DNA of 47,129 nt. It comes from a virus. Below, one piece after another: positions 1 through 47,129 of this stretch. The translations under genes and the position numbers were made by a program. The notes beneath the pieces are model-generated. The model worked only from the letters and a program-made list of their open reading frames with translations, was not told the origin of the DNA and made no database searches. Position 1 is the stretch's first letter, and the number at the start of each line of letters is the position of its first letter. The DNA lies in the IMG/VR virus record IMGVR_UViG_3300045303_000120, positions 1-47,129 of that record; one strand, 5' to 3'.

Positions 1-229
1 TCCCTGGCTGGATCGCACCAGGGCGAGCGCACCAGGGCGAGCGCTCCCTGGCTGGATCGCACCAGGGCGAGCGCACCAGGGCGAGCGCTCCCTGGCTGGA
101 TCGCACCAGGGCGAGCGCTCCCTGGCTGGATCGCACCAGGGCGAGCGCACCAGGGCGAGCGCTCCCTGGCTGGATCGCACCAGGGCGAGCGCACCAGGGC
201 GAGCGCTCCCTGGCTGGATCGCACCAGGG
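1..229. repeat. Tandem hairpin array (30-bp and 14-bp units)
   Basis: The array is built from a 30-bp unit (starting TCCCTGGCTGGATCGC, ending CCAGGGCGAGCGC) and a 14-bp unit (ACCAGGGCGAGCGC) that copies its 3' half. The order is 30-14-30-14-30-30-14-30-14 and a truncated 30. Units start at 1, 45, 89, 119, 163 and 207. Each 30-bp unit holds CCCTGG and CCAGGG as an inverted pair about 10 nt apart, so every unit can fold into a hairpin. No unique spacers lie between units. The array sits beyond the terminator of the leftward operon. A diverged copy lies at 4316-4346. Function unknown; packaging, replication or protein binding are all possible. Confidence 0.9.
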
Positions 230-254
230 AGCAACCAGGGAGCAACCAGGGCAC

Positions 255-283
255 AAAAAAACCAGGGCGATTGCTCGCCCTGG
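255..283 (-). terminator. Intrinsic terminator of the left operon
   Basis: A perfect 9-bp stem (CCAGGGCGA at 262-270 with TCGCCCTGG at 275-283) and a 4-nt loop are followed, on the minus strand, by seven T residues (positions 261-255). This is a classical Rho-independent terminator for leftward transcription arriving from the gene ending at 310. The stem is made of the same CCAGGGCGA word as the neighbouring array, so array and terminator probably share an origin. Confidence 0.85.
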
Positions 284-309
284 CTGGTCGCGTCGCGTTG
301 GCCGCGCGG

Positions 310-522
310 TCAAGTGTGCGTGTGGCCGTCGCGTTCAATGCCGACTAGCATCCCGTTCCATTGCGGAATGACCCAGCACCGCATTGCGTTCGAGTAGTAC
401 ATGGCCGCGCGCAACTCGCGATAACGCGCGGCAATGGTTTGATCGCTGTTAGCGTCGCGCATTGCCAGCGTTAACACCGCGCGTCGTTCCTTAGCGTTTA
501 GCTTGTGCGTTGCCATTGTCAT
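310..522 (-). CDS. Hypothetical basic protein, 70 aa
   Basis: Small soluble-looking protein with an N-terminal stretch rich in Lys, Arg and Ala (MATHKLNAKERRAVL) and a C-terminal half with aromatic residues (MYYSN, CWVIPQWNG). I recognise no family. The start at 522 is chosen because its ATG overlaps the stop of the upstream membrane microprotein (ATGA), the coupling used across this genome. An in-frame ATG at 531 is also open. It is the last gene of the leftward operon, about 30 nt before the terminator stem. The 155-residue, microprotein and this gene probably share one message with the AAA/VWA pair. Confidence 0.6.
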   Translation of the reverse strand: MTMATHKLNAKERRAVLTLAMRDANSDQTIAARYRELRAAMYYSNAMRCWVIPQWNGMLVGIERDGHTHT

Positions 523-605
523 GCACCGCAAGCCAGCGCAGCAATTACAGTGAGCATCGCTAGGAACAGCATCACTGATAAGGCTTCAGCTAGTGAATAA
601 AGCAT
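519..605 (-). CDS. Membrane microprotein, 28 aa
   Basis: Very short frame whose product is nearly all hydrophobic (LSVMLFLAMLTVIAALAC), a single membrane-spanning helix after a short polar N-terminus. It has a good Shine-Dalgarno (AAAGGATG) about 8 nt before the ATG, and its stop overlaps the next gene's start as ATGA. Both features argue that it is translated. It follows another microprotein of 29 aa by 6 nt. Possible roles are a membrane anchor or regulator for the AAA/VWA system or a small lysis/holin-type peptide; the sequence does not decide between them. Confidence 0.6.
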   Translation of the reverse strand: MLYSLAEALSVMLFLAMLTVIAALACGA

Positions 606-611
606 GGCGTT

Positions 612-701
612 TCATCCTTTGATTAGGGCGCAGCACCCTAGCGCGATTGCTAGGACGGTTGCGCCAATGCGGGGCAGTAGCATCCAGACGAGACGAATCA
701 T
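612..701 (-). CDS. Membrane microprotein, 29 aa
   Basis: Short frame with an N-terminal MIRLVWMLLP and one hydrophobic helix containing a Cys pair (ALGCCALIKG). It starts 2 nt after the stop of the 150-residue gene and its last codons carry the Shine-Dalgarno of the next microprotein, so the two are packed as a translationally coupled pair. No known family is recognised. The pair of one-helix peptides in the same operon as a MoxR-type ATPase and a VWA-like protein suggests a membrane-linked function, but this is inference. Confidence 0.55.
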   Translation of the reverse strand: MIRLVWMLLPRIGATVLAIALGCCALIKG

Positions 702-703
702 GT

Positions 704-1156
704 TCAATGCCTTGTCGCGTTGGAGTCGTCGCAATCGTCAATCCCTGGAAAGCCTACGTCATCGGGATTGATAACCTTTAACGGCGCGAGCGCTGGCTTC
801 CCATGTTCCGGGCGCAGAATAAATTGCACGGCGCAAGCGCGCGTCCCGTCACGCGCTTGTGCGAGATACATCAGGCACAGACGCGAGTCGGGATTGTCTT
901 TTAACTCGTCCGCGTGAATGCGACTCACGCGCTGGTCGATCATGTAACCCTCGACAACGGTTAAGACGAAAGCCGCGTCTGTTAGCGTCGCGCGTACCTT
1001 GGGCGAGTCGAGCGCTTCGAGCGGGAGCACAGATAAACCACGCCCGCGCGACGCGATAACAAGAGTCGCTGGGATTGCTCCTAACTCAGGAAACGCGCTT
1101 GCGTTCAACTTGGCTAACTCAGCGATTACATCGTTTAGTAATTCAAGATTCGTCAT
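704..1156 (-). CDS. Hypothetical cytosolic protein, 150 aa
   Basis: Acidic, soluble-looking protein with no signal peptide or membrane segment and no motif I can name; the C-terminus is strongly acidic (GIDDCDDSNATRH). The ATG at 1156 is preceded by GAAAG and the same AAACGCC spacer seen before the 28-aa microprotein. A TTG start at 1171 with GGGAG upstream would add five residues. It lies 70 nt downstream of the VWA-like gene, so it is probably part of the same operon and possibly a partner or substrate of the AAA/VWA pair. GAGTC/GACTC words are dense in it, as in its neighbours. Confidence 0.7.
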   Translation of the reverse strand: MTNLELLNDVIAELAKLNASAFPELGAIPATLVIASRGRGLSVLPLEALDSPKVRATLTDAAFVLTVVEGYMIDQRVSRIHADELKDNPDSRLCLMYLAQARDGTRACAVQFILRPEHGKPALAPLKVINPDDVGFPGIDDCDDSNATRH

Positions 1157-1226
1157 GGCGTTTGCTTTCAAAAGTGACTCCCGTTTTGACCGCGCGGGAG
1201 TCTATCGCGGTAGTTCAACGCGGCTT

Positions 1227-2150
1227 CTAAGCCGCGTTGTCGTTTTGCTCGCGTGGGAACGCGGGGCAATTCTGTTTGCGTAACGACCCGATGATAAAAT
1301 CGAGTCCAAGTGTCGCAGCATAATCCTCAGTGATAAACGAATGTGTGCTGGCTTCTGTCGGCGGAATAACAAACGCGCCGTTTAGATTCGCGGCTTGCTC
1401 GTCAATTCGCGTCGCGACTCCTAGTCCGCTTCCTAGGTCGCTGGTGAAGCGGTCACACGTAAACGCGGCCCATGCCAGACGGCGGAAAAAGGAAGCATGA
1501 CCCAATGCAAACGCGAGTCGTCCTATGTCTGCTTGTGCTCCCGCTTCCTTAACGGTTGTCGCGACTATCTGGCTTAGGTTGCCTTGTGCGGAATGCTCAA
1601 ACGTCACTACCTCACAAGAGAATCCAGCGGCTTCAATCGCGTCTATCACTGCCGCGACTACTGCCGCGCGATTCGTTATCGCGTCTGCGTTGACTCCGCC
1701 ATTGTTGCTCATATCCGACAGCAGAGTCAGGATCGGCTTGCGGCGCAGACGCGACGAGTCAACGCGCCGCATGTTTAGTGGGTTACCAGCCAGCGCGCGC
1801 GGCACACTGGCAACCGCTCCCGCAACGTCCCACCGCACAACGCGCGGCCCCATTGGATTCGCCGCGTTAATGCGGTCGCGCAATTTGGCCGCACGAGTCG
1901 CGCCGTCTGGCCAACCAGCGCGGCAGATTTTGATTGCGTCTGCCATGCTTTCACTACCAGCAAAGTGAGCGCTGTTAGTCCATGCGCCCCTATGCCAATT
2001 GCCATCGCCCTTGCCTAGCGACTCAACGTGAGTCGCCAGGGCTTCCGGAGTTGACCAGTAAGACAGCCAGACGCGGGAATGCTTGGGAGTCGGGATTGCG
2101 TCTGCGAGTGTTTGCGCGTCGCCGCGTCGTTCTATCGTTTGCTTTGCCAT
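1227..2150 (-). CDS. VWA-like protein, probable MoxR partner (DUF7192-like)
   Basis: A 307-residue protein. Residues 45-85 carry the pattern NWHRGAWTNS...GW-PDG, and residues 139-185 form a strand-turn-helix-strand unit (PILTLLSDMSNNGG, then a helix, then EVVTF) that looks like the start of a von Willebrand factor A fold. D146-M-S-N-N150 replaces the usual DxSxS metal site, so metal binding may be altered. Phage and bacterial proteins of this kind (recalled as DUF7192) are usually encoded beside a MoxR/CbbQ-type AAA ATPase, as here with a 12-nt gap. In such pairs the ATPase remodels targets and the VWA protein is the adaptor. The start at 2150 has CAGGAA upstream. Target unknown. Confidence 0.7.
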   Translation of the reverse strand: MAKQTIERRGDAQTLADAIPTPKHSRVWLSYWSTPEALATHVESLGKGDGNWHRGAWTNSAHFAGSESMADAIKICRAGWPDGATRAAKLRDRINAANPMGPRVVRWDVAGAVASVPRALAGNPLNMRRVDSSRLRRKPILTLLSDMSNNGGVNADAITNRAAVVAAVIDAIEAAGFSCEVVTFEHSAQGNLSQIVATTVKEAGAQADIGRLAFALGHASFFRRLAWAAFTCDRFTSDLGSGLGVATRIDEQAANLNGAFVIPPTEASTHSFITEDYAATLGLDFIIGSLRKQNCPAFPREQNDNAA

Positions 2151-2162
2151 GTTCCTGTTTCC

Positions 2163-3536
2163 TTACTGTGCCGCTGATTCTTCAATGCGGCGGCGCAACT
2201 CAGCGTCAATGCCTTTCCAGATTAAGCATTCTTCAATCGTCTCTTGCGCCATGCCAGCAGCAATCAACTTGACGCCATAGATGGAAGCACGGGGCGAGAT
2301 AACGACTCGCGCGCCTTTCATCTTGGCGACGCCAGCGCGCAACGCTTGCACCCTGTCGCACCAATCGGTTGCGGTCATAGTCGAGGGCGGTGGAGTCCTA
2401 TGCGGCGCGCCGCGCCCCTGGTCCGCGCCTACGATGGCGCGTTCGAGTCTCTCGTCATATCCCCATGCCAGGAACGCGAAACGATCCAGCGTGGCCGCGT
2501 CTAGCTGCTGGCGTCCCACATAGACTCTGTCTGCGCCTGTGCCGAAAGTATTGAGACAAGCGATTACGATGAAATCAGCGTGGCGTTGAACGGGAGTCGT
2601 ACCGTCTGGAAACGCCATGCAACCATTCGCCAGGGCTGAATTGACAACTAAGATTCCGGCCGCGTCGCCGGCGTCTAATTCGTCTAAACAGATTATTCCG
2701 CCGCACTCGAACGCTTGGCGGAAAGGAGTCGATTGATACTTTCCATGTGCATCGACAAAGCCCAGCAACTCATGTGCGCCCTGTACTGCGCCCTGGATGT
2801 AGTACGCAATGCCAAGCGCGCGCGCGGCTTGCTCTGTCGCTGTTGTCTTTCCGCTCCCTGCTGGTCCCACCAGGGCGGCAGGAATCTTTTGGCTCATAAT
2901 CTGGATGAGAGTCGGCACCAGACGATGGCGCGGCTCTGTGCCGCAATCCTTTGTCCCGTCTGCTGTTACAATTTCGAGTCGCGTTGTCGGAATCAGATTC
3001 GGCAATTCTTCTCGAACGATTATGCGAACAGCATCAGCATCGATTCCCTTGTTCGCTTTGTTACCTAACAGAGTTAGCAGTGTTTGAAGCGCTTGTGCGG
3101 TAGCATCGTCTGTGACGGGAGCGGGAGTCACGATTGCACCAGGAGTCGTCTGTGCTGGTGCTGGTGCGGGAGCGGGAGCGGGAGCGGGAGCGGGAGCGGG
3201 AGCGGGAGCGGGAGCGGGAGCGGGAGCGGGAGTCGCTGGCGACTCGTCGCGCGCTTGCGGACCAGCACCGTCTGGTGAACGCGAGTCGGTAGGAAGCGAT
3301 GGTGCGACGCCAGCAATCGCTTGTCGGCGGAAATGGTCTAGCGAGGAGTCGGCAGAGTCGTTGTATGCCGCCGCAAGGTGATGGTGCCGCATTTTGCAAG
3401 CGAACAGCGATGGTATGCCGTTGGCGACCAGCCATTTCCGGATAGTGGGACGGTTGGAGTCGGTGATGGCAAGGGAGCCGCGCGGTCCCAAAAGAGACTC
3501 TAATTCGGCGGCAGAGTTGCTTGGCGTTCGAGACAT
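2163..3536 (-). CDS. MoxR/CbbQ-type AAA+ ATPase with Pro-Ala linker
   Basis: A 457-residue ATPase. Residues 1-95 form a small N-terminal region that looks helical and DNA-binding-like (TIRKWLVANG). Residues 101-128 are a pure Ala-Pro linker. The AAA+ core follows: Walker A GPAGSGKT at 224-231, Walker B IICLDELD at 281-288, sensor 1 ACLNTFG near 327-332, and an arginine-finger motif LDAATLDRF at 345-353. The core resembles the MoxR/CbbQ/GvpN clade, which works as hexamers with VWA-domain partners; the next gene is such a partner. The start has AGGAAAG about 9 nt upstream. It is the first gene of the leftward operon. An N-terminal domain tethered by a repeat-encoded flexible linker is unusual for this clade. 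Confidence 0.85.
   Translation of the reverse strand: MSRTPSNSAAELESLLGPRGSLAITDSNRPTIRKWLVANGIPSLFACKMRHHHLAAAYNDSADSSLDHFRRQAIAGVAPSLPTDSRSPDGAGPQARDESPATPAPAPAPAPAPAPAPAPAPAPAPAPAQTTPGAIVTPAPVTDDATAQALQTLLTLLGNKANKGIDADAVRIIVREELPNLIPTTRLEIVTADGTKDCGTEPRHRLVPTLIQIMSQKIPAALVGPAGSGKTTATEQAARALGIAYYIQGAVQGAHELLGFVDAHGKYQSTPFRQAFECGGIICLDELDAGDAAGILVVNSALANGCMAFPDGTTPVQRHADFIVIACLNTFGTGADRVYVGRQQLDAATLDRFAFLAWGYDERLERAIVGADQGRGAPHRTPPPSTMTATDWCDRVQALRAGVAKMKGARVVISPRASIYGVKLIAAGMAQETIEECLIWKGIDAELRRRIEESAAQ
3166..3231 (-). repeat. Hexanucleotide repeat GCGGGA x11 (codes Ala-Pro linker)
   Basis: Eleven perfect copies of GCGGGA on the plus strand lie inside the AAA+ gene. On the coding strand this is TCCCGC, read as alternating Ala and Pro codons. 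Because the unit is 6 bp, slippage would lengthen or shorten the linker two residues at a time without breaking the frame. Perfect identity at the DNA level suggests recent or ongoing expansion. Confidence 0.9.
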
Positions 3537-3789
3537 TTTGAAAGACTTTCCTGTTTGTTTTCAGTGGGTTAAGTGTCGGCTCTTGTGAGACGCAATGCGC
3601 CCCGCGAGAGTCCTATCACAAAACCAGACAAAGGCGCAATGGGTCCGCATTGCGCTTTTCTGATATGCTTGGGACGCTATCGGCGTTTTCTTCAATGTTA
3701 TCAATGGGTTACAGCCGTTCTGGCGCCCTAGGCTAAAAAATTCTCGTCTGTTATCAATGACTTAGCAGAAATAGGGAATAAATAGAAAA
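3537..3789. promoter_or_regulatory. Divergent control region between AAA operon and terS-like gene
   Basis: This 253-bp gene-free region separates divergent genes and must hold promoters for both. It contains an 8-bp perfect hairpin with 6-nt loop (GCGCAATG 3634-3641 / CATTGCGC 3648-3655) followed by TTTT on the plus strand, which could act as a terminator or attenuator. It also contains two copies of TGTTATCAATG, at 3696-3706 and 3749-3759, 53 bp apart in the same orientation, which may bind a regulator. The stretch just before the rightward gene is AT-rich (ATAGGGAATAAATAG). I could not assign -35/-10 boxes with confidence. Confidence 0.55.
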
Positions 3790-4221
3790 ATGCGCGACTT
3801 GTCAGCGGCACAAAGACTCTTCGTGTCTGTTCTAGTCGAGACCGGGATTCCGGCAAAAGCAGAAGCCGCGAGCGGATTATCGGCGGGCGTGACTCTCGCA
3901 AACTTGGCGGTTCAACGCGCGACCCGCGACGCACTCGCGCAACGACTCCTACGCGTCGCGCCGTCTGCGTTGTCTGTGCTCGAACGACTCGCAATCGATG
4001 AAAGCATTCCGCCTGCTGTTCGCAGACTCGCAGCAAGCGACTTGTTAGATAGAGTCGGACTCGTTTCACAAACAGCGCTCGCGTTGTCGCGACCAATCGA
4101 GTCGTTATCGGAAATGCCAGCGCAAGAGTTACGCGCCCTGGTGCAACGACTCGAAAGCGAATTGTTTGCTCGCGCGACTCCTGTTCGCGAGTTGGAGCTA
4201 GTCCCGTCTGTGCTCGATTGA
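3790..4221 (+). CDS. terS: Putative terminase small subunit
   Basis: A 143-residue protein. The N-terminus (LSAAQRLFVSVLVETGIPAKAEAASGLS) resembles the helix-turn-helix of phage small terminases (pattern: F-V-x-x-x-V-E-T-G-x-x-x-x-A-x-x-A-G). The middle (APSALSVLERLAIDESIPPAVRRLAASDLLDRVGL) matches the usual helical repeat in which lLdraG closes a small-terminase core. The C-terminus is helical and acidic. Small terminases bind the packaging site and stimulate the large subunit. It lies 8.3 kb from the large terminase and directly before a block of inverted repeats, fitting recognition of a nearby pac/cos site. The identification is by pattern only; a general HTH protein is the alternative. 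The gene shares the GAGTC/GACTC-rich style of the left arm. Confidence 0.6.
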   Translation: MRDLSAAQRLFVSVLVETGIPAKAEAASGLSAGVTLANLAVQRATRDALAQRLLRVAPSALSVLERLAIDESIPPAVRRLAASDLLDRVGLVSQTALALSRPIESLSEMPAQELRALVQRLESELFARATPVRELELVPSVLD

Positions 4222-4222
4222 A

Positions 4223-4444
4223 CGCACCAGGGCGCAGCGCTGTTCGAGCACGGCGCGCCCTGGTGCGTCTCGTCTGCGCCGTCTGTGCTCGTCTGTGCCC
4301 TGGTGCGTTCGAGCAACCAGGGCGAGTCGCTCCCTGGCTGGATTGCGGCTCGAACAGACGGCGCAGACGAGGCGCGCCAACGCGCTGAAAAGACGGGGCA
4401 AAAGACCCGTCTGTGGGGTGCCCGACCCGTGCCCCTGGCACCCC
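4223..4444. repeat. Nested inverted repeats; candidate packaging or regulatory site
   Basis: Directly after the terS-like stop lie several perfect inverted repeats: 13 bp (4223-4235 / 4255-4267, CGCACCAGGGCGC), 17 bp (4270-4286 / 4354-4370, TCGTCTGCGCCGTCTGT), 7 bp (4391-4397 / 4406-4412) and 8 bp (4415-4422 / 4437-4444, GGGGTGCC). Inside the 17-bp pair, 4316-4346 is a diverged copy of the left-end array unit (one inserted T and one C-to-T change in 31 bp). The whole gene-free stretch runs from 4222 to 4660. The remainder, 4445-4608, has an AT-richer segment and no gene I can support. Confidence 0.8.
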
Positions 4445-4608
4445 CCAGCGCTGAGTGATCGCTATCGGCCAACCCTCCGGCGCTAAATTTTTGTAATTCA
4501 CAAAAGTCGATTTGTTCGAGATTAGGTTTTCCTGTTTTCCTTTCTTCGCTTGTGTGCTACAGATCTGTCGAAGCGCGTAGGTGTTGCTTGGCGTTTCATC
4601 TGCGCTGC

Positions 4609-4646
4609 GGGACGGAGTTAGGTAACTGACTCCGTCCCACCTTTTT
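4609..4646 (+). terminator. Intrinsic terminator upstream of the late operon
   Basis: A perfect 10-bp stem (GGGACGGAGT 4609-4618 / ACTCCGTCCC 4629-4638), a 10-nt loop, then ACC and five T residues (4642-4646). It stands only 14 nt before the ATG of the first late gene at 4661, so it cannot simply end an upstream gene. It either blocks read-through from the terS-like gene or acts as an attenuator in the leader of the late message. The loop holds GGTAAC and the arms contain GAGT/ACTC words. Confidence 0.8.
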
Positions 4647-4660
4647 CAAGGTCCGCGCAA

Positions 4661-5422
4661 ATGCCCGATCTCTCAACAATCATAAGAGAAGCAGCGGCCA
4701 AGTATAACTTGTCGCCGGAGCTGATGCTTCGCATCGCGCAGATCGAGTCGGGCATGAACCCGAACAGCGCGAACCCTAATTCGAGTGCAAGAGGCGTTTA
4801 TCAATTCCTCACCAAGCCCGGTGGTAGTTGGTCGCAATACGGGCGTGGCGGCAACGTCATGGACCCGGTCGCCAACGTGGACGCTGGCGCGCGTTACATT
4901 CTCGACAACCAGAACGCGCTCAAAGCCAAACTTGGCCGCGACCCCGCCGACTGGGAGACCTACCTCGCGCACCAGCAAGGCGCTGGTGGAGCACCCGCAT
5001 TGCTCCAGAACCCCAACCGCCCCGCTGCGGAGGTTCTGCGCGCTTTCTACAAGAACCCGCAGACCGCCCGCGACGCCATTGCGCTCAACGCTGGCAACCC
5101 CGACGCCCCCGCCCAGGACTTTGCCAACGTCTGGAAAGCGAAGTACGAGGGAACGCCTGTTCCAGGCGCTGGCGCGGACGTCGCAGCCGCTGGTGCTCCA
5201 GCCGCCACGACCACAGCCGCTGGTGGACCCGCTCTCGATCCCTCGATCACCAATCCGGCGGCGCTGGCGTATGGGCCGCCGAACATGCTCAGCAGCATTT
5301 TCGGCAATCTCATCCAGCCGCTGGCCCAGAAACCGCAAGATCCCCTGGTCAAGCGCACCAAGCCCAGCATAGGTGCGTCTTTGGACAACTTGGGAGCGCC
5401 GGTTCACTTGTCGAGCGGCTGA
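4661..5422 (+). CDS. Virion-associated lytic transglycosylase (SLT fold)
   Basis: A 253-residue protein with an N-terminal soluble-lytic-transglycosylase domain. The catalytic glutamate is E29 in AQIESG, followed by SARGVYQFL (42-50), which matches the conserved S-x-G-x-x-Q-F segment, and by YLAHQQGAGGA (101-111), matching the usual A-x-x-H-N-Q-G-x-x-G region. It would cleave the glycan backbone of peptidoglycan. After residue 165 the sequence becomes Ala/Pro/Gly-rich and then unstructured, like virion-carried muralytic proteins rather than a lysis enzyme; the separate amidase at 30915 is the better endolysin. There is no signal peptide. Position ahead of the tail-fibre genes suits a role in local wall opening during DNA entry. 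Confidence 0.85.
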   Translation: MPDLSTIIREAAAKYNLSPELMLRIAQIESGMNPNSANPNSSARGVYQFLTKPGGSWSQYGRGGNVMDPVANVDAGARYILDNQNALKAKLGRDPADWETYLAHQQGAGGAPALLQNPNRPAAEVLRAFYKNPQTARDAIALNAGNPDAPAQDFANVWKAKYEGTPVPGAGADVAAAGAPAATTTAAGGPALDPSITNPAALAYGPPNMLSSIFGNLIQPLAQKPQDPLVKRTKPSIGASLDNLGAPVHLSSG

Positions 5423-5500
5423 AAAGACGGCATATTCCGCGTCTTCATTGCTTGGCCGCAATGCCGTATCGCCAACGGCCCTCGCGCAGAGGTCGTCCCG

Positions 5501-7900
5501 ATGGCGGTCACTCCCTATAATCGGATCACCAACCTCCAGAACGATCAGGCGCTCAATCCGACCGATCCTTACCCTGCGCCGGGGATGGATGCCGAATATA
5601 ACGCTTTGAAGATCACGACAGATGATCTGATCCAGCACCTCGAACTCATTCAAGACGCGGACGGCACCCTGGCGAACGGCGTGGTGGGCCGCGACCAGAT
5701 CGACCCCTATTTGCTGGCGGGCTTTACCCAGCCGACCCCGTGGGTGACGGGTAACGCTTATTTAGTCGCCAACACCGTCTTTCACGCCAACAGCATGTAT
5801 TACTGCAATAACGACCACACGTCCGGTGTGTTCGCGGCGGATTTCGATGCCGGTCACTGGACTTTGCTGGTCAACCTCGACCAATCGACCGGCGATGCCC
5901 AGGTCGCGGCGGCTGCGGCGAATGCGAGTGCGACGTCTGCGAGCAACAGCGCGACGTCTGCCGCGACCAGCGCCAGCAACGCGTCTACCAGCGCCACCAA
6001 CGCTGCGGCGAGTGCAGCGGCGGCGATCACGCCGAACGCGTTTCCGTGGGATTACCGCAACGTGACGACGATGGCGGACCCTGGTTTCGCGTCGATGCGT
6101 TTTAATAACTCATCTTACCCGTCTGTGACGCAGATCGTGGTCAGCGCGAACTGCGCGATCCCGGTCGGTGCGCCGGATGTCTCGGACTGGGTCGTGACCT
6201 GGGACGATTCGACCAACCCGGTCAAAGGCCACATCACGATCCGCAAGAATGTCGCGCCCGCCGCCTTCGTGATCTTCCGGGTCACCGGAGCGGTCACCGA
6301 TTTTGGCTCTTATTTGCAGATCCCGGTGAGCTACGTCACCCATAACCCAACCGGGCTTTTCAGCAACGGCGACCGGACCAATTTCGAGTTCTCCCGCGCT
6401 GGCGACGCTGGCACCACCACCGTCGTCGGCGGCATACCGGAAGCGCCATCGGACGGCTCGACCTATGGCCGCCGGAATGCAGCGTGGAATCTGGTCGCCG
6501 CCGCCAACGCGGCGGCTGTGCCGGTCACGCCCGCTGGAAATATCTCATCGAGCAACGTGCAGGCGGCGTTGCAGGAGCTGGACGGCGAGAAAGTCGCGAA
6601 AGCTGGCGACACGATGACCGGGATGCTCCAGATCAACTACCCGGTTGGCGATCAGACGTCGTTGATAAACTTCACAGACGGGACGCACTACGAGATCGTC
6701 ACATGGCAGGACGCCAGCGGCTACGTCGAGTTCGACATGGACGGTTTCGGCCCTGGCGGTGCCGGTCCTGGTAATTCTTATTCGTACAGCCGGGGAAGTT
6801 CGTCTGCTTATGCCGGGGTCAACATCGGCGACGAAGTCGGCTGGAATTATTATTATTTCTACGACGGCGGCAGTCCGACCGGCAACGCAAACGGCTGGAG
6901 AAACAGCGCGTCGCTTGGCGCTGTCGTGGACGGTGCGCCGGTCCCAGGTGTCGGCACTCCCACGGCGCTGTCGTTTCGGACGGGTGCCGCCGGTCTGGCT
7001 GGTGTCGAGCGGCTTCGTATTCGCAGCGACGGCGAGGTGCTGCGGGTTGCCGACCCGGTCGCGGCGTTGGGCGTGGCCACCAAACAATACGTGGACGCGC
7101 ACACCAGCCCGACGCCCAGCAACCTCATCATCAATGGCGATTTCCGCGTTAACCAGACGTTCTACGTATCGGGCGCTGTGCTGGCCGCTGGCAGCTACGG
7201 TCACGACCAATGGAAAGCTGGCGCGTCTGGCGGCGATTATATTTTCACGCAGCTCAAAAGCAGCACCCAGATCACGATTGGCTCTGGCAAGTCGCTCATT
7301 CAGCCAATCGAAGACGTCAACGTAGCCGGTGGTAGCTACGTTTTGAGCTGGACCGGCACGGCGCAGGCTCGCGCCGGAGTAAACACGCTCACGCCGTCTG
7401 GCGGTTATCTGCCAAGCCCGTTGCTCATCACCGGGCAGACGGCGGGCACAAATATGTCGGTGGAGTTCAATAACGGCACACTCGGCAAGGTCAAACTCGA
7501 AGCGGGCACGGGCGCGTCGCCGTTCGTCATGAAGCCGTTTCAAGACGAGCTGCTGCTGTGTCAGCGATACTGGCACTGTTCCAACCCCGATTCGATCATC
7601 GGTGTTCTGTCACCGGCACCGTTCCCACAAGTCAAAATGGTAGCGACGGTTTCTTACGGCGTAACTGGAAGCGTCACTTTTCCGGTCATGATGCGAGCAG
7701 ATCCAAGCATCAGGGTCTGGTGCAATGCGGTGGAAAACCAGACCAGCGGCACCGGGCCAAGCGGTCCATTGCAGTCGTTGACGGGTCCGCTCCAGTTCAT
7801 CAAATGCCGACGCTCGATTTCCGCGATGACCGTCTTCAATTTCCCGTGGACACCGGGGAATTGGTACAGCTTCGACTATTGGGCAGACGCAAGACTCTAG
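5501..7900 (+). CDS. Tail fibre protein
   Basis: A 799-residue protein. The N-terminal 130 residues (starting MAVTPYNRITNLQND) look like a virion-attachment domain. Residues about 134-177 are a low-complexity Ala/Ser/Thr helix typical of trimeric fibre coiled coils. The middle is beta-rich. From about residue 535 begins NLIINGDFRVNQ, the hallmark of a C-terminal carbohydrate-binding fibre domain, ending with LLLCQRYWHCSN, also common in fibre tips. The product probably recognises the host surface. It is followed by a short fibre-associated gene and a second large receptor-type protein. The 78-nt gap before it contains short inverted repeats (ACGGCAT/ATGCCGT) but no clear promoter. Confidence 0.85.
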   Translation: MAVTPYNRITNLQNDQALNPTDPYPAPGMDAEYNALKITTDDLIQHLELIQDADGTLANGVVGRDQIDPYLLAGFTQPTPWVTGNAYLVANTVFHANSMYYCNNDHTSGVFAADFDAGHWTLLVNLDQSTGDAQVAAAAANASATSASNSATSAATSASNASTSATNAAASAAAAITPNAFPWDYRNVTTMADPGFASMRFNNSSYPSVTQIVVSANCAIPVGAPDVSDWVVTWDDSTNPVKGHITIRKNVAPAAFVIFRVTGAVTDFGSYLQIPVSYVTHNPTGLFSNGDRTNFEFSRAGDAGTTTVVGGIPEAPSDGSTYGRRNAAWNLVAAANAAAVPVTPAGNISSSNVQAALQELDGEKVAKAGDTMTGMLQINYPVGDQTSLINFTDGTHYEIVTWQDASGYVEFDMDGFGPGGAGPGNSYSYSRGSSSAYAGVNIGDEVGWNYYYFYDGGSPTGNANGWRNSASLGAVVDGAPVPGVGTPTALSFRTGAAGLAGVERLRIRSDGEVLRVADPVAALGVATKQYVDAHTSPTPSNLIINGDFRVNQTFYVSGAVLAAGSYGHDQWKAGASGGDYIFTQLKSSTQITIGSGKSLIQPIEDVNVAGGSYVLSWTGTAQARAGVNTLTPSGGYLPSPLLITGQTAGTNMSVEFNNGTLGKVKLEAGTGASPFVMKPFQDELLLCQRYWHCSNPDSIIGVLSPAPFPQVKMVATVSYGVTGSVTFPVMMRADPSIRVWCNAVENQTSGTGPSGPLQSLTGPLQFIKCRRSISAMTVFNFPWTPGNWYSFDYWADARL

Positions 7901-7909
7901 AGGTGACAC

Positions 7910-8086
7910 ATGACGATCTTTTTCCCGCCCAATCCGACCACGCGCCAGCAGTATGGCGATTTCCAGTGGGACGGTAACAACTGGATCACCGTTCCGGGGC
8001 GTTGCTCCTGGCTCAAGATGACCCAGGCCGAATACGACGCTCTCGATCTGCCCGATCCGGGCATTCTCTACGTGATCGTCGGCTAA
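7910..8086 (+). CDS. Small tail-fibre-associated protein, 58 aa
   Basis: A short frame starting 9 nt after the tail-fibre stop and ending one base before the next gene's ATG. Residues 36-58 (KMTQAEYDAL...PDPGILYVIVG) match the motif found at the ends of many phage upper-tail-fibre proteins (L-T-Q-A-E-Y-D-A-L ... D-P-x-x-x-Y-V-I). The N-terminal part has several Trp and Tyr residues. It may be a fibre accessory or a detached C-terminal piece of a fibre gene. Tight packing on both sides supports it as a real gene. Confidence 0.7.
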   Translation: MTIFFPPNPTTRQQYGDFQWDGNNWITVPGRCSWLKMTQAEYDALDLPDPGILYVIVG

Positions 8087-8087
8087 C

Positions 8088-11000
8088 ATGCCGGTCCTCA
8101 ACACCGCAGACAGAGTCTATGCCGGGTCCGATCTGGTCGAAAAGGTCTTTCACGGCACGAATTTGGTCTGGGCGTCGGGGCCGTTTCTCCAGTTGACCGG
8201 CAGAACGGCGGTGGAGAACGCGAGTGTGGGAACCAACGTCGGGACTTTGTCTGTGGCGAACCCCGGCACGGGAACGCCCACGTATACGTTGACAGACAGC
8301 GCCGGGGGCAGATTCTCGATCACAGGGGCCTTGCTAAAAGTCGCTGGCGCTTTGGACTACGAGACCGCGCAATCGCATAGCGTCACGGTTCACGTCACGG
8401 GCATGACGCCAAACCCCGCAGACAGGTCTTTTCTGATCCTGGTGACCGACGTAGACGACACCCCGGCGATTATTACTTCGGCCAACACCGTCAGCAACGT
8501 GGAGAACACTGTTCTCGCGCACACGTTGACGGCAAACGAGAGCGTCACCTGGAGCATCGTCGGCGGTGCGGACCAAGCGCGCTTTGAACTCAGCGGCTCG
8601 ACGCTCAGATGGGTTGGTAATGGCGCGAAAGACTTCGAGGCTCCCAACGATTCCGATACCAACAACGCCTACATCGTCCAGGTGCGCGCTACCGACCTCG
8701 CGAGCAACATCACCAACCAGACCATCACCGTCACCGTCACAGACGTGGACGAGGTCGCACCGACGATCACGTCGTCTGCGACCGTCTCCAATGCCGAAAA
8801 CAGCGTGTTGGCACACGCGTTGACCGCAAACGAGACGGTGACCTGGAGCATCGTCGGCGGCGCGGACCAATCGCGCTTTGAGCTGAGCGGCTCGACCCTG
8901 CGATGGGCGTCGAACGGCACCAAGGATTTCGAGACGCCAAACGACGCCGACCTGAACAACGCGTACATCGTCCAGGTGCGCGCCACCGACACCGCTGGTA
9001 ACCCGACCAATCAGACCGTCACGGTGACGGTCACGGACGTGGCCGAGGGCGATGTCACTCCGCCAACGATCACGTCGTCTGCGACCGTCTCCAACGCTGA
9101 AAACAGCGTGTTGGCGCACACTCTCACGGCAAACGAGACGGTGACCTGGAGCATCGTCGGCGGCGCAGACGCTGCGCGGTTCGAGATCTCCGGATCGACG
9201 TTGCGTTGGCTCAGCAACGGCACCAAGGACTTTGAAGCGCCAAACGACGCCGACAGCAACAACGCGTACATCGTCCAGGTTCGCGCCACGGACTTGGGAA
9301 GCAACCAGACCAACCAGACCATCACGGTGACAGTGACCGACGTGACCGAGAGCGGCACGACCGTCGTGACCGCGCCCAACGGCATGAGCTGGACATTCCC
9401 CGGCACCGTGGTGAACGGCACTTACGTCAACGGCGATGTCTGGGTCTTTACCAACACGACGTTGCCGATGCCGACCATGTCGGCGGCACCGACCGGGAGC
9501 GGCTCGACGACGCGAAACGGCGGAATGATTAACCCGACGTTCAACACGCTGGTGGAGAATAGCCCCAACGGTAACGACGTCACGACAGCTCTGCGAAACG
9601 GTTATGACGGAAGATGCGCCGATTCCAGCTTGGTCTACGACGTGGCTTACAACGCGCACGTCAGCGTCTCGACGCTCAGTCCTGGCGACAGCCTTGTGTC
9701 TGCGGAGAGCATTAGCGACGCGGAATATGCGATCTTCGGCTCCAATCATCGTTGCATTGGCCGGATGGCGTGTTTGACGGTTGTTAATTACACGCCGTTC
9801 ACCGATGAATTTAGACCGGCTTATTTCGGCACCACAAAGACTCGCAGACGGTTTAGCGAACTGAACACGGCTCTGTTGCCCAATATGACCGCGCCGTTCA
9901 ATCCGAAGGGCATTACGTCGGACGATTTCCACATGGATTCGAGTTCGGTTTACTTCGGTGCCGCCGACCCAACCGCAGGCACGACCCGAAACGAGGAAAT
10001 GCGGGCGGGCGGGCTATACGATTTGCAGTATTGGATCATTCCGATCTCGGGCACCAACGCGGTGTCCTTGTTGAAGCCTTTCAAGCAGCAATACTGGTAT
10101 CCGCGCGATAGCGGCAGGGTGCATGGCGCGGTCTGCTGTTATGTGATGCACAATTTCTCAGACCGCGATGTGTTCCTAAAGAACCTCGTTCAGATCGCTA
10201 TCGACACTTACGAAATTGCGGCTGGTCACACCGGGCGCGTACCGTTTTCGACGGGTGCGGGGTTCTTTGCGAGTCCGCTTTGGTTGATCCGGATGGCGGG
10301 TCTGTTATTCAACGACACGCCCATGAAGAACGCGGGCAGCATGGCCACCGGAAAGACGGACTTTTACGGCAATCCATACCCGAAGTGGGGCGAGCTGGGC
10401 CGGGTCAATTTCAGCGCGACTGCTCATGCTCAATATCGGACGCCCCCCGGCCACACCGGTCCCAAGGCGCTATTTGGCGACATTCCGATTGCAGACGTGT
10501 CTGGCGGCCAAGGTCCGAACAACACGTTCAAAGACCCGAACGGGGTCTATGACGGCTTCCCGTACATGCAGGGATTTTCGCTGCGCTACGCAAAGGCGGC
10601 GGTGAACTCTCCAGACGGGTCTGTAATGCAACTCGATGCAGCCAGCGATCCGTCTACTTTCCCTGGCGATGATTTCTATAACGGATGCCCCGTCAGGGCA
10701 TTCCACGGCGGTTCCGTGTACCGAACCGTTATCAGCGACTATGTCGGATCGACTCGGATTGCGTTGTTCAGTCCTACGCTGCCGGTCACTCTGTCTGCGA
10801 ACGACGACGTCATCATCTATATGTCTACGTTCCCCAACATCTTGGACGACACCTACGCCGATCTACAGGACTTCCCAATTTTGGGCACCTACGGGATCAT
10901 GAACAATGCCCAGATGGGCTGCTTCATGTCGTCTATCGCGATGAAGGATGAAGCGTTCTGGGCTACGTGCGTTCGAGGCGACGCGGTCGCCGCCTATAAC

Positions 11001-11822
11001 AGACGGTGGGCCGCTGATCGCCAGTTGTGGCTGAACTGGGGTGTGTACTTCGATTACAGCTCCGCCGGAACGGGCGGTCTCAATTTCGAGTTTCAGCGGG
11101 ACTCCCAAGGGTTTGGCGGCAGCGGCAACCTTTGGATGGCCAAGCTGTGGGACACGCTGAACATCATATCCGCTGGCACGTTGCCGATCACCGGCCAGGA
11201 CATCGTGCCGGTCTTGCAGACCCACACGTATAGCTCCACGATTGAAGCAGGCGCGCTGGCGATTGACGGGCAGTCGATCACACCGGATTTCGCTGTCGGC
11301 GGCAGCCCGGTAACCGTCTTCGAGTACGTCGTGCTGGGCACGGAGACAGGCGAGGTGGGTTGGGGCGGCTACACAATCCGCAATACCATCGGCGCGGCGA
11401 ACCTGGGCGCGGCGACCGGGCAACATGCCCGCGTGACAATCGGCTACAGACTGCTCAGCACCGGCACGACGGTTAACGCGGCAATTGGCCAGAGAGCCGC
11501 ATCCGGCGATTTCTACGACACCACGGCAATGGCGGTGCTGACAGGCGGAGATTTCCCTTCCGGCGTTTACACCGCTCCGGGGTTTGTCCCTTACGTCACG
11601 ATGATAAGCGATTGGATTCTGTTGAATGAGCCTTACGATAACACCAAGGATTACACCGTTGCCGCGCATACGGTGGGGGCGGCGCAGACCTTCAACATCG
11701 CCGATGCAAACAACACGGTTTGGTACAGCGGGATCGATGACGCGGCTGTAGCAGACACGTCTGGAAACGCTTTCGGCGACCATTCCAACAAGATCGTCAT
11801 CAAGATCGAGATCAAAGGATAG
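8088..11822 (+). CDS. Large tail protein with cadherin-like repeats, probable receptor-binding protein
   Basis: A 1244-residue protein. Residues 1-30 (VYAGSDLVEKVFHGTNLVW) resemble the short virion-anchor module seen in phage minor tail proteins. Residues 35-125 are a cadherin-like domain (ENASVGTNVGTLSV ... GGRFSI ... DYETAQSHSVTV). Residues about 126-420 are three near-identical repeats of about 98 residues, each containing ITSSATVSNAENSVLAH and ending in TVTVTDV. The last 820 residues have no named domain; they are rich in aromatic residues and look beta-structured and enzyme-like, so a spike or glycan-active domain is possible. It follows the fibre genes, so it probably contacts the host surface. 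Confidence 0.75.
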   Translation: MPVLNTADRVYAGSDLVEKVFHGTNLVWASGPFLQLTGRTAVENASVGTNVGTLSVANPGTGTPTYTLTDSAGGRFSITGALLKVAGALDYETAQSHSVTVHVTGMTPNPADRSFLILVTDVDDTPAIITSANTVSNVENTVLAHTLTANESVTWSIVGGADQARFELSGSTLRWVGNGAKDFEAPNDSDTNNAYIVQVRATDLASNITNQTITVTVTDVDEVAPTITSSATVSNAENSVLAHALTANETVTWSIVGGADQSRFELSGSTLRWASNGTKDFETPNDADLNNAYIVQVRATDTAGNPTNQTVTVTVTDVAEGDVTPPTITSSATVSNAENSVLAHTLTANETVTWSIVGGADAARFEISGSTLRWLSNGTKDFEAPNDADSNNAYIVQVRATDLGSNQTNQTITVTVTDVTESGTTVVTAPNGMSWTFPGTVVNGTYVNGDVWVFTNTTLPMPTMSAAPTGSGSTTRNGGMINPTFNTLVENSPNGNDVTTALRNGYDGRCADSSLVYDVAYNAHVSVSTLSPGDSLVSAESISDAEYAIFGSNHRCIGRMACLTVVNYTPFTDEFRPAYFGTTKTRRRFSELNTALLPNMTAPFNPKGITSDDFHMDSSSVYFGAADPTAGTTRNEEMRAGGLYDLQYWIIPISGTNAVSLLKPFKQQYWYPRDSGRVHGAVCCYVMHNFSDRDVFLKNLVQIAIDTYEIAAGHTGRVPFSTGAGFFASPLWLIRMAGLLFNDTPMKNAGSMATGKTDFYGNPYPKWGELGRVNFSATAHAQYRTPPGHTGPKALFGDIPIADVSGGQGPNNTFKDPNGVYDGFPYMQGFSLRYAKAAVNSPDGSVMQLDAASDPSTFPGDDFYNGCPVRAFHGGSVYRTVISDYVGSTRIALFSPTLPVTLSANDDVIIYMSTFPNILDDTYADLQDFPILGTYGIMNNAQMGCFMSSIAMKDEAFWATCVRGDAVAAYNRRWAADRQLWLNWGVYFDYSSAGTGGLNFEFQRDSQGFGGSGNLWMAKLWDTLNIISAGTLPITGQDIVPVLQTHTYSSTIEAGALAIDGQSITPDFAVGGSPVTVFEYVVLGTETGEVGWGGYTIRNTIGAANLGAATGQHARVTIGYRLLSTGTTVNAAIGQRAASGDFYDTTAMAVLTGGDFPSGVYTAPGFVPYVTMISDWILLNEPYDNTKDYTVAAHTVGAAQTFNIADANNTVWYSGIDDAAVADTSGNAFGDHSNKIVIKIEIKG
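8464..9349 (+). repeat. Three in-frame direct repeats of about 295 bp
   Basis: Three consecutive coding repeats start near 8464, 8758 and 9062. The second and third are closest to each other, for example sharing ATCACGTCGTCTGCGACC and GAGACGGTGACCTGGAGC. Each codes one cadherin/Ig-like domain. High DNA identity between copies allows recombination that changes the number of domains and so the length of the tail protein. Confidence 0.85.
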
Positions 11823-11831
11823 GAGAGACCC

Positions 11832-12260
11832 GTGGCCACCTTCACTGAGCCTGATATTCTGTCTGGCGACATCGTCAACAAAGTCCACAACTTCGCGTCG
11901 GACACGTTCCGGATTGCGCTGAGTAACACCGCTCCGTCTCCCAGCGTGACGTTCTTGCTGTCAAACGTGACCAACATCACCGCTGGCAACGGCTACGTCG
12001 CCGCCGTGGAGGGTGCCGGGAAAGCCGCTCCGTTGACTGTCTCGCGCAGCGGACAGGTAACGACAATCGCGCACACGTCGGCGGTCGTGTGGACCGCGAC
12101 CGGCGCAATCGGACCTTTCAGGTATGTGATCTGGTGGAACGACACGCCGACTTCGCCCGTCAATCCGGTAATCGGCTGGATCGACATCGTCACGCCAATC
12201 ACGATGGCCAACACCGATACCTACACGCTTCCGGCAGTTCCGCTGTTCACCGTCAACTGA
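11832..12260 (+). CDS. Putative virion structural protein, 142 aa
   Basis: Starts with GTG 9 nt after the receptor-binding gene stop; AGGAGAG lies at good spacing. The sequence is rich in Thr, Val, Ser and Ala and predicted beta-strand (FRIALSNTAPSPSVTFLLSNV; AVVWTATGAIGPFRYVIWWND). This composition and its place between the tail and terminase genes suggest a small structural protein. N-terminal FTEPDILSGDIVNKVHNFASDTFRIAL resembles tail or decoration proteins I have seen in podovirus genomes, but I cannot name a family. Confidence 0.65.
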   Translation: MATFTEPDILSGDIVNKVHNFASDTFRIALSNTAPSPSVTFLLSNVTNITAGNGYVAAVEGAGKAAPLTVSRSGQVTTIAHTSAVVWTATGAIGPFRYVIWWNDTPTSPVNPVIGWIDIVTPITMANTDTYTLPAVPLFTVN

Positions 12261-12266
12261 GGACAC

Positions 12267-12509
12267 ATGACCGATTACGTCGCCGACATTCAGCTTAAAA
12301 GACCGTTCATCCTGGCGGATCGCACCGTGAGCGCGATCCAGCTCCAGGTGCTCGGGAACATAAAAGACCACATCAAAATCGGCGTGGTCGGCGCAGACGT
12401 GCGAAGCGACGGCTCGGTGGTGATAAACCTGGAGCCGGGTCAAGCGCAGGCACTGGCAAGAGAACTGATGAACTTGGCTCGGAAAGGCCGGTTCAATGGC
12501 CCAGACTGA
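12267..12509 (+). CDS. Hypothetical protein, 80 aa
   Basis: Small alpha/beta protein following the previous gene by 6 nt and overlapping the start of the large terminase by 14 nt, so translation of the two is probably coupled. The C-terminal half (LEPGQAQALARELMNLARKG) is helical. No family recognised. It holds two of the TAAAAGAC octamers (12296 and 12361), one using an AGA arginine codon and the other an ATA isoleucine codon, both otherwise uncommon here. Confidence 0.65.
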   Translation: MTDYVADIQLKRPFILADRTVSAIQLQVLGNIKDHIKIGVVGADVRSDGSVVINLEPGQAQALARELMNLARKGRFNGPD

Positions 12510-14142
12510 TGCCGGTAAACGTGAGTTGCTCTCGGCAGCGCGTCGGCTTCTGGCGATAAAAGAGTCGCACGATCATTTGCTGCCGTTCATGCGCCTGACG
12601 ATGCCCAACCCCAACGCGATGGACGACGTCACCGAGTCGCTCTATGTGACCACGCCACAGGCGAGGTTGCTCTGTGAGATTATCGAGAAGGTCGAGAAGG
12701 GCGAATTAAAGCGCGTCGCGGTTTCGATCTCGCCCCAAACAGGAAAGAGCCAAGTGTTAACTCGCGGCGGCCCTGCCTGGATCTCGGGCCGCGATCCGCG
12801 CCGTCATGTGATGGTGGGAGCCTATAACCAGGACTTTGCCAACGAGTTTGGCGACGATGTCAGACAGCTCATCAACTCATCAGGCTACAAACAAGTCTTT
12901 CCAAGCTACAAGCTCGATAAAGGTGGCGCGGCCAAGGATCTACTTATCACACAGCAACGCGGCAAGCTGGCTTTCGTCGGCGTTGGCGGGTCAGGCACGG
13001 GTAAACCAGCCGACTTCTTCTTTGTTGACGATCCCATGCGTAACGACGAAGACGCCAACAGTCCTGCTTATCGAGACAAGATCTGGAAGTGGTTCAATCG
13101 TGTTGTGTTCACCCGTTGTCATGGGAAAACGCCCATAGTCGTGGTGCATACCCGTTGGCACGAAGATGACTTGATAGGAAGGCTCTGCGATCCCGATCAC
13201 CCTGGCCGAAAAAGACCGGTGGGAGACGGCGGCTATGCAGGCATCGAAGCAAACTGGCAGTATTTCAACATCCCGGCTGTGGTTACCGAACCGAAGCTGG
13301 CGGAGGCGCTCAAGCTGGAGCTGCACGTCCCCACCGACCCGATTGTTATTCGCGAGTTTGGTAACAAGCCAATGGCGTCGTTGTGGGAGGACAAATTCCC
13401 GCTGACGTTCCTGGCGGAAGCCAAACACAACGATCCGGTTGGTTTTTCAGCCCTGAGAATGGGCAAGCCGTCGCCAGACGACGGCTCTTATTTCAGGTCC
13501 GAAGACATCGTGGAATACGACCCTGGCGATCTGCCGGAAATGCTCCGGAAATATGGTGCGTCCGATCACGCCGTCTCCAGGGCACAGGGCCGCGATTACA
13601 CTGTCTTGGGATGCGTTGGCGTGGACGAGAAAGACGACATCTGGATCTTGCCGGATCTGGTCTGGGACCGCATGGAGACCGACAAGACGGTCGAGGAAAT
13701 GCTGGTGCAGTTCCAGACGCATAAACCTTTGTTCTGGTGGATGGAAAGCGAGTTGATTTCCAAGTCGTTTGGGCCGTTCCTCTACAAGCGCATGGAGGAG
13801 GAGAAGATCTACACGTCAATCGACGCGGTGACGCCGTCCAAAGACAAATCCCTTCGCGCCAGGGCGATCCAGGGTCGTATGCGTATGCGAAAAGTAAAGT
13901 TTCCCCGTCGTGCGCCGTGGTGGCCAACGGCGCGGGCGCAGTTGTTACGCTTCCCGGCTGGCGCAAACGACGACTTCGTAGACTGGCTGGCGCACATCGG
14001 CATGGGTCTCAACAAAGAGACCAAGCCGACTGTGCGGTCTGTGGTAGTGGACAAATACCCCAGCGGGTCTATCCATTGGATACTAGAGAACGCCCAAGCT
14101 CGCGCCCGTAAAGGCGACAAGCTCAAAGCGCGGGGATGGTGA
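12496..14142 (+). CDS. terL: Terminase large subunit
   Basis: A 548-residue packaging motor. The ATPase half has a deviant Walker A, SPQTGKSQ at 79-86, a typical large-terminase form, and Walker B FFFVDDP at 174-180. HTRWHEDDLIGRL (about 215-227) matches the conserved coupling segment. The nuclease half shows GASDHAVSRAQGRDYTVLGCVGVD with acidic positions expected of the RNase-H-like headful nuclease, WWMESE, and a late GANDDFVDWLAHIG. It translocates DNA into the procapsid through the portal encoded next and cuts the concatemer. Its ATG lies inside the preceding gene and its stop overlaps the portal start. Confidence 0.93.
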   Translation: MAQTDAGKRELLSAARRLLAIKESHDHLLPFMRLTMPNPNAMDDVTESLYVTTPQARLLCEIIEKVEKGELKRVAVSISPQTGKSQVLTRGGPAWISGRDPRRHVMVGAYNQDFANEFGDDVRQLINSSGYKQVFPSYKLDKGGAAKDLLITQQRGKLAFVGVGGSGTGKPADFFFVDDPMRNDEDANSPAYRDKIWKWFNRVVFTRCHGKTPIVVVHTRWHEDDLIGRLCDPDHPGRKRPVGDGGYAGIEANWQYFNIPAVVTEPKLAEALKLELHVPTDPIVIREFGNKPMASLWEDKFPLTFLAEAKHNDPVGFSALRMGKPSPDDGSYFRSEDIVEYDPGDLPEMLRKYGASDHAVSRAQGRDYTVLGCVGVDEKDDIWILPDLVWDRMETDKTVEEMLVQFQTHKPLFWWMESELISKSFGPFLYKRMEEEKIYTSIDAVTPSKDKSLRARAIQGRMRMRKVKFPRRAPWWPTARAQLLRFPAGANDDFVDWLAHIGMGLNKETKPTVRSVVVDKYPSGSIHWILENAQARARKGDKLKARGW

Positions 14143-16454
14143 TGGCTTACGGCCAGGACGCAGACCAGGAAATGGAGGGAATGGAAGCCCAGAGCGGCAT
14201 GACCGCCGACGACGCTATGGGGATGCAAGCGGGCAGCGGCATGGGCATGAGCCGCACGATGAAATGCCCCAAGTGCGGCTACGACATGCAAGACGACGGC
14301 ACCGGCACCGGCATGATGAATTGCCCGTCGTGCGGCACTTCCTTGCATGTGGCGGACGCGTCGAAGATGCAGCCCAAAAAGAAACCTTCCTGGGATGATG
14401 TCCCTGACGTGGACCCGGCGCGCGAGGAGCTGATCCATCAGTGGGAAGACAAGATAAAAGACGGCAAGAAGCACTGGGAGAAGTTCTTCAAACGCACCCG
14501 CGAATGCGAGCAGCTCGCGTTTGCCGGTGCCGACAAAGACTGGGTTTTAGCAGATAGTTACACCGTTCCGGTGATCCCGAGACATATCAATCAGTCGGTG
14601 GCGGTGCTCTACGCCAAAGATCCACGGGTAACCGCGAAGCCGCGCGACAAGCTGATGTATCAGCTCTGGGACGGCACGACCGACCAGATCGAGGGCATCG
14701 TCCACAAGATCATGCTGCAACAGCAGATGGCATCGATGGGGCAGATGGTCCCCGGTCCCGATCCCAACGACATGGCGGTGCTGGAGGAAATAAAGACGGT
14801 CTCGCAGCATGAGCAGATGGTCGAGAAGCTGGGAAAGACGCTAGAGATCCTCTGGGATTACTACACCAAGGAACAAGCGACCAATTTCAAGTCGCAAATG
14901 AAGGCGCTTGTGCGCCGCGCCAAGGTCGCGGGAGTTGCCTACTGCCAGCTCGGTTACCAAAGGATTCTAGAACCTAATCCAGACGTGTCTGCGAAGATCC
15001 AAGATGTTACTTCCAAGATCAAATCCGTCGAGAGCACACTGGACAAACTCGGCGACGACCAGATCCACGACGGCAACGCGGAGCTGGAGCAGCTCCGGCT
15101 CAACTTGAAAGACTTACAAGACCAGGAAATGATGGTGGTCCGCGAAGGGCCGATCTTTTCGTGGCCCAAGGTGCGCGACATCATCATCGATCCGGATGTA
15201 ACCCATGTCAAAACATTGGAGGGCGCGGCATGGTACGCGCGTGAATACCTCCTCACCCCCGAACGCGTCTTCGAGATCTATGGCGTCCGCATTGGCAACA
15301 ACTACACCAAGCGTTACCGGGTCGATGACGACGGCAAGCAGAAGCGCAACCGTAAAGAATCCGAGGTCTGCGTTTATGAGGTCTTTGATGAACGCAATCG
15401 TCAGCAGTTCGTCATCGCAGAGGGCTATTGCGACTTTGTTTCAGAGCCACAGGAGCCGTCTGTCAAAATCGAGCGGTTCTGGAACCTGTTTCCCCTGGTC
15501 TTTAATGAAGTGGAGAACGAGGAGGAGAAATTTCCGCCGTCCGACGTCTGGTTGATGCGGCACCCGCAAAAAGACGTCAATCGTGCCCGCCAGGGGCTAA
15601 GAGAACACCGCAATGCCAACCGGCCCAAATACATCACTTCGTCGAGTGCGCTGGAAGAAGACGACAAGCGCAAAATCGCGCAGTCCGAAGCTCACGCGAT
15701 CATCGAGCTGCAAGGATTACAACCCGGCGAAGACGTCGCCAAAAAGATCCAGAAATTCGACCACACCGGGATCGATCCGAATCAATATCAAGTGGAAGAA
15801 CACCACAAGGACATTCTCCGGTCGGTGGGATCGTCAGAAGCGGCTATGGGCACCCCCTCTGGAGGCACGGCTACCGAGAACTCGATTGCGGAAAGTGCTC
15901 GTAGCGCGTCGCAAGCCGACAACGTGGACGAGCTGGACGATTTCCTGACCGAGTTGGCCAAGGCCACCGGGCATCTGATGATGCTCGAACTGGAAAAGCC
16001 GACTGTCATCGAGATCGTCGGTCCCGGCGCGATCTGGCCCGACATGCGCCCGACGCGCGAAATGATCGCCAAGGATCTCGACCTGGAGATCGAAGCCGGT
16101 TCGTCTGGCAGACCGAACAAGGCGGCGGAGCTTGCCAACCTGGAGCGGGCCGCGCCCTATGTGCTGCAAATCCCTGGTGTTTCGCCCAAGCCGCTGGCGA
16201 AGAAATACGCCGACCTTCTCGACATCAAGATCGAGGATCTCTACAAAGCCGGTCTGCCGTCGATTGCGGCGCAGAACCAGCCGCAGATGGGGCCGCCCGG
16301 TGGTGGTCCCGGCGGCGGCCAGGGCGCGCAGTCCGACCCGAACGCGCAGGGCGCGAAGGGCGGCGACAACAAACCGAAGCCGGGACCGCAGCAACCGGGA
16401 CCGCAGCCCGCTTACCCGCCACCGGGCGGCGGCGGTGGTATGCCGATGCAGTAA
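14136..16454 (+). CDS. Portal protein with N-terminal zinc ribbon
   Basis: A 772-residue protein, or 770 if the ATG at 14142 is used. The body contains portal features: an acidic helical region after residue 85, a long helical stem (EQLRLNLKDLQDQEMMV), and helices ending with GSSEAAMGTPSGGTATENSIAESARSAS, a segment typical of podovirus-type portals. It would form the dodecameric ring at the packaging vertex. Oddly, residues 44-66 form a zinc ribbon (CPKCGYDM...CPSCGTSL), preceded by a Met- and Gly-rich segment. The last 55 residues are a Pro/Gly-rich tail. Position directly after terL fits. Confidence 0.88.
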   Translation: MVMAYGQDADQEMEGMEAQSGMTADDAMGMQAGSGMGMSRTMKCPKCGYDMQDDGTGTGMMNCPSCGTSLHVADASKMQPKKKPSWDDVPDVDPAREELIHQWEDKIKDGKKHWEKFFKRTRECEQLAFAGADKDWVLADSYTVPVIPRHINQSVAVLYAKDPRVTAKPRDKLMYQLWDGTTDQIEGIVHKIMLQQQMASMGQMVPGPDPNDMAVLEEIKTVSQHEQMVEKLGKTLEILWDYYTKEQATNFKSQMKALVRRAKVAGVAYCQLGYQRILEPNPDVSAKIQDVTSKIKSVESTLDKLGDDQIHDGNAELEQLRLNLKDLQDQEMMVVREGPIFSWPKVRDIIIDPDVTHVKTLEGAAWYAREYLLTPERVFEIYGVRIGNNYTKRYRVDDDGKQKRNRKESEVCVYEVFDERNRQQFVIAEGYCDFVSEPQEPSVKIERFWNLFPLVFNEVENEEEKFPPSDVWLMRHPQKDVNRARQGLREHRNANRPKYITSSSALEEDDKRKIAQSEAHAIIELQGLQPGEDVAKKIQKFDHTGIDPNQYQVEEHHKDILRSVGSSEAAMGTPSGGTATENSIAESARSASQADNVDELDDFLTELAKATGHLMMLELEKPTVIEIVGPGAIWPDMRPTREMIAKDLDLEIEAGSSGRPNKAAELANLERAAPYVLQIPGVSPKPLAKKYADLLDIKIEDLYKAGLPSIAAQNQPQMGPPGGGPGGGQGAQSDPNAQGAKGGDNKPKPGPQQPGPQPAYPPPGGGGGMPMQ

Positions 16455-16519
16455 ACAGACGGATACCTTGACGAAACTCAAAGTGTCTGTGACAGATGTT
16501 AATTCCAAGGGAGACGTAA

Positions 16520-17566
16520 ATGGCCGATTCGGAATCGTCCCCCGAGTCAACTAGTACCACTCCGGTCGATGGCTCTGCCCAGACCGCGTCTACTCCTGAC
16601 GTAACGAGTCCTGCTGAGTCGTCGCCAGCGGAAAGTACACCGGATACCGGCGAACCCAAGTCGATGGTCGAGGCGGTTCATTCCGCTTTGACGCCAGCCG
16701 ACTCGGATGAGGCCCCGCCAACCTCGAAACCCGATCAAGACCCAACCAAAGCCGTTCCTCCGTCTGTGAAGACGGGAGATCCGTCTGTAGCGTCCGACGA
16801 GCTGAATGACCTCGAAAAATCTCAGCTCAAGGGCAGGACGAAAAAGAGTTTCGAGCGTCTGACGTCGCGCGTCGGCGAATTGGGTACGCAGAACCAACAA
16901 CTGCAAGCCCGCGTCGCCGAATACGACAGGGTGGTGGACTACATCCGAAGCACGAAGTTGAAGCCCGACGAAATCGATACGGTCTTCGACATCGCGACCA
17001 CGATGAAATCCGGCAACCCAGCCGAAGCTCTGCGGAAGCTCACTCCGATAGTCCAACAGCTACAGCGGCAAGCTGGCGTGGTGTTGCCCCAGGATCTGAC
17101 CGAACAGGTCACCCAAGGGTATCTCACCGAACAACACGCCCGCGAGCTGGCGATGGCTCGTTCAGACGCTGCACACGCTCGGGCGCGGGAACAGTTCGCC
17201 GCCGAAGAACGGACGCAAGCCGAACAGCGAGTCAATTACCAGAACCACATGAGTACGCTGAAAAGCACAGCGGACGAGTGGGAACGGCAGAAGGCGGGTA
17301 GTGATCTCGATTGGAGCAAGAAGGCCGAACGCATTCACGATCTTGCCAAGCTGGAGGTTCTGCAAAAAGGGCCGCCGCCGTCCGCGCAACACGCAGTCGA
17401 AATGTTCAATGGCATTTACGAGCGTGTGACCAAGGAACTGCGGTCTTTAATGCCGAAACCCACAGCGGTGCGAGCACTGAATGGCGGCGCGTCTTCGACC
17501 CGCAGCGTTGCTGAACCCAAAACCATGCTGGAAGCGATCCGCACAGCCACAAGGGGTCACACGTAG
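16520..17566 (+). CDS. Capsid scaffolding protein
   Basis: A 348-residue acidic protein. Residues 1-100 are Ser/Thr/Pro/Glu-rich and disordered, residues about 110-270 are strongly helical with coiled-coil character (KSFERLTSRVGELGTQNQQLQARV; REQFAAEERTQAEQRV), and a basic helical tail follows. This layout and the position between portal and major capsid genes are typical of phage scaffolding proteins, which guide procapsid assembly and leave before maturation. GGGAGACGTAA precedes the ATG. There is no protease domain, so release is probably by exit rather than self-cleavage. Confidence 0.8.
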   Translation: MADSESSPESTSTTPVDGSAQTASTPDVTSPAESSPAESTPDTGEPKSMVEAVHSALTPADSDEAPPTSKPDQDPTKAVPPSVKTGDPSVASDELNDLEKSQLKGRTKKSFERLTSRVGELGTQNQQLQARVAEYDRVVDYIRSTKLKPDEIDTVFDIATTMKSGNPAEALRKLTPIVQQLQRQAGVVLPQDLTEQVTQGYLTEQHARELAMARSDAAHARAREQFAAEERTQAEQRVNYQNHMSTLKSTADEWERQKAGSDLDWSKKAERIHDLAKLEVLQKGPPPSAQHAVEMFNGIYERVTKELRSLMPKPTAVRALNGGASSTRSVAEPKTMLEAIRTATRGHT

Positions 17567-17567
17567 C

Positions 17568-17591
17568 GGGGTTCTCATAAGGACGAACCCC
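17568..17591 (+). promoter_or_regulatory. Hairpin presenting the capsid gene Shine-Dalgarno in its loop
   Basis: GGGGTTC (17568-17574) pairs perfectly with GAACCCC (17585-17591). The 10-nt loop TCATAAGGAC contains the Shine-Dalgarno AAGGA, and the 3' arm ends one base before the capsid ATG at 17593. The ribosome site is exposed in the loop while the stem sits against the start codon, which could tune translation of the most abundant phage protein. Confidence 0.6.
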
Positions 17592-17592
17592 A

Positions 17593-18630
17593 ATGCCGTT
17601 TACCGCAGCTCAACTCGAAAATGCCGCTAACGCGGCCATCGACTACCACTTTCGGCGTGGCAAGATCACGTCGCAGACCATCCAAGACAAGCCGCTGCTC
17701 CAGGCTTTCATGGCCAAGGAGAAATCCTTTCCCGGCGGCCTGGAGTTCATCACCGTCCGCGTTAAGGGCGTCTACACGACTACCGTTATGGGTTTCGTGC
17801 ATGACGACGCGGTTACCTACTCTGACCCGCAAAATATCAAGACGGCGAAATTCCCGTACAAGCTGATCCATTCGGGCATTCAGTTTTCGATGCACGAACT
17901 CATCAAGAACGGGATCTCGGTCACCGACACAGACGACGGCTCGACCACGGCGACGCACAGCGAAGAAGTGCGTCTGGCGAACCTCCTCGAAGACAAGCTG
18001 GAGGATATGCAGGAAGGCACCGACCGGGGCATGAATACGATGTTCTGGGACGATGGACTTCCGGATACCAAGCTGGTCCCAGGCGTCCAGTCTTTTATCG
18101 TGGACAACCCGGCAGCGGCGGCAACCGTCGGCGGCATCGACCAAGTCGCGAATACGTGGTGGCGCAACCGCGCAAATCTGGGCGTCGCGTCTGCCGACCC
18201 GACGCTCCAGGCCCTGGTCGGGATGCTCCAGAAGGAGTTCAGACAGCTCCGGCGCTACGGCGGCAATCCCAATCTTCTGCTCGCGGGGTCCGACTTCATG
18301 GACTTCTTTGAGCGGGAGCTGCGCTCCAAAGGCAACTACACGATGGAGGGCTGGTCTGGCAAAGGCACCATCGACGCGTCGATTGCCGACATCGCGTTCA
18401 AGGGCAAGCCGATCCAGTACGATCCGACCTTGGACGACCAGGGCAGGAGCAAGTACCTCTATGTCATGGACACCAAGCACATCTACCCGATGGCCGTCGA
18501 AGGCGAGTCGATGCGTAATCATTCGCCGTCGCGTCCGGTCGATAAGTACGTCTTTTACCGTGCCAAGACGTGGGTTGGCGGTCTCGTGACCGACCAGCGC
18601 AACTGTCACGGCGTTTACTCAATCGCGTGA
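17593..18630 (+). CDS. Major capsid protein
   Basis: A 345-residue protein following the scaffold gene. Features expected of an HK97-fold capsid include an N-terminal helical arm (AAQLENAANAAIDYHFRRG), an extended loop with FPGGLEFITVRV, a spine-helix-like segment (HEELVRLANLLEDKLEDM region near 120-140) and a C-terminal sheet (DKYVFYRAKTWVGGLVTDQRNCHGVYSIA). Repeated YDPTLDDQGRSKYLYVMDTKHIYP fits a capsid P domain. Family naming needs a profile search, but position, length and composition make the call likely. AAGGA precedes the ATG within a hairpin loop. Confidence 0.85.
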   Translation: MPFTAAQLENAANAAIDYHFRRGKITSQTIQDKPLLQAFMAKEKSFPGGLEFITVRVKGVYTTTVMGFVHDDAVTYSDPQNIKTAKFPYKLIHSGIQFSMHELIKNGISVTDTDDGSTTATHSEEVRLANLLEDKLEDMQEGTDRGMNTMFWDDGLPDTKLVPGVQSFIVDNPAAAATVGGIDQVANTWWRNRANLGVASADPTLQALVGMLQKEFRQLRRYGGNPNLLLAGSDFMDFFERELRSKGNYTMEGWSGKGTIDASIADIAFKGKPIQYDPTLDDQGRSKYLYVMDTKHIYPMAVEGESMRNHSPSRPVDKYVFYRAKTWVGGLVTDQRNCHGVYSIA

Positions 18631-18660
18631 GCGGACAGCTCAAACAGAAAGGGTAAACAA

Positions 18661-19524
18661 ATGTCTTCGACAAGCACAACGGCCACACTGGCGGCAGACG
18701 TCGCCACCAACGGCACCTTCACCGCAACGTACCCGCCAGGGATGTCCCAGGCGGTCTTCACGCAGGCGGTGGCCCACAAACTCTATGCGATGGGCGCGGA
18801 GTATCTCGCGCCCAAGGACTTCACGGTGGCGTTCACTTCGGTCATCACCGTGACGTGGCTGGGTCTGACCACGATCCCCGCTGGCAGCACTGTGCGTCTG
18901 GGCCTGGATATTTATGGCGCAGACGTGGATGACGACGTGCAACTCAACCGGCAAGTCGTCAGAGCGCCGTTTGTCGGGGCGTATCTCGGTGCTCCGTCCA
19001 CGGCGGCGGCCAACGCTTATGCGTTGTCCCAGGCGGTGGCGGCGGGAGCCGCGTTTGTCCTGAACGGGGCGCGCGGTGGCTCTCCGGACGTGCCGCGCAA
19101 CGTCGTGGCGGCGTGGACCGGCACGGCGATCATCACGATCCGGGGCACCGACGTGGACGGGCAGCCGGTCACCGAGGTGTCCGCGTCTGGTTCGTCGCAC
19201 ACCGGCAAGAAGGCGTTCGCTGCAATCAACAGCGTGACGTCATCTGCGGCGATCACCGCTGCCACGGTCGGCAGCGGACTCCAGATCGGTCTGCCGTTCC
19301 GGGTCGCGGCCACCACACAGGTGGTCTACGAAGTGAAAAACGGTGCAATTCAGGCACCGGGCGGCACAACCACGGTTGGGATCGTGATTGCGTCCACCGG
19401 CACCACCGGAGACGTCAGGGGCACCTACGCGCCGCTGACACCGACCGATGGCGCTACTTCGTACTCGTTAATCATGGTTTCTCCCGCTCCGGACGACCGG
19501 GGCGTTCCGCAGTACGCCGCATAG
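18661..19524 (+). CDS. Putative head decoration or minor capsid protein
   Basis: A 287-residue protein, very rich in Ala, Thr, Val and Gly with few charged residues, predicted almost entirely beta (VRLGLDIYGADVDDDVQL; VAAWTGTAIITIRGTDVDG). It follows the capsid gene by 30 nt with AAAGGG as ribosome site and is followed by a terminator-like hairpin. Together these suggest an abundant structural protein made with the capsid, such as decoration or major head/tail protein. No family is recognised. Confidence 0.65.
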   Translation: MSSTSTTATLAADVATNGTFTATYPPGMSQAVFTQAVAHKLYAMGAEYLAPKDFTVAFTSVITVTWLGLTTIPAGSTVRLGLDIYGADVDDDVQLNRQVVRAPFVGAYLGAPSTAAANAYALSQAVAAGAAFVLNGARGGSPDVPRNVVAAWTGTAIITIRGTDVDGQPVTEVSASGSSHTGKKAFAAINSVTSSAAITAATVGSGLQIGLPFRVAATTQVVYEVKNGAIQAPGGTTTVGIVIASTGTTGDVRGTYAPLTPTDGATSYSLIMVSPAPDDRGVPQYAA

Positions 19525-19533
19525 TCCTGGGGG

Positions 19534-19569
19534 AGACGAGGGCGAAGCCTCCCAACGCCCTCGTCTTTC
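19534..19569 (+). terminator. Terminator-like hairpin after the capsid/decoration genes
   Basis: A perfect 10-bp stem, AGACGAGGGC (19534-19543) with GCCCTCGTCT (19557-19566), and a 13-nt loop are followed by only a short T-rich tail (TTCATCTTAAAAG). The weak T tract suggests partial termination or a 3'-end stabiliser separating the highly expressed capsid segment from the tail genes downstream. Confidence 0.65.
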
Positions 19570-19592
19570 ATCTTAAAAGACAGGAGAACGTG

Positions 19593-19796
19593 ATGCTGCA
19601 AGGTCTCGTCTATCTGGTCGTCTATCTTCTCATCATAGGCATCGTCATCTGGTTGTTGATCTACCTGATCGACATGATTCCGTTGCCGGAACCTTTCAAT
19701 CGCGTCGCCAAGGTCGTCATAATGGTGATAGGAGTGCTGATCGTGATTACCCTTCTCCTGGGCGTCGTCGGTGACGTCCCCAGGCTGAAATTCTAA
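19593..19796 (+). CDS. Two-helix membrane protein (Thivi_2564-like)
   Basis: A 67-residue protein with two hydrophobic helices (YLVVYLLIIGIVIWLLIYLI and VVIMVIGVLIVITLLLGVV) joined by DMIPLPEPFNRVAK. The LPEPF linker and the spacing match small membrane proteins I recall as the Thivi_2564 family in bacteria and phages. CAGGAGAACG precedes the ATG. It sits among virion genes, which is unusual for a membrane protein; roles in lysis, DNA ejection or the virion are open. Confidence 0.7.
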   Translation: MLQGLVYLVVYLLIIGIVIWLLIYLIDMIPLPEPFNRVAKVVIMVIGVLIVITLLLGVVGDVPRLKF

Positions 19797-19806
19797 AGGA
19801 GCGTTC

Positions 19807-20235
19807 ATGCCTGTTCGTCCTCTCTACAACTGCACCGTCTTGCTCGGTGGCTCGCGCGACAATTCGGTGTTCGTGCCGAACATCAGCGCGACCGAGATCT
19901 ATGTCTTGAAGACGATCCACGGTGAAAACGAGACCGGCACAGATCCCATTATCAACGTCAAAAAGACCGGCAAGGGCGTCGAGCGTTCCGACGCGCAGGA
20001 GCGCGCCCGTATCGGGGTTCGCTACACCGCGCCGGGAAAAGCCGGTGGCATCGCGATCTTGAACGCGCTCTACGGGGTCGGTAACCCTTTGCCGCTCGAA
20101 TACGAGATCCCCGAATATACGACGCCCGACGATGCACCGCTGCCGCGCGACGAAGAATCCATCATCGACCTCGATCCGACCGGAACTATCACAAGTGTGC
20201 CGGAGCCTAAAAAGACCAGCAAGGTAATGGCTTAA
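19807..20235 (+). CDS. Hypothetical structural protein, 142 aa
   Basis: Follows the small membrane protein by 10 nt with a strong AAGGAGC site. Residues 1-105 look beta-rich (YNCTVLLGGSRDNSVFVPNISATEIYVL), and the C-terminal 35 residues are acidic and Pro-rich, then basic (PEPKKTSKVMA), like a flexible tail. It lies directly before the head-tail adaptor, so a head-tail connector or internal structural role is likely, but no family is recognised. Confidence 0.6.
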   Translation: MPVRPLYNCTVLLGGSRDNSVFVPNISATEIYVLKTIHGENETGTDPIINVKKTGKGVERSDAQERARIGVRYTAPGKAGGIAILNALYGVGNPLPLEYEIPEYTTPDDAPLPRDEESIIDLDPTGTITSVPEPKKTSKVMA

Positions 20236-20247
20236 AGCGAGGCTCCA

Positions 20248-20952
20248 ATGCGCGGCTCGCAGTTCCTGGTGCTCATCAACATGCTTCGGGACGAGCTGCG
20301 CCGGAGCACCGATCCGGCTGTCAGCTCGTCCGACGTGGACAGCCTGAAACGCGTCATCAATCGCAACTACGAGTTTCTCTATTCGGATTACGATTGGCCG
20401 ATCCTGCGGCGAGTCTATCCGTCTGCGTTGATAAACGCGGGTCAGCAGCTCTACGATCTGCCCGAAGATCTAGACCCGGAACGGATCGAAAGCGTGGCGA
20501 TCTGGTACGGCGCAATCGCGCGTAGCGCGATCCGGGGAATCGGGTTTGAGCAGTATAATATCTACGATCCAGAAGACGATATTAGATCCGCGCCGGTCAC
20601 GCACTGGGATCTGCGCTCGTCTGCGCTGCACGACCATGTGCAGTTCGAGCTTTGGCCGTTGCCCGACACGACCTTGCAATACGTTCAATTCATCGGCTTC
20701 AAGAGCTTCGAGCGGCTGGTCAACGACATCGACCAGTGCCTGCTGGACGACAACCTAGTCGTGGCGTTCTCCGCATCGGAAATGCTCACGGCGCAAGGCA
20801 GCGCCGACGCAGAGGCGAAGTTTCGCGCCGCCCAGGCGATGTACTCGCGTATGCGTGGCCGTCTCAAGGGAGCGGGCAAGACCTATACGTTAACAGACAG
20901 CGGCAACTACCAGAAGACTTACCCAAAGGTTGTCGTCCAGGTGAACAGGTAA
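20248..20952 (+). CDS. Tail tubular protein A-like head-tail adaptor
   Basis: A 234-residue protein. The N-terminal helices (LVLINMLRDELRRSTDPAVSSSDVDSLKRVINRNYEFLYSDYDWPIL) and the following INAGQQLYDLPEDLDPERIESVAI match the pattern of podovirus tail tubular protein A (T7 gp11) and related adaptor proteins. These form the ring between portal and nozzle. The next gene has the size and context of the partner tail tubular protein B, supporting the call. Confidence 0.8.
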   Translation: MRGSQFLVLINMLRDELRRSTDPAVSSSDVDSLKRVINRNYEFLYSDYDWPILRRVYPSALINAGQQLYDLPEDLDPERIESVAIWYGAIARSAIRGIGFEQYNIYDPEDDIRSAPVTHWDLRSSALHDHVQFELWPLPDTTLQYVQFIGFKSFERLVNDIDQCLLDDNLVVAFSASEMLTAQGSADAEAKFRAAQAMYSRMRGRLKGAGKTYTLTDSGNYQKTYPKVVVQVNR

Positions 20953-20956
20953 AAAT

Positions 20957-23032
20957 GTGGCTTACGTCGCCATTGCGGATTTCAAATATGGGATGGACCG
21001 CAGACGTCCGCGCATTGCGGGCGTCGCAGGCACCCTCTACACACTGAAAAACGCGCATATTTCGCGCGGCGGCGACATCGAACGCGCCAAGAAATTCGTC
21101 CAGGTTTATGCGTTGCCCGGTGGCACTCACGGTCTCGCCAGGGTTCGCTCCCAGCTCTACGTCTTCGGGTCTGCGGATCTCGCCGCGTCGATGCCGCAAG
21201 GGGTGCTCTACCAGCGGTTAATCTACGCTGGCGATACGATGACGCGAGTGCTGGAAGTTCGCACTTTCAGCGGCAAGCTCTACGTCGTGGCGCAGTACAC
21301 GTCCGGTCTGATAGCGCATTTCTACGACGGAGTTCGTATCGCAGACTGGGACACCATCGGCTCTAGCAACTCGACCTTTGCGACACTGACCGAGTTCATG
21401 GCGGTTACGCTTAACAGCTCGCCGGTCGTAACCGCGTCGAGTTCCGGCACCACCGTGACGACCAGGGCGCGTGTTCCTGGTGTTGCCTATACGGTCTCCG
21501 TGGCCAACATCAACGGCGGCTCGGTCGCAGACCAGACGCTGACCAACACGCTGGTGCAGGCAAACGTCGCGCCTGTGCCGGAGACCCGCGCCACCGGCAG
21601 CGTCACGATCACCGGGGGCAGTTTCAATCCGGCAACGAATTACATTGCCCAGGTCAGCGTCGCCACCGCTAACCTCCTGGCCGCTCCGCTGCATTGGCGC
21701 ACGTCCGCCAGCGCGACGGCCACGGCGCTGGCTGTGGCAATCGGCAACCGTACCTCGATCCACGGCTATACAGCGGCGGCGTTTGGCGACGTCGTGATAA
21801 TCACCGCCGTCGTGGGTCTTGGCGCGGCAGCGAACGGGCGCGTAGTCGCGGTCACGAACGCTGGCGATGTTACCACTTCAAAGACGGATTTCGCCGGAGG
21901 CGTCACCAAGGTCAACGCGGTGGCCCAGATCAACGTCTTCACGTTCGGCGGCACTTACGAGTCTTTCGATTACTACACGATCACGATCAACGGTGTGGTC
22001 TACCCGGTGCGTGGTGTCGAGTCTGGCGTCGGCACCAGCGCGTTTACCTATAAGCAGCGCATGTGGAGCGTCGCCGGAACCCTCTTTATGGGCAGCAAGC
22101 TCAACACCCCCAACAACTGGACCGATACGGCTCCGGCGACTGGTTTCGTGCAGATCGACGCCAGCAACGAGTCCGAAGGCTCCGAAAGACTGGTCTGCGT
22201 CGGGCAATACTCGAATTTCGCGGTGGTGTTCGGGCGCTCTCAAATACGCCTCTACACCATCGACACCGACGCGCAGAATATTAGTTTCTACCAGAGCCTC
22301 GACAACACCGGCACGTTCGCCGGAAGATCCGTTCTGTCTTTTGGCAACAACGACGTCTTTTATCTAGATCCTTCTGGCATCAGATCGATCCGCGCCAGGG
22401 ACGTTCTCAACGCGGCTTATGTGAACGACGTCGGCACCGCCATCGATCCGTTCGTGCATCAGCATCTTCGCGAGCTGGCAATCGACACGATCACAAGAGC
22501 CGTCTCCGTGGTGGAGCCAATCGACGGGAGATATTGGTTAGGCATCGACAACCGGATCTACGTGCTGAGCTACTTTCCCAGCTCGAAGGTCACGGCTTGG
22601 TCTTATTACGAGGTGCCGTTCAAAGTCGAAGACTTCGTGCGCGACAGCGCGAGACTCTACGTGCGGGGAGACGACGACAAGATCTACCTTTACGGGGGCG
22701 AAGCGGGCGAGGAATACCCGGCGGACAACGAACAGGTCGTCCAGGTCGAGCTGCCGTTCCTGTCCGCAGACAGCCCCGCCACCCAGAAGATGATATTCGG
22801 AGCCGACGTGGCGATCACCAACGAGTGGTTGTTACAGATCCACCCGGACCCCAACAACGAGAGCGTCACGCAGACGATAGGACGACTCACCCGCAACTCG
22901 TTCCATGAGCCGCACATTCCGATGACCGCCAGGACGTCGCATTTCGCGTTGACGCTGCAATGCTCACACGCCGGTTTCGCGAGCCTGTCTGGCATCCTGG
23001 TTCATTTCCAGGGCAAGGAGGAGGATCGTTAA
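20957..23032 (+). CDS. Tail tubular protein B-like nozzle protein
   Basis: A 691-residue protein starting with GTG 4 nt after the adaptor stop. An N-terminal FKYGMDRRRPRIAGVAGTLYTLKNAHISRGGDIERAKKF segment matches the start of podovirus nozzle proteins (T7 gp12-like), in which the first strands read N-x-H-I-x-x-G-x-x-x-x-R. Residues about 150-330 are an inserted Thr/Ala/Val-rich beta region. The second half resembles propeller blades (SNFAVVFGRSQIRLYTIDTD; NNDVFYLDPSGIRSIRARD). It would build the tail tube tip through which DNA leaves. Confidence 0.8.
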   Translation: MAYVAIADFKYGMDRRRPRIAGVAGTLYTLKNAHISRGGDIERAKKFVQVYALPGGTHGLARVRSQLYVFGSADLAASMPQGVLYQRLIYAGDTMTRVLEVRTFSGKLYVVAQYTSGLIAHFYDGVRIADWDTIGSSNSTFATLTEFMAVTLNSSPVVTASSSGTTVTTRARVPGVAYTVSVANINGGSVADQTLTNTLVQANVAPVPETRATGSVTITGGSFNPATNYIAQVSVATANLLAAPLHWRTSASATATALAVAIGNRTSIHGYTAAAFGDVVIITAVVGLGAAANGRVVAVTNAGDVTTSKTDFAGGVTKVNAVAQINVFTFGGTYESFDYYTITINGVVYPVRGVESGVGTSAFTYKQRMWSVAGTLFMGSKLNTPNNWTDTAPATGFVQIDASNESEGSERLVCVGQYSNFAVVFGRSQIRLYTIDTDAQNISFYQSLDNTGTFAGRSVLSFGNNDVFYLDPSGIRSIRARDVLNAAYVNDVGTAIDPFVHQHLRELAIDTITRAVSVVEPIDGRYWLGIDNRIYVLSYFPSSKVTAWSYYEVPFKVEDFVRDSARLYVRGDDDKIYLYGGEAGEEYPADNEQVVQVELPFLSADSPATQKMIFGADVAITNEWLLQIHPDPNNESVTQTIGRLTRNSFHEPHIPMTARTSHFALTLQCSHAGFASLSGILVHFQGKEEDR

Positions 23033-23530
23033 GTGCTCTCCGTCCGGTCTGCCAACATGGACGACGTCCATTCGCTGTTCTCGGATTTGTCCGAGATCTC
23101 CACAGCGGAGGTGAACGCAGACTGTGGGAGCTGGTGGAAAGCCTTGCCCAAGGTCGCAAAGTTGCTGCTATTGCCTGATTCTCGAACCGATGTCCTTCTG
23201 GACGAATCGGGAACGGCGCTGGCGATCTTCGGGCACTACCCCAGCAAGCAGGCGCATATCCGGACCACTTGGTTCGTCTTTTCCAAGCCCTTCATAGCGC
23301 GGGGATTGGCGGCCACCCGGCTGGCTCGCCGCTACCTCAAGACGCTCCAGGTCTCTTATCCGAGGACCGAATTTCACAGCTACACGCTGTCGTCGCACCC
23401 TGGCCGGGACCGCTGGTTCACCTTGATCGGGATGGTCTCGCTGGGGAAAGGCCATTACGTTCTTCCATACAAAATCAGTGACTTGGAACCCTACGGGTTG
23501 TATAACCCACCAAATCCGCGAGCGTCATAA
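23033..23530 (+). CDS. Internal virion protein gp13-like (GNAT fold)
   Basis: A 165-residue protein starting with GTG after a strong AAGGAGGAGG. It resembles the T7 gp13 type of internal virion protein with a GNAT acetyltransferase-like fold: GTALAIFGHYP as the central strand and turn, FVFSKPFIARGLAATRLARRYL as the helix usually holding the acetyl-CoA loop, then HSYTLSSHPGRDRWFTLIGM. No canonical Q/R-x-x-G-x-G/A loop is clear, so catalytic activity is doubtful. It is needed for correct tail or core assembly in T7. Position after the tube proteins fits. Confidence 0.75.
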   Translation: MLSVRSANMDDVHSLFSDLSEISTAEVNADCGSWWKALPKVAKLLLLPDSRTDVLLDESGTALAIFGHYPSKQAHIRTTWFVFSKPFIARGLAATRLARRYLKTLQVSYPRTEFHSYTLSSHPGRDRWFTLIGMVSLGKGHYVLPYKISDLEPYGLYNPPNPRAS

Positions 23531-23577
23531 AACGGAGTTCGCCGCACCGTGCCGACCATCATGAAGGTCGTGCAGCT

Positions 23578-24213
23578 ATGTGCTTCGGTGGTGATGACGA
23601 CGCAGCCCAAGCGCGAATAGACGCGGCGCAGACCAAGACTGAACAGCGCGACGAAGAAATCGCTCGCCAGGGCCGCATCACCCAGGGCCAAGCGAACATC
23701 GATCAAGCGTTTTCGCAGTTCGATCCCAATTATTACAAAACATTTCAAGACGCGAGCGTAGCGGCGCAGACGCCCCAGGTCGAAACGCAGTACGCCAGGG
23801 CCAAAGACAAGGCGACTGCGCTCCTGGCGGGGCGCGGCATTCTCAAATCCAACATCGCCAGCACCCCGCTGGGTGACATCGAAAAGACCCGCGCCACGAC
23901 GCTGGGCCAGATCGCCAACGACGCGGTGACCCAGGCGAACAATCTCCGCGCCCAGGTCGAGAAACAAAAGACCGATCTTTATACGCTGAACACGGCGGCT
24001 GGCGATCCAACCGCGTTGGGTAACCGCGCCATCGGCGAAGCGTCTGCATTGGTGGCGCAGCCGACCACCAGCAGCTTGGGCGACATCTTCGGCAGCACGA
24101 TCAACTCGCTAGGGACTGCGGCGAAGGCAGATGCCTATTCGCCTTATGGCGGTCGCGTCGTCAACTGGTTTGGAACCCCGCCCACGACGGGCAAAGAGCG
24201 CGTCTATTCGTAG
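23578..24213 (+). CDS. Internal virion protein, paralogue 1
   Basis: A 211-residue protein beginning MCFGGDDD, a start often seen in podovirus internal virion proteins. It is mainly helical (coiled-coil-like 40-150), with QAFSQFDPNYYKTFQ near residue 45 and SSLGDIFGSTINSLG near 165. The next gene has QGFSQFTPEFYANKY and STLGDLFGGLVSPYS at matching places, so the two are a tandem duplication. AAGG precedes the ATG. These proteins are probably ejected into the cell with the DNA. Confidence 0.7.
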   Translation: MCFGGDDDAAQARIDAAQTKTEQRDEEIARQGRITQGQANIDQAFSQFDPNYYKTFQDASVAAQTPQVETQYARAKDKATALLAGRGILKSNIASTPLGDIEKTRATTLGQIANDAVTQANNLRAQVEKQKTDLYTLNTAAGDPTALGNRAIGEASALVAQPTTSSLGDIFGSTINSLGTAAKADAYSPYGGRVVNWFGTPPTTGKERVYS

Positions 24214-24222
24214 GAGGGCGGC

Positions 24223-25014
24223 ATGGGCTTTTTCAGTGACTTTTTCGACAACGTGCTCGGGATCGACCCGAACCCGGTTTACAACTACGCGGCGCTCAAT
24301 CCGAACGCAACGCGTTGGGGACAACAACAGGCGGAAGCCGCACCGGCCACGCCGGAGGCTGCCCCGCCCGCGCCGGTCGCAACCGTGGCTCCCGCCGCGC
24401 CAGCGGCTCCCGCCACCCCAGCTTTCGACGCGTCGCCCTTCCGGAGCCAAGTCGATCAGGGTTTCAGCCAGTTCACGCCTGAGTTCTATGCCAACAAATA
24501 CGCGGAATATTTCAATCCCTACAAAACAGGCGTTGATACTCAATATAACACCGCAAAAGACGCACTGACGGCTGGTGTCGCACGAAGGGGCCTTGCCGAC
24601 TCACAGCAAGGTCGCGGTCTTTTTCAGCAGCTCGACGCGCTGCGCGACCAAGCGATCAATACCGGCCAGGGCGCGGCGCAGGGCTTCCAGTCTTCGCTCA
24701 CGGACCAAGTCAACACGGCGAAGAACAACCTCTACGGCACCATCGGGGAAGGCGCAGACAACGCCAGCGTCGGATCTCGGGCTTCGACCGAAGCCGGTCG
24801 GATTGCCGGGACCAAGGCTCCGGCATCCACGCTGGGCGACCTATTCGGGGGCCTTGTCTCGCCATACTCCACAGCGGCGGGCAGCGGAACCGGCAGTCTG
24901 GCAACCAACCCGGAGAAGCAGGCATTCGCGACCGGCAGCAATCTCAACCTCGCCAACTCAAGCAGCAGTCCAGCCGCTTCGACTAAGGTGGTCGGGGCCA
25001 AAAAGAAGTTTTAG
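24223..25014 (+). CDS. Internal virion protein, paralogue 2
   Basis: A 263-residue relative of the preceding protein, 10 nt downstream with a strong AGGAGGGC ribosome site. Residues 35-75 are an Ala/Pro-rich linker absent from the first copy. The shared core (FSQFTPEFY, ARRGLADSQQG as the counterpart of AGRGILKSN, and STLGDLFGG) then follows in the same order. Length and linker have diverged, so the duplication is not recent. The likely role is as a component of the internal core or ejection channel. Confidence 0.7.
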   Translation: MGFFSDFFDNVLGIDPNPVYNYAALNPNATRWGQQQAEAAPATPEAAPPAPVATVAPAAPAAPATPAFDASPFRSQVDQGFSQFTPEFYANKYAEYFNPYKTGVDTQYNTAKDALTAGVARRGLADSQQGRGLFQQLDALRDQAINTGQGAAQGFQSSLTDQVNTAKNNLYGTIGEGADNASVGSRASTEAGRIAGTKAPASTLGDLFGGLVSPYSTAAGSGTGSLATNPEKQAFATGSNLNLANSSSSPAASTKVVGAKKKF

Positions 25015-25017
25015 CCC

Positions 25018-25752
25018 ATGTGTACCGGCATCGAAATCGCCTTGCTCGCGGCTGGCGCGGCAGCGTCTGCCGGTGGCGCTATTATTTCGCGCAACGAGAG
25101 CCAGAAGAACGCTGCGGCGGTGGCCACGGCTCGCAACAACGAGCTGCGGCTCAGCCTTGCGCGCCAGAAAGACTACGAAGACCGGAGCCGTACCCAAGGC
25201 GTCCAGAAGGCGCTGGCTAATTTCAGTCCCGACGAACAGGCGAAGCAATTTACCGCAGACGAGGCGCGGCGCACTCAAGCGATCACCGATGCGGTCACGC
25301 CGACCCAGGGCGTCGGAGACATTCCCTTGCCAACCGGCACGGAGAACGCCCCGACCGTGGTAAAAGACAACATCGCCAAGCGTCTGCGCGATGTCTTTAA
25401 TACTGCCACGACCAACGCCAAGCTCGCAGCCAAGCCGCTCACCTACGCCGACATACTGGCGGGAAACAACATTCCGCTGACCGAAGCGGGCCGCATAGTC
25501 GATACAAACAACAGCTTCTCGCGCCAGGAAGCCGCCATGCTCCCGGCCCAGCAGGATTTCGCGGCGTACATGGCGCAGCGCAATCCGTCGCTCTGGGGAC
25601 CGGTTCTCCAGGCCACCGGCACGGCGCTGGCCGCCGGGGCCGGGTCTGGATACGCGGGGAAGATCGGCTCGAAGCTCCTGGCGGCTGGTGCCGGTGCCCC
25701 GACAACGTATGCAGGCGACCCGCTTTCTTATCTCGACACCCCGGTGAGCTAG
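25018..25752 (+). CDS. Internal virion protein with N-terminal hydrophobic segment
   Basis: A 244-residue protein. Residues 3-23 form a hydrophobic stretch (IEIALLAAGAAASAGGAI), then a helical, coiled-coil-like region (NAAAVATARNNELRLSLARQKDYEDRSRTQG). It ends with another Gly/Ala-rich hydrophobic segment (ALAAGAGSGYAGKIG). Amphipathic and hydrophobic parts suit a protein that inserts into the cell envelope on ejection. It lies between other internal virion proteins. No named family was recognised. Confidence 0.65.
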   Translation: MCTGIEIALLAAGAAASAGGAIISRNESQKNAAAVATARNNELRLSLARQKDYEDRSRTQGVQKALANFSPDEQAKQFTADEARRTQAITDAVTPTQGVGDIPLPTGTENAPTVVKDNIAKRLRDVFNTATTNAKLAAKPLTYADILAGNNIPLTEAGRIVDTNNSFSRQEAAMLPAQQDFAAYMAQRNPSLWGPVLQATGTALAAGAGSGYAGKIGSKLLAAGAGAPTTYAGDPLSYLDTPVS

Positions 25753-27339
25753 ATGCCCCAGATCATCAATCCCTACAAACCCGGCCCCGGATTGGGTGAC
25801 GATCTGTTTGGCATCGGCGGCTTAACAGACACGTTCTTTGGACCGAAGGCGGCGACGTCGGCGTACACCCGCGAGAAGTTCAAAGAACAACAACGCCAGA
25901 ACATCAGCACCGAAGATTTGGCGAATCTTCTCGCTAACCCGACCGCAAACCCCGGCGCGATAGCGGCGGCGGGAATACGCGCCGGTATCGATCCCAAGAA
26001 TGCCTTCGGGTATCGCTCCGGAGCCAACATCGCCCGGATGGACCCGACGCAACTGGAGACGCCAGCCAGTCAGGCGCTCATCACGCAGAACCTCCTGACC
26101 CAGCCCGGTGCCAACTACGTCAGCACTCCGCAAGGTCAGGCATCGGCACAGGCCAACACGCAGGCCATCGCCGCGCTACAAGCCGAGAAAGCGAAGGAGA
26201 CGCAAATAGCGTTAGATGCTCGCACGAATATGCCTGCCTACGACGCCAACGGAAATCCCGTCATTGTCTTGAAAAGCAATGCGCCGGGTATGCGTCCGGT
26301 GCTGCCGCTGGAACAGGAAAAAGCTGCCGAACTGCGACGGCTCGGGGTATTCGGCGGCGGCGCTCCAGCGTCGGCGGCCCCGGCGTGGCCCGCCCCTGGT
26401 GCGCCAGCGGACACTTCCATCATGACCGCGCCGATAACAGACGCGTCTGTGTTCGCGCCGTCGTTAGCGGCACCGCCCGCCCGTCCTCCGATCTCGCCGG
26501 ATGCGCGCATTGCTCTGGGTCTGGACCCCAAGACCCAGGATGGCGACAACATCGTCATCTACAACGCGGCGGGCGAAAAACTGCGCTCGTATATCTCGCT
26601 GGATAACGGACGAACCGACGACGCCGGAAATCCGATAACGCTCGGCCCTGGCGAGCAAAAGGTGATTGTCGGGAAGACCAATCCAAATGTCGGGACCGGC
26701 GGCAGCACTGGCCCAAGGGATAAGCTCCTCGAATCCAGAATCGCGCATCGGACCTTGATGGGCAGCGTGGACAACATGATTAAAGCGCTCGACAAACCGG
26801 GCGCAGACGCGGCTCTCGGCATCGTCGGTCAAGGGGCCACCATCATCGATAATCTTCGAGCGCAGGCGGACGCTCTCACCGGGGCGGCCAAGGATCTCGG
26901 CTTTGGACAATACGCCGACAAATTCAACGCAAGCGCGCAGCAATATTACGACCAAACTCCTGGCCTGAAGCAGTGGGCCGAAGCCAGGAACATCGACCGC
27001 AGCGTGATGCAATCGCGAATGAGCAGCCTCGCCTACGCGATGGCGCGCGCAGACGACCCGCGCGGTGACATCAGCAATAAAGCCGTGGACAGCAAGATGG
27101 CTGAACTCGGGGCGAAGCTCCAGAACCCGGCTGCGTTCAAGACGGTCTTGCAAGACCTGAAGGCGCGTTCTGAATTGCAACAGCGCATCCGTGAGGAAGA
27201 AACGACGCGGATCTTGCCGCCTAATACGCTGCCCGCCGCCGGAGCCGCTGCAACCGCTGGAGCCGCACCACCGCCAGCCGCTGGAGCCGCACCGCCACCG
27301 CCACCCGGTTTCGTGCTCCAGCCAACCCCGGTTCCGTAA
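25753..27339 (+). CDS. Internal virion protein, 528 aa
   Basis: The ATG directly follows the preceding stop. Residues 1-175 and 320-480 are helical, with Ala/Pro-rich linkers at about 205-250 and at the C-terminus (repeated GAAPPPAAGAAPPPPPG). Residues 380-470 (AKDLGFGQYADKFNASAQQYYDQ ... MSSLAYAMARADDPRGDISNKAVDSKMAELG) include a pattern I have seen in phage internal core proteins. It overlaps the next gene by one base (TAATG). Probably part of the ejected core; function otherwise unknown. Confidence 0.65.
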   Translation: MPQIINPYKPGPGLGDDLFGIGGLTDTFFGPKAATSAYTREKFKEQQRQNISTEDLANLLANPTANPGAIAAAGIRAGIDPKNAFGYRSGANIARMDPTQLETPASQALITQNLLTQPGANYVSTPQGQASAQANTQAIAALQAEKAKETQIALDARTNMPAYDANGNPVIVLKSNAPGMRPVLPLEQEKAAELRRLGVFGGGAPASAAPAWPAPGAPADTSIMTAPITDASVFAPSLAAPPARPPISPDARIALGLDPKTQDGDNIVIYNAAGEKLRSYISLDNGRTDDAGNPITLGPGEQKVIVGKTNPNVGTGGSTGPRDKLLESRIAHRTLMGSVDNMIKALDKPGADAALGIVGQGATIIDNLRAQADALTGAAKDLGFGQYADKFNASAQQYYDQTPGLKQWAEARNIDRSVMQSRMSSLAYAMARADDPRGDISNKAVDSKMAELGAKLQNPAAFKTVLQDLKARSELQQRIREEETTRILPPNTLPAAGAAATAGAAPPPAAGAAPPPPPGFVLQPTPVP

Positions 27340-30300
27340 TGACCGTCGCCACCAACCCAACGACCGGGGAGAGCGTCTATCTGGACGATGCTACGGGACA
27401 GTGGCTCCCGGCGCAGACCGCGATCAATCCGGACACGGGCGAGAAAGCAATCTTCGACGGGAAAGCGTGGGTGCCGCATACGGCTCCCGGCGCGGCTCCC
27501 CCGGCGACTCCACCGCCCGCGTCAACTTACCAATCGCCGGAAGCCGACCAGGGACTGCGCGAACGGATCGAGCCACCGGCTGGCGTCGGTTTTAACGCCA
27601 ACACCGCGAAGCTCGCCGGTCAAGCCGCTGGTAGCGGCGGGATCAGCACTCTCATGCTCCCGGTGGATCTCCCTGGTTATCTCCAGCGGGGCGTCACTTG
27701 GGGCATGGACAAGCTGACCGATCCGATCTTTCAGCGGCTCAATCAAGCGGCTGGCAAGACGATCATCCCGACGAGTCTGGAGCGGTCTGTCAGAAATCCA
27801 CAGGGTCTCCCCCTCCCTGGTTCGGACATTCCTATTCCGTCTGAAAAGATCAAAGAAGGCGCTTCGTGGCTCGCCCAGAAACTGGGCTACCAGCCAGCCG
27901 TGCCCGAGACCCTGGGGGAAAAAGCCCTAAGCCATGGCGTCGAGCTTGGCACCGGGGCGTTTACCGGCGCTGGTCTGTTATCCAAGATTGGGCTTGCCCG
28001 CAAATTGGCGCTCGAAGCGCCAGGGGCGCTCCCGTCTCGCATCGACAAGTACGTGCGCCCCTACGCTGAGAACCCGGTAAAGACGATTATTGGCGACACC
28101 GTAGGCGGCGTCGGCGCTGGCGAAGCACTGACCGCGACGCAGGAGATACCCCAGAATATACGCGACATGGGCGGCGGCTCAGTCGGCACCATCGCCGATC
28201 TCGTCGGCATGGGAGTTGGCGGCGTCACCAGCGGGACGCTGGCCAGCGCGGGAATGCGGACCCCAACGACCCTTGGCAACGCAGTCACCGCGCCCCGTCC
28301 TGCGTTTGGCATCCCGGTCGATCCGGTAACCAAAGCTGGCGTCTCTAATCGGGTCGCAGACGACACGGCGCGATTGCTGCAAGGGTCGGTCACCAGCGGC
28401 AAGCCGCAAGACGTGGCGGCGAACCTCGCCGCAGCCGTCGAAGACCTAAAAAGCAAGGGTCTGCCGATCCCGACCACCGACATCGCCATAGACGACAAAG
28501 GATTGGCTGGATTGGGAAAGCGCCAGAGAACGCGCGCTGGCCCAACCGGCTACTTCGATGCCGATACGCCGCCAGACGTTAGGCAACAATACAGTTTCGC
28601 AGAACGCGACTTGGCGCAGAAGGAAGCCGCGTCCCAGCAAGTGCAATCGGTCAGAGACCCAAACGCCGACACGGAGCTTTTCCAGAACCGCGTAGCAGAC
28701 CGCGCCAGGATGGAGCTGGAGGCACGACAGCGGGAGATCGACCAGCCGACCGGCGGGGCGCGCGGTTTGCAACAGGCGCGCGAAGCCGAAGCCCAGCCGG
28801 TGATCCAAGCCGAAGGCGGCACTCCAGACGCGTCCAAGAGCCTCTACGATATGTGGCACGGCACCCGCGCCGCCGAACAGACGCGTTCGCAGGCGCTCTA
28901 CGCCAATCCGGATTTCACCGAGCATAGTTTCAACATCGGGTCGATGGAGCGGGCCGCCGCCGATATTCGCAGACAAGCCGCAGAACCGGGCAGCGCACCG
29001 ATCAACGCCAGGACCGAGGATATTCTTCAGCGCATCGAGTCGGCGCAGGAGACCGGCACTCTGACCGGCAAGAAACTCTCGGAAATGAACAAAGACATCG
29101 AGGCGTACATCGAGGCGTCGTTAAAAGACGGACAGCGTTTTCAGGAACTCAAGGATCTGAAGAACAGCATCGCGAACGCGATCACCGACTTGCCGAGACC
29201 GCATCCGGCGCGTGAAGCGATTACCGCCGCCAGGACGAACACAGCCGAAGTCATCGACCCGAATTTCCGCCAATTCGCCAGCGGCAAAGCCGATCTCGCA
29301 GAAAAGACCAACCCCGGACAGGTCTATCCGTCGGAGTTCGGGCCGAAGGCGCTGGCGCGCGGCGAAGATGTCCAACAAACCATGAATGTCGCCGGTCTGC
29401 GCGGCAACACGCCGGAAGCAGCCGCAAACGCCCGGACGATCATTTTCGACGAGCTGGCCCAGAGCGGAGCCATTAAAGACGGGGTGCTCGATCCGGCCAA
29501 GCTCACCAGTTGGCGCAACCGAAACAACGATAGAATCCAGAACGTCCCTGGGCTGGCGGACGAAGTCAACAACATGGTGGCGTCGGCGCGGCGTGGATCT
29601 AACACCGCAGGGCAATACGCCGAGGAAATCGCCGCTGCCGAAAAGCGATTGGCGGAGACGAAGACAGCCCAATCCAGCGGGGTGGTCGGCAAGATCGCGG
29701 GCGAGAACCCGGTCGATGCGGTCAGCAAGATCCTGACCAAAGGCGGCACCCAATCGGCCAAAGACATTACCGAGCTACGCAACCGGATGGGCAACAATCC
29801 CGAAGCGGTCGCGTCGCTCAAGGCGGCGGTCGCGGATCACTTCTCCCAGAAGGTCAGCAGATTTGACCCGGCACTGGACGACGCGACACACGCCGCTGAT
29901 CTTCGGAAGCTCGTCGGGGAGTTCAACAAGAACCGGCCCGCACTGGTGGCCGCTGGTTTCACGCCAGAAGAACTCAATACGCTGCAACAGGCGCAGACGG
30001 TGCTGCTGCCGCTCACCCGGCGCAACGTCCAGGCCACGGTCGGATCGACCACGGCGGAGAGCAATCAAGCGGTCATGAAGCCGCTGGAACTGGCGCTGAA
30101 AGTCCACTACGGCACACTGAAAGGCGGCAGCGTTTTCAGAAACATTAAGATCGCGGCTGGTCTGCTAAAAGGCGACACCGGCACCGCAGTCGAGCAGCTC
30201 GCCACCAGGGCGATGTTCGATCCGGACCTCGCCCAGAAACTGCTCACCAGGGACGTCAGTAAATCCGGAACCCCGGCGTGGAACGCTGAGCTACAGAAAG

Positions 30301-30377
30301 TGCTCCGGCGCAACCAAGTCCTGAAAGATCTCGTAAAAGACGACGGGACAGACGACGGCGAAGACAAGGCAAAGTAA
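27339..30377 (+). CDS. Large internal virion (ejection) protein, 1012 aa
   Basis: Longest internal protein of the virion block, in the place occupied by the largest core protein in T7-like phages. The N-terminus has two short beta motifs with TGESVYLDDATGQWLPAQ and TGEKAIFDGKAWVPH. A Gly/Ala-rich, weakly hydrophobic region (residues 205-310) could be membrane-active. The last 600 residues are helical and charged, rich in Ala, Arg, Glu and Gln, with coiled-coil character. No enzyme motif is visible; the transglycosylase is encoded separately at 4661. Probably forms the internal core and the trans-envelope channel. Confidence 0.7.
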   Translation: MTVATNPTTGESVYLDDATGQWLPAQTAINPDTGEKAIFDGKAWVPHTAPGAAPPATPPPASTYQSPEADQGLRERIEPPAGVGFNANTAKLAGQAAGSGGISTLMLPVDLPGYLQRGVTWGMDKLTDPIFQRLNQAAGKTIIPTSLERSVRNPQGLPLPGSDIPIPSEKIKEGASWLAQKLGYQPAVPETLGEKALSHGVELGTGAFTGAGLLSKIGLARKLALEAPGALPSRIDKYVRPYAENPVKTIIGDTVGGVGAGEALTATQEIPQNIRDMGGGSVGTIADLVGMGVGGVTSGTLASAGMRTPTTLGNAVTAPRPAFGIPVDPVTKAGVSNRVADDTARLLQGSVTSGKPQDVAANLAAAVEDLKSKGLPIPTTDIAIDDKGLAGLGKRQRTRAGPTGYFDADTPPDVRQQYSFAERDLAQKEAASQQVQSVRDPNADTELFQNRVADRARMELEARQREIDQPTGGARGLQQAREAEAQPVIQAEGGTPDASKSLYDMWHGTRAAEQTRSQALYANPDFTEHSFNIGSMERAAADIRRQAAEPGSAPINARTEDILQRIESAQETGTLTGKKLSEMNKDIEAYIEASLKDGQRFQELKDLKNSIANAITDLPRPHPAREAITAARTNTAEVIDPNFRQFASGKADLAEKTNPGQVYPSEFGPKALARGEDVQQTMNVAGLRGNTPEAAANARTIIFDELAQSGAIKDGVLDPAKLTSWRNRNNDRIQNVPGLADEVNNMVASARRGSNTAGQYAEEIAAAEKRLAETKTAQSSGVVGKIAGENPVDAVSKILTKGGTQSAKDITELRNRMGNNPEAVASLKAAVADHFSQKVSRFDPALDDATHAADLRKLVGEFNKNRPALVAAGFTPEELNTLQQAQTVLLPLTRRNVQATVGSTTAESNQAVMKPLELALKVHYGTLKGGSVFRNIKIAAGLLKGDTGTAVEQLATRAMFDPDLAQKLLTRDVSKSGTPAWNAELQKVLRRNQVLKDLVKDDGTDDGEDKAK

Positions 30378-30620
30378 ATGGCAGAGACCCTAGGCGAAGT
30401 CTTACAGAGCGTCATGGCCAACATGCAGAACAAGGCCAGACGACCCGTTGATGACATTCCGGCGGTCGGTGGCCTGGGGTTCGACCCGATGAATTTGCCG
30501 GTGGCGGGCGGTCAACTCACGCCGCAAGCCGGGATCTACGGCGGCGGCGACATCGTCAACAAACAGTCGCTGATCCCGCAAGACTGGAAAGCAGCTCTGA
30601 ATTACCGACGAACATTTTGA
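30378..30620 (+). CDS. Hypothetical protein, 80 aa
   Basis: Begins directly after the large internal protein. The first 25 residues are helical (LGEVLQSVMANMQNKARR), the rest is Gly/Pro-rich (GGLGFDPMNLPVAGGQLTPQAG) and probably flexible. No family recognised. Lying between internal virion and lysis genes, it may be a minor virion component. Confidence 0.55.
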   Translation: MAETLGEVLQSVMANMQNKARRPVDDIPAVGGLGFDPMNLPVAGGQLTPQAGIYGGGDIVNKQSLIPQDWKAALNYRRTF

Positions 30621-30627
30621 TGCCGCC

Positions 30628-30918
30628 ATGATGGTCGAGCAGGCGCGATCTTGGATCAGAGAAAACTCTACCCTGGTCTACTTTCTGGTCGCGCAGTTCA
30701 TCGCCGGGGGAGCGTTGGCGGCAAGCGTTCTGGCGTACATGGTGAGATTGGAAACGCGCGTTCACACAATGGAGACGCGCGGCGCTGAGTACACCGTCGC
30801 CAGGATGGACGAAATGAAGCTGCGGCTCGCAGCGATGGAGCAGAATATAAAGACCAACGATGACAGCATTCGGCGCATCGTAGACGTCCTGACCCGCGAA
30901 CTGAAAGCAAGACCATGA
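30628..30918 (+). CDS. Membrane-anchored coiled-coil protein, candidate holin or spanin
   Basis: A 96-residue protein with one membrane helix near residues 16-42 (LVYFLVAQFIAGGALAASVLAYMV) followed by a coiled coil to the end. Its stop overlaps the amidase start, the classic place for a holin or inner-membrane spanin. N-in/C-out topology with a long periplasmic coiled coil fits an i-spanin better than a typical holin, but no outer-membrane lipoprotein partner was found overlapping it. Named by context only. Confidence 0.6.
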   Translation: MMVEQARSWIRENSTLVYFLVAQFIAGGALAASVLAYMVRLETRVHTMETRGAEYTVARMDEMKLRLAAMEQNIKTNDDSIRRIVDVLTRELKARP

Positions 30919-31556
30919 TCCACGACCGAATTGTTATCTCATCCGGCCACGGCAAACACGTTCGTGGCGCGCACGGGATCATAGACGAGGTGGACGAGGC
31001 CCGCCGCGTCGTGGACGCAGTCGCGGAGGGAATGCGGCAGCGGGGCGTCGAGGTGTTCGTCTTCCACGACGACGTATCGGAGACCCAGAATGAAAACCTG
31101 AACCGCATCGTCAACTATCACAATTCGGAGTCACGCGATCTCGATGTCTCGGTCCATTTCAACGCGTTCGAGCAGACCGCCAAGCCGCGCGGCACGGAGG
31201 TGCTTTTCGTCACGCAAGGCCCGCTGGCTTCCCAGGTCGCGGCGGCAATAGCAGACTGTGGGCTGGTGGACCGGGGCGGCAAAAAGCGCACGGACCTGTT
31301 TTTCCTCAATAACACCGACATGCCAGCGATCCTGATCGAAGTGTGCTTTGTCGATAGCGAAGCCGACACCGACGTGTACGATGAGAACTTCGACGCGATC
31401 TGCGACGCCATCGTCACGTCTGTGAGCGGTCTGGCAGACGACGCAGAACCCCCAGTGATCGTGCCGCCGCCAGCGACCCCCCGCGTAGACATTGAGGTGT
31501 CTGGAAATGTGCTTATCTTTGTGAATGGCCAGCAAATAGGGACTGTACCGGAATGA
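30915..31556 (+). CDS. N-acetylmuramoyl-L-alanine amidase endolysin
   Basis: A 213-residue zinc amidase of the Amidase_3 type. Zinc ligands and catalytic residues are visible: H12 in ISSGHG, E25 in IIDEVDEA, H81 in VSVHFNA, and E142 in ILIEVCFVDSEAD. It cuts the bond between MurNAc and the peptide stem. There is no signal peptide, so a holin is needed for export. Residues about 165-185 are a Pro-rich linker, and the last 25 (NVLIFVNGQQIGTVPE) form a small C-terminal strand-turn-strand extension. It overlaps the preceding membrane gene and the following regulator (ATGA). Confidence 0.9.
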   Translation: MIHDRIVISSGHGKHVRGAHGIIDEVDEARRVVDAVAEGMRQRGVEVFVFHDDVSETQNENLNRIVNYHNSESRDLDVSVHFNAFEQTAKPRGTEVLFVTQGPLASQVAAAIADCGLVDRGGKKRTDLFFLNNTDMPAILIEVCFVDSEADTDVYDENFDAICDAIVTSVSGLADDAEPPVIVPPPATPRVDIEVSGNVLIFVNGQQIGTVPE

Positions 31557-31888
31557 CAACGCCAAAAGACGTTATCAGGCAAGAGTTTGGCCGGAAATTG
31601 CGCCGATTGCTGATGGAAAAGGGCCTAACTCAGTCGGAGTTCGCTCGGCTGGCGGCAAAGCACACCAACGACGGGCAATTCCGCCGGGATCTGGTGTCGA
31701 GCTACATCCACGGACGGTTCGCGCCGTCCCCGAAAAACCTCTATGCGATGGCGCAGACGCTCGACATGGAGCCGGAGGAGCTGCTTCCCCAGGCGGAGGA
31801 GCTTCTACGCAGACGGCAGCCCCAGCGTCTGGAAAAGACGGTTTCGCTGCGAACGGCGCTGGATTTTCTTAGATCTGTCGCAGCATGA
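31553..31888 (+). CDS. XRE-family transcriptional regulator
   Basis: A 111-residue protein with a helix-turn-helix of the Cro/CI type: FGRKLRRLLMEKGLTQSEFARLAA, a six-residue insertion, then DLVSSYIHGRFAPSPKNLYAMAQTLDMEPEELLP. Its start overlaps the amidase stop (ATGA), so it is made late with the lysis genes. A regulator at the end of a lysis cassette could shut down early genes or time lysis. Dimerisation may come from the C-terminal helix (LEKTVSLRTALDFLRSV). Confidence 0.85.
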   Translation: MTTPKDVIRQEFGRKLRRLLMEKGLTQSEFARLAAKHTNDGQFRRDLVSSYIHGRFAPSPKNLYAMAQTLDMEPEELLPQAEELLRRRQPQRLEKTVSLRTALDFLRSVAA

Positions 31889-31974
31889 CCCGCGAAGACG
31901 CGATCTACGCGGTGTGTCTCGGCGTGGTCGCGATCATGGTGCTCGCGTCGGTGCTGGTCTTATTTATGCGTTAG
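31885..31974 (+). CDS. Membrane microprotein, 29 aa
   Basis: The ATG overlaps the XRE gene stop (ATGA). After MTREDAIYAV comes one hydrophobic helix (LGVVAIMVLASVLVLFM) and a terminal Arg. It is the last gene of the rightward late operon, and its end overlaps the 3' end of the convergent methyltransferase gene by 15 bp. Short one-helix proteins next to endolysins can be pinholin- or antiholin-like. This is context only. Confidence 0.5.
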   Translation: MTREDAIYAVCLGVVAIMVLASVLVLFMR

Positions 31975-32505
31975 GTCGTAAGCCAACGCCGGGGGACCGA
32001 CGTGTTTCCAGTCCCACAGAAACCACGCGTGGTTAAAAGACGGGCTGGCGGTGCGCTCATCCACGAACCACCGGATGCGTCTGGTCAGAACGAGTTTCTT
32101 CGCGAACATCGGGCAATCTCCGAATAAATGTCTGCGGGTCTTGGCGTGGTCGAAATCCGTTCGCAGCAACATCATCACTTGGCCTTGCGTCACATACATC
32201 AGATCGATTGCGTGTGAAATGAACGCTGGCGCTATGTCGTAGGGTGGATTGGTGATGATGCAGTCGCAAAAGGCTGGCGCGTCTTTCATCGCCATAAAAT
32301 CGTCACCCAGGTGGACATCGGTGCCGATCACCGGGCACGGCAGGAGCATTTCCAGAACACGCTGGATCTTGCCGCTGCCACACGCCGGTTCCCAGACCAC
32401 ATACGGCTCTCTAAAGCCTTCGGTCACCAGCGCAGACGTGACCCATGAAGGGGTCTCGTAGACGTCGCGTTCGTGCCGCTTATAACCAGAGTCCCGCTGA
32501 CTCAT
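31960..32505 (-). CDS. DNA methyltransferase (N6-adenine type)
   Basis: A 181-residue SAM-dependent methyltransferase. Motif I is WEPACGSGKI (38-47), the acidic loop is IGTDVHLGDDF, and catalytic motif IV is NPPY (86-89) after CIIT, as in adenine-N6 or cytosine-N4 DNA methyltransferases. The target-recognition region is short, so the site preference cannot be read. A start at 32505 is chosen because it overlaps the upstream stop (ATGA). It lacks a companion endonuclease, so it probably protects or marks phage DNA. It converges with the late operon. Confidence 0.82.
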   Translation of the reverse strand: MSQRDSGYKRHERDVYETPSWVTSALVTEGFREPYVVWEPACGSGKIQRVLEMLLPCPVIGTDVHLGDDFMAMKDAPAFCDCIITNPPYDIAPAFISHAIDLMYVTQGQVMMLLRTDFDHAKTRRHLFGDCPMFAKKLVLTRRIRWFVDERTASPSFNHAWFLWDWKHVGPPALAYDLTHK

Positions 32506-32660
32506 CGGCGCACCCACTTCAAGCGTTTACGCCGGTCTTTGCTCTTGCCGCGAGACCGATGAACAGGTTTGCAGACGATACTGCGAACCAGCAGATAAAT
32601 CTCTCGATTAACCCGGATATAAGTCGGGGGGTCAGGCCAGCCCTTAATCTTCTCGGGCAT
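32502..32660 (-). CDS. Hypothetical basic protein, 52 aa
   Basis: A short frame between the zinc-ribbon gene and the methyltransferase, overlapping both (start inside the former, stop overlapping the latter as TGA/ATGA). The product has an N-terminal PEKIKGWPDPPTYIRVN part and a very basic tail (RSRGKSKDRRKRLKWVRR), suggesting nucleic-acid binding. Filling an otherwise empty 140-bp gap in a tightly packed operon supports it as real. Confidence 0.6.
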   Translation of the reverse strand: MPEKIKGWPDPPTYIRVNREIYLLVRSIVCKPVHRSRGKSKDRRKRLKWVRR

Positions 32661-32841
32661 CATTGGGCGGCTTAGTCCCACCCGTCAGGCGGGCGATCCG
32701 CGTCGGGATGACGACGGTATCGTTGCAGACGTCGCAACAGCGTCCGTCGTTCACCGGCTGAGCGTCGTAGCCCTGGTCCCAACCGGATTCGTTTATTTCG
32801 ATTGGGTTCTTGCAGATGCTGCAAACCAGTCTTCTAGTCAT
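32644..32841 (-). CDS. Small zinc-ribbon protein, 65 aa
   Basis: Contains CSIC at residues 7-10 and CCDVC at about 35-39, a C-x2-C...C-x2-C pair expected to bind one zinc ion. The rest is polar. It overlaps genes on both sides in the early leftward operon. Such small zinc ribbons in phages are often nucleic-acid or protein adaptors; no specific function is evident. Confidence 0.65.
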   Translation of the reverse strand: MTRRLVCSICKNPIEINESGWDQGYDAQPVNDGRCCDVCNDTVVIPTRIARLTGGTKPPNDARED

Positions 32842-33121
32842 TTGATCTCATCCTTTTCCAGACACGTTGAAAACCGATTGCCCGCCCCGCCGCTTCCAAG
32901 GTGGGGCTTTGCGGGCGCTTTGTCGCACCGAAGAACCAGCCGCGCATGGCCGCCGTGGACGGACCTCCGGCACCGTGGATCTGCGACAGATCCTTGCCGG
33001 TGACCCGGTGACCGAAATAATCCTCGACGATGGTTCTGAGTTCATCGATGGCCGGGTCTTTTTGCTTGAAGACATAGGCCCCGTAGATCGGTGCATGACC
33101 GTTGCTCTTATGCTTTGCCAT
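32834..33121 (-). CDS. Small HTH-like DNA-binding protein, 95 aa
   Basis: Basic protein. Residues 40-90 (TGKDLSQIHGAGGPSTAAMRGWFFGATKRPQSPTLEAAGRAIGFQRVW) look like a helix-turn-helix: LSQIHGAG as helix 2, STAAMRGWF as recognition helix, then an XRE-type final helix. Its ATG overlaps the preceding stop as TGATG. It lies downstream of the promoter at 33496-33523 and before the methyltransferase, so it may regulate this small leftward group. Confidence 0.65.
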   Translation of the reverse strand: MAKHKSNGHAPIYGAYVFKQKDPAIDELRTIVEDYFGHRVTGKDLSQIHGAGGPSTAAMRGWFFGATKRPQSPTLEAAGRAIGFQRVWKRMRSND

Positions 33122-33465
33122 CAGAGCACCGTGTAGCGGGCGTTGCCGGTCTTGCCGCTCTTCTGGATCAGGCCAGCGTCGATTGCCTGCCGGATGCAGT
33201 AGCTCGAACTGTTGGGACTCATCCCCACGGACTTCATGACGTCGCGGAATTGTGCGCCGTCCATGACGGTGCCTTTAGCGACCTTCTCCAGGCCGTAGGC
33301 AATGCGTTGGACACCCTTGCCGCCGGTCGCGGCCTTCACGCCGTTGGCGGTCTTGAGCGCGTTCACCACAGGCTGAATAAGCGGCTGCCCGTGCGCGATA
33401 CCCATCAGGGCGATCAACGCGGGGCCTAGCTTCTTCTCGTCAACAAAGAACTCAATTCGGAACAT
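33121..33465 (-). CDS. Winged-helix-like protein, 114 aa
   Basis: The last 60 residues (GAQFRDVMKSVGMSPNSSSYCIRQAIDAGLIQKSGKTGNARYTVL) have winged-helix shape, with a recognition helix SSSYCIRQAIDAGLI and a wing ending in YTVL. The first half is less clear. It is the first gene after a gap with promoter features, with TAGGAGAAC as ribosome site, so it may act as a regulator or a DNA-binding accessory for the genes below. No named family. Confidence 0.65.
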   Translation of the reverse strand: MFRIEFFVDEKKLGPALIALMGIAHGQPLIQPVVNALKTANGVKAATGGKGVQRIAYGLEKVAKGTVMDGAQFRDVMKSVGMSPNSSSYCIRQAIDAGLIQKSGKTGNARYTVL

Positions 33466-33495
33466 CTGGCGTTCTCCTAGAATCGTGAGAACCTA

Positions 33496-33523
33496 GATAT
33501 AACACAGATCTCACAATTCACAA
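33496..33523 (-). promoter_or_regulatory. Candidate leftward promoter
   Basis: In the 61-bp gap upstream of the gene starting at 33465, the minus strand reads TTGTGA (33523-33518), 16 nt, then TATATC (33501-33496), about 30 nt before the ATG. Between the boxes lies TGTGAGATCTGT, close to TGTGAGATATGT upstream of 40359 and TGTGATATGT at 43.9 kb, so an operator may be shared. The gap is AT-rich compared with the rest. Confidence 0.5.
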
Positions 33524-33526
33524 CAC

Positions 33527-33898
33527 TCATCTAACACATCGCCAGCGATATTTATCAATCATCATCTTCCGCATCCTGTGGCGGGTACAAATATCGCCGG
33601 TCTGTTTTGGTAATTCGCGCCGCGCCACCGGCTTGTCCGAAACAAGTGGCGCGGCGCTGACCGGGGGATCGTCTACGGGGGATGGAGGCCCCATGACAAT
33701 GCGCTCGGTCACTACCGTCTTTGGAGGGACGGTAAGCGGGATGACCCGCATCTGATCCGTCTTTTTAGCTTCCGGCAAGGCGGCCCATACGACATCGAAG
33801 CGGTTTTCTATCGGCGCTGGGGCCGATGGTTGAAAGACCAGAACCGTACCCACGCAAAGCACCACCGTCAGGGTGGGGTGCTCAACCGGGGGGAACAT
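33527..33898 (-). CDS. Membrane-anchored protein, 123 aa
   Basis: Near the N-terminus lies a hydrophobic segment (LTVVLCVGTVLVF) after a short lead, then a Pro/Val-rich extended region (residues 20-100), then a basic end with C-x-RH...WRC (ICTRHRMRKMMIDKYRWRC). It overlaps the end of the preceding coiled-coil gene by 17 nt. A signal-anchor with an extended periplasmic part is likely. The two genes together could bridge membrane and periplasm, but nothing identifies them as spanins. Confidence 0.55.
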   Translation of the reverse strand: MFPPVEHPTLTVVLCVGTVLVFQPSAPAPIENRFDVVWAALPEAKKTDQMRVIPLTVPPKTVVTERIVMGPPSPVDDPPVSAAPLVSDKPVARRELPKQTGDICTRHRMRKMMIDKYRWRCVR

Positions 33899-34301
33899 CT
33901 TCGGCGCGGCTCTGGATCAGCGGCTTGTTTCCGATCCGGAACGTGCGGAGCGTGGCGAAAATAGTCTCCAGCACCGTCTCTAATTCCGCCCTGCGGCCCA
34001 CTTCGTTGTCGCGGGTGATCTGCATTTCCATCATGCGGCTTTCCATCTGGGTGCGCTGCGACGCTTCGGCTTCCATCGCCACCTTGTAGCCCGCGATGGT
34101 GGTCTGTGCGTCCGCCAGCTCGCGGCGGAGTACGTCGCGTTCGTGCGCGACCTCCTGGTAGAGCCGATTGCCTTGCTCCACGACCGCTTCCCGCGCTGGC
34201 GGTAACGGCACTTGACCATTGGTTTGTTCAGGCACCTTGTTGCTCCACATTGGCGACGGGCGACGGTCGATCTGGAAATTCTCCGGGGGATCGTCACCCA
34301 T
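33882..34301 (-). CDS. Coiled-coil protein, 139 aa
   Basis: Residues 40-125 form a long charged coiled coil (VVEQGNRLYQEVAHERDVLRRELADAQTTIAG; RTQMESRMMEMQITRDNEVGRRAELETVLET). The N-terminus is Pro-rich and polar. There is no membrane segment or catalytic motif. It sits between the zinc-ribbon gene and the membrane-anchored gene and overlaps both, so the three are probably translated together. Confidence 0.6.
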   Translation of the reverse strand: MGDDPPENFQIDRRPSPMWSNKVPEQTNGQVPLPPAREAVVEQGNRLYQEVAHERDVLRRELADAQTTIAGYKVAMEAEASQRTQMESRMMEMQITRDNEVGRRAELETVLETIFATLRTFRIGNKPLIQSRAEDVPPG

Positions 34302-34590
34302 GTTTCAACTTCCTTCTCAGTTGCTCGAAATAATCCATCGCGCCCCTGCCCGTGGTGTTGAACGTCACCATGTAGTTGCAGCCTTGTTTGACGATGTCTG
34401 TGGTAGCGGGGCATTTGTCGCAATTGCCCAGCCTATGAAAGATATTCGGCTCGGGCATGGTCAGACGCGCGCCGCAGCCGCTGCATGTGAACTTCTGGTA
34501 GACGTTCTTGCCCTCATGAATAAGCCGGTCGGCTTCTTTTATGACTTCGTCCCAGGGGTGGTCTTTATATTTGATCTTCTGGCGTTTCAT
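34294..34590 (-). CDS. Zinc-finger protein downstream of DNA polymerase, 98 aa
   Basis: Contains CSGC and CDKC about 20 residues apart, followed by Cys in KQGCNY, a small zinc-binding fold. The first 35 residues are basic and helical. The start at 34590 is preferred because GAAAGGAC and the polymerase TGA lie just before it. It follows the polymerase directly and may be a replication accessory, but no family is recognised. Confidence 0.6.
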   Translation of the reverse strand: MKRQKIKYKDHPWDEVIKEADRLIHEGKNVYQKFTCSGCGARLTMPEPNIFHRLGNCDKCPATTDIVKQGCNYMVTFNTTGRGAMDYFEQLRRKLKHG

Positions 34591-34592
34591 TT

Positions 34593-36587
34593 TCAGTCCT
34601 TTCGGTATCTGGCTCCGGTCCACGCCTTCGCGGTTATCGGAAAACCCCCTGCCCAGATCGGGCCTTGCTCGATCAAGGACTTGAACTCTTTCACGCTGCG
34701 GTCTGCGGCTTCGCTGACGATCTCGTCGTGTACGGTCAGCACCACCGGGTAGCCAGCGGCTTCGACGCGCAACATGGCTTCGGCCATGACGTCCCGCGCA
34801 ATGGCCTGGACCGCATTCTCGACCAGCGATCCCCCATAGGTGCTGATCCTTGCCCAGTTAGACGAGTTTCCTGGGTCTTTTATGACCCGCCGATTGTTGG
34901 CGGAATTGACGACTGTTTTATAAGTCAGGGACATCTTTTTGCTGCCCCAGGGTGTCATGACCTCGCGCAGCTTCGGATAGGGATAAGTCAGCATTCTTCC
35001 AGACGGCAGCCGCATAAACAGAAAAGAGCCAGCCGCCTTGAATGAGAGTCTACCGTTGTTGGTGGCCCGCCCTGGCTGACGCACCGCACCGACAGCGGCA
35101 TCTTCGGTGTCGTACCAGAACTGTTTCACGCTGGGGTGCGCTTCGCGCCAAGCGAGCTTGAGATCGTTGGCGCGTTCGTCGGGAACGTCCACGCCGTAGC
35201 CCCTGGCCATCGTCTGGAATGCGCCGACGCCGCCGCCGAACCCCAGCGCCAATTCCATCACCTTGCCGATTTGGCGTTGCTGATCGGTGACGTTGTCCGG
35301 GTGAATGCCGAAAGCCCGCGCATAGGCGAGCACATAGAGATCGTAGCCTTTGCCTTTATCGAAAGAGTGAAACGCGTTGATCTTCCACTTTTCGTTGGCC
35401 AGCCACGCCAGGGCGCGACCTTCGATGTTGGAGAAATCCGCCGCGTATAAAGACGAACCTGGAGCCGCGATGATGAGGCCCCTAAGAATGTCGCCGACCA
35501 CTTCGAGGGGCGGTCCCGCGATCATTTCCACGACGCGCGCCGACCCGGTCATAACAAGAGGGATCAACTCGTCTTGGGCTTTGTCCTTCGGTCTTTTAAT
35601 GTTTTGAGGTTGGAACCGTCGCGCGGCCCATCGCCCGGTAGATGCCCCGTGATACGCCAAAAGACCACGCGCCCTCCCATCTTCAGAGCATCCCATAACA
35701 AGGGCATCGATCTTCTTAACGGCTGCCTTTCCGGCTTCGGCTCTGAGGGTAAGGACATGACGAACATCCTCCGGTAGGTCTTTGCGGGATAGCAAATCTA
35801 TGACGTCGTCTCTGGCGATGGACTCGGTGTCCACGCCGCGCATCCGGCAAAATTCCACAATCTTGGCGACCGCTTCGCAGCTCGGCACTAGTCCTTTAGA
35901 GACGGTGCGGATCTCATGATTTAATTTAGTTAGTGTTACTTCGATGATCGGTCGTGCCGCCGCGCACAATGCTTTATCAACGTAGATGCCCCTGTCGTTT
36001 ATACGTTGGTCTAGTATCCAGACGTCACGCTCGATGGGGCGCAATTCCATGAGTCGGGCGTGTAGCTCCCGCTCGACCACCACGTCTTGCACACAGTATG
36101 CGATCAATTCCTTAATCCTGACGGGGTCATCCCACCAGACGGCTTCGTTGTTTTCGTCCCAGCGGCGCGGCCTGGACATACGGAGCATGGTCCGGTAGCC
36201 GACCGGGTCTTTGGCTTCTGAGATACCCAGCGCCGCAGCGGCACTGTCCAAGGCTCCAGGCAGGGCCATCGCATAGGCCCGCGCCATCGTGCAATTCCAT
36301 TGCTCGATCTTCGGCAGCGGCCATTTGTAGCGAGCCGCAAGAACGTGCTGCCAGATGGTTCTTTCAAAGGCGGCGTTGTGCGCCCACATCGCGCCACCAG
36401 CGGCAATGTGCGCGACGATCTCAGGGGGACACGGCTGGCCTGGAACCCAGGTCTTGACCTCGCCATTGTCGATGGCATAGGCCGCGCACCACACGTCTGT
36501 GCTCCGGTGCTCCGCGTAGACGTAAACGCCCGTCTTGCGGAGATCCACTTCGCTGCGCGTCTCGAAGTCGATGTGACAGTCTTTCAT
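34593..36587 (-). CDS. Family A DNA polymerase with 3'-5' exonuclease
   Basis: A 664-residue replicative polymerase. The N-terminal DnaQ-like exonuclease starts at once with HIDFETRS (D7, E9). The polymerase part shows motif A SLYAADFSNIEGR near residue 381, motif B-like KVMELALGFGGGVGAFQTMA near 440, and motif C VLTVHDEIVSEA near 617. It is the short phage form, close to T7-like and other phage Pol I enzymes, without a 5'-3' nuclease domain. The start overlaps the upstream stop (ATGA). Together with the prim-pol/helicase, SSB and nuclease genes it makes a self-contained replisome. ATA-AAA-GAC at 34875 is one of the genome's octamers. Confidence 0.93.
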   Translation of the reverse strand: MKDCHIDFETRSEVDLRKTGVYVYAEHRSTDVWCAAYAIDNGEVKTWVPGQPCPPEIVAHIAAGGAMWAHNAAFERTIWQHVLAARYKWPLPKIEQWNCTMARAYAMALPGALDSAAAALGISEAKDPVGYRTMLRMSRPRRWDENNEAVWWDDPVRIKELIAYCVQDVVVERELHARLMELRPIERDVWILDQRINDRGIYVDKALCAAARPIIEVTLTKLNHEIRTVSKGLVPSCEAVAKIVEFCRMRGVDTESIARDDVIDLLSRKDLPEDVRHVLTLRAEAGKAAVKKIDALVMGCSEDGRARGLLAYHGASTGRWAARRFQPQNIKRPKDKAQDELIPLVMTGSARVVEMIAGPPLEVVGDILRGLIIAAPGSSLYAADFSNIEGRALAWLANEKWKINAFHSFDKGKGYDLYVLAYARAFGIHPDNVTDQQRQIGKVMELALGFGGGVGAFQTMARGYGVDVPDERANDLKLAWREAHPSVKQFWYDTEDAAVGAVRQPGRATNNGRLSFKAAGSFLFMRLPSGRMLTYPYPKLREVMTPWGSKKMSLTYKTVVNSANNRRVIKDPGNSSNWARISTYGGSLVENAVQAIARDVMAEAMLRVEAAGYPVVLTVHDEIVSEAADRSVKEFKSLIEQGPIWAGGFPITAKAWTGARYRKD

Positions 36588-36958
36588 GTGCTCTGTTTAT
36601 TCAGTTCCTGGTAGACCCGCCGACCGTTCTCCGTGATGACCCACACGATTGTTGGACTCCCAGACGGCGCGGGGCGACGATTCGGAGACTCCTCGATCAG
36701 ACCCAGATCGCGCAGCTCGCCGCGTCTTTTACCCGCGCTGTTCTGCTGCCGGATCATCCGTTCGGCCAACTCGTAATCCGTTAGTCCTTGCGGTTTGGTG
36801 TAGTGAATTTGCAGCGCCCTCAATCGGTCGCCAGCCCTGCGCTGGAGATCGCGAAACGCCGCCTGCCAACTGGTGTCTGGATCGGACCAGCGGACGCCAC
36901 CCTCGAACGGCTCGAAAATATCCGGTGGGTTATTCGGGTGCGGCTTCTTCTTTTTCAT
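36584..36958 (-). CDS. Winged-helix-like protein, 124 aa
   Basis: Residues 28-100 (DTSWQAAFRDLQRRAGDRLRALQIHYTKPQGLTDYELAERMIRQQNSAGKRRGELRDLGLIEESP) follow the pattern of small phage winged-helix proteins annotated near recombination or replication genes: a helix, a recognition helix NSAGKRRGELRDLGLI, and a wing TIVWVITENGRRVYQEL. Its stop overlaps the polymerase start, so it is probably coupled to polymerase expression. Confidence 0.7.
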   Translation of the reverse strand: MKKKKPHPNNPPDIFEPFEGGVRWSDPDTSWQAAFRDLQRRAGDRLRALQIHYTKPQGLTDYELAERMIRQQNSAGKRRGELRDLGLIEESPNRRPAPSGSPTIVWVITENGRRVYQELNKQST

Positions 36959-36975
36959 GTGCGACGTGACCTTGT

Positions 36976-37338
36976 TCAGACCAGTCCACCGTCGGCACGA
37001 TAGACCGTCTTGGTCTCATGTCTGTTAAGGTCATCGACGATCTGCTGCGCCAGCAGCGAGTCGTGAACCACGCCAAGAACGCTGTTGCGGCCCTCGATCT
37101 TGTCGAAGATCTCCCACGCCAGCGGCTTGTCGTGGTGGGTGGACCGGAAATCGTAGCGATTAGAGCCGTCTGCACGGTGTTGCGCTTGCCAGCTCTGGAC
37201 CGCGGCGATGGCGATCTTCGCGATCCCCATGCAGGCGTCTTTTTCCTCCTGGGTGGCTTCGTCCCAGCTTTTGTCTTCATCGAGTTTGTAGATCGCTTCG
37301 GCGACGTAAGCCTGCGAGGGCATGAACGGGGAAGGCAT
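36976..37338 (-). CDS. Hypothetical protein, 120 aa
   Basis: Soluble protein, with a helical N-terminal half (YVAEAIYKLDEDKSWDEATQEEKDACMGIAKIAIAAVQSWQ) that resembles small domains found in phage operons of nucleotide metabolism. The C-terminal half (PLAWEIFDKIEGRNSVLGVVHDSLLAQQIVDDLN) is alpha/beta. Its ATG overlaps the stop of the MazZ-like gene (TGATG). No family assigned. Confidence 0.65.
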   Translation of the reverse strand: MPSPFMPSQAYVAEAIYKLDEDKSWDEATQEEKDACMGIAKIAIAAVQSWQAQHRADGSNRYDFRSTHHDKPLAWEIFDKIEGRNSVLGVVHDSLLAQQIVDDLNRHETKTVYRADGGLV

Positions 37339-37742
37339 CAGGGTTTCTCCAGTTTCTTCTGCTCGCGCCGCGCATAGGCGGCGGACAGGGCCAAGGGAAA
37401 AGCGGCGGGGTGCTCCTTCATGTACTCATGAAGGTAACCCATCGCGTTGAACATCACGCCTAACATCGACCAGACGCGGCCATCGCTGGTCGGGCATTCC
37501 CGGTGCGCCAGCCACCAGTCCATGTAGTGACGCGAGGCGCTTTTCATGTAGACGTCGAGCGGGATACCCTTTTGCCAGTTGTCCGCGTCGCGCGTAGAGC
37601 CGTCTGCCATCTGTCTGTTAAAATCCATGAAGATGGCGAACGCCCGGAGAACCTCCGGCGAAAGCGCGCCCTCGTAGTCGAGCTTGTTGCGCTCGACGTC
37701 GCGCGACGCGCCGGTCGGGAAGGTGCGGATTTCCGCAGTCAC
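37338..37742 (-). CDS. dATP/dGTP diphosphohydrolase-like protein (DUF5664, MazZ-type)
   Basis: A 134-residue protein with the conserved pattern of the phage DUF5664 / dGTP-dATP diphosphohydrolase N-terminal family: GASRDVERNKLDYEGALSPEVL, then DGSTRDADNWQKGIPLDVYMKSASRHYMDWWLAH, then FNAMGYLHE. Family members include MazZ of phage S-2L, which trims dNTPs to support modified DNA, but most members are uncharacterised. The GTG at 37742 is chosen as start because it overlaps the preceding stop (GTGA) and has AGAGGA upstream. An ATG at 37814 with GGAGG would add 24 residues. No PurZ gene is present in the window. Confidence 0.8.
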   Translation of the reverse strand: MTAEIRTFPTGASRDVERNKLDYEGALSPEVLRAFAIFMDFNRQMADGSTRDADNWQKGIPLDVYMKSASRHYMDWWLAHRECPTSDGRVWSMLGVMFNAMGYLHEYMKEHPAAFPLALSAAYARREQKKLEKP

Positions 37743-38053
37743 TGGAACATCCTCTTTTCGCGCAGCGTCGTCAGATGATACCGCCCGCCCCTTCCGCTTA
37801 TTTGGACGTCGCATGATTCCTCCAATCGTCTGTTAATTTGTGAGACCAGACCCCGGAGCGCGCTGCGCTTCGAGGGGCGATAAGCGTAGATCATTTCAAA
37901 GAGTTCGTTGTAGCCGATGCCTTCGTCGCCAGCGTGGCGCAGCGCATCGAGGACACGGACGGATTGTTCGCCAAACCGGATGCCGTGGCGTATCCCGCCC
38001 ATCGGTCTTTCACAGTGCGGACAGCGTGTCGTCAGGCGTTCACCCGGCAGCAT
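37739..38053 (-). CDS. Zn-finger/winged-helix regulator, 104 aa
   Basis: Near the N-terminus RCPHCERPMGGI has one CxxC. Residues 28-100 resemble the response-regulator C-terminal DNA-binding fold: VRVLDALRHAGDEGIGYNELFEMIY, the recognition helix SKRSALRGLVSQINRRL, and a wing with GRGGRYHL. There is no receiver domain, so it is a stand-alone DNA-binding protein. The ATG at 38053 lies in the last codons of the DUF7768 gene. The recognition helix region contains the octamer TAACAGAC with an AGA arginine codon. Confidence 0.72.
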   Translation of the reverse strand: MLPGERLTTRCPHCERPMGGIRHGIRFGEQSVRVLDALRHAGDEGIGYNELFEMIYAYRPSKRSALRGLVSQINRRLEESCDVQISGRGGRYHLTTLREKRMFQ

Positions 38054-38381
38054 TGGTCTTCTCCAGTTCGCGGTATTCCACCGGCATATTCGTCTTGCTG
38101 GCGTGTGCGACTGCCGCCGCCACGCCGCGCGATATGCCCCGGTCGGTGTAGACCACCATTGCGTCGGCTTTATCGATCCACGCCAGACCAGCCGCGATAC
38201 CAAGCTCGCGCTCTCTGGGGATCAGGTCGTTCAGAATCTGGGTATAGAGAAGGTGCGACGCAATCGGGGCTTCGCCGCGCAGAACGGAGTCTCGCAGACA
38301 GCGTTGCGCGTACCGGACGTTCTCCCGAACCCCTTCGTCGGTCTCAGCCGCGTAGGGGGACTCTAAGATCACTAACCGCAT
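38040..38381 (-). CDS. DUF7768-like nucleoside-2-deoxyribosyltransferase-type protein
   Basis: A 113-residue protein. MRLVILESPYA with GVRENVRYAQRCLRDSVLRGEAPIASHLLYTQILND and ADAMVVYTDRGISRGVAAAVAHA matches a phage family I recall as DUF7768. Its layout (ESPY strand, R-x-x-x-x-Y-A-x-x-x-x-x-D helix, G-E-A-P-x-x-S-H, D-x-G-x-S-x-G) resembles nucleoside 2-deoxyribosyltransferases and other nucleotide-binding Rossmann-like proteins. It is a likely nucleotide-metabolism or modification enzyme; substrate unknown. It starts a leftward group with the MazZ-like gene. Confidence 0.75.
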   Translation of the reverse strand: MRLVILESPYAAETDEGVRENVRYAQRCLRDSVLRGEAPIASHLLYTQILNDLIPRERELGIAAGLAWIDKADAMVVYTDRGISRGVAAAVAHASKTNMPVEYRELEKTNAAG

Positions 38382-38395
38382 AGCGTTTCTCCAGA

Positions 38396-38424
38396 CATAT
38401 CTGGTTTAGAATTACCGGACGCAA
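38396..38424 (-). promoter_or_regulatory. Candidate leftward promoter/operator
   Basis: The minus strand reads TTGCGT (38424-38419), 17 nt, GATATG (38401-38396), matching the box pattern found upstream of 40359. The -10 lies inside the near-palindrome CCAGACATATCTGG (38391-38404). The distance to the ATG at 38381 is only 14 nt, so a promoter here would give an almost leaderless message; an operator is the alternative. Confidence 0.35.
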
Positions 38425-38454
38425 TGGCGCTTTGGGGCGGGCATCGCGTCCGGT
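38414..38454. repeat. Inverted repeat after the PEP-CTERM gene
   Basis: ACCGGACGC (38414-38422) and GCGTCCGGT (38446-38454) form a perfect 9-bp stem with a 23-nt loop, 23 nt beyond the stop of the PEP-CTERM gene. On the minus strand there is no T tract after the stem, so it is not a strong intrinsic terminator. It may stabilise the 3' end of that message or act as an operator for the next group of genes. Confidence 0.7.
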
Positions 38455-38476
38455 GTTCGCACACAAGGAGAGGAGT

Positions 38477-39205
38477 CTACCCGTGTGCTACTTGGGCGGT
38501 CTGTTTACGACGGCGCAGCTTGAGCGCGCCCAGACCCATGATAGCAGAACCGAACAACCAGACAGCACCGGGAACCGGAACGGCGCTGATACCGGCTGGG
38601 ACAATGTAGAAAGACTCGGCACCGTCTGAGGCTCCGGTCCAAGAGGCACGGAAGATCAGGTTGTCGCCGGGTAGAACACCAGCCGCGAGCAAGTTAAAGC
38701 CGGTGATGAGATAGTCCCCCTTACCATTTCCGTTGTTAATGTCTGGCAGAGCCAGGGGGCCGGTGAAGTCGTAGATGATTCTTGAACCGGCGGGCTTCGA
38801 CAGATCGATCAACTGGAAAGACTGTAGAGTCTCGCCGCCGCTGGCGGTATTGACGTCGATGGCAACGCCGAAGGTGGTGTTGACGTTAAGGAGCGTCTCC
38901 AACAGTGCGCCGGAGTAGGGCAAAGCGTTAGCTTGAAGGTCGCCGACGAGGACTCCACCCCCCAGGATGTTGGTCGAAAAGGTGTTGAAAGAGGTATCGT
39001 TGCCGTGATTGGAGAAATTGTTGTAGCCAAAGGTTCCCGGCTGGTGCGCGGCTTGCGTCCCGCAGATTATACAGGGGTTCGATTGGCTCTGCGGAACGAT
39101 GTTTCCCGCAGGCAACGCGATGATAGAGAGGTTATTGATCGCATCCGCCTTGGCTGGAAGTGCCAAGGCGGCTAACACAGTCGTAGCGAATAAAAGACGG
39201 CGCAT
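38477..39205 (-). CDS. Exported protein with PEP/VPLPA-CTERM sorting tail
   Basis: A 242-residue protein with all parts of a PEP-CTERM substrate. Signal peptide: MRRLLFATTVLAALALPAKA. Middle: Asn/Thr/Ser/Gly-rich beta-type region with a CIIC cysteine pair. C-terminus: VPVPGA (209-214), a hydrophobic helix (WLFGSAIMGLGALKL) and RRRK. In bacteria such proteins are exported, then recognised by an exosortase and placed at the cell surface, usually alongside exopolysaccharide genes. No exosortase is encoded here, so host machinery would be needed. It lies in the replication-side operon, 44 nt after the SSB gene. The TAAAAGAC octamer at 39191 inside its signal peptide suggests long residence in this genome. 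Confidence 0.82.
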   Translation of the reverse strand: MRRLLFATTVLAALALPAKADAINNLSIIALPAGNIVPQSQSNPCIICGTQAAHQPGTFGYNNFSNHGNDTSFNTFSTNILGGGVLVGDLQANALPYSGALLETLLNVNTTFGVAIDVNTASGGETLQSFQLIDLSKPAGSRIIYDFTGPLALPDINNGNGKGDYLITGFNLLAAGVLPGDNLIFRASWTGASDGAESFYIVPAGISAVPVPGAVWLFGSAIMGLGALKLRRRKQTAQVAHG

Positions 39206-39249
39206 TTTAGTGAACTCCGCTGAAGGTTGTTGTTGGGAACGCGTTACGG

Positions 39250-39849
39250 TTAGTTGAACAGCGAGTCGGGGTTCTTAGCCGCAGACGCAAGCGCGTCGTC
39301 GTTGATGAACTCGAACTCGTCTTCGACTTTAGCACGACCACCGCCAATCCGGTCGTCGTGATCCAAGAGCATCACGTTACCAAGCCCAAAAGACGCGCCG
39401 CGCCCATTGGCCTTGTGCTCCCAGCAGTAAACACGCACTGAGACCCTGGCCCAGCGGCCAGGATAGACCTCGTCTGGAATAGAACACGCTTCGCCGTTGC
39501 CAAAGATAACATTGGGCTTGGACGAAGAAGACATGCGGACCAGGAACGGGAATTTCTCAGCCAGTTCCTTGTCTTCGGTCTTTTCCGCGTGTTTGAGGAA
39601 AGGCTTCTTCACCTTGCCGATGTTGGTGCCCCACCGCTCGGTCGCGGCCTTCTCCACCCACTTGACGGCGATGGAGAGATCCACGTCGGGCGGCATGATT
39701 AAAGACGTGGAGAACTTGGCTTTGTCCTCCGGCTCGCCTTCCATCGCGCGGGCCTTAAACAGGTTTGGGTAGCTCAACCGTCCCGCTGGCAGGAGTAGCG
39801 TCCCCGCCTTCGTCTCGGTGCAGACCTTGAACTTGGGATTGGTAGTCAT
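39250..39849 (-). CDS. DUF2815 single-stranded DNA-binding protein
   Basis: A 199-residue protein matching the DUF2815 family, which includes the characterised SSB of phage Enc34. The OB-type core is visible as LSYPNLFKA near the N-terminus, KFSTSLIMPP, a VNGSxxx-like segment around IFGNGEACSIPDEVYPGRWARVSVRVYCWEHKANGRGASFGLGNVMLL, and an acidic C-terminus (VEDEFEFINDDAL...DSLFN) ending in Phe, as in SSB tails that recruit partners. The start at 39849 has AAGGAG at long spacing. It protects single strands during replication and pairs with the DUF2800 nuclease upstream. The 5' end overlaps the upstream gene by 95 bp. Confidence 0.85.
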   Translation of the reverse strand: MTTNPKFKVCTETKAGTLLLPAGRLSYPNLFKARAMEGEPEDKAKFSTSLIMPPDVDLSIAVKWVEKAATERWGTNIGKVKKPFLKHAEKTEDKELAEKFPFLVRMSSSSKPNVIFGNGEACSIPDEVYPGRWARVSVRVYCWEHKANGRGASFGLGNVMLLDHDDRIGGGRAKVEDEFEFINDDALASAAKNPDSLFN

Positions 39850-40183
39850 GTGCTGCTTTTTCTCCTTGTGCTTGGGCTTCAATGACCGTCTTTCCGATCT
39901 GTCCATCATCCGGCACCGTCGATGCCGGTGTTGCCGTAGCGTTGTCTGTAATCGCGAGAATGGACTCGTAGCCAATCGCGAGAGGCGTCGGCTTCTTGGT
40001 GAGGTGCGCCAGGGCGACACGCTCGACCTCCAGCCGCAGGAGCTTGGCGTTAGCGTCCAGAACTCCCATGCCGGTGAACACTTGACCGTTGGTTAATATG
40101 ACACTGACCTTGCGCGTCGGCGGGAGAGCGGCGCGGGTTTCCCTGGGCGGATTGAAAACAATGTCGAGTTGCTCTGGCGTCAT
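39755..40183 (-). CDS. Hypothetical protein, 142 aa, overlapping the SSB gene
   Basis: Residues 20-75 (TRKVSVILTNGQVFTGMGVLDANAKLLRLEV...PLAIGYESILAITD) resemble a small beta-barrel of Sm or Tudor type. The C-terminal 60 residues are polar and Gly/Ala/Thr-rich. The start overlaps the preceding stop (TGATG). Its last 95 bp run through the first 32 codons of the SSB gene in another frame, an unusually long overlap for this genome. Either both frames are used or the tail is a passive extension. A role linked to the SSB or nuclease is possible. Confidence 0.6.
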   Translation of the reverse strand: MTPEQLDIVFNPPRETRAALPPTRKVSVILTNGQVFTGMGVLDANAKLLRLEVERVALAHLTKKPTPLAIGYESILAITDNATATPASTVPDDGQIGKTVIEAQAQGEKAAHDYQSQVQGLHRDEGGDATPASGTVELPKPV

Positions 40184-40359
40184 CAGATGAACCCCTTCTT
40201 TTCGGCCAGCCAGACCGGCATGGAATAAAGCCCCTCCGCGATCTCCTTGATCTGCGACTTGGGCACCCACTGGACTTTCTGACCGTCTGTCAGCTTGAGA
40301 GCCTTGTCGGTTTCGCCTTTGACCTCTGCGAATACCTCGACCATTTCACTCTTGGCCAT
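40183..40359 (-). CDS. Hypothetical protein, 58 aa
   Basis: A small protein (starting MAKSEMVEVFAEVKG) with ALKLTDGQKVQWVPKSQIKEI in the middle. GGAG lies at good spacing before the ATG and a promoter candidate lies just upstream (40380-40408). Its stop overlaps the start of the next gene. The beta-strand pattern (VQWVPKSQIKEI) suggests a small barrel like many short replication-operon proteins; no family assigned. Confidence 0.65.
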   Translation of the reverse strand: MAKSEMVEVFAEVKGETDKALKLTDGQKVQWVPKSQIKEIAEGLYSMPVWLAEKKGFI

Positions 40360-40379
40360 GATCGTTCTCCGATCTCATA

Positions 40380-40408
40380 CATATCTCACAAGCGTAACGG
40401 TGGGTCAA
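40380..40408 (-). promoter_or_regulatory. Candidate leftward promoter for the SSB group
   Basis: The minus strand reads TTGACC (40408-40403), exactly 17 nt, then GATATG (40385-40380), 20 nt before the ATG at 40359, leaving space for the GGAG ribosome site. The -10 sits in TGTGAGATATGT, a word nearly shared with the promoter gap at 33.5 kb. Most of this element lies in the 3' end of the preceding gene, so it would be an internal promoter of the early operon. Confidence 0.5.
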
Positions 40409-40598
40409 TACCTTCGTGGCGGATTTGTTCGCAAGGTGTTCCCATATATTTGTCGAGTAGGAATGTCCTCTGCCGTATTACCTCCCGCAGCCGCTCGATC
40501 TCGTCGGCGGCCTCACTTAAATCCTCTGCTGCACCGAAGTTGCTATCGAGTTTGGCAAACCCAATTCGCTTACGCAGCCGTTCAACGATGTCGGTCAT
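40386..40598 (-). CDS. Small coiled-coil protein, 70 aa
   Basis: Helical protein (MTDIVERLRKRIGFAKLDSNFGAAEDLSEAADEIERLREVIRQRTFLL), resembling short proteins with a MTDIVERLR start found in many phage genomes beside recombination or replication genes. Its start overlaps the nuclease stop (ATGA) and its 3' end carries the promoter boxes for the next group. No function is known. Confidence 0.65.
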   Translation of the reverse strand: MTDIVERLRKRIGFAKLDSNFGAAEDLSEAADEIERLREVIRQRTFLLDKYMGTPCEQIRHEGIDPPLRL

Positions 40599-41761
40599 TT
40601 CTCGAACTCCACCGTGGCGTCCCCAGGCGAGAGGATCTTGCGCTTATCGGACAGCGGGGCCAGCGTAGCACCACCGGGGGGCCGGGTGGTCAGGCTTTCG
40701 ATCCCCTTGGCCCCGGCTTTGCCGATGATTTTCTCGGCCTGGGCGGGGGAAAGCAATTTCTTGATAAACAGAACCTCGTCTTCTATTTCGTATAAAGACC
40801 GCAACGCTCCGGCGGCTTTGTCCTCGTCGATCCATCGGCGGTTGGTGCGCTTTTCCACCAGCTTAAAGCCATCGGGAGTGCGCCCGTCCATTGCAGACGC
40901 CAACGCGTGTTCACGGACAGCGGTACACCAAGCCTCGATGAGTACGATCTCCTGCATGATCTTGCCCAGCTTCTTGGGAGAGAGCTTCTCCACGGCGGGC
41001 AGCTCGATGGTTTCTCCGTCTTTGCCGAACTCGACCATCGCGATCTTAAAAGACTGCTCCCGCAGCTCCGGGCAGAACCCAGCCGCTGGGCAAAACTGGC
41101 AATGGGGACCGCTCACCAGGATGGCGTCCGTGGTCGAAGCGACCTCTGCGGCGCGTCTGAACTCCGACTCGAAGTCTGCCAAGCGTTCAACGCTGGTTTC
41201 CCACGACTTGATCTGTTCGCCGGGGACGCGCGGCTGAATGATGGTCACAGCCACGGTCTGGACGTTGGCATTGTGCAGGAGCCGCGCCGCCCCACTCAGG
41301 TAAGAGAGCAGTTGCGGGTTTTCTTCCGGCTCGACCACCACGCCGCGCCCATATTTGAAGTCCACCACATGCAAGTCGGCAAAGTCTGGCTTGAATAAGA
41401 CCGCGTCGGCGGTGCCGTACTGCCCTGGCCAAAGATGCCCCAGGTCCAGCTTGACCTCAGAGCGAAGCTCGTAGCCGTCTTCGACGTAGCCGCGAACGTA
41501 GTCCAGAAAGACCTGGACAGACGCGGCCATTTCCTCGTCCACCTTGTAGTGTTTATTCCCGACCGGAATGTTAGCCCCTAGAAAGTGATCCGCGTCGGCG
41601 TCGATGCCAACGCACATATCAATGAGCCGATGCGCGGCGGTGCCTTCCTCCGCGTAAACAGACGAGGGCGTGGGTTCGAGATCGGCACAGAGCCTTATCG
41701 AGCCAGGGCAAGCGAACCATCTATGCGCGGCGGACGGGGCGAAGACAGCGTGAGCGTTCAT
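40595..41761 (-). CDS. DUF2800 Cas4/RecB-like PD-(D/E)XK nuclease
   Basis: A 388-residue nuclease of the DUF2800 family. The start SAAHRWFACPGSIRL and EGTAAH (39-44) are hallmarks, with H44 as the RecB-type histidine. Catalytic acids follow as GTADAVLF (D119) and VVDFKYG (D134, K136), then the QLLSYLSGA helix. A cysteine group HCQFCPAAGFCPEL near 213-228 suggests an iron-sulphur cluster, as in Cas4 and AddB. It probably resects DNA ends for recombination-dependent replication or repair, beside the DUF2815 SSB. The start at 41761 overlaps the preceding stop (ATGA). Confidence 0.88.
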   Translation of the reverse strand: MNAHAVFAPSAAHRWFACPGSIRLCADLEPTPSSVYAEEGTAAHRLIDMCVGIDADADHFLGANIPVGNKHYKVDEEMAASVQVFLDYVRGYVEDGYELRSEVKLDLGHLWPGQYGTADAVLFKPDFADLHVVDFKYGRGVVVEPEENPQLLSYLSGAARLLHNANVQTVAVTIIQPRVPGEQIKSWETSVERLADFESEFRRAAEVASTTDAILVSGPHCQFCPAAGFCPELREQSFKIAMVEFGKDGETIELPAVEKLSPKKLGKIMQEIVLIEAWCTAVREHALASAMDGRTPDGFKLVEKRTNRRWIDEDKAAGALRSLYEIEDEVLFIKKLLSPAQAEKIIGKAGAKGIESLTTRPPGGATLAPLSDKRKILSPGDATVEFEK

Positions 41762-41925
41762 TTTGGCGTTTTCCATCTTGAGATTGCATCCATGAACAAC
41801 AAGTCGGTGGCGATGTGTTCGCTCCAGCGGCCTTGCGTGGCGTGGCAACCGACGCGGATCGCGCACCAGTACACCAGCCGCCGGGGCAGCCACCACGCAA
41901 CGAACATGCAGAGCCGCTCGATCAC
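41758..41925 (-). CDS. Hypothetical protein, 55 aa
   Basis: Starts with GTG, overlapping the previous stop (GTGA), with GGGAG upstream. The sequence MFVAWWLPRRLVYWCAIRV...DLLFMDAISRW resembles a short conserved phage protein with the pattern R-L-V-Y-W-C-A-I-R-V followed by A-x-x-R-W. The first half is hydrophobic enough to be membrane-linked. It lies directly before the nuclease gene. Role unknown. Confidence 0.6.
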   Translation of the reverse strand: MIERLCMFVAWWLPRRLVYWCAIRVGCHATQGRWSEHIATDLLFMDAISRWKTPK

Positions 41926-42110
41926 CTTGACGTTCTCCCGTCCCGGTAACCCATCGAGTAGGTCGTGCTTATCAGCGCGCAGACAGCGGTACACATATCG
42001 GTCAGCACTTTGTCTGGGATCTTGTGGCCAACCGGAAGATGATGATCGAAGACACGGCGAACCGTGTCCCCGAACAGCGTCTCGATTGCCGCGAGATCGG
42101 CGGTCTTCAT
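41922..42110 (-). CDS. Hypothetical protein, 62 aa
   Basis: Helical soluble protein (LAAIETLFGDTVRRVFDHHLPVGHKIPDKVLTDMCTAVCALISTTYSMGYRDG). Its start and stop both overlap neighbours by 4 bp (ATGA type), typical of a coupled early operon. No family recognised. Confidence 0.6.
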   Translation of the reverse strand: MKTADLAAIETLFGDTVRRVFDHHLPVGHKIPDKVLTDMCTAVCALISTTYSMGYRDGRTSR

Positions 42111-42613
42111 TTGGCGGCCAGATCTGGAATGTCGTCGTTGAACTCGTCTTTGACGGCGGGGGTAACCGCCGCGTAGTAAACACTCTCGAAGAACTCGGGC
42201 TGGAGCTTGGACAGACGGTCTGTTTTCCCGTGCTTGGCCAGGAGCTGCGCCGCCTTGGTTTCGTCGTTGGCGGCGAGGTACTCGGTCAAAGCGCGCCGCA
42301 CGTCGAGAATGGTGACGTCTTTTTTCTCGACCTCCTTGGGAACCACAGTGAGTTTTGCCGGTTCTGCCGGGGCAGGCTTTTCCGGCGCTGGAATATCCCC
42401 CGTCGAAGCGGCCTTCGGCGGGCGGCCACGCCGGGGAGCCTGCGCCACTGGTGCCGGTGGCGTCTCGATAGGAGGACCGTGCTCGACCACCGGCTCTTTG
42501 TCCTTGCGGACCACAAGCTCGACCGGCGCGGTCATTCCCACGTCTGTGAGAGCCTTTAATACTCGGGTCAATTCCAGCGGATCGGTCGCGGTGATGGTCA
42601 GCGTGAGTTGCAT
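42107..42613 (-). CDS. AT-hook-containing protein, 168 aa
   Basis: Residues 1-45 are an alpha/beta unit (LTLTITATDPLELTRVLKALTDVGM). Residues 60-68 (APRRGRPPK) are an AT-hook, which binds the minor groove of AT-rich DNA. A Pro/Ala-rich linker follows. Residues 100-130 (TILDVRRALTEYLAANDETKAAQLLAKHG) resemble a helical module found in many phage proteins of early operons. It could bind AT-rich origin or promoter DNA; this is inference. Confidence 0.65.
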   Translation of the reverse strand: MQLTLTITATDPLELTRVLKALTDVGMTAPVELVVRKDKEPVVEHGPPIETPPAPVAQAPRRGRPPKAASTGDIPAPEKPAPAEPAKLTVVPKEVEKKDVTILDVRRALTEYLAANDETKAAQLLAKHGKTDRLSKLQPEFFESVYYAAVTPAVKDEFNDDIPDLAAK

Positions 42614-42619
42614 GGTCTG

Positions 42620-42889
42620 TTATCCCAATAGTTTATAGAGCTTGTTACGTTCGTCCGGATCGATCTTTTGACCGGCCCGGTTAGAGGCTTCGACTATCCA
42701 GGTGTGGATCGCGGTGATCGCCAGCGTCTTCATTTCAGGCATCGTCAAGGTCCGCAAAGGCCGCGACAGATGCACGGAGCCTTTCAGCCAACCGGCCATC
42801 GCCTTGGCGGCTTTTCCGGCCACGGCATCTTCCCATACGTCTGCCGGATCGACCGGACGCGGAGCGGGTTTGGTCTTTTCGCGCTTCAT
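42620..42889 (-). CDS. Hypothetical protein, 89 aa
   Basis: Small basic helical protein (KAMAGWLKGSVHLSRPLRTLTMPEMKTLAITAIHTWIVEASNRAG). The pattern LTxPEMKxLAxxAIxxWIxxxSxR is seen in other phage early proteins but I cannot name the family. Start overlaps the preceding stop. Confidence 0.6.
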   Translation of the reverse strand: MKREKTKPAPRPVDPADVWEDAVAGKAAKAMAGWLKGSVHLSRPLRTLTMPEMKTLAITAIHTWIVEASNRAGQKIDPDERNKLYKLLG

Positions 42890-43125
42890 CCCGACACCAT
42901 TTCGTCCTCTAGCTCAGACGCTTGTGTGTGGTTCCTGCGCTCCTGTGCGTCATGCAGCATGTGCGCGACGTTCGCCAGTGTCGCCCACTTTTCCTTGAAC
43001 ATGCGCCGCAAGCCGTTCTGCGAACTGACACTGTCTGGCACTATTCCATATTTGGAAAGCAATTCACTCAACAGCTCGGCTGCGCGCCGTTCGTCCGTCT
43101 CTGGGTGCCCAGGTATACGACTCAC
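42886..43125 (-). CDS. Hypothetical protein, 79 aa
   Basis: Helical protein (LLSELLSKYGIVPDSVSSQNGLRRMFKEKWATLANVAHMLHDAQERR), polar, with no Cys or membrane segment. It is coupled to the resolvase gene by ATGA overlap, so it may assist DNA processing. No family recognised. Confidence 0.6.
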   Translation of the reverse strand: MSRIPGHPETDERRAAELLSELLSKYGIVPDSVSSQNGLRRMFKEKWATLANVAHMLHDAQERRNHTQASELEDEMVSG

Positions 43126-43628
43126 GACAGCACCATCGGCAATGGGGTGATATGTTCTCGGTCTCGCTCCCAGGCGACGTAAGCCAACGCGACGGCGTCG
43201 ATCTGGTTGTCGTCTTTCAAGTCCTCATGCCCGCGATCACGCGCCGCCTTGAGCATGTCGGCTTTCGATGCGTTGCCCCTGCCGGTCCACGCCTTCTTGA
43301 TCGTCCCCACAGGGATGCCCTCGTAGGGGATGTTTAGTTCCTCGCAGAGACCAGTGACCACACCGAACAACGCGCCATAGACGCGGCCAGCGTCTGCGCC
43401 AATGTGACGGCGCACTTCCTCGAAGAACAACTGATCGACGTGCGCGGTCTTTATTATTTCCTGCAACTGATGACGAAACCGAACATAACGAACACCGGCA
43501 CCGTCGAACCGCCCTGGTCGGAAGTCCCAGTATCCAGACACAACGTCCGGACCTATCGCCGTACAGGTGAGCAAAGCCCAGCCGGTGGTCGAACCCAAGT
43601 CCAGACAAAGGATCGTGCGGTGTGTCAT
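43122..43628 (-). CDS. RuvC-like Holliday junction resolvase
   Basis: A 168-residue nuclease with an RNase-H-like fold. Acidic residues are placed as in RuvC: D10 in LCLDLGSTTGWAL, E70/E71 in QLFFEEV, and D140/D144 in KDDNQIDAVALAYVAW. TIKKAWTGRGNASKADML matches the region after the central helix of phage RuvC-type enzymes. It resolves branched DNA before packaging. The start at 43628 overlaps the stop of the upstream regulator (ATGA). Confidence 0.85.
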   Translation of the reverse strand: MTHRTILCLDLGSTTGWALLTCTAIGPDVVSGYWDFRPGRFDGAGVRYVRFRHQLQEIIKTAHVDQLFFEEVRRHIGADAGRVYGALFGVVTGLCEELNIPYEGIPVGTIKKAWTGRGNASKADMLKAARDRGHEDLKDDNQIDAVALAYVAWERDREHITPLPMVLS

Positions 43629-43879
43629 GCTTCGGTCTTCTTCGCTTTGGTCTTTCTTCGACCTTGGGCCACCCACGCGCGGCGTGGCGAGTCGAACTCA
43701 CCGATGACGTCGTAAGCGCGCCACAAGGTCGCGGTCCTGAACGCGTGGCCGTCTTTTAACTTCTTCACAAAAAGCGGATCGCCCGAGATCAAGTAACCAA
43801 GCCGGGTCGCCGAGAATCCGTTCTCCATCGCGTCTTTGACGCGGGCCAACAAAATCCTCCGGTCCATCTTCTCTGGCAT
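43625..43879 (-). CDS. Early HTH regulator, 84 aa
   Basis: First gene of the leftward replication operon. Residues 12-60 (RVKDAMENGFSATRLGYLISGDPLFVKKLKDGHAFRTATLWRAYDVI) form the helix-turn-helix pattern of small phage repressor-like proteins: SATRLGYLI, then the recognition helix PLFVKKLKDG, then ATLWRAYDVI. The C-terminus is basic (RRKTKAKKTEA). Placed next to overlapping divergent promoters, it is well placed to control both operons. Confidence 0.75.
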   Translation of the reverse strand: MPEKMDRRILLARVKDAMENGFSATRLGYLISGDPLFVKKLKDGHAFRTATLWRAYDVIGEFDSPRRAWVAQGRRKTKAKKTEA

Positions 43880-43895
43880 CGGTTTGTGCTCGTTG

Positions 43896-43932
43896 TGATA
43901 TGTTTACAAGAACTCGATTGACAACATATATA
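43896..43932. promoter_or_regulatory. Overlapping divergent early promoters
   Basis: Minus strand: TTGTCA (43924-43919), 17 nt, ATATCA (43901-43896) for the HTH regulator starting at 43879. Plus strand: TTTACA (43903-43908), 18 nt, TATATA (43927-43932) for the primase-helicase at 44070, giving a leader of about 130 nt. The two promoters share the same 37 bp, so one polymerase or one repressor would block both directions. The word TTGTGATATGT here resembles the elements at 33.5 and 40.4 kb. Confidence 0.6.
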
Positions 43933-44069
43933 TGACCCGAGCAAAGTCAACAGCGATATTTATTTTGTCGCCGGTACGTGGCGGACGACTACAGACGTCA
44001 GCGCGACTTGACCAAGCCAATGACAAGTCTAAGCATTTCACAACGAACATCGAACACAAGAGAACGCCA

Positions 44070-46085
44070 ATGGCACTAGCACCGGACAACAATCCAAGCC
44101 CAAGACTGTTAATGGCGCTCGACCTGATCGCCAGGGGCTTTAGGATTTTCCCGCTGATCCCCGGAGGGAAAACACCAGCGATAGAACGCTGGCCAGATAG
44201 AGCCACCACGGATAGCGAACAGATCCGCAAATGGTGGGCGCAGAAAGATTACAACATCGGAATCGCCACCGGCCCGCACCCGCGAATCGCGGAGAGCCAC
44301 GGTCCCACGCACTCGCTGGTCTTGATCGTCGTGGACTACGACATGAAGCCGGGGCAACTCGGGGCCAAAGCACTCCTGGGCCACGAACTCCTGGGGTACG
44401 CAGACACCGGCACAGTCCAAACTCCACACGGTATCCACAAGTATTATTGGGCGGATGCTTCTTTACTGATCCCGAACAGCGTTTCGCGCATTGCCCCCAA
44501 TGTGGACGTTAGGGGGGCGCGGGGCTACGTGGTCGGGCCGTCTTCCGTGGTGGAGGGCGTCGAGTACCGGTGGCTCGAAGACGTCCAGCTCCTGCCATTT
44601 CCAGACGCCTTTGCAAAGCTCGCGGCCAGACCGAACACGCCGCAACACGAACACCAGAAAGCACCCGTAGGCGAACTCGACCGTCCGGACGCCCAGGCCA
44701 GGGGCAAGAGCTATCTCATTAACGAAGCACCCGAAGCCATCGAGGGAGCGCGGGGCGACCAGACCACCTATCAGGTAGCGGCCCGCTTAAAAGACTTCGG
44801 CTTGAGCGAGGGGGTAACGCTTGGGCTGATGATCGACCACTGGAACGAGGAAAAGGCTTTCCCGCCCTGGTCGTATGACGCCTTACGCACAAAGGTCACT
44901 AATGCTTACCGATACGGCCAAAGTCCTCCAGGGGCAGCCGATCCGCTGAACGAGTTCGCCGACGACATTGCCGCGCTCAAGGAAGCGGCGGAGGAACCGC
45001 GGAAAGGCGGGGGCGATGGCGGCTCGACCACCCCAGGCAGGGGCCGCACAGACCGGGAGCCGCTCGCAGACGAGAGTTTCGTCGAAGCCCGCAAGAATGC
45101 CAGGAGCGTCCAGTCCAACGCGCTGGTCAAGGGCCTCATCGGTCAGGGCGAATTGTGCGCGATCTACGGACCCCCAGGATCGGGCAAGACCTTCGTGGCT
45201 TTCGACCTCGCCTATGCGGTGGCCACCGGCTCCCCCTTCGATGGGCGCAAGACCAAACAGGGGGGAGTGCTCTATGTGGCAGCCGAAGGCGGGCCAGCGG
45301 TCAGGACGAGGATCTTGGCCCTGCCCATAAGAGACCGCGAAGACCCACCCTTGCGGTTGTTGCGCTATCCAATCGACTTCAAGACCGGCGACTACGACGC
45401 CAATCGCTTGGCGAAGCTCATAAAAGACCGCGAGCAGGAGCTGGGCATAAGATTTCTTATGATCGTGATCGACACCCTTAGCGAAACGCTTGCGGGGGGC
45501 AACGACACCGAGCACATGCAGGCGTTCATCCACAACGCCAAGCTCGTCCAGCAAAAGACCGGGGCAACGGTGATCCCGGTGCATCACCCCGGCAAAGACG
45601 TGGCCAAGGGAATGCGTGGCCACACGTCTTTGGTTGGGGCGGTGGACACGGCAATCGAGGTGAACGCACCCAATGGGATAACCGCCAGTGCGCGCCGCCG
45701 GATGACGGTCAGGAAACAACGGAACATGGAGATACCCGATCAGTCGAACTGGTTCACCTTGAGCAAGGTGGAGCTTGGCCCGAACACCAGCGGGGAACTG
45801 CTTTCCAGTTGCGTGGTGGTCTGGTCCGACGTCGCCGAAGACGAGTTCACGGACGGAATGTCGGAGACCGACAAGCGAACAGTGACGGCGATTCGCCAGT
45901 GGGGGAAGGCGACGGGAAATCCCCCCGAAAGTATCCAAGCGACCCCGTTCCTGAAATGGCTGAAAGCGAATATTCCCGACAGCCCCATGTGTGAGTTAAG
46001 TGCTCCGTCTTTAAGAAAGCGGCTCGAACGGCTGCGGGACGAGGGATTTATCGGTGGCGAAAATGGGTATGATGATACCGAATAA
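44070..46085 (+). CDS. Bifunctional primase-polymerase / RepA-like helicase
   Basis: A 671-residue replication protein. Residues 10-200 are a prim-pol domain: GFRIFPLIPGGKTPAI, the ATTDSEQIRKWWAQKDYNIGIATG strand-helix, catalytic VVDYDMKPG (D89, D91 by count), and TPHGIHKYYW with the nucleotide-binding His. Residues 350-580 are a RecA-like hexameric helicase: Walker A IYGPPGSGKTF near 366-374, VLYVAAEGG, IVIDTLSE near 464-471, and PVHHPGKD near 503-510 with RGHTSLVGAVD. The C-terminal 80 residues are winged-helix-like. The ATG at 44070 is preferred over an upstream frame from 43932 because homologous sequence begins there and AAGAGAAC precedes it. It probably opens the iteron origin just downstream. 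Confidence 0.92.
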   Translation: MALAPDNNPSPRLLMALDLIARGFRIFPLIPGGKTPAIERWPDRATTDSEQIRKWWAQKDYNIGIATGPHPRIAESHGPTHSLVLIVVDYDMKPGQLGAKALLGHELLGYADTGTVQTPHGIHKYYWADASLLIPNSVSRIAPNVDVRGARGYVVGPSSVVEGVEYRWLEDVQLLPFPDAFAKLAARPNTPQHEHQKAPVGELDRPDAQARGKSYLINEAPEAIEGARGDQTTYQVAARLKDFGLSEGVTLGLMIDHWNEEKAFPPWSYDALRTKVTNAYRYGQSPPGAADPLNEFADDIAALKEAAEEPRKGGGDGGSTTPGRGRTDREPLADESFVEARKNARSVQSNALVKGLIGQGELCAIYGPPGSGKTFVAFDLAYAVATGSPFDGRKTKQGGVLYVAAEGGPAVRTRILALPIRDREDPPLRLLRYPIDFKTGDYDANRLAKLIKDREQELGIRFLMIVIDTLSETLAGGNDTEHMQAFIHNAKLVQQKTGATVIPVHHPGKDVAKGMRGHTSLVGAVDTAIEVNAPNGITASARRRMTVRKQRNMEIPDQSNWFTLSKVELGPNTSGELLSSCVVVWSDVAEDEFTDGMSETDKRTVTAIRQWGKATGNPPESIQATPFLKWLKANIPDSPMCELSAPSLRKRLERLRDEGFIGGENGYDDTE

Positions 46086-46092
46086 AAATCTA

Positions 46093-46151
46093 GGGTTGTA
46101 AAAACAGCGTGACACAACTGAATCGGGTTGTGTCACGCTTTTTTACAACCC
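46093..46151. terminator. Large bidirectional terminator hairpin
   Basis: Arms 46093-46118 and 46127-46151 pair over about 25 bp with one bulged C and an 8-nt loop. The outer part is GGGTTGTAAAAA / TTTTTTACAACCC and the inner part AGCGTGACACAAC / GTTGTGTCACGCT. The inner 13-bp stem followed by six T residues is an efficient terminator for the primase-helicase gene ending at 46085. Because A residues flank the other side, it also works leftward. The inner arms contain one direct and one inverted copy of the iteron AGCGTGACA. Confidence 0.85.
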
Positions 46152-46388
46152 ATAGGGTGTAGCGTGACAAGCGTGACATAAGCGTGACATTGGGATGTTG
46201 GAATTTCTAGTGTCATACCAACGGTTTACAGACAGCGTGACATAGCGTGACATAGCGTGACATTTCAAAGCCCCCATCCCGAAGGGAGCGTGACAAGCGT
46301 CCGCCCCCCTCTAAGGGGGCGGCGCGTCACGTCACGCTGGGGTCGGGGGTCCGAATGAGCATGATCGAGGATTTAATTAAATTAAATC
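46106..46388. other. Candidate replication origin (iterons plus AT-rich element)
   Basis: The 9-bp word AGCGTGACA occurs as direct copies at 46106, 46161, 46170, 46181, 46234, 46244, 46254 and 46287, several only 9-11 bp apart, with an inverted copy at 46131-46139 and part copies at 46324-46338. An 8-bp GC hairpin follows at 46301-46322. At 46370-46388 there is an AT-only palindrome (GATTTAATT-A-AATTAAATC) in an otherwise GC-rich sequence. Closely spaced iterons, an AT-rich unwinding-type element and a primase-helicase gene directly upstream are the parts expected of an initiator-dependent origin. The function is inferred. Confidence 0.7.
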
Positions 46389-46960
46389 GGGAAGCCGTTG
46401 GTCCTGCGCCTGGAGTGGTGTCGTGGGTTCCGCGACGCCGACGATGGACGGATCTGCGGGCGGTCGAGCAGACCCTGGACAAGACACGGGAACGAAGACG
46501 GCTCTGGGACGAGGAGACGGCCCGGATCAAGGCGAAGATGCTGACGGCGAAACTTAAGCGGGAGCAGGGACGGGCTGGCTTTGGGATAGTGCGGACGAAC
46601 TCGCAATGGATCGAGCTGATCGTGTGGATGGAACCGGGGCGCTGGTACAATTTGCGGGGGCTGGAGCGTGTGGTCGGGAGGCGAAAGCCGGTCAACTGGG
46701 GTTGTTCGTGGGCGACCCAGGTGTTTCTAAAAAAGGTTCCGGGTCGGTGGGGAAAACAGCTTTGGTGCCTGAACAGGTGGGGCAGGGCTTTGCGTGAGGC
46801 GGTGTGGGCCGATCCGGGTTTGGATCGGATTCATTTGATGGAGCTGGACGGGGCCAAGCCGGAAGTATGGCGCGCGGCGTCGCTGAAACGCAGGAAACCG
46901 AGGGGTGGCCGTCTTTTCGAGGGTAGCGCACCCGAGCAGGGCCGCTCACCCATGAGCTGA
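46355..46960 (+). CDS. Basic protein of unknown function, 201 aa
   Basis: Strongly basic, Arg/Trp-rich protein. Residues 25-75 are a charged helical region (RRRRWTDLRAVEQTLDKTRERRRLWDEETARIKAKML). Residues 90-155 look winged-helix-like (IVWMEPGRWYNLRGLERVVGRRKPVNWGCSWATQVFLKKVPGRWGKQLWCLNRWG). The composition suggests DNA or RNA binding. Its first codons contain the AT-rich palindrome of the candidate origin, which forces unusual TTA and AAT codons at the N-terminus. It may be an origin-binding or accessory replication protein, but nothing names it. Confidence 0.65.
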   Translation: MSMIEDLIKLNREAVGPAPGVVSWVPRRRRWTDLRAVEQTLDKTRERRRLWDEETARIKAKMLTAKLKREQGRAGFGIVRTNSQWIELIVWMEPGRWYNLRGLERVVGRRKPVNWGCSWATQVFLKKVPGRWGKQLWCLNRWGRALREAVWADPGLDRIHLMELDGAKPEVWRAASLKRRKPRGGRLFEGSAPEQGRSPMS

Positions 46961-47018
46961 ACCGGAAAAGATCAGGGGCGGTCGCGCCGGGAATTGAAAA
47001 ACGAACTGGCGGGGCCGA

Positions 47019-47062
47019 TTTGAAAAACGGGGGGAAAGCGTTTTTCAAAAATTTGCAAATTT
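47019..47062. repeat. Right-end inverted repeat and AT palindrome
   Basis: TTTGAAAAACG (47019-47029) pairs perfectly with CGTTTTTCAAA (47039-47049) across a 9-nt G-rich loop. Immediately after lies the perfect 14-bp palindrome AAATTTGCAAATTT (47049-47062). A further copy of TTGAAAAACG stands upstream near 46994. GTCACGCTGG, the end of the origin region (46331-46340), recurs at 47091-47100. The last 169 bp hold no gene I can support. Confidence 0.75.
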
Positions 47063-47129
47063 CAACACATAAGAACAAAGAAAGAATCTCGTCACGCTGG
47101 ACCTCGACCACCGGGGGCCTGGGCGGACC

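Follow-up and report, generated by a model that had tools for sequence, protein, structure and literature searches.

Substrates of the PEP-CTERM/exosortase (EpsH) system have been described from Gram-negative bacteria (TIGR02595, PF07589; PMC1569441), where they combine a signal-like start with a C-terminal motif, a hydrophobic helix and a basic cluster, and carry no known domain between the two ends. For these tails it has been proposed that the protein is exported by Sec, anchored by the tail, cleaved by the exosortase and released to the surface or the exopolysaccharide (EPS; Haft et al. 2006, PMC1569441). What exosortases are for remains little understood, and in the literature found their substrates appear as proteins of bacterial EPS or biofilms. 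Among them, the flocculation-associated PepA (NF033554; PMC9850573) resembles the protein described here as an exported PEP-CTERM protein with a possible role in EPS. On the viral side, the superinfection-exclusion lipoprotein Ltp of Streptococcus phage TP-J34 is a phage moron product displayed outside the cytoplasmic membrane via host anchoring (PMC3952083); it uses a lipid anchor in place of a sorting tail and may be likened to our protein in its presumed mode of display. Exosortase-type tails on viral proteins have been reported from Yellowstone viral genomes, where 13 members of the TIGR03118 family, with a putative exosortase interaction domain, were listed as host-derived or horizontally transferred (PMC11003980); these form another family, and our protein has given no NCBIfam match to TIGR03118. 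Apart from this passing mention of viral exosortase interaction domains, the literature searched has yielded no paper on phage-encoded PEP-CTERM proteins.

The window, i.e., the whole stretch of 47,129 bases analysed here, has the same extent as the virus record, which its terminase large subunit (Table 1) identifies as a tailed-phage genome; genes for a major head protein, tail fibre, endolysin, DNA polymerase, ssDNA-binding protein, exonuclease and primase-helicase are also present. One further gene encodes a protein that shares the architecture of PEP-CTERM substrates and scores above their curated cut-off, and that differs from them in being encoded by a phage without an exosortase, in its virus-only core and in the exchange of its tail class. 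We regard it as probable that this gene is a moron for a secreted, virus-specific beta-sandwich protein, which the host exosortase would sort to the surface or the EPS and which would there favour the resident phage.

Relationships of the window phage to isolates are distant: tblastn of its TerL and PolA against isolate phages has returned only matches below 60% identity, e.g., to Rhizobium phage RHph_N65 and a Microcystis phage. Of the large proteins of four other carriers, those of L034, L035 and L001 have given no match, and the one of L045 matches phages of mixed hosts only in part. Elsewhere in the window, a CobS-like ATPase whose N-terminal half contains a proline-alanine repeat is encoded at 2163-3536 on the minus strand (phrog_249, E = 2e-46), followed by a further gene of the same strand at 1227-2150.

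The window gene and its predicted product

The coordinates given by the first-pass annotation, which had called a phage-encoded PEP-CTERM surface protein at this locus, have proved correct, the strand being minus (Table 1). Translation of the open reading frame from 39205 down to 38477 yields 242 aa, MRRLLFATTVLAALALPAKA...AVPVPGAVWLFGSAIMGLGALKLRRRKQTAQVAHG. A promoter and terminator scan around the gene has found nothing above chance.

Table 1. Positions of the gene, its predicted protein parts and related features in the window
Feature	Position	Strand	Basis
Phage PEP-CTERM-type protein gene (242 aa, ATG start, stop included)	38477..39205	-	Translation
Signal-peptide-like N-terminus, residues 1-21 (MRRLLFATTVLAALALPAKA, followed by D)	39143..39205	-	Sequence pattern
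Mature core (predicted), residues 22-208	38582..39142	-	Alignments A1 and A3; AlphaFold2
Sorting tail (predicted), residues 209-242: VPVPGA motif, hydrophobic helix, LRRRK	38480..38581	-	TIGR02595
Probable ribosome-binding site AGCGGAG	39215..39221	-	Sequence; 9 nt before ATG
Stretch absent from L177	38382..39251		blastn to L177 and L174; gene order
Upstream neighbour, ssDNA-binding protein (ORF as listed; real start possibly further in)	39250..40020	-	PF10991 E = 2e-21; phrog_112 E = 1e-28
Downstream neighbour, DUF7768 / nucleoside deoxyribosyltransferase-like protein	38040..38381	-	PF24963 E = 1e-30; phrog_355
Phage DNA polymerase A, same replication block	34593..36587	-	PF00476, phrog_17
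Terminase large subunit	12496..14142	+	phrog_38 E = 5e-85

The N-terminus shows an Arg-rich start, a hydrophobic stretch and A-x-A, and an equivalent start is found in intact relatives; the signal peptide claimed in the first-pass annotation is thus present as a signal-like start, called from the sequence pattern only. The core bears a CxxC (C45, C48) together with the motifs FGVAIDVN, GNGxGDY and DGxESFY, and AlphaFold2 has predicted a beta-sandwich for it with moderate confidence (pLDDT 75, pTM 0.79). Fold searches with this model against PDB and BFVD have returned no significant match, a sequence search of PDB no relative of the core, and comparison of the window protein with Pfam and PHROGs no family.

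The C-terminus reads VPVPGAVWLFGSAIMGLGALKLRRRKQTAQVAHG. Residues 209-235 match TIGR02595 (PEP_CTERM) at 17.9 bits (E = 0.004), the cut-off being 16; this modest score takes the VPVPGA-helix-RRRK tail, as originally annotated, past the curated cut-off in the profile test that had been set beforehand. The window protein stays below the threshold of Pfam PF07589 and does not match the VPLPA-CTERM profile (TIGR03370); among the 31 records with relatives, PF07589 has been reached in 10, with a best E of 2e-10. Among the 85 ORFs in the window that reach 100 aa, this gene alone combines a signal-like start with a tail; when the residues of its protein were shuffled 20,000 times, such a tail arose in 25 cases.

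A virus-only family at a variable insertion site

Scanning of 2.9 million viral contigs has revealed relatives at 77 viral loci on 76 contigs, with 44-85% identity. The motifs VPQSxSxPCxxC, FGVAIDVN, GNGxGDY and DGxESFY are invariant in alignments of the cores, and every member with intact ends has both the signal-like start and the motif-helix-Arg/Lys tail. A regular expression for the tail matches 74 of the 77 members (two misses stop at contig ends, and the third is taken to be L059 with a TEPG variant) versus 11 of 1,304 neighbouring called genes, nine of which are further PEP-CTERM-like proteins. Patterns built on the invariant core motifs have detected no relative among 84,980 prokaryote species genomes, none has been found in 50,697 phage records, and NCBIfam has given no meaningful match to the core alone for 10 members. 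In close pairs, dN/dS is ~0.02-0.1 for the cores and mostly 0.1-0.3 for the tails, so that purifying selection acts on both and the gene is in use. The window protein is a member of a conserved, virus-only family whose members with intact ends have all retained the tail.

L174 and L177, the phages nearest to the window phage (PolA identity 70 and 73%), lack the gene; in both, the gene for DUF7768 comes next after that for the ssDNA-binding protein. Homology to L177 stops at the stop codon of the former (39252) and restarts at the start of the latter (38381), with 107 bp between them in L177; as L174 has other sequence at this place, the spot between the two genes is variable. Across the family, the neighbours change with the phage and comprise an ssDNA-binding protein, an endolysin, a terminase or an integrase. 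Absence from close relatives and occurrence at varied places in unrelated phages are what characterizes a phage moron, and the gene is best read as such a horizontally mobile accessory gene. An integrase gene has been found near the PEP-CTERM gene in L039 (assigned) and in L035, L052 and L076; some carriers are therefore probably temperate, and the gene may act in lysogens too.

The earlier suggestion that the gene is a settled part of this genome does not hold, given that both relatives lack it and that homology breaks exactly at the ends of the neighbouring genes. The suggestion had drawn on a copy of TAAAAGAC in the signal peptide, and one copy does lie within the signal-peptide codons. Among the 8-mers of the window, TAAAAGAC exceeds expectation the most, with 20 copies on both strands versus about 0.5 expected; a single copy in the gene is outweighed by the empty site and does not show settledness. 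Sites of the word include 12296, 12361, 39191 and 45421, and words containing AAAAGAC are likewise among the commonest in L174 and L177.

Insertion relative to close kin would also be seen if an ordinary host PEP-CTERM gene without any phage role had recently been picked up. This explanation is largely refuted and highly improbable, since 77 viral loci stand against no cellular relative in the motif-based search of the 84,980 species genomes, and since selection on the gene is strongly purifying.

Exchange of cores and tails

Within the family, the tails fall into the classes PEP, VPxP, PEPxxW and an unmodelled GAG[LI]PG class; at E <= 0.1, NCBIfam has assigned VPLPA-CTERM (TIGR03370) to 16, PEP-CTERM to six and PEPxxWA to one of 30 members. 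On the core tree 13 changes of tail class are needed, where the minimum possible is 3 and the shuffled mean 23.9. Individual pairs show how such changes look. L029 and L026 have cores with 97% identity and different tail classes; within the 20.7 and 11.4 kb compared, shared DNA is confined to this gene, beginning 29 bp ahead of the ATG and extending as far as the VPIP motif. L022 and L027 have nothing but the core in common (87%), with GAG and PEP tails. In L002 and L005 the same core protein (100% identical, DNA 89%) is flanked by signal peptides and tails that differ. The reverse is seen in L001 and L039, where backbone, signal peptide and tail are shared and the cores are 50% identical. Strongly backbone-related pairs with diverged cores have kept the tail class in 21 of 21 cases, often with a tail similarity of 0.85-0.99, these pairs representing about three phage lineages and thus not 21 independent events. 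In partial Mantel tests, tail and flank are correlated given the core (r = 0.24, p = 0.001), and core and flank are hardly so given the tail (r = 0.06, p = 0.055). Because tail similarity tracks the backbone in this way whereas the core hardly does, we read the cores as moving between phages and the tails as staying fitted to what is presumably the host of each phage.

That the tail is the part in step with the backbone, and presumably with the host, would also suit a decoy, in which the host exosortase is swamped by large amounts of a phage substrate and the cell surface loses its host PEP-CTERM proteins, e.g., the receptor of a competitor; the lack of an exosortase in the phages fits as well. 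A decoy would not need a core, yet the core, with its invariant motifs and low dN/dS, is the most conserved part of the protein, which makes this explanation very unlikely.

The GAG class has the form [VP]xP-GAG[LI]PG-helix-RRR, to which no NCBIfam sorting model matches, and GAG[LI]PG-helix-RRR occurs in no fewer than three phage protein families that are unrelated to one another. Such tails have been recorded in L022, L029, L035-L037, L051, L052, L055, L056, L064, L067, L069, L076 and L077, in companion proteins (see below) and in L198-L206. A search for GAGLPG in 398 Pseudomonadota genomes has given two weak profile matches and one pattern match, all weak or chance-like; a second GAGLPG pattern has matched none of 397 Pseudomonadota genomes, and a search of plasmids for the tail has found no match. 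Short tail queries against phage records have likewise found none, the query length being too small to be informative. As no NCBIfam model covers the tail and it is hardly found in bacteria, exosortase processing is not established for these members, and GAG[LI]PG-helix-RRR is a possible undescribed sorting signal. Tails of this type presumably occur in Bradyrhizobium-like bacteria, which we take as a lead only.

A second, unrelated exported protein with a tail is encoded at most four genes away in eight phages, and its tail class is always that of the family member: both are PEP in L004, L027, L044, L045, L046 and L048, and both are GAG in L035 and L055 (L060 is a duplicate of L055). In several phages the companion gene overlaps the family gene by 4 bp, and PF07589 is above its cut-off in 4 of 4 PEP-tailed companions tested. 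About six of the eight cases are independent, and class permutation among these six gives 1/15, so that the match draws its strength from comparison with the family at large, in which most tails are VPxP. The companion in L048 has relatives at 11 viral loci and represents a further family of phage proteins with sorting tails; in one relative (L212:2938-3945) the tail has been lost, and the frame continues into another C-terminus. Two relatives of the window phage, L190 (16191-16850) and L194 (6978-7637), encode a GAG-tailed exported protein of 220 aa that differs from the window family and stands for a second such family, with relatives at nine viral loci (L198-L206).

These class matches bear on another explanation, namely that helix and Arg/Lys cluster serve as a plain inner-membrane anchor of a periplasmic domain, which would block DNA entry or aid lysis without exosortase. 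Helix plus Arg/Lys alone make a stop-transfer anchor, the gene adjoins an endolysin gene in several phages, and the outer side of the inner membrane houses many known superinfection exclusion proteins (PMC3952083). A plain anchor needs, however, neither switching of the motif between known sorting classes nor unrelated companions of matching class, and we consider it unlikely. In a broader reading, which we hold to be about evenly balanced, phages would generally hijack exosortases, with at least three unrelated secreted families whose cores have been recombined onto host-matched tails, the GAG[LI]PG-helix-RRR class included.

Probable host sorting and candidate roles

No exosortase has been found over the whole length of the window record or in 31 phage records with the gene. 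The first-pass annotation had noted none nearby, which extends to the entire record, and its proposal that the phage relies on the host for sorting is the natural reading of an export signal and an exosortase-type tail in phages without an exosortase. The tail motif AVPVPxAxW has been located in genomes of mainly Methylomonas, Methylobacter and other gammaproteobacteria, matches that describe a tail flavour and do not assign a host. As a proxy for the host of the phage, 12 bacterial genomes with this tail motif have been taken, and 11 of them carry an exosortase (PF09721/TIGR02602) above cut-off. The sequence features together suggest that the protein is very likely a substrate of a host exosortase.

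In the favoured reading as a host-sorted moron, the protein would be exported by Sec on account of its signal peptide and retained in the inner membrane by the helix and Arg/Lys cluster at its C-terminus, and the host exosortase would recognise the VPVP-type motif and cut off the tail. The protein would then be handed to the cell surface or the exopolysaccharide of the infected cell, where it most likely alters the presentation of the envelope to the benefit of the resident phage. That it acts at the surface or in the EPS during infection appears reasonably likely. Superinfection exclusion comes first in order of likelihood and a change of EPS or flocculation second. Superinfection exclusion specifically is a tentative guess by analogy, made because known surface-displayed phage morons such as Ltp act in this way (PMC3952083) and because, within one phage lineage, cores vary under a constant tail; the core has no fold or family match that points to a binding target or an activity.

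Its main rival is a PepA-like modification of EPS or flocculation, by which soluble EPS would be converted to bound polymer and infected cells would stay in or leave aggregates. Overexpressed PepA has lowered soluble and raised bound EPS in Aquincola (PMC9850573), and the full-length window protein shows a weak match to the floc_PepA equivalog (NF033554; 23.1 bits). This score is far under the cut-off of 80, and core-only segments have no PepA match, from which it follows that the weak match stems from the tail; homology of the family to PepA has been rejected on these grounds, and the role in EPS remains a rather doubtful one.

Regarding its wider meaning, the family points to surface-level conflict between phages or between phage and host in EPS-producing bacteria. 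Conserved virus-only cores with tails that follow the phage backbone would constitute an evolutionary readout of the tails that a host can process, and the family offers a compact test protein for work on exosortases.
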